IMG/VR virus record: IMGVR_UViG_3300036981_000049
Span: 1 to 22,110 of that record
Length of the DNA stretch: 22,110 bases
Strand: one strand, 5' to 3'
DNA from: a virus
Part shown: positions 1 through 22,110 of the stretch, in pieces
How positions within the stretch are numbered: the stretch's first letter is position 1
Layout of the letters: each line of letters begins with the position of its first letter
The notes under the pieces: generated by a model
The model's database searches: none
Told to the model about the DNA's origin: nothing
Seen by the model: only the letters and a program-made list of their open reading frames with translations
Made by a program: the position numbers and the translations under genes

Positions 1-104
1 GGTGATGGTTGGTGGTGGTTGGTGGTGGAGTCTGTATTGTAATCAATTGTTTTGCACCTGTAAATGGTAAAACTTTGTTTTATTTGGTTGGTTGGTGGTG
101 GTTG
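1..104 (+). repeat. Two G-rich GGTTGG/GGTGG tracts (1-30 and 86-104)
   Basis: The first tract has eight GG pairs separated by 1-4 bases (1-28), and the second has five (86-101). A 15-base stretch, GGTTGGTGGTGGTTG, is identical in both (7-21 and 90-104). Four closely spaced GG pairs match the pattern of two-layer G-quadruplexes, so each tract could fold on the + strand. This folding is inferred from pattern only. No gene is visible between them. Confidence 0.6.
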
Positions 105-114
105 TAAGGGATTT

Positions 115-200
115 TTTTGTAAAATGGTCAACTGCCTTAAATTCTCTGGGAGTAAAGGAAAGTTTTGTAAAATGGGCAACCGCTCTTAAATTCTCTGGGA
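115..200 (+). repeat. Imperfect direct repeat pair, 37 and 38 bp
   Basis: Copy 1 is 115-151 and copy 2 is 163-200, separated by 11 bases. Both begin TTTTGTAAAATGG and end TTAAATTCTCTGGGA. Only the middle 9-10 bases differ (TCAACTGCC against GCAACCGCTC). The start-to-start spacing of 48 bp and the conserved ends with a variable centre suggest a duplicated protein-binding or promoter element rather than random similarity. They lie just upstream of a perfect TATAAT box at 222-227. Confidence 0.75.
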
Positions 201-201
201 T

Positions 202-227
202 TTGTAAAGTGAGTATTAATATATAAT
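202..227 (+). promoter_or_regulatory. Possible promoter with TATAAT box
   Basis: A perfect TATAAT occurs at 222-227 in an AT-rich patch, with TTGTAA at 202-207 as the nearest -35-like hexamer. The spacer is only 14 bp, shorter than the 16-18 bp usual for sigma-70. The box alone is convincing but the pair is weak. A transcript from here would read through the repeat region into terS. Confidence 0.25.
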
Positions 228-265
228 AAGAATTACATATATCCCCGGAAACGGTATTTAAAGCG

Positions 266-380
266 GTTTACCCCATCGACAAAACATCAATTTACATGAT
301 AGCGATCCCTTTCGATCATTCGACAAAACATCCCTTTGCAGATTTCCCCATCGATCAAACAAAGCTTTGCAGGTTTACCG
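266..380 (+). repeat. Interspersed short repeats (CGACAAAACATC, CTTTGCAG, GGTTTACC)
   Basis: CGACAAAACATC occurs at 277-288 and 321-332. CTTTGCAG occurs at 334-341 and 365-372. GGTTTACC occurs at 266-273 and 372-379. A CCCCATCGA core occurs near 271 and 347. CGACAAA is the reverse complement of the TTTGTCG that ends each 18-bp repeat further downstream, so the two repeat families may be related in inverted orientation. This mosaic resembles arrays of replication- or packaging-initiator sites, but no function can be assigned from sequence. Confidence 0.55.
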
Positions 381-513
381 TCACAGATTCCTTTGTCGCC
401 GGGTGTCCTGTCACAGATTCCTTTGTCGTGTCACAGATTCCTTTGTCGCCGGGTGTCGTGTCGTGTCACAGATTCCTTTGTCGGCTGGTGTCGTGTCACA
501 GATTCCTTTGTCG
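381..513 (+). repeat. Five copies of an 18-bp iteron-like repeat
   Basis: TCACAGATTCCTTTGTCG is present without mismatch at 381-398, 411-428, 431-448, 466-483 and 496-513. The start-to-start distances are 30, 20, 35 and 30 bp, all multiples of five, because the spacers are built from GTGTC/CTGTC-like pentamers. Exact conservation of the 18-mer amid variable spacers suggests either recent expansion or selection for a binding site. Iterons at replication origins and packaging sites look like this. Confidence 0.85.
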
Positions 514-680
514 GCTGGTGTCCTGTCGTGTCGGCGGCTGGTGTCGTGTCGTGTCGTGTCCTGTCCTGTCGTGTCGGCGGCTGGTTGTCCTGTCCTGTCG
601 GCTGGTGGTTACCGGGTTACCGTTGCGCGGTGTCGTGTCCTGTCGCGCAACCGTGTCGTGTCGTGTCTATGCGTGTCTAT
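503..680 (+). repeat. Adenine-free GTGTC/CTGTC pentanucleotide tract
   Basis: From 503 to 610 the + strand contains no A at all. Bases 541-575 are seven exact pentamers, GTGTC or CTGTC. A 21-base block beginning CCTGTCGTGTCGG and ending CGGCTGGT occurs twice (522-542 and 565-585). GTGTC units continue to about 680 with a few A residues. All three stop codons need A, so every + frame stays open here and the long overlapping open frames are artefacts. The strand asymmetry would give an adenine-free RNA if transcribed rightward. Confidence 0.85.
622..651 (+). other. Inverted repeat GTTGCGCG / CGCGCAAC
   Basis: An 8-bp perfect stem (622-629 with 644-651) closes a 14-base loop made of GTGTC-type sequence. 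No run of T follows, so it is not an ordinary intrinsic terminator. Its role is unknown. It could be a DNA cruciform or protein-recognition site in the repeat region. Confidence 0.45.
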
Positions 681-733
681 GCGTGTCTGGTGGCGCGGTG
701 AGCGACCTACCCCCGGCATCGAGGGCACCAGGG

Positions 734-756
734 GGGCCAGGCAATGCCGCTGGCCC
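734..756 (+). other. GC-rich hairpin GGGCCAG / CTGGCCC
   Basis: A 7-bp perfect stem (734-740 with 750-756) has a 9-base loop. It lies at the end of the GC-rich repeat block, just before the AT-rich terS upstream patch. There is no T-tract on either strand next to it, so a terminator role is not supported. Confidence 0.4.
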
Positions 757-823
757 ACCCCCAGTATCGCAGTAAAATACAAAATCTGACCACAAAACAA
801 GCATTTACACGTTACCGATATGC

Positions 824-841
824 CTAAAATTATAGTTTTAG
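824..841. promoter_or_regulatory. Operator-like palindrome upstream of terS
   Basis: CTAAAATTATAGTTTTAG is a near-perfect 18-bp palindrome, with 16 of 18 positions symmetric, centred about 58 bp before the terS start. AT-rich dyads of this kind are typical repressor or activator sites. It lies just upstream of the putative TTTACA/TATCAT promoter. Function is inferred from symmetry and position only. Confidence 0.35.
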
Positions 842-852
842 TGTAAAAGGTC

Positions 853-881
853 TTTACATTTAAACCCCCCATTGTTATCAT
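853..881 (+). promoter_or_regulatory. Putative sigma-70 promoter for the late operon (near-leaderless terS)
   Basis: TTTACA (853-858) and TATCAT (876-881) are separated by exactly 17 bp, each one mismatch from consensus. Transcription would begin near 888-890, one to three bases before the terS ATG at 891. No Shine-Dalgarno sequence precedes that ATG, unlike most other genes in the window, so a leaderless or almost leaderless message would fit. This remains a pattern-based prediction. Confidence 0.4.
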
Positions 882-890
882 AAATGTACC

Positions 891-1433
891 ATGAAAACGA
901 ACCCTTCGACACCTGCACCAACATTACCGGATTGGCTCAAGCCGGAACCGTATCCAACGACTCGAACCAAACTCGAACTCGTCGAAATGACGTATGAAAA
1001 CCTGTTCGAGTCCTCCATTGATGCTATCCAGGGTGGGCATTCACTCGCCCACATTATCGAGAATGACCCTCGTAACATCGAGTTCGGTAGGTTTCTCCGA
1101 TGGATTAACAAGAACAAGGCCAGGAGGCAACGCCTGAAAGAGGCTCGCGAGATCGCCGCAGACATCCTGGTGAGTCAGACCATCAGCATTGCCGATAACG
1201 CTGACCCGGTGACCGCCAACGTCGCGAAGTTGCAGATCGACAGCCGGTGGAAGACTGCCGGTAAGTGGAATCCTAACCAGTATGGTGATAAGCAACGTAT
1301 CGACATCAGAACGGGCGAGTTGAGCGAGGCCGAACTCGACAACTTCTCGACTGAGGACTTGAAACGGATGATAATAGAAGGTGAGTACGAAAACTTGCCC
1401 GATGACAACGACACCGAGGAGGATGGAGAGTGA
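891..1433 (+). CDS. terS: Terminase small subunit (Sf6-type)
   Basis: A 180-residue protein that would recognise the phage genome and hand it to the large terminase for packaging. Residues about 45-75 look like a helix-turn-helix (SLAHIIENDPRNIEFGRFLRW, shortened). They are followed by a basic helix with KARRQR, a segment ending ADILVSQTISIAD, and then LQIDSRWKTAGKW with a nearby YGDK. The last pattern is typical of Sf6-like small terminases, where a helical oligomerisation core follows the DNA-binding domain. The C-terminus is very acidic (DDNDTEEDGE), a usual site for contact with the large subunit. Position as first gene before a large terminase supports the call. The ATG at 891 has no Shine-Dalgarno sequence but is the only sensible start, and the promoter just upstream may give a leaderless message. 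Confidence 0.85.
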   Translation: MKTNPSTPAPTLPDWLKPEPYPTTRTKLELVEMTYENLFESSIDAIQGGHSLAHIIENDPRNIEFGRFLRWINKNKARRQRLKEAREIAADILVSQTISIADNADPVTANVAKLQIDSRWKTAGKWNPNQYGDKQRIDIRTGELSEAELDNFSTEDLKRMIIEGEYENLPDDNDTEEDGE

Positions 1434-1546
1434 TGCACTGGTTGATAATTGTGTTGTGTGTGATAGTGTTGATAGTGGTCGCATTATCAATTGATGGTGG
1501 TGGTATGAAGACAAGCCGACAACGACAGGGGAGGGGGAGAGCATGA
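1433..1546 (+). CDS. Small single-pass membrane protein, 37 residues
   Basis: This short frame begins in the TGATG overlap with the terS stop and ends in an ATGA overlap with the next gene, so it fills the gap exactly. A GGAG-type ribosome site (in GAGGATGGAGAG) precedes the start. The product begins MHWLIIVLCVIVLIVVALSI, an uninterrupted hydrophobic stretch of about 18 residues long enough to span a membrane. It continues with GGG and a basic Arg/Lys-rich tail (RQRQGRGRA). It has no recognised family. The basic end would favour a cytoplasmic C-terminus. Possible roles are a holin-like or membrane-anchoring peptide, but nothing in the sequence decides this. It is easily missed because of its length. 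Confidence 0.55.
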   Translation: MHWLIIVLCVIVLIVVALSIDGGGMKTSRQRQGRGRA

Positions 1547-1998
1547 TGGGAGCAGGGTATGGAGGGAACGCGAAGACGGAGGTGTGTCACGGTTCGCTGG
1601 AGAGGGAGTTGGAGCGGGTTGACAATCAACTTACCGAGATGGAGGCGTTCGCACTTGCTCTCGATAGGTTCCTGACCAGTCCGATACGCCATGATGTGCT
1701 GGGCAACCGGGAGGAGCATACGTTCCTCTACGCGCTGTACGGGGCATTGGCGATCAGATTGCCGCAGTTGAGAGGGGAACGCCTCCCCCTCATCGAGTTG
1801 ATCGAGAAAGAGGCGGCGAGGAAGGGTGAGGACAGACCGCTGGTGATCGCGCCGCTGTTCGATGTGAGGGATGGTGTTGATAGCAGGTTTGATGTCGGGT
1901 TCGACTCGCCGGATGGTGTCTGGAGAGCGGTTGACAGTTTTGCGCTCCTGGTGAACGCTGAGAAGAGAGCGGATGAGTTGAACGGGGTACGCGCATGA
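1543..1998 (+). CDS. Hypothetical protein in the terminase cluster
   Basis: A 151-residue protein that I do not recognise. A very strong purine-rich site (GGGGAGGGGGAGAG) precedes the tandem ATGATG, so it may start at 1543 or 1546. Residues about 18-50 look like a charged amphipathic helix (ERELERVDNQLTEMEAFALA), and the middle has alternating hydrophobic and charged residues with no membrane segment. It shares overlapping start and stop codons with the genes on both sides, indicating translational coupling within the packaging operon. Location between the terminase subunits suggests a role in packaging or in nucleotide metabolism with its neighbour, but this is conjecture. Confidence 0.7.
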   Translation: MMGAGYGGNAKTEVCHGSLERELERVDNQLTEMEAFALALDRFLTSPIRHDVLGNREEHTFLYALYGALAIRLPQLRGERLPLIELIEKEAARKGEDRPLVIAPLFDVRDGVDSRFDVGFDSPDGVWRAVDSFALLVNAEKRADELNGVRA

Positions 1999-2534
1999 TG
2001 CACGATAACGATGGATCAAAGGTCTACTGGCGGGACACCGCCGCTGAAGCGTTGGGGAAGATGAACCGACCCCCACCTGACCCGACCCTTGAGCCTGACG
2101 AGAAGAACTTGAAGGCTGTCTTGACTCACTTGTCGAAAGAGATGTTGAATATGCGGGTTTACCTTGAGAGTTTTCCGGTTCCGCGTGTGGCTCCATCCCC
2201 GACCCACCCATCGATAACATCCCCTGCCACCTTTGAGAAGATTGTCGATGAGCGGTTGGCCTACTGTCGGCGCATCCTGCTGGCTAAGAACGAGGAGTAT
2301 TCCCGTAACGGTGACCGCCTTCACAACTTTCGGTCAGCCGCCCGGATACGCGACACCGACCCCATGACCGCGCTCCTGGGTATGAAGGTCAAGCACGATG
2401 TCAGTATCGACGACCTTGTCCTCGACTGTCTGGAGGGCAAGCCTGTCCACCTCGACAGACTCGCTGAGAAGATGACCGACTCGATCAACTACCTTCTGTT
2501 GCTGGAGGCTTTGATCCGTGAGCAACAAGCCTAA
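1995..2534 (+). CDS. DUF1599-like protein (nucleotide-modification-associated domain)
   Basis: A 179-residue protein. The C-terminal half has the pattern I associate with the DUF1599 / nucleotide modification associated domain 1 family: a helix with KNEEYSRNGDRLHNF, then AARI, MTALLGMKVKHDVSIDDLV, and a final EKMTDSINYLLLLEALI. Conserved Glu, Asn, His, Asp and Asn residues in these helices resemble those of all-alpha nucleotide-binding folds. Residues 1-85 are Pro-rich and look variable. The family is common in phages, but its biochemical role is not firmly established, so none is claimed. The start overlaps the previous stop (ATGATG). The end overlaps the large terminase by 17 bp, and its 3' end carries the terminase ribosome site. 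Confidence 0.65.
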   Translation: MMHDNDGSKVYWRDTAAEALGKMNRPPPDPTLEPDEKNLKAVLTHLSKEMLNMRVYLESFPVPRVAPSPTHPSITSPATFEKIVDERLAYCRRILLAKNEEYSRNGDRLHNFRSAARIRDTDPMTALLGMKVKHDVSIDDLVLDCLEGKPVHLDRLAEKMTDSINYLLLLEALIREQQA

Positions 2535-5070
2535 CGCGGCTAACATCCTCGCGGTACTCGCCAGGAGGGAGGCCGCTCGTAACTCGCTGGCGACCTTCTC
2601 GGCGACCTACCTGGAGGTGGTCCCCGCCGCGCATCATGTCCTGATGTGCAATATCATCGATAGGCTACTGGGCGATGAGTGGGATGACCTTATTATCTGT
2701 ATGCCGCCGGGCAGCGCGAAAGCCCTCGCACTCGACACACCTGTTCCCACACCTTCAGGTTGGACTCGGATAGGCGACCTCCGGCCTGGAGACACCGTGT
2801 TCGATGAGAATGGGACTCCTTGTTCCGTTACCTGGAGAAGTCCCGTCTTCCGTAACCGTCCTGTCTATTCGGTAACGACCGACTGTGGGGATGAGATCAT
2901 TGCTGACCACGACCATGAGTGGTTGGTTCGATTGTGTGGAAAAAAGAGGAAGGAACTCAAAGGAGTCGATAGGTGGGGGAAACCGAACGATCATTACAAA
3001 CAGATATTGAAGGATCGTTCTCCAGGATTCAAGATTAAAGAGACTCATCAGCTTTGCAAGAAACGGTCAAAACGCCCTATGATTCAGCGTGCCGCCGCTC
3101 TTGAACTCCCTGATACGTTCCTCCCCATCGACCCTTATTTGCTCGGTGTTTGGCTCGGAGATGGAACCAGTGGGTCAATGTCAATCACTTCCGGTGATGA
3201 AGACCGAGAGTGGATGCGGGAGGAACTGGCACGACTTGGATACACCACCAGCGACCGGAAACAGACTTATTTGTTCGGTATTCTTGATGTCCGTTATTTA
3301 TTCGTCAAGATGGGGCTTGTTCACAATCCCGCTGAGAATAATTTTGGGCGAAAACATATTCCAGAGGTCTACCTTCGAGGGTCATATCGGCAACGTCTAT
3401 CTCTGCTTCAAGGGTTGATTGACACCGATGGGACAGTGTGCAAGTCGAGAGGGTGTACGACTTTCACCAACACCAACCTCGAACTTTCTCTTCAATTGAG
3501 AGAACTTGTAAGGACTCTTGGTGTGAAGGCTGGATGGTCGGAAGGTCGTGCTATGCTGGATGGTGTTGACCATGGGCCGTATTATAATGTATCGTTCTAC
3601 CTGAAAGATTCCGCCAGACTACCAAGGAAGGCGATATTGACGCGAAATCAATACCGGACACCAAATACTTATATCGATGTCGTTCCAGTTGGGTTTGCGG
3701 ATACAGTTTGTATCGAGGTGGATTCACCCTCGCATCTGTTTCTTTGTGGGAAGTCTATGACACCCACTCACAACTCGTTCTACACATCGATTGCATTACC
3801 GGCGTACTTCATCGGCAAGAATCCCACCAAGACAGTCCTGACCGCCTCGCATGGCTTCGACCTCGCTGAGAAGTGGGGTAAGCGAGTGCGTAACATCGTC
3901 GCCAGTGATAAGTATCATCTTGCGACAGGGGTTAAACTGTCCAGCGACAGCCGCGCCGCCGCGCAATGGACAACGACCAAGGGTGGGGAGTTTTTCGGTG
4001 TGGGTTGCGGTGGTGGTGTCCTGGGAAGGCGTGGTGACCTAGTCGTCATCGATGATCCCATCTCCGGTTGGGAGATGGCGCAGTCTGCGACACAGTTGAC
4101 CAAGCTTCACCAGTGGTACGAGACAGACCTTCTCAGCCGGTTAAAGCCGCACGGTAAGATTGTGTTGATCTGCCAGCGTCTTGCCCGTAACGACCTCGCT
4201 GGTTACATTATGGACAGGAACGCGGCGAGTGCCACCCGCCGTCTCAAGACCCTCATATTACCAATGGAGTGTGTCGATGAAGACAACGACCCCCTTGGTC
4301 GATCTATTGGCGACCGCCTGTGGCCCGAATGGTATACCCCTGAGATGGTCACCGACTTTAAGCGAGATGACTTCATCTGGCGTACAATGTACCAACAAGA
4401 GCCTCCTGCCGACGACGGAGCATGGGTCAACACAGACGACATCCAGTTCCGACCTACCCCTCAAATAACACCGGGAACGCCTATTTATGGAGCATCAGAC
4501 CTTGCCTTGTCCGTTAACTCCGGCGACTACACAGTACATGCGTTGGTGGCTATCGATTCCGAGGGAGATTGGGACATCTTTCATTGCCAACGAAAACGGT
4601 GTGACCCTGATGAATCATCGGCAGATTTGGTTAATCTGTGTGCAACATACACTCCGAACGAGTGGCTCATTGATGACGACAACGCAAGCAAAGTATTTAT
4701 GCCGCTTGTGGCGACCAAGGCGCGGCAACTCGGTGTCCCAGTTCCCTGGAAACCTCTCCCGATAAGAGGCCAAGACAAGGAGACACGCGCCGCCGCTCTC
4801 CGGGGTCAGTTCAAACGCCGTAAAATCTATATGCCAGCCGATGCACCGTTCGCCAGATGGCTTGTGCCGGAACTCATCAAGTTTCCCAACGCTGAAGGGC
4901 AGGGAGTCGATGATGGAGTCGATACTTTGTCCTTGCTAGGTCGCCGTTTATCCGCTATATCTTCTAAATATACACCCCCACCCCCGAAGAAGCTCCCAAC
5001 CATGTCTGAGATGACATTAGAGGGGCTTTGGGACACCGCCCCGAAACAATCGAGGAACAGACGGATATGA
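2518..5070 (+). CDS. terL: Terminase large subunit interrupted by an intein
   Basis: The packaging motor ATPase and nuclease, translated as an 850-residue precursor. Removal of the intein (residues 69-419) leaves a 499-residue enzyme, a normal size for the family. The ATPase P-loop is MPPGSAK (62-68) joined after splicing to SFYTS (from 420). Walker B is LVVIDDP, with Asp512 and Asp513. The RNase H-like nuclease shows Asp661 (YGASDLA), Asp719-721 (LIDDDN) and Asp802 (DDGVDTLS), which would bind metal and cut the concatemer. The start is GTG at 2518, chosen because GGAGG lies nine bases upstream (2504-2508) and the N-terminus then begins directly in the usual helical region. The gene overlaps the upstream gene by 17 bp and the next gene by ATGA. 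Activity should require protein splicing, since the insert splits the P-loop. Confidence 0.95.
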   Translation: MSNKPNAANILAVLARREAARNSLATFSATYLEVVPAAHHVLMCNIIDRLLGDEWDDLIICMPPGSAKALALDTPVPTPSGWTRIGDLRPGDTVFDENGTPCSVTWRSPVFRNRPVYSVTTDCGDEIIADHDHEWLVRLCGKKRKELKGVDRWGKPNDHYKQILKDRSPGFKIKETHQLCKKRSKRPMIQRAAALELPDTFLPIDPYLLGVWLGDGTSGSMSITSGDEDREWMREELARLGYTTSDRKQTYLFGILDVRYLFVKMGLVHNPAENNFGRKHIPEVYLRGSYRQRLSLLQGLIDTDGTVCKSRGCTTFTNTNLELSLQLRELVRTLGVKAGWSEGRAMLDGVDHGPYYNVSFYLKDSARLPRKAILTRNQYRTPNTYIDVVPVGFADTVCIEVDSPSHLFLCGKSMTPTHNSFYTSIALPAYFIGKNPTKTVLTASHGFDLAEKWGKRVRNIVASDKYHLATGVKLSSDSRAAAQWTTTKGGEFFGVGCGGGVLGRRGDLVVIDDPISGWEMAQSATQLTKLHQWYETDLLSRLKPHGKIVLICQRLARNDLAGYIMDRNAASATRRLKTLILPMECVDEDNDPLGRSIGDRLWPEWYTPEMVTDFKRDDFIWRTMYQQEPPADDGAWVNTDDIQFRPTPQITPGTPIYGASDLALSVNSGDYTVHALVAIDSEGDWDIFHCQRKRCDPDESSADLVNLCATYTPNEWLIDDDNASKVFMPLVATKARQLGVPVPWKPLPIRGQDKETRAAALRGQFKRRKIYMPADAPFARWLVPELIKFPNAEGQGVDDGVDTLSLLGRRLSAISSKYTPPPPKKLPTMSEMTLEGLWDTAPKQSRNRRI
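2722..3774 (+). mobile_element. Class 3-type intein with LAGLIDADG homing endonuclease, in terL
   Basis: An in-frame insert of 351 residues between Lys68 and Ser420 of the terminase. It begins ALALDTPVPTPSGW, so residue 1 is Ala rather than the usual Cys or Ser. Block B has HEW (His133, Trp135). Block F has DTVCIEV with Cys398 where standard inteins have Asp. Block G ends PTHN, with Thr417, His418 and Asn419, followed by Ser420. Trp at B:12, Cys at F:4 and Thr at G:5 are the WCT signature of class 3 inteins, which splice through the internal block F Cys. The two endonuclease motifs are LLGVWLGDG (208-216) and LLQGLIDTDG (296-305), with both catalytic-type acidic residues kept. The central part looks richer in A and T than the exteins. 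By known family behaviour it should excise itself and home into intein-free terL genes. Confidence 0.93.
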
Positions 5071-5255
5071 AAAGCAATGTCGCCAAAGCACTTGTCGGCC
5101 CCACTGGTGGTCGTCCGAAATTACTCGGCCCGAAAATGGATGGAACCGGCCCACATGGGCAAGGTATGGGGCCAGGACAGGGGAAGGGTGACCACCTCTG
5201 GAAACCAAAAGCGGCAATGACCATTAAAGCTCTTCGCGGGGGCAAGAAGCCATGA
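5067..5255 (+). CDS. Small Gly-rich protein between terminase and portal
   Basis: A 62-residue basic protein starting at the ATG that overlaps the terL stop (ATGA). GAGGAA lies about 10 bases upstream. A longer frame from TTG at 5028 is possible but less likely. The centre contains PKMDGTGPHGQGMGPGQGKG, a Gly/Pro-rich loop with a DGTGP motif resembling short Gly-rich proteins such as DUF5320. That resemblance is weak and gives no function. It ends in basic residues (RGGKKP). The gene is tightly coupled to terminase and portal, whose ATG overlaps its stop. Similar tiny genes often sit between terL and portal in podoviruses. Confidence 0.7.
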   Translation: MKSNVAKALVGPTGGRPKLLGPKMDGTGPHGQGMGPGQGKGDHLWKPKAAMTIKALRGGKKP

Positions 5256-7318
5256 GCGCACAGACGACCAAGATCGAGTCTCTGGAAGAAAGCAATCTCA
5301 CCGACGACAGTAAATACTCTCGCTGGCGTGAGGAAATCACTCTCGCCGAGAAGGAGGCTGAAGAGTTTCTCAAGCAAGGCTACACGGTCTATGACCGGTA
5401 CAAAGACGAGCGGAAAGACGCTGACGCTTCGATGAGGAAGTTCAATATCTTCTCTACCAACGTCGGTATCATGCGTTCCTCTCTTTTCTCGAAAATACCG
5501 AAGATGGAGGTCAAACGCCGCTTCGGTCAGGCGATGGATGATCCGGCGCGTGTCGCCGCCATGATGATTCAGAACATCCTCCTGCAAGACCTGGACGACG
5601 AAAGTTGTAATTACGCCCAAGTTCTCAGGTACGCCATCACCGACCGTCTGTGTCCCGGCCTTGGGGCCGCGTGGCTCCGTCTGGAGACAGAGACAACCGA
5701 AGAGATATTACCGGCTGTCACCGACCCCATTACCGGCGAGATGATCCAGGAAGAGGCAACGTTCGAGCGTGTATCCAGCCAGGAAGTTCCGGTTGACTAT
5801 GTTCATTGGGATGACATCTTGATCTCTCCTTGTCGCACATGGGAAGAACGCAGATGGGTTGCCCGTCGTGCCTTCATGGACAGAGACAGCCTTATCAAAC
5901 GCTTCGGTGAAGACAAGGGTAAGAGGGTATCGCTTAATTACAAACCAGGGACAACCGGCAAACAGTCTGACGGTAATCCGACAAACGATGTTCTCCAGAA
6001 AGCTGTTGTCTACGAAATATGGGATCGACAGAAAAAGAAGGTAATCTGGTTGTCCACTGGTTTTGGTGAGTTACTGGATGAGAAGGCAGACCCTCTTAAA
6101 CTCGAAGACTTCGAGCCATTCCCCAAACCTCTCTTTGCTACCCAGTCCACCAATAACGTCATCCCTGTCTCAGACTTCGTCATGTTGCAGGATCAATATA
6201 ACGAGATGGACACGGTCAACAACCGCATTTCCATCCTCGTCGATGCCTGTAAGGTTGCTGGCGTTTATGATTCCTCTGCTACCGGCGTTCAGAGAATGTT
6301 GGAGGAAGGGTTCGAAAACACCCTCATACCTGTCGATAATTGGGCAATGTTCGCAGAAAAGGGTGGTATTAAGGGCCAAATCGACTGGTTACCACTCGAT
6401 CAGGTCGTCCAGGCTCTCCAGTATCTCCGACAGGCCAGAGAAGACATCAAAGGGCAGATTTACGAGTTATCCGGTATTTCTGACATCGTTCGTGGCGACA
6501 CCAAGGCCAGCGAGACACTAGGCGCACAGAAGATCAAAGCACAGTTCGCCAGTGTCCGAATCCAGTCTCTTCAGGATGAAGTGGCCCTGTTCGCTCAATC
6601 CCTGCTTCAAATCAAAGCTGAGATCATCTGTCGCCATTTTACCCCGGAGCAGATTTTAGAGCAGTCGAACATGAAGTTCTACCTGGACAGCCAGCAAGCC
6701 CCGCTGATCCATGCGGCGATGGCTCTCATTAAGGGACCGCATGAAAAGTTCGAGTGGCGCATCAAGATTCAGGCCGACTCGCTGGCACAGGCCGACTACC
6801 AGTTGGAGAAGCAGGAGAAGGTTGAGTTTATCAATGCTGTCGCCACCTTCCTGCAATCCGCCGCCACCATGATTGAACGTGAGCCAGCAATGGCCCCGAT
6901 GATGATGGATATGCTGAAATTCGGTGTCTCCGGTTTCCGTGGAGCCTCCGAGATGGAGGGGTCCATCGACAGCGCAATGCAGATGTTCCAGCAGAAAATC
7001 GACAACCCTGCACCTCCACCACCCGACCCTGCCGCCATGAAAGCACAGGCAGATGCACAGGTCAAGCAACAGGATGCTCAGTTGAAGCAACAGCAGGGCC
7101 AGCAGGACATGGCGATCAAGCAACAAGAGGCCATGATGCGCCAGCAGGAGAGCCAGCAGGAAATGCGCTTCAAGATGATGGAGAACGCGATGGACATCCG
7201 TCATCGGGAGCAAATGAATACCTTGGATCGGACACAGAAGATGTTCGAGGCCGCAATGAAACAACGCGAACGAGAGGAGACAGCAAATGAGCGAGACACA
7301 GACACAGAGGATAGTTGA
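5252..7318 (+). CDS. Portal protein
   Basis: A 688-residue portal subunit, which would form the dodecameric ring at one capsid vertex through which DNA enters and leaves. An acidic N-terminal helical region (RWREEITLAEKEAEEFLKQG) leads into FNIFSTNVGIMRSSLFSKIPKMEVKRR, shortened here, a pattern usual in podovirus portals. The middle holds VHWDDILISPCRTWEERRWVA, and FVMLQDQYNEMDTVNNRISI lies near residues 308-327, where the long channel helix is expected. After a PPPP break near residue 590 the last ~90 residues are Gln/Met-rich and heptad-like, forming a predicted coiled coil comparable to the barrel of P22-type portals. Length is close to P22 portal (about 725). It overlaps the genes on both sides. 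Confidence 0.9.
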   Translation: MSAQTTKIESLEESNLTDDSKYSRWREEITLAEKEAEEFLKQGYTVYDRYKDERKDADASMRKFNIFSTNVGIMRSSLFSKIPKMEVKRRFGQAMDDPARVAAMMIQNILLQDLDDESCNYAQVLRYAITDRLCPGLGAAWLRLETETTEEILPAVTDPITGEMIQEEATFERVSSQEVPVDYVHWDDILISPCRTWEERRWVARRAFMDRDSLIKRFGEDKGKRVSLNYKPGTTGKQSDGNPTNDVLQKAVVYEIWDRQKKKVIWLSTGFGELLDEKADPLKLEDFEPFPKPLFATQSTNNVIPVSDFVMLQDQYNEMDTVNNRISILVDACKVAGVYDSSATGVQRMLEEGFENTLIPVDNWAMFAEKGGIKGQIDWLPLDQVVQALQYLRQAREDIKGQIYELSGISDIVRGDTKASETLGAQKIKAQFASVRIQSLQDEVALFAQSLLQIKAEIICRHFTPEQILEQSNMKFYLDSQQAPLIHAAMALIKGPHEKFEWRIKIQADSLAQADYQLEKQEKVEFINAVATFLQSAATMIEREPAMAPMMMDMLKFGVSGFRGASEMEGSIDSAMQMFQQKIDNPAPPPPDPAAMKAQADAQVKQQDAQLKQQQGQQDMAIKQQEAMMRQQESQQEMRFKMMENAMDIRHREQMNTLDRTQKMFEAAMKQREREETANERDTDTEDS

Positions 7319-7481
7319 CATCAGTTACACTTGCAAGGCAAGTGAACTCCAGGGAAAACGCCTGATGAAGAACCTGGATAATGGCGTAGAGTGGTGGGAG
7401 ATGGGAGACACAGTCGAGACGGAAATCGACAAGGTCGAGGTTGCGGTGGTTAAACCGAAAAGAGGTGCAAAGAAGAAATGA
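7287..7481 (+). CDS. Small hypothetical protein overlapping the portal end
   Basis: A 64-residue protein that overlaps the last 32 bases of the portal gene in another frame. GAGAGGAGA ends about six bases before the ATG, a strong ribosome site. It contains an acidic stretch (VETEIDKVEVAVV) followed by a basic Lys/Arg tail (KPKRGAKKK). No family is recognised. The stop overlaps the start of the next gene (ATGA), so the three genes are probably translationally coupled. Confidence 0.65.
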   Translation: MSETQTQRIVDISYTCKASELQGKRLMKNLDNGVEWWEMGDTVETEIDKVEVAVVKPKRGAKKK

Positions 7482-7792
7482 GGATTCGTTATGTTTTCGG
7501 GAAAGACAAAAAGCTGTACCGAGAAGGTGAAGTTCCTGAAGAAATTGGTCTACTCCATGAATCCCATACTATTGCTCGTGGTCCTACTATTCACATGGAT
7601 TATCCTGATTTCGTTAGCCCCATCGACGGGACCGTGGTCAAAGGTCGCCGGGGTCTTCGGGATCATTGTCGCGAGCATGATGTTGTTCCGACAGCAGACC
7701 TTAAAGGACTACCGTTCAAACAAGCCGCAGAACCGTATACTCCAGACCGAGCCGCCATTCGGCAAGAATTGAAAAAACAATTTTATAAATAG
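7478..7792 (+). CDS. Conserved phage protein with SPIDG motif
   Basis: A 104-residue protein with the segment DYPDFVSPIDGTVVKGRRGL followed by RDHCREHDVVPTADLKG. The pattern SPxDGxxxxxRxxxRxHxxxH/D is familiar from small conserved phage proteins encoded between portal and scaffold genes. Their function is not known to me. The protein is basic and soluble, ending RQELKKQFYK. Its ATG overlaps the previous stop, and GAGGTG lies 10 bases upstream. A second frame (7491-7772) inside this gene encodes a hydrophobic product. The conserved motif argues that the present frame is the real one. Confidence 0.75.
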   Translation: MRIRYVFGKDKKLYREGEVPEEIGLLHESHTIARGPTIHMDYPDFVSPIDGTVVKGRRGLRDHCREHDVVPTADLKGLPFKQAAEPYTPDRAAIRQELKKQFYK

Positions 7793-7803
7793 GGGAACAA
7801 ACC

Positions 7804-8964
7804 ATGTCTGATCTGAGAGCCGCACTCGAAACGTCTTTTACCGAGGCAGAGAAGGAAGAAACACCAGTTGCCGTCGAAACACCCGAACCATCCGCCCCTC
7901 CAGCGGAGCCAGTACAGCAAAGCGATCCGGGTGCGGCCTCGGAAAGCACCGCCTCCGATCCCGCTGTACCCGTCTCCTCGGTGGAAGGGTCGGGGGCAAC
8001 TTCTGAAACAGAAGTGAAAAGCATAGAGGAAGTCGTCGGTGATGCGATGACTGAGGCGACTAACTCGGCGACTGAACTATCGGCGACTTCCTCACCTCCA
8101 GAGACACCCGTTCCTAAACTCGATCAGGCTCCGGCCTCATGGAAAGGTGATGCCAAGCAACTCTGGAAGGAACTTCCTGTCGCCGCCAGACAGGAAGTTA
8201 TGCGTCGTGAGCGTGATACCCTGAAAGTGCTTCAAGATGGCGCACTTGACCGGCGTAAGGTGCAGGAGATCACCGAGGTTCTTCAGCCTCACATGGAGCG
8301 AATTTCTGCGAATTATCAAGGAAATCCGCTTACCGCCATCAACAATCTTCTGACTACCGAGAGGGTCTTGTCCAGCGGAACCCCGTTAAACAAGGCGCAG
8401 ATGGTCGCCAACATCATTCAGCAGTTCGGAATAGACATCAACACCCTCGATACAATCCTTTCGGGCCAGCCGCCACCAGCCGAGTTGCGTCAACAAAACG
8501 ACGTTGAACGCCTCGTCGAGGAGCGGTTGCGCCCTGTCATGGACTTCGTGACACAGCAACAACAGAGACAGCAACAGCAGACGCAACAGGCGCAGACACA
8601 GATCGCAGACACCGTCGAGTCGATGGCTACCGATCCTCGTTTCCCATATTTCGACGAAGTTCGCCTAGACATGGCAGACATAATTGAGATGGGGACAAAA
8701 AGAGGTATTGATTTATCATTAGAAGAAGCGTACAATCGAGCAGTAAGGATGAATGGTCATACCGCTCAAGCGGTGGAAACCCGGCAATCCACACAGGCGG
8801 CTACTCAGACCGCCCTGCAAGCCCACCAAGAGGCGCAACGCGCCAAAGGAGCCGCAGTCAGTATTGCCGGTTCTCCCTCCACCACCAGCGGCCCGACCGT
8901 TGACCCGACCGATCTACGAAGTTTAATCAGTTCCAAATTCGATAACAGAGGTTCGCGGATATGA
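7804..8964 (+). CDS. Scaffold-like protein
   Basis: A 386-residue protein placed just before the capsid gene, where the internal scaffold that guides capsid assembly is normally encoded. Residues about 18-105 are a low-complexity Pro/Ser/Thr/Glu-rich region. Next come PASWKGDAKQLWKELPVAAR and RQEVMRRERDTLK, a motif common in podovirus scaffold-like proteins. A long helical part has a Gln-rich coiled segment near residues 249-266. The C-terminus, DLRSLISSKFDNRGSRI, is a basic helix suited to binding coat protein, and it echoes the N-terminal DLRAALETSF. No protease domain is seen. An AGGGGAAC ribosome site precedes the ATG. The scaffold role is inferred from order and composition. Confidence 0.8.
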   Translation: MSDLRAALETSFTEAEKEETPVAVETPEPSAPPAEPVQQSDPGAASESTASDPAVPVSSVEGSGATSETEVKSIEEVVGDAMTEATNSATELSATSSPPETPVPKLDQAPASWKGDAKQLWKELPVAARQEVMRRERDTLKVLQDGALDRRKVQEITEVLQPHMERISANYQGNPLTAINNLLTTERVLSSGTPLNKAQMVANIIQQFGIDINTLDTILSGQPPPAELRQQNDVERLVEERLRPVMDFVTQQQQRQQQQTQQAQTQIADTVESMATDPRFPYFDEVRLDMADIIEMGTKRGIDLSLEEAYNRAVRMNGHTAQAVETRQSTQAATQTALQAHQEAQRAKGAAVSIAGSPSTTSGPTVDPTDLRSLISSKFDNRGSRI

Positions 8965-9128
8965 GTCAAAACCTGACAACCATCACCAAGAACATTCTTG
9001 GTCCCGGTCATGTCATGGAAGATGCCAATCCCACCCCCATCGCGTTTCGGAATACTGTATTGAATCCTCCTGTAGTTGATCCGGTTCCGATTGATCCACA
9101 ACCCCCAACTCCACATCCAATCCCATAG
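8961..9128 (+). CDS. Small proline-rich protein before the capsid gene
   Basis: A 55-residue frame that starts in an ATGA overlap with the scaffold stop and ends nine bases before the capsid ATG, with the capsid ribosome site beginning at its stop codon. The first third is TTITKNILGPGHVMEDANP. The last third is dominated by Pro in the pattern NPPVVDPVPIDPQPPTPHPI, without Cys or a membrane segment. No family is recognised. The exact fit between neighbours supports a real gene. It may be a minor virion or assembly factor, or it may only couple capsid translation to the scaffold. Confidence 0.55.
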   Translation: MSQNLTTITKNILGPGHVMEDANPTPIAFRNTVLNPPVVDPVPIDPQPPTPHPIP

Positions 9129-9137
9129 GAGGATTAC

Positions 9138-10118
9138 ATGGCTTTCGCAAATCCTAATGTCACTGACATTATCGCAACTACTATCCAAAATCGTTCTCGC
9201 GTCATCGCTGACAACGTAACCAAAAATAATGCCCTCCTGGATCGTCTCCAGACACGCGGTAACATCAAAACCTTTTCCGGCGGTAACGTCATTCTCCAGG
9301 AACTCGCGTTCGCTGAGAACGGCAATGCTGGTTGGTATTCCGGGTATGAAACCCTCCCTGTCGCCGCTCAAGACGTAATCAGCGCGGCTCAGTATGACAT
9401 CTGCCAGTGCGCCGTGCCTGTAACCATCTCCGGTCTGGAGCAGTTGCAGAACGCTGGTCGTGAGCAGATGATCGACCTGTTGGAGTCCCGCATTGCTGTT
9501 GCTGAGTCCACTATGGCGAATCTTGTCGCCGCTGGTGTCTACTCTGACGGTACTGGCTACGGCGGTAAAGAGATCGACGGCCTGAAGCTGTTAGTTCCAA
9601 CCACCCCGACCTCCGGTTCTCCTGGCGGTATTGACCGGGCGGCTTACACCTTCTGGCAGTCAAAAACCTTCGACGCTACCACGGACGGCGGCGCGGCTAC
9701 CACCCCTGCAAACATTCAGACCTACTTCAATACCTTGTGGGCCAAATGTGTTCGCGGTATGGACAAACCCGATCTGATTGTCGTAGACAACGCCTATTGG
9801 GGATATTATGTCGCCAGCCTTCAGGCTCTTCAGCAGTTCACTTCCAGCCAGTCTGCAAACGCTGGTTTCGTGTCTCTGAAGTTTATGAACGCTGATGTCA
9901 TCCTGGACGGCGGTATCGGTGGAAATATGTCTGCCAAAGAAGCCTATTTCCTGAACACCAAATACCTCCACTATCGTCCTCATTCGGCTCGTAACATGGT
10001 TGCTCTGTCCCCGAAAGCTCGGTACAGCGTGAACCAGGATGCCGAAGTGCAGATACTTGCTTGGGCGGGTAACTTAACCTCCAGTGGGTTACAATTTCAG
10101 GGCAAGATGGTAGAATGA
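9138..10118 (+). CDS. Major capsid protein
   Basis: A 326-residue coat protein that would build the icosahedral head. The N-terminus (NPNVTDIIATTIQNRSRVIADNV, shortened) and TFSGGNVILQEL, then SGYETLPVAAQDV, are characteristic of a capsid family I know from podoviruses with this gene order. The middle has DLIVVDNAYWGYY, and the C-terminal part contains YFLNTKYLHYRPHSARNMV, typical of the A-domain loop region. An HK97-type fold is expected for the family. Size, position after the scaffold and a very strong ribosome site (TAGGAGGATTACATG) fit a highly expressed structural gene. There is no N-terminal delta domain, consistent with a separate scaffold. It is followed by a strong hairpin and an inserted endonuclease gene. 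Confidence 0.92.
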   Translation: MAFANPNVTDIIATTIQNRSRVIADNVTKNNALLDRLQTRGNIKTFSGGNVILQELAFAENGNAGWYSGYETLPVAAQDVISAAQYDICQCAVPVTISGLEQLQNAGREQMIDLLESRIAVAESTMANLVAAGVYSDGTGYGGKEIDGLKLLVPTTPTSGSPGGIDRAAYTFWQSKTFDATTDGGAATTPANIQTYFNTLWAKCVRGMDKPDLIVVDNAYWGYYVASLQALQQFTSSQSANAGFVSLKFMNADVILDGGIGGNMSAKEAYFLNTKYLHYRPHSARNMVALSPKARYSVNQDAEVQILAWAGNLTSSGLQFQGKMVE

Positions 10119-10138
10119 GATATACCTTAGTTCTACAG

Positions 10139-10164
10139 CTTTCGCAATAAAAATATTGCGAAGG
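10139..10164 (+). other. Hairpin downstream of the capsid gene
   Basis: TTCGCAATA (10141-10149) pairs with TATTGCGAA (10154-10162) around a four-A loop. One wobble and one C-G pair extend this to 11 bp. There is no following T-run, so it is not a classic intrinsic terminator. It could protect the 3' end of capsid mRNA or attenuate transcription into the endonuclease gene. Confidence 0.6.
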
Positions 10165-10180
10165 TTAAGCGAAAATGCTA

Positions 10181-10215
10181 ATATCTGACCTCCATCAACC
10201 GAGGAGGTCAGATAT
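10181..10215 (+). promoter_or_regulatory. Perfect 13-bp hairpin masking the ribosome site and start of the HNH gene
   Basis: ATATCTGACCTCC (10181-10193) is the exact reverse complement of GGAGGTCAGATAT (10203-10215), with a nine-base loop. The right arm contains the whole Shine-Dalgarno sequence GGAGGT and the first two bases of the ATG at 10214. In any transcript running in from the capsid gene, the start site would be double-stranded and translation blocked. A transcript starting inside the left arm or loop would escape. Such hairpins regulate free-standing homing endonuclease genes in T4. Confidence 0.8.
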
Positions 10216-10735
10216 GGCAAAAGCAACAGTTTTGAAGGTAGGTAGTAGAAGCGGTAAACTCGAAGTGTTTGAGGTTTTTCGTGGCCCCGCAATGTGGCAG
10301 GTAAAAGTGAGGTGTGATTGTGGAACTGAGAAAATCATGTCCAAATCGAATTTCACAAAAGGAAATGCCCGATCTTGCGGGTGCGTTCCACCTGGAACAC
10401 CATTCGAGAGAAAACACGGTTTATCGACAACCCGATCTTATAATTCTTGGAAGAAAATGATATCTAGGTGTTATGATCCAGACGATAGATATTTCAAGAA
10501 TTATGGTGGTCGGGGGATCACAGTTTGCGAAAGATGGCAAGATGTAGAGAATTTCGTTGATGATATGGGACAAAGAGGAAAATTAATGTCAATCGAACGG
10601 CTCGACGTAAATGGAAATTATGAGCCTGGAAACTGCATTTGGTTGCCTCATGGTCTACAATCCAAAAACCGAACCAAGTGGAAACACACTCCCGAAGGTC
10701 TGAAAGCCATCTCTGACGCTCGGAAGAAACATTGA
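10214..10735 (+). CDS. HNH-type endonuclease, free-standing (homing-like)
   Basis: A 173-residue protein starting at the ATG behind GAGGAGGTCAGAT. An upstream in-frame ATG at 10175 lacks a ribosome site. The N-terminal half has two CxC pairs, Cys34/Cys36 and Cys55/Cys57, suggesting a zinc-binding knuckle. Residues 76-143 contain YNSWKKMISRCYDPDDRY, NYGGRGITVCERW and SIERLDVNGNYEPGNCIW. This is the pattern of the phage HNH-like endonuclease family in which the degenerate His-Asn-His core spans the D-GNY-PGNC segment. The expected activity is DNA nicking or cutting that spreads its own gene. It interrupts the capsid-to-next-gene interval and looks more A/T-rich than its neighbours, both signs of transfer. 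Expression is probably held down by the hairpin over its start. Confidence 0.85.
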   Translation: MAKATVLKVGSRSGKLEVFEVFRGPAMWQVKVRCDCGTEKIMSKSNFTKGNARSCGCVPPGTPFERKHGLSTTRSYNSWKKMISRCYDPDDRYFKNYGGRGITVCERWQDVENFVDDMGQRGKLMSIERLDVNGNYEPGNCIWLPHGLQSKNRTKWKHTPEGLKAISDARKKH

Positions 10736-10856
10736 CAAGACGCGGGCCGGGTGTCCTGGCCTTCTACCCTGGAGGATTCCCCTCTTCTCAGGGGCCGACA
10801 GTACCGGGACGAGGCTTATCCCTCGTTCCGGTACAACCTTAACAGGAGATACTACA
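10736..10856 (+). promoter_or_regulatory. Intergenic region with three consecutive hairpins
   Basis: This 121-base gap holds a stem GGCCGGG/CCTGGCC with a three-base loop (10745-10761, one wobble), then CCCCT/AGGGG (10779-10794), then a 14-bp stem GTACCGGGACGAGG/CCTCGTTCCGGTAC with a six-base loop (10801-10834, one G-T). The first is followed only by TTCT, a weak terminator at best. The last ends about seven bases before the AGGAG ribosome site of the next gene. The region probably acts at RNA level, by termination, processing or control of translation. Confidence 0.6.
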
Positions 10857-11291
10857 ATGCCACAAGCAGGCGCAAATATAGCAAACGCCACCGGGCGACC
10901 TAACTCCGGCGGAACTGCGTGGTCAACTCGTGTCTACCAAGACCCGATTGGCGCACACGTTCAGAACGCGGCTAAACCCGAAGCCGAAACCAATTACATC
11001 GGTGCGAATCCTCGTACCGCCTACGCGACCAACCCGGTCAGCGAATCCGATACCAACCCTTTTGCCACTACTGCCCCACAACCGAACTGGCTTGTCCCAT
11101 CGAACGACAATCCAGCCATCGGCGGAACAATGCAACTGGTCAAGAACGGTGCAACGGCTCTGGTTCCTACCGACAAAGTGACCATTGCCGCCGGTGTCGC
11201 GACCAAGGACAACGCCTCCGGGACACATACGGTCTTCGCCACTGTTCCGGCGAACTACTTTTTTTGGGCAGTCACCACAGCAACAACTTGA
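10857..11291 (+). CDS. Hypothetical virion-type protein
   Basis: A 144-residue protein with an AGGAG site nine bases before the ATG. The N-terminal half is low-complexity and rich in Asn, Ala, Thr and Pro (TNPFATTAPQPNWLVPSNDN). The C-terminal half looks beta-rich (MQLVKNGATALVPTDKVTIAAGV, shortened), ending in a hydrophobic FFWAVTTATT. There is no signal peptide or catalytic motif. Position just after the capsid gene, once the endonuclease is set aside, suggests a head decoration or minor capsid protein. That is inference from order only. It lies between two strong RNA hairpins, so its expression may be tuned separately from the capsid. Confidence 0.75.
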   Translation: MPQAGANIANATGRPNSGGTAWSTRVYQDPIGAHVQNAAKPEAETNYIGANPRTAYATNPVSESDTNPFATTAPQPNWLVPSNDNPAIGGTMQLVKNGATALVPTDKVTIAAGVATKDNASGTHTVFATVPANYFFWAVTTATT

Positions 11292-11297
11292 TTTATG

Positions 11298-11317
11298 ACC
11301 CCGCTGAAAGGCGGGGT
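11298..11317 (+). other. Compact GC hairpin between structural genes
   Basis: ACCCCGC (11298-11304) pairs with GCGGGGT (11311-11317) around a six-base TGAAAG loop, seven bases after a stop codon and just before the AAGAGGTG ribosome site of the next gene. No T-run follows. It could be an RNA processing site, a stability element or a weak attenuator. Confidence 0.5.
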
Positions 11318-11333
11318 ATCTAAGAGGTGAACC

Positions 11334-11744
11334 ATGCTCAATACAAGAGTGACCGAACAAGGCGCAATGTTCATCACAATGACCGGCACACCATCACCGC
11401 CTTTTTTCGATCAGGGGTTGTTGAGCGGATTCGCCGGTTCTCTCTATTGTGTCACAACAGCCCCGACCCGGTTTCTTGATGGGTTCGGGGTAACTGATGA
11501 AGGTAAGCTCTGCATTGCTCCAGGCGGAGTAATCCATTCTTTCAATCAGGGTATCCCCATGACCGCCGATGGTCGCATGGTGACACAGTTGAACGTGGCC
11601 CCTTGGCCCGGCGATGTCTACGTTGACCAAATCCGTGTCGGCCCTGCTGGTGGTGTCTACACTGTCGATTTAACCCCGGCCCCGGAAGTTGCTTTCAGTT
11701 CCGCTTTCGATAACTCTTTTGACTCACCCGCTACGAGGGTATGA
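11334..11744 (+). CDS. Hypothetical virion-type protein
   Basis: A 136-residue protein with AGAGGTG eight bases before the ATG. It has several GF/GG turns and hydrophobic beta-like strands: FLDGFGVTDEGKLCIAPGG, HSFNQGIPMTADGRMVT, and YVDQIRVGPAGGVYTVDL. The repeated theme of a short strand, a G-x-x turn and a D/E-G-x-hydrophobic step resembles small beta-sandwich virion proteins found next to the capsid gene in podoviruses, but I cannot name a family. The stop is two bases before the next gene start. Confidence 0.7.
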   Translation: MLNTRVTEQGAMFITMTGTPSPPFFDQGLLSGFAGSLYCVTTAPTRFLDGFGVTDEGKLCIAPGGVIHSFNQGIPMTADGRMVTQLNVAPWPGDVYVDQIRVGPAGGVYTVDLTPAPEVAFSSAFDNSFDSPATRV

Positions 11745-11745
11745 C

Positions 11746-12303
11746 ATGGCACGAAAATCAATTCAAGAACTCATTGCCCAAGCAGATAGCACTCTTCCAG
11801 ATAACACTTCCGGCCTAATTTCCGCCGCTGATGTGCGTACTCTCATCAAGGATTTTCTCAACGCCATCGCTCCGGCCTATGGTCAGTTGACCCGAACGAC
11901 AGCGGCTAACTTCACATGGGGAACAACCCCGGTTACCGTAATTTTCGAGACAGCCGCAGACAGTAATTCGGCTCAGACAAGCAGTTCTATCGGTAGCAAC
12001 ACCATCACCAAGTCCGAGAAAGGAACTGTCACCCTGAACTTCACCGCCGACATCGAAGGGGCGAATGGTCGTGTCGTCAACTTCGAGCTCAAGCGTGGAT
12101 TAACTGTTCTTCCTTGGCGTGTCAGTGCCACTCTTCTAGGGACAGGAAAACCCGTTGGTATTGCTGTGACAGGTATCGACTACACCGCCCAGGACAACAC
12201 TCAATTCTCTGTTCAAGTAACTTGCGACACGGCTGGCACATCTGTCCTCCTATCGAATGTTGCTTTCATTTTATCCGTTGACCCCGTCAACTCGTTTGTT
12301 TAA
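11746..12303 (+). CDS. Virion appendage-like protein with conserved N-terminal module
   Basis: A 185-residue protein. The start at 11746 (MARKSI) is preferred over an in-frame ATG 57 bases upstream, because GAGGG lies just before it and the upstream extension would overlap the previous gene. Residues 1-40 (IQELIAQADSTLPDNTSGLI, then AADVRTLIKDFLNAI) match a helical module often seen at the N-terminus of phage head-fibre or tail proteins, with the DNT-GxIxxADVR core. The remainder is beta-rich and Thr/Ser-rich (SSSIGSNTITKSEKGTVTLN) and resembles an immunoglobulin-like or jelly-roll appendage. Attachment to the virion by the N-terminal module is inferred. Confidence 0.7.
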   Translation: MARKSIQELIAQADSTLPDNTSGLISAADVRTLIKDFLNAIAPAYGQLTRTTAANFTWGTTPVTVIFETAADSNSAQTSSSIGSNTITKSEKGTVTLNFTADIEGANGRVVNFELKRGLTVLPWRVSATLLGTGKPVGIAVTGIDYTAQDNTQFSVQVTCDTAGTSVLLSNVAFILSVDPVNSFV

Positions 12304-12330
12304 CCACCAACCCATTCAAAGAGGCCGCAA

Positions 12331-12915
12331 ATGCTACAAGATTACAACGATGCCGCAGTAATGGAACCGGGCAGTCAAGCCCGTTTCGCAATGGACAGCA
12401 AACTCGCCGTCAATTTTTTTATGAAGGCAGTTAAAAACAACTTCAAATCGATAGAGGCCGGTCGGCCCATCTACGACGAGAAGGAATTTGTTCGCATCAT
12501 CATTCCCGGTAATTCCCGCACTGTCTTCGAGGATGTCGTTACCAACGAACATCGTGGCAGATTCCAGGATCGGTATGAGAAATTCAAGCGTGGTGTCGCT
12601 CAATCAACCAGTGGAACACCCCTTGAAGTGTGGCCTCAGATGACCGTGGGACAGGTCGCTGAACTGAAGGCTATGCAGGTTCACACTGTCGAAGAACTCG
12701 CTGGCATGAGCGACATGAACGCTCAGAAGATCATGGGAAATTTCGATCTTCGCCGCCGCGCTCAAGCCTTCCTTGATGCCGCCGCCGGAGACGCTACCAA
12801 CTCGAAAATGGCGGCTGAACTTGAGAAGAGGGATGTCGAGATCGCGGCTCTCAAGGCGCAGATGGAACAACTGATCCTAATGACTCAGGGCGGCGGCGAC
12901 ACCAAAAAGAAGTAA
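12331..12915 (+). CDS. Conserved podovirus protein with helix-rich C-terminus
   Basis: A 194-residue protein. It contains VRIIIPGNSRTVFEDVVTNE, RFQDRYEKFKRG, then GTPLEVWPQMTVGQVAELKA and VHTVEELAGMSD with MNAQKIM. The GTPL-WP...VxELKxxxVxTVEELAxxSD pattern is recurrent in structural modules of podoviruses. The TVEELA...D...kI part resembles a helix-hairpin-helix-like fold. The end is a short coiled coil (ELEKRDVEIAALKAQMEQL) and a Lys tail. The exact function is unknown, and a minor head or connector role is plausible. AGAGG precedes the ATG. Confidence 0.75.
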   Translation: MLQDYNDAAVMEPGSQARFAMDSKLAVNFFMKAVKNNFKSIEAGRPIYDEKEFVRIIIPGNSRTVFEDVVTNEHRGRFQDRYEKFKRGVAQSTSGTPLEVWPQMTVGQVAELKAMQVHTVEELAGMSDMNAQKIMGNFDLRRRAQAFLDAAAGDATNSKMAAELEKRDVEIAALKAQMEQLILMTQGGGDTKKK

Positions 12916-12924
12916 GGAGACACA

Positions 12925-13638
12925 ATGTTCAAGGCGACAGCACTTCAAATCATCAGACAGACCACGGCAGAGCTTGGGCTTCCTGTCCCAAACAGTGCTG
13001 TCACCTCCCAGGAAGCAACCGTAGTTCAACTCCTGGCTCTGCTGAACTCAGCGGGTTACGAGTTGAGCTACGGTTATGAGTGGCAATCCCTGATCCGCAA
13101 GGCGACCATCACTGTTGTTGCTGGACAGTCGGATTACGCTCTTCCTTCTGATTTCTCGAAAATGATTAACCAGACAATCTGGTCAAGCGATACTCTCCAA
13201 CCAGTTCAAGGCCCACTGTCTCCGCAACGATGGGAGATGCGAACTGAAGGGATTGTTGGCTTTGGCCCCTTCGTCGGTTTCCGTATCATCGGCGGTAAAC
13301 TGGCTCTCTACCCGGCTCCAACCGTGGGAGCAGAAATCACCTTCGAATATATGTCAAACGGGTGGGTGCAATCCTACCTCGATCCAAACCAGTTCGTCCC
13401 TTACATCACAAACGATCTGGACACCCCACAGTTCGATTTCATGCTCCTGGTCAAGTTCCTGAAGGTCAAACTATGGAATGCAAAGGGTCTGGACACCACC
13501 GCCCTCGAAACAGAGTTCCGCCGTGTCTTCGACATGATGACCAGCGGTGACAAGGGTGCGCCAATGCTCACAATCTCCCCTCGTAGACACGCGGCTGGAC
13601 TCCCACTGAATGCTCCTGAAACCGGGTACGGTCGATGA
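12925..13638 (+). CDS. Head-tail adaptor (P22 gp4 / tail-tubular-A-like)
   Basis: A 237-residue protein with AAGGAGA just before the ATG. The first 60 residues form helices with VQLLALLNSAGYELSYGYEW, followed by a beta-rich segment GQSDYALPSDFSKMINQTIW and LALYPAPTVGAEITFEYMS. A C-terminal helix (LETEFRRVFDMM) follows. The order helical bundle, YxLPxDF strand, YPAP strand and long helix is typical of podovirus adaptor proteins that bind beneath the portal and lengthen the channel. Position after the head genes and directly before a gp10-like stabilisation protein fits. The stop overlaps the next ATG (ATGA). Confidence 0.75.
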   Translation: MFKATALQIIRQTTAELGLPVPNSAVTSQEATVVQLLALLNSAGYELSYGYEWQSLIRKATITVVAGQSDYALPSDFSKMINQTIWSSDTLQPVQGPLSPQRWEMRTEGIVGFGPFVGFRIIGGKLALYPAPTVGAEITFEYMSNGWVQSYLDPNQFVPYITNDLDTPQFDFMLLVKFLKVKLWNAKGLDTTALETEFRRVFDMMTSGDKGAPMLTISPRRHAAGLPLNAPETGYGR

Positions 13639-15206
13639 AACGAATTTCCAACTCCACCACAACACCGGCACCCGTTGGAGGTCTGAACACCTTCGATGTT
13701 ATCTCGGCGATGCCGCCGAATGATGCCCTTGTCCTCCGCAACTTCTTCCCTTCCTCCTATGGGCTGAACATCCGTAAAGGGTATCGAAAGTTCGCGTGGG
13801 GTCTGGTCGGGATCGTGAAGACCGTTATGTCCTGGCGCGGAACCAGCGGCACCAACACCATGTTTGCTATCGACGATGATGGTATCCACGACATCTCTCT
13901 CGGTGGTGAAGTTTCTCTTACTCCTGTCGTGCTACTGACTGATTCGGAAGTCCAGTACATTAATTTCGGAAACGCCGCAGGAGTCCATTTAATAGGCTTC
14001 AACGGAACCGATGACGGTGTCTGGTATGATGGGACCACATGGAAACGACTTGTCGCCGCCATTGCTCCCGCGACCCCTGTTGAGGGTGAGTGGGGCGGGG
14101 TAGACCCGAAAAAGCTAATCCATGTCACCGCTCACCAAAAACGGATATGGGCCGTCGAAGAGAACTCCATGCTTGGCTGGTACTTACCACCAGAGCAGGT
14201 ATGGGGCGTAGCCAAATCCTTCGACTTCGGTGGCGTGTTCAATCGTGGCGGCTACCTCCAGGCACTCACGACATGGACACATGACGGCGGCGACGGGATG
14301 GATGACTATCTCATTGCCATCACCTCTGCTGGTCAAATCGCTGTCTACAAAGGTCTATCTCCAGACAGCGCAGACACATGGTCGCTTGTCGGTGTCTACT
14401 TCGTTGGGGCCACCTTCTCCAGACGATGCTTCGCCAAGTATGGTGGTGATGTGGTTTTTATCACTCAGTATGGCGCACTCTCCATGAGCGGCATTCTTCG
14501 TTCTCAGGATGGCTCTGTTCTGACGACCGCCCTGTCTCGCAAGGTACAATCCCTTTTCTCTGAACTCACGACAGAAGGCTCATATCGTTCCGGTTGGCAG
14601 ATCGTTGTTTATCCCGCCGCTAACCTGATGATGGTCAATATCCCCGGCCTCCAACTTAATCAGAATCTCCAGGTTGCTTTGAATACCATCACCTCGGCAT
14701 GGACTATCTTCGACGGGATGGATGCTTACTGTTGGGCCACCGATTACGACAGTTTATTCTTTGGTGGTGACGGTCTTGTCTATCTCGCCTGGAATGGTTT
14801 CAGCGATGATGCTGAAGCTGATGGTACAGGTGGGGATGACATCATTGCTACTGTTCAACAGGCATTCAATTACTTTGATTCTCCTGGTACGCTGAAGCAT
14901 TACAAGATGGTTCGTCCGACCTTCCTGACCTCTGGAAACTTCGATTATAACATCGGCATCAACATAGATTTCCGTTTCAACAACGTGGAAACTCCCGGTA
15001 GTGTTGGAATCAGTTCAGTTGGTATATGGGATCACTCAACCTGGAGTACCGAATATCTTTGGTCGGGTGGTTTCAAGGATAATAAATACTGGTCATCTGT
15101 TGTTGATTTCGGATTCGCCGCGTCAGTAAGGATGACAGTCCGTTCTCATGTCGAACTGGTCTGGACAAGCACCGATTTCTTGTACGAGAAGGGTGGCGTA
15201 ATATGA
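13635..15206 (+). CDS. Tail / DNA-stabilisation protein, P22 gp10-like
   Basis: A 523-residue protein predicted to close the portal-adaptor channel and hold packaged DNA. It begins with GGLNTFDVISAMPPNDALVL and NFFPSSYGLNIRKGYRKF, the usual opening of this podovirus family. Repeated blade-like segments follow (MFAIDDDGIHDIS, HLIGFNGTDDGVWYDGTTWK, RIWAVEENSMLGWYLP, VVFITQYGALSMSG), consistent with a beta-propeller. The C-terminal part is Phe/Trp/Asn-rich beta sandwich. Translational coupling with the adaptor (ATGA) and the GNAT gene (ATGA) indicates one tail-assembly operon. There is little Shine-Dalgarno sequence before the start, so coupling probably drives initiation. Confidence 0.8.
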   Translation: MKRISNSTTTPAPVGGLNTFDVISAMPPNDALVLRNFFPSSYGLNIRKGYRKFAWGLVGIVKTVMSWRGTSGTNTMFAIDDDGIHDISLGGEVSLTPVVLLTDSEVQYINFGNAAGVHLIGFNGTDDGVWYDGTTWKRLVAAIAPATPVEGEWGGVDPKKLIHVTAHQKRIWAVEENSMLGWYLPPEQVWGVAKSFDFGGVFNRGGYLQALTTWTHDGGDGMDDYLIAITSAGQIAVYKGLSPDSADTWSLVGVYFVGATFSRRCFAKYGGDVVFITQYGALSMSGILRSQDGSVLTTALSRKVQSLFSELTTEGSYRSGWQIVVYPAANLMMVNIPGLQLNQNLQVALNTITSAWTIFDGMDAYCWATDYDSLFFGGDGLVYLAWNGFSDDAEADGTGGDDIIATVQQAFNYFDSPGTLKHYKMVRPTFLTSGNFDYNIGINIDFRFNNVETPGSVGISSVGIWDHSTWSTEYLWSGGFKDNKYWSSVVDFGFAASVRMTVRSHVELVWTSTDFLYEKGGVI

Positions 15207-15622
15207 GGAAGTTCCTCGAAGCGCAAGAGGAATGGCCCCGAATTATGCAATGGATTGCAGAGAAAGCACCTATCCATTATGTCCCTGTCTGCTTCGGAGC
15301 CTTCGCGGTTGAGAAGGATGGTGAGATCGTAGCGGCGACATCACTGATCGAATTTAATGGCGCAAATGTCTACATTCAGGCAAGAATAGAACGGTACGGA
15401 TTAAATCGAAGATTGTGCTACCATACATTCGATTATGCTTTCAAGACACTTGGAGCCAAGCGCATCAGTAGCGCAATCATTGGGCAGAACTTCGAGTCAG
15501 CAAAACTGACTGAGCATTTTGGTTTTAGATTAGAAGGCGTTCTTCATCATTTTATGCCGAATGGGGATAATATGTATCTCTCTGTCCTTTGGCCCGAACA
15601 CTGTAAGTATTTGGAGGTTTAG
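15203..15622 (+). CDS. GNAT-like acetyltransferase
   Basis: A 139-residue protein with the second half of a GNAT fold: LCYHTFDYAFKTLGAKRISS, then GQNFESAKLTEHFGFRLEGV, then MPNGDNMYLSVLWPEHCKYL. The N-x-x-S-x-x-L-x-x-x-x-GF-xx-EG core is the acetyl-CoA-side helix and strand, and the C-terminal GDxxxYxxL is usual. The acetyl-CoA loop, normally (Q/R)xxGxG/A, is degenerate here (RYGLNRR), a feature I associate with a phage GNAT subfamily encoded among tail genes. The likely reaction is acetyl transfer to an unknown amine, perhaps on a virion or host protein. The gene lies between gp10-like and ejection-protein genes, coupled by ATGA to the former. Confidence 0.75.
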   Translation: MRKFLEAQEEWPRIMQWIAEKAPIHYVPVCFGAFAVEKDGEIVAATSLIEFNGANVYIQARIERYGLNRRLCYHTFDYAFKTLGAKRISSAIIGQNFESAKLTEHFGFRLEGVLHHFMPNGDNMYLSVLWPEHCKYLEV

Positions 15623-15624
15623 AT

Positions 15625-16764
15625 ATGGCAGCAGCAGCAATTCCAGCGGCAATCGGAGTTGGGGGAAGTTTGATCGGTGGTGGAAAGGCCAGCAAGTCGG
15701 CTTCAAAAGCACAAGCGGCTTCAGAGGCAAGTCAACTTCGATTGGCAGAACTCCAGAACCAATGGGGAAGGGATAATGCCGCTCTCGCAAATAGTGAGAA
15801 CCTGAAGAACTATGGTACCGCCAATGAAACAAATTGGGCGAATGCTCTCCGGGAAAACCAACTTGGTAGAGAGACAGGAGCTTGGGCCAATGATTTGAAC
15901 TGGCAGAACGCTGATCGAGTCAATGCCAATAACCTCGGTATAGCCAATCAGAATCAATCGTTCCAAGATTACGCTACCGCACAAAACCGCCCGGAGCAGA
16001 TTGGTGTTGGTGGTGGTAGTGTCCGATGGACAACTGATGCGAACGGTAACCCTGTCCAGACATCATCCCTCGGAGCAGGTTCACAGGGGCTTTACGATCA
16101 GGCCCAAGGTGTCCAGGGTCAGATGCTTGGTGGTCTTGAGGGTGGTTTTGGTGTAGACAACTCGGTAATGAGTGCGATGCGAGGACTACAGGCTCCTGGA
16201 CTCCAGCAGAGTAGGGACGCTGAGAACGCTCGTCTTGCCGCAATGGGTCTGTCTACAGGTTCCGGGACAGCATGGGGTAATGCTCAAGACACACTGAACC
16301 GAGCCTCCAGTACCGCCGACCTTCAGGCAATCCTCGCTGGTAACACAGCATGGCAACAATCTCAGGCGAATATGCGAAGCAATCTCGGCGCGGCTGGTCA
16401 GACCGCAACAGGTCAGATAAACGACTTCCGAAACTCCATGCCTGGATTCGCCAATCAGCAAGCTGTTGCACAGAACCAGCAACAGGGGATCAGTGGTGTC
16501 ACGACACCACAGACCACCATGACTGATCCACAAATGACCTCCTATGGAAATGTTGCCGCACCTAATCTCGGCAATGTTGCTCAGAACGCACAGAACGCCG
16601 GTAATGCCGCTAGTCAGGCAACAGGTAGTTCCTGGGCGGATGCCTCCAAAGGTATCGGTCAAGTAGCAGGTTCCGCTTGGAATTATTTCAACCAACCAGC
16701 GACTAACTATACGAGTTATGCACAGAATGGCGGATCGGTGGCCCCTCCAGGCTATTATCCATAA
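15625..16764 (+). CDS. Probable DNA-ejection (internal virion) protein, Gly/Ala/Asn-rich
   Basis: A 379-residue protein with GGAGG before the ATG. It opens with a hydrophobic Ala/Gly stretch (AAAAIPAAIGVGGSLIGGGK) that could insert in membrane. A long helical Asn/Gln/Ala-rich part follows (e.g. NWANALRENQLGRETGAW), then SVRWTTDANGNPVQTSSLG near residues 131-149. The rest is low-complexity with many Asn, Gln and Gly, ending GSVAPPGYYP. This composition and the position directly after the tail plug gene resemble the first of the three small ejection proteins packaged inside podovirus heads and injected ahead of the DNA. No lytic enzyme motif is visible. Function is inferred from position. Confidence 0.7.
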   Translation: MAAAAIPAAIGVGGSLIGGGKASKSASKAQAASEASQLRLAELQNQWGRDNAALANSENLKNYGTANETNWANALRENQLGRETGAWANDLNWQNADRVNANNLGIANQNQSFQDYATAQNRPEQIGVGGGSVRWTTDANGNPVQTSSLGAGSQGLYDQAQGVQGQMLGGLEGGFGVDNSVMSAMRGLQAPGLQQSRDAENARLAAMGLSTGSGTAWGNAQDTLNRASSTADLQAILAGNTAWQQSQANMRSNLGAAGQTATGQINDFRNSMPGFANQQAVAQNQQQGISGVTTPQTTMTDPQMTSYGNVAAPNLGNVAQNAQNAGNAASQATGSSWADASKGIGQVAGSAWNYFNQPATNYTSYAQNGGSVAPPGYYP

Positions 16765-16775
16765 GGAGCGATACA

Positions 16776-18056
16776 ATGATTAATTACGACAACGTCGATC
16801 TGAACGATCCCCAACTTGACTTCGATACTGAACAAGCGATGCTCGTTGATGCCCTGAAAGGAGCCAAGGAGTTACAGAAACCGCAGTTCACAACCTATCG
16901 TGGACAGGGGAATGTCATTGCTCCCTGGAGTCCTGGCTCTTCCATCGGCAATCTCGCCAGCAACCTCGCCGGGACACTCGACCAACAAAGGGTGCAGGGA
17001 GACATGAGGAAGTTGAACCAGGAGGAAGGTCGCCGCTACGATCAGGGTATCAACGAACTGAACAAGATCGACCCAAACGTTGATTACACCAATCCTGCCA
17101 GCATTGAGGCCGCTCACAATCAGCGACAGATTGCTTTGATGCAATTGTCTCGATTACCAATGGCTCGGAAGATGGCAGAGGGCGGATTCCTGAAAACATC
17201 TCCGCTGGCTGATGCGCTCGCGAAGCAGAAGATGGGTGAGTTGTTCAAGGATGACCAACTCGGTAAGAACCTTGCAACACGACAGGACATCGCCCAACTC
17301 GTTGCTCAGACATCCAGGGCCAACAACGCAGACAGCAACGCGACACGGATCACCATTGCAGACACGCGACAGGAGAAGCCGGATAAAGAGGCGCAGAAGC
17401 TCGCCGCCAAACAACCGGGTGAGTTCACCAGAGTAAACAACATGGTCAGCCGTTTCGGTGAACTTGATGCAGACATCGGAGAACTCCTGGATAACAAGGA
17501 AGGATTGGAGTCGGCGAGTGGTATCATAATGGGAAACATCCCGAACATTATGCAGAAGACCAAACTCGCCGAAGACAAGCTCGGAAACATAAAATCAAAG
17601 TTACTCCGGGAAGGTAAGAACCTCCTTTCCGAGTCTGGAAAACCCGGTTCCATCTCTGTCCAGGAGTGGCCCATCTTCGAAAAGATGGTCGCTGATATGA
17701 AGACCGGAACACAAACAGAGAACCTTCTCAACCAGATCGCCACTGTCCAGGCTTATATTGATTCGAGGATCAACGATGCGCGGGAAGGGTATGAAAATAC
17801 TTACGGTGTGCTTGAGGAAGGGAAGAGTTTCAAGAATATCAAAGATGAGTCAAAAAGGATTCGTGAGGCTCGTACCAAGTATGCCGCACAGTCAGGTGGT
17901 GCAACAGTCCCAATGAGGAACTCAGCACTTCCTCTAACTACCGGGCAATCTCAGACAAACACCACAGAACCACAAGTAGTTGGTCAGCGAACCAAAGGCG
18001 GGGTCGTTTATAATATCTACGATGATGGTACGGCTGAACCGGCAGGAGGTCAGTAA
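16776..18056 (+). CDS. Probable DNA-ejection (internal virion) protein, helical
   Basis: A 426-residue, mostly helical, charged protein with AAGGAG before the ATG. Segments include GNLASNLAGTLDQQRVQGDM, ARKMAEGGFLKTSPLADALA and TENLLNQIATVQAYIDSRIN. The C-terminus is less ordered (QSGGATVPMRNSALPL) and ends in a short beta-like GGVVYNIYDDGTAEPAGG. There is no transglycosylase or protease motif. Placed second of three long proteins after the tail plug, it matches the pattern of podovirus internal proteins that form the ejection conduit. The stop overlaps the next start (TAATG), so it is translationally coupled to the third protein. Confidence 0.7.
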   Translation: MINYDNVDLNDPQLDFDTEQAMLVDALKGAKELQKPQFTTYRGQGNVIAPWSPGSSIGNLASNLAGTLDQQRVQGDMRKLNQEEGRRYDQGINELNKIDPNVDYTNPASIEAAHNQRQIALMQLSRLPMARKMAEGGFLKTSPLADALAKQKMGELFKDDQLGKNLATRQDIAQLVAQTSRANNADSNATRITIADTRQEKPDKEAQKLAAKQPGEFTRVNNMVSRFGELDADIGELLDNKEGLESASGIIMGNIPNIMQKTKLAEDKLGNIKSKLLREGKNLLSESGKPGSISVQEWPIFEKMVADMKTGTQTENLLNQIATVQAYIDSRINDAREGYENTYGVLEEGKSFKNIKDESKRIREARTKYAAQSGGATVPMRNSALPLTTGQSQTNTTEPQVVGQRTKGGVVYNIYDDGTAEPAGGQ

Positions 18057-20014
18057 TGGCGAGAGTCAGAGCGGATTCAATCGAGTGGGATGACGAGCCT
18101 ACCCCCAAGCGGATCAAAACCAGCGACATAGAATGGGATAAGGAGACACCAACATCCCCATACACCGGAGCAGAGAACTTCGCCGCCGGTACAATGCGAG
18201 GTCTGCTGTCTCCTGTTAGAGCGGCTGAGAAGTACGGTTCCAAGCTGGTCCGTTCGATGGGTAACCTGTTCCATCAACAGAAGGATGATGGGACATACGA
18301 ACCTCGTTTCCAGAACTTCGGTGTAACTGATGAGGACATAGCCGCCGATAATGCCGCTAATGCCTCCCTACTCAATACAACTGGCGGTAAGGTCGGCAAC
18401 ATCGTCGGGGAAGGTCTTGCGGCGGCTATCCCAACAGGATCGATGTATAACGCTGGTCGTGCGGCTATATACGGCGGATCAAAGTTATTCCCGAAGGTTC
18501 TCGCCTCCGCTGGCTCCGGTGCGGCCTCCGGTGCGGCTGGTTCCGTGATGACCGGGAATGACGATGCTGGAGACATGGCTCTTGCGGCTGGTGCTGGCGG
18601 TGTCCTGTCTCCTATCATGCACGGTGTCTCGAAAGGTGCTAGTGTTGGATGGGATTGGGCCAAGAAGCATCCCTATAGTCCAGCCAAGATCGTTACCCAA
18701 TATCTCCAGGAGCAAGCGCAGGGAAATCCTTCTGGGGCGGTCGCCGCTCTCCGCAATCTCAGTTCCGACATCGGTGAGCGACTGACAGCAGGACGAGCGG
18801 CTGTCGCTGATGACTCAGCTTATCCGTGGCTGAAGGTACTGGATGAGGATGTTACTCTCGGTAGACAGGCCGGTGTCTCGAATCAGATCGAGCAGGGGAA
18901 CCGCGACATTCGCTCAAACATACTACGAGACATTGAAGCTCCTGGTGTCCGACCTATCGACCCGGTGACAGGGGATAGATTACCATCGAAGATTGGCGAG
19001 GACATCGCTGAATCACGGAAATTGTATTACGACACATCTATGAACGATCCGGTTGTTATGACACCTGATCTGATTAACTCTCTCGGTGGTAGCCTTGTCA
19101 CTCCCGCTGATCGGATTGCCGGGAAGATCAATCGTCAGCAGGACTTGGTTGCCACAATGCTCGGTAACCGAACTCCTGGTGTTTCACAGCCCGGTGGTCA
19201 GGTGGTTATAGGAAGTCAGAACACCTCCAATCCCGGCATTACTCTGTCTCTCCCAATCGAATCAATCCGAGATATGCAGACCATGAAACGGGCCTTGACC
19301 TCAACGTCTCGAAGGGCGAAGGAGGAAGGTCTTGGTGGAGACATCCCCATCAATGAGACAAGAGCGGCCTTGGTGGACAGGATGCGCCGAGCGTCTCCAA
19401 CTTTCGCCGATGCTGAAGATCACTTCGCTGGACTGTCTCGTCTCCAGAATCAATCCGATTACGCTGGCGACCTCCTCACTCGACTGAATCCTATTCAGGG
19501 GGCAAAGCAGAATTACAAATCAACCATCAGTCGGATGGATGATCCCAATGCCTTCCTCGCTGAGAACAAGATACAGAATATCTACGACACACCGGAAGCT
19601 CTGTTCGCCAATGCTCCGCGCAAACTGGATGAGATCAAAGCTCTTCGCCGGTCACTGGAAAGAGAAGTGAAATACGGTGAAATTCAAGGACACAAGGGTT
19701 TGACGGATAATCTGGAATCGGGTTTAACGAAAGCAGAACGGGCGGCTCCTCCTCTTTTCACGATGGCGGTCACCATTCCAAAGCGTCTCGCTCGCATAGC
19801 TGGTTCCAGACAGGAAGAGAAGGCTTACGACATTCTCGATGATCTTGTCTTGAATCCAAGTAAGATGGCTGATGTCCTCGAAGAAATACCTTTGAATCAG
19901 CGGAATGCTACGGTAAATTATCTTAGGAATCTTTCGGCAAGAAAGGGAAATCAGATTGTCGGTGGAACTGCCGGTTTAACAGGTTATGGAATAGGAGAAA
20001 ATTATGCCCCGTAA
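18056..20014 (+). CDS. Probable DNA-ejection (internal virion) protein, large, with hydrophobic Gly/Ala region
   Basis: A 652-residue protein with AGGAGGT before the ATG. Its start carries a short repeat, SIEWDDEPTP then DIEWDKETPT. Residues about 110-190 are rich in Gly and Ala (VGEGLAAAIPTGSMYNAGRA and ASAGSGAASGAAGSVMTG), suggesting a membrane-inserting hairpin. The rest is long charged helices, e.g. RDMQTMKRALTSTSRRAKEE and LDEIKALRRSLEREVKY. The C-terminus is Gly-rich (GGTAGLTGYGIGENYAP). Membrane-active segments inside a large helical protein next to the fibre gene fit an ejection protein that crosses the host envelope. No enzymatic motif was seen. The last 11 bases overlap the fibre gene. 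Confidence 0.7.
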   Translation: MARVRADSIEWDDEPTPKRIKTSDIEWDKETPTSPYTGAENFAAGTMRGLLSPVRAAEKYGSKLVRSMGNLFHQQKDDGTYEPRFQNFGVTDEDIAADNAANASLLNTTGGKVGNIVGEGLAAAIPTGSMYNAGRAAIYGGSKLFPKVLASAGSGAASGAAGSVMTGNDDAGDMALAAGAGGVLSPIMHGVSKGASVGWDWAKKHPYSPAKIVTQYLQEQAQGNPSGAVAALRNLSSDIGERLTAGRAAVADDSAYPWLKVLDEDVTLGRQAGVSNQIEQGNRDIRSNILRDIEAPGVRPIDPVTGDRLPSKIGEDIAESRKLYYDTSMNDPVVMTPDLINSLGGSLVTPADRIAGKINRQQDLVATMLGNRTPGVSQPGGQVVIGSQNTSNPGITLSLPIESIRDMQTMKRALTSTSRRAKEEGLGGDIPINETRAALVDRMRRASPTFADAEDHFAGLSRLQNQSDYAGDLLTRLNPIQGAKQNYKSTISRMDDPNAFLAENKIQNIYDTPEALFANAPRKLDEIKALRRSLEREVKYGEIQGHKGLTDNLESGLTKAERAAPPLFTMAVTIPKRLARIAGSRQEEKAYDILDDLVLNPSKMADVLEEIPLNQRNATVNYLRNLSARKGNQIVGGTAGLTGYGIGENYAP

Positions 20015-22110
20015 TAGCTCAGGAAACTACACTCTCCCCGCTGGTAATCCGGTTATTTCCGGGACAGTCATCGAAGACACTTGGGCCAATCCCACAATGG
20101 TGGATATTGGCAACGAGATAACTGCCAGCCTACCCCGCGCCGGGACAGCACCTATGACAGGGCCACTCATCCTGTCCAGGGATGGTCAGCTTGCTCTTGA
20201 GGCGGTTTCGTTTCAACAGCTAAACGCCTCTCTTGGTGGTGCATCAAACTTCCTTCCTGCCGGTGCAATTCAGGCATTTGCCATGAGTGCTGTCCCGACA
20301 GGATGGCTCAAGTGTGATGGTTCGGCGGTGTCTCGGACAACCTATGCAAACCTGTTCACCACCATCGGCACAACCTACGGGGCAGGGAACGGGACGACCA
20401 CGTTCAACCTTCCTGATCTTCGTGGTTCCTTTGTCAGAGGTTGGGATGAAGGGAGAAACATTGATCCATCTCGTATATTCGGATCAACTCAAACCCCCTC
20501 TAACCAATATCATGTCCATAATGTCACTGTCACTAATCCTGTTCATGCTCATGGATTAAATGACCCTAGCCATAATCACACCATCAACACGAACAATCCC
20601 GCACATACTCACAATGTCTCTGATTCAACTCATACTCATGGTGTCTCTGATCCTGGTCATGTTCATGCAATGGGTAGGGTCGCTGGTGGTACAGGAGGAC
20701 TACAGTTTACCCCCGGGGGAGGAATGGCGGATATTAGTCCAAATACATCAGGGTCTTTGACTGGTATTGTTCTTAATGCTTCGGGGGCAGGAGTAGGAGT
20801 TATTGCCAATACTACAGGAGTAACCGCCTCTGCTGTAGCCAGCGGAACGGGTATGTCGGTCAACAATGATACTCAGAATACCACTGTTGTCGTTGCGGCT
20901 GAAGGTACTGAATCTCGCCCTTATAATGTGGCGATGGTCTACTGCATCAAAGCTTTCGGCGCACTTCAGACCGATGGATTTGGTACAATGGCTTTCCAGA
21001 ACAAAGAGGCGGTCAACATTACTGGCGGGACTGGTGTCTTCAGTAGTCTGCAATGTACGACCGCTCCAGTAAACCCAAACGATGTGGCCCGATTTGCAGA
21101 CATTGGTGGTCAGCTTCAGAGCATTGTGTCTACGGACTCCCAAGTTCTCTTCGTAGACAACACCGATCCTACGAATCCGATCTTACGTCCTCAGTTGAAT
21201 GTGCCTTACGGTGGGGTAAAACTTGATGCTCATGGGAAAGTTCCGGTCGCTCTACTCGATCCAAGTGGGTACAACTATGAAGGAACTTTCGATGCGTCAC
21301 CTGGAACTCTCCCTACTGGATCGTTCCTTGATGGTTCGTTCTATTCAATCAGTGTCTCAGGAACACTTAATCTCTACCATGAGAACGGAACGTCTACCCC
21401 AACCCTCTGTGTCGTTGGTTCTCGGATTGTCTACCTAGCAGATTCGGCAAGTCTTCCGACACCGTTCTGGTATTTTGAACCGGCTCCTGTACTCAGTGGG
21501 GCTAGTGCCACACAGATTTCATTTGATCCCACTGGTACAATACTGGCGGATGATGTCCAGGCCGCAATCGAGGAAGTCAGTGGGGATGTGACAGCGTTAG
21601 GTAACCCGGTGCAGAGAACCAGTGCCACAGGTGCGGCAATACTCCCGGCTGGAACCAATGCTCAGAGGCCCACGGCTATCGAGGGGCATCTCCGATATAA
21701 CCAAGACACAGATCAATTCGAAGGGTACGCTTCGACCGAGTGGGCTGATATTATTACCGATAGTGCCAGAGCCTTTAACATTGGTAATGGGCAGATTTAC
21801 AAAGATTCCAGCGGTAATGTTGGGATTGGGAATAGTAGTCCCGGTGCATTATTAGACGTTGGCGGGGTAATTGGATGGCAAGGTGGTGCTGGTGCTGTAG
21901 CTAATTTTGCTGGGTCAAATGTTAGTACGGTGAATGGTGGGTTGGTTAGGGTTAACTCTACAACATCAGCCACCACAGATGCCGGTGGTACAGTGTCACT
22001 GGGTGGTTATTACAACGCCACATCCACTTCAATAGATTTTGCAAGCGTGGCCGGGAGAAAAGAGATTGTAACCGCTGGAGACACCTCCGGATATTTACAA
22101 TTAAGTACTA
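20004..22110 (+). CDS. Tail fibre with phage tail-collar domain (open at window end)
   Basis: The reading frame from the ATG at 20004 (AGGAG eight bases upstream) stays open for 702 codons to the end of the window, so the C-terminus is missing. Residues 1-80 resemble a virion-attachment segment, with NYTLPAGNPVISGTVIEDTW and a GTAPMTGPLILSRDGQ module common in fibres. Residues about 85-165 are a tail-collar domain (IQAFAMSAVPTGWLKCDGSA, NLPDLRGSFVRGWD). Six HxH motifs follow at 170, 181, 190, 201, 210 and 219, expected to bind metal ions along a trimeric spike. Further on are GVKLDAHGKVPVALL, the linker VQAAIEEVSGD near 518 and SSGNVGIGNSSPGALLDVGG near 605, all usual fibre modules. The product should bind the host surface. 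The receptor-binding tip lies outside the window. Confidence 0.88.
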   Translation, partial: MPRNSSGNYTLPAGNPVISGTVIEDTWANPTMVDIGNEITASLPRAGTAPMTGPLILSRDGQLALEAVSFQQLNASLGGASNFLPAGAIQAFAMSAVPTGWLKCDGSAVSRTTYANLFTTIGTTYGAGNGTTTFNLPDLRGSFVRGWDEGRNIDPSRIFGSTQTPSNQYHVHNVTVTNPVHAHGLNDPSHNHTINTNNPAHTHNVSDSTHTHGVSDPGHVHAMGRVAGGTGGLQFTPGGGMADISPNTSGSLTGIVLNASGAGVGVIANTTGVTASAVASGTGMSVNNDTQNTTVVVAAEGTESRPYNVAMVYCIKAFGALQTDGFGTMAFQNKEAVNITGGTGVFSSLQCTTAPVNPNDVARFADIGGQLQSIVSTDSQVLFVDNTDPTNPILRPQLNVPYGGVKLDAHGKVPVALLDPSGYNYEGTFDASPGTLPTGSFLDGSFYSISVSGTLNLYHENGTSTPTLCVVGSRIVYLADSASLPTPFWYFEPAPVLSGASATQISFDPTGTILADDVQAAIEEVSGDVTALGNPVQRTSATGAAILPAGTNAQRPTAIEGHLRYNQDTDQFEGYASTEWADIITDSARAFNIGNGQIYKDSSGNVGIGNSSPGALLDVGGVIGWQGGAGAVANFAGSNVSTVNGGLVRVNSTTSATTDAGGTVSLGGYYNATSTSIDFASVAGRKEIVTAGDTSGYLQLST

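Follow-up and report, generated by a model that had tools for sequence, protein, structure and literature searches.

A fast-changing tandem array beside a conserved candidate packaging-start site upstream of the terminase genes in a clade of uncultivated phages

Ahead of the packaging genes of an uncultivated phage, one strand runs for more than a hundred nucleotides without a single adenine. Does this tract serve the phage, or did it come about as a by-product of repeat growth? Our comparison with related phages indicates that the striking tract itself is ordinary, and that the part worth following is a conserved core located about 95 bases beyond it. The window (the whole stretch of DNA that was analyzed) is a linear virus record of 22,110 bases. 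Its main genes run rightward, with terS and terL followed by the portal and capsid genes (Table 1). According to capsid and portal, the closest isolates are Mx8, Mx9, and BUCT555; the identities with Myxococcus phage Mx8 and Stenotrophomonas phage BUCT555 are 59-65% for the capsid and 37-40% for the portal. No TerL relative was detected in the host genomes scanned, and the scan of host genomes by capsid returned two MAG contigs only, from Burkholderiaceae and Brevundimonas.

A preliminary description of this DNA placed the adenine-free run in a pentanucleotide satellite that includes seven pentamers in a row and a 21-base block present twice. The run, the pentamers, and the repeated block were all recovered exactly (Table 1). 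The run measures precisely 108 nt and is the longest of its kind in the window, the runner-up being 52 nt. When the window was simulated with a first-order Markov model (300 runs), the longest adenine-free run averaged 32.1 and reached 50 at most. Adenine makes up only 7% of 371-700, and with this local composition runs of 108 nt or more have P = 0.0065, so that the run mostly reflects the composition of the units present there. It is a real outlier, largely accounted for by the make-up of these units. While the pentamers are real, the array that contains them is compound and not a simple satellite. Repeats set in at about position 380, and the array combines GTGTC and CTGTC pentamers, GGCTGGTGTC-type decamers, and an adenine-containing 18-mer (TCACAGATTCCTTTGTCG), whose five copies (from 381, 411, 431, 466, and 496) precede the adenine-free part. 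Nearly all the units terminate in TGTC, and a tandem-array test on the window showed that imperfect short head-to-tail units are present. Near the left contig end, the low-complexity leader also contains two imperfect 38-base direct repeats (TTTTGTAAAATGG.CAAC.....TTAAATTCTCTGGGA) at about 118-155 and 167-204.

Table 1. Features of the window, followed by core and array loci in other contigs. Positions refer to the window unless a contig is named.
Feature	Position	Strand	Description
Low-complexity G+T-rich leader at contig end	1-240	.	39% T, 8% C; GGTGGTTGG repeat
Compound tandem array	371-688	.	TGTC-ending units; Tandem Repeats Finder, exact repeat list, and unit parse
Adenine-free run	503-610	+	Part of the array without the A-containing 18-mer
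21-mer CCTGTCGTGTCGGCGGCTGGT	522-542; second exact copy 565-585	+	Exact repeat list
Seven consecutive pentamers	541-575	+	GTGTC x4, CTGTC x2, GTGTC x1
Inverted repeat GTTGCGCG / CGCGCAAC	622-651	.	Array units in loop; z -1.45, not clearly better than shuffles
Conserved core CCTACCCCCGGCATCGAGGGCA	706-727	+	Candidate packaging-start site; clade consensus CCCACCCCC.GGGTCg.GGGCA
Weak match to second block	770-787	+	A/T-rich; candidate small-terminase binding block, from sequence
Sigma-70-like promoter TTTACA-17-TATCAT	853-881	+	Consensus match only; about 10 bases before terS
terS	891-1433	+	Sf6-type small terminase; PHROG 1482; Pfam PF20901 Sf6_terminase, E 3e-18
terL	2518-5070	+	PHROG hits; interrupted by an intein (2722-3774)
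Core in contig L185			Before Terminase_6 terL
Core in contig L188			Between HNH and terS/terL pair
Core in contig L189			Before terS-terL
Core in contig L192			At HNH/terS junction
CGTGT array	L083 2821-2870; L091 7178-7210		Two near-identical contigs

Three rightward ORFs span the tract (296-775, 336-701, and 367-789), and they stay open across it because all stop codons contain an A. Their products matched no family in Pfam, an Rfam search of the region returned nothing, and the array is apparently non-coding. It is also probably upstream of the transcript's start, since the sigma-70-like promoter is located after it; an RNA lacking A would then arise only via read-through from further left. 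Single-strand folding of the tract revealed nothing unusual.

Single-sequence scans with TerS and TerL retrieved no relatives. Relatives were gathered through an alignment of TerL proteins, and the clade was defined as the TerLs that are 49-95% identical to the lead sequence of this alignment; the window TerL is 53-59% identical to the clade TerLs. For many relatives, the lowest-complexity stretch of the locus is found upstream of terL. In all 21 loci, complexity over the 400 bp that precede the core falls below the locus median; each locus contributes 400 bp or whatever the contig holds, and a few loci are close pairs. The array units differ among relatives: GCGGGGCGGC in L015, GTGGCGT in L100, TTTGTGGTCTTTTTGGTGG in L114, GGCAGGTC and TCGATCTCGGGCACAG in L115/L116, and GGTGGTGAGGAT in L118. 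A search for the window's own tract, as proposed in the preliminary description, found it in none of the relatives, and the 18-mer has no exact match across the viral contig collection. Thus, the position of the array is kept while its sequence is not, as expected under slippage and unequal exchange with little constraint.

The earlier suggestion of a slippage or recombination hotspot is supported by the clade, in which relatives carry unrelated arrays and close genomes differ in theirs. L115 and L116 share 99.3% identity over 6.6 kb, and their arrays differ in the order and number of units, both contigs starting inside the array. Similarly, L083 and L091, which come from an unrelated phage and are 99% identical, differ in the copy number of CGTGT in an array located between genes. 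The search retrieved no close relative of the window itself, and thus none with a copy-number change in the window's own array. Microsatellite or slipped-strand arrays of bacterial and phage intergenic regions likewise consist of short, imperfect, non-coding tandem units that change fast between near-identical genomes. The present arrays differ from these in that unrelated units recur at one place throughout the clade, next to a conserved site.

Two other expectations about the tract did not hold. That a satellite is unexpected in a phage proved overstated: four-copy runs of GTGTC occur in 10 stretches of unrelated viral contigs, and four-copy runs of CTGTG, a control pentamer of the same composition, are commoner (42), so GTGTC is not special. 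It had also been suggested that the strand asymmetry could favor R-loops or unwinding, which is unsupported as a conserved function. Across relatives, the 400 bp upstream of the core show AT skews from -0.51 to +0.21 and GC skews from -0.12 to +0.36; as neither has a common sign, asymmetry was rejected as a conserved trait.

The arrays of some relatives deserve separate mention. The repeats at L111 1-140, L121 2420-2620, and L122 4620-4870 seem to overlap in part with the coding end of the upstream reverse-strand gene and are therefore weaker examples of a non-coding array; their expansion may also alter a coding end. In L103 (1-200) and L105 (1-180), five or more copies of a 36-base unit with TCTACTAATTGGTTAATACCATAG immediately precede terL.

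Side-by-side reading of the upstream regions first brought up a recurring C-rich/G-rich word. To avoid picking sites by eye, we performed a de novo EM search on the upstream regions of 19 loci. The motif CCCACCCCC.GGGTCg.GGGCA reached a log-likelihood ratio of 161, compared to 66-71 for shuffled regions. A control region in conserved coding sequence scores 159, indicating that the core is about as conserved as coding DNA. For 15 of 16 loci, a leave-one-out PWM analysis ranked the hand-picked, sense-strand site first, usually by a margin of about 10 bits. Allowing up to three mismatches, the core is present in one copy per genome where it is detected (7/16), and there are zero copies in the reversed control. 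The window core is divergent: its held-out score is 20.8, and shuffled windows reach up to 24.0. As shuffled windows can equal this score, its identity rests on position and family.

The core precedes the first packaging gene, which is terS in the window and terL directly in L101, L104, L113, and L118, and in most loci it lies about 90-390 bp ahead of the first late gene. A single conserved site is thus found just upstream of the terminase genes, as in a cos-type arrangement. A second block, CCacGAatTTt.aAaatT, follows the core after 30-42 bp in most loci; in an EM search of the 150 bp downstream of the core, it scored 85.7 compared to 53-63 for shuffles. Long clade contigs continue through the core unbroken. 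Contig ends near the core were considered as a clue to termini and discarded, because they are confounded by assembly breaks within the arrays.

Outside the clade, an exact 16-mer of the core was detected in eight contigs, in four of which it is beside terL, terS, or HNH genes (Table 1); roughly 2% of random sites would be expected so close to packaging genes, a figure that we estimated and did not compute. Relative to terL, the core points the opposite way in three of these four contigs. Klebsiella phage RCIP0075 is one of three weak matches obtained in the phage collection and, alone among them, matches perfectly over 17 bases; its core occupies the gap that separates an HNH gene from terL, with terL about 600 bases away. 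An HNH endonuclease is usual in HK97-type cos phages. HNH (PF01844) scored above the cut-off in 0/13 clade contigs, which may be incomplete. We also applied the core PWM to the ends of HK97 and three actinophages (Vash, Eyre, and BaileyBlu) and obtained no match there, which indicates that the core is not a general cos signature. A C-rich/G-rich word about 17 bp from the right end of BaileyBlu resembles the core only when a gap is allowed, and it was not counted as evidence.

Among known systems, the cos region of HK97 offers a likeness in order, with a non-coding site before terS in which a conserved part is followed by an A/T-tract block (PMC11331095). In that phage, the sequence bound by the small terminase spans 15 bp, includes a key G and an A-tract, and is situated 15-29 bp away from the cut (PMC11331095). 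The present locus differs from HK97 in that the ends of HK97 lack the core sequence, no HNH was detected in the clade, and the spacing to the A/T block is longer. The window TerS belongs to Pfam Sf6_terminase, which recalls the pac sites of Sf6/P22-type headful phages; Sf6 packages by headful. However, the conserved site is here intergenic and outside terS, and in some relatives it stands directly before terL. Mx8 has no comparable gap before terL, and the stretches scanned upstream of the terminase genes of Mx8 and BUCT555 lack the core.

The explanation that we prefer, with about as much doubt as confidence, is a slippage-born array, probably lacking a sequence-specific function, next to a core at which packaging starts. 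The array would have arisen as a few short TGTC-ending units multiplied by slippage during replication and by unequal recombination, and the tract would lack A because its units have none. Its own sequence probably serves no specific function, and the tract would be tolerated in the gap ahead of the packaging operon. The C-rich/G-rich core and, in most relatives, the A/T-tract block would form a two-part site, and this site is most likely where terminase recognizes or cuts the DNA to begin packaging, in a cos- or pac-like manner. The tract had been proposed to mark a packaging start; judging from sequence, this role probably falls to the core and not to the tract itself. What makes a packaging start the best reading of the core is its position near packaging genes outside the clade, its placement in RCIP0075, and the HK97-like order of the site. 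Against it stand the lack of HNH hits in the clade, the Sf6-type TerS, the PWM result at known ends, the reversed orientation outside the clade, the long contigs that run through the core, and the divergence of the window core. The comparison yields a testable packaging-start candidate for a large group of uncultivated phages, and it suggests a search recipe: look for the non-coding word that is best conserved ahead of the terminase genes, beside fast-changing repeats.

Other roles can be envisaged for the array and the core. If the array itself were the packaging or small-terminase binding site, its pentamers would be repeated recognition boxes, as in P1 pac, with its hexamer repeats, or lambda cosB, with its R sites. 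Such boxes are known in packaging sites, the conserved core and terS come immediately after the array, and low-complexity DNA is found there in all relatives. However, phages with terminases 57-95% identical have unrelated units, and the arrays differ even between genomes that are 99.3% identical, so that terminase specificity would have to shift equally fast; we regard this role as quite unlikely. That the tract is an artefact of assembly, at a contig end prone to repeats, is more improbable still. The contig does begin with low-complexity sequence, and the contigs of several relatives likewise break off in their arrays, but the units of the window are imperfect and interleaved, the contig is continuous across them, and arrays occupy the corresponding position in relatives. 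The copy number of the array in the window contig could nevertheless be wrong.

As for the core, a regulatory site of the late operon (for an activator or antitermination, with the array as upstream filler) is an unlikely alternative. The spacing between the core and the late genes in most loci would suit it, as would the promoter-like sequence after the core in the window, but the core stays close to packaging genes in unrelated phages, in either orientation, which one would expect less of an activator site specific to one operon. It is unlikely that the region is a replication origin, in which the A/T block would unwind, the core and repeats would be initiator sites, and strand asymmetry would ease opening. 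A non-coding gap with repeats and an A/T-rich block would suit an origin, and in contig G001 the cumulative AT skew reaches its lowest point at the core. It does not do so in G003, though, no iteron is common to the relatives, and outside the clade the core adjoins packaging and not replication genes. A broader form of the packaging-start reading seems to us just as unlikely as an origin: CCCACCCCCYGGGTCG would be a packaging signal common to unrelated terminase lineages (Sf6/Mx8-like, phiC31-like, other actinophage types, and an enteric phage type), flanked in one uncultivated clade by hypermutable arrays that result from breakage and repair near the cut site. If one core did serve terminases of unrelated lineages, packaging signals would move between phages more readily than has been assumed.

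Downstream of the site, the intein in the window terL comprises 351 residues with a LAGLIDADG domain (LAGLIDADG_3) and interrupts the Walker A motif (MPPGSAK / ALALDTPV...THN / SFYTS, slashes marking the junctions). In relatives' TerL without the insert, the motif is uninterrupted (APPGSAK-S). The first intein residue in the window is Ala, not Cys or Ser.
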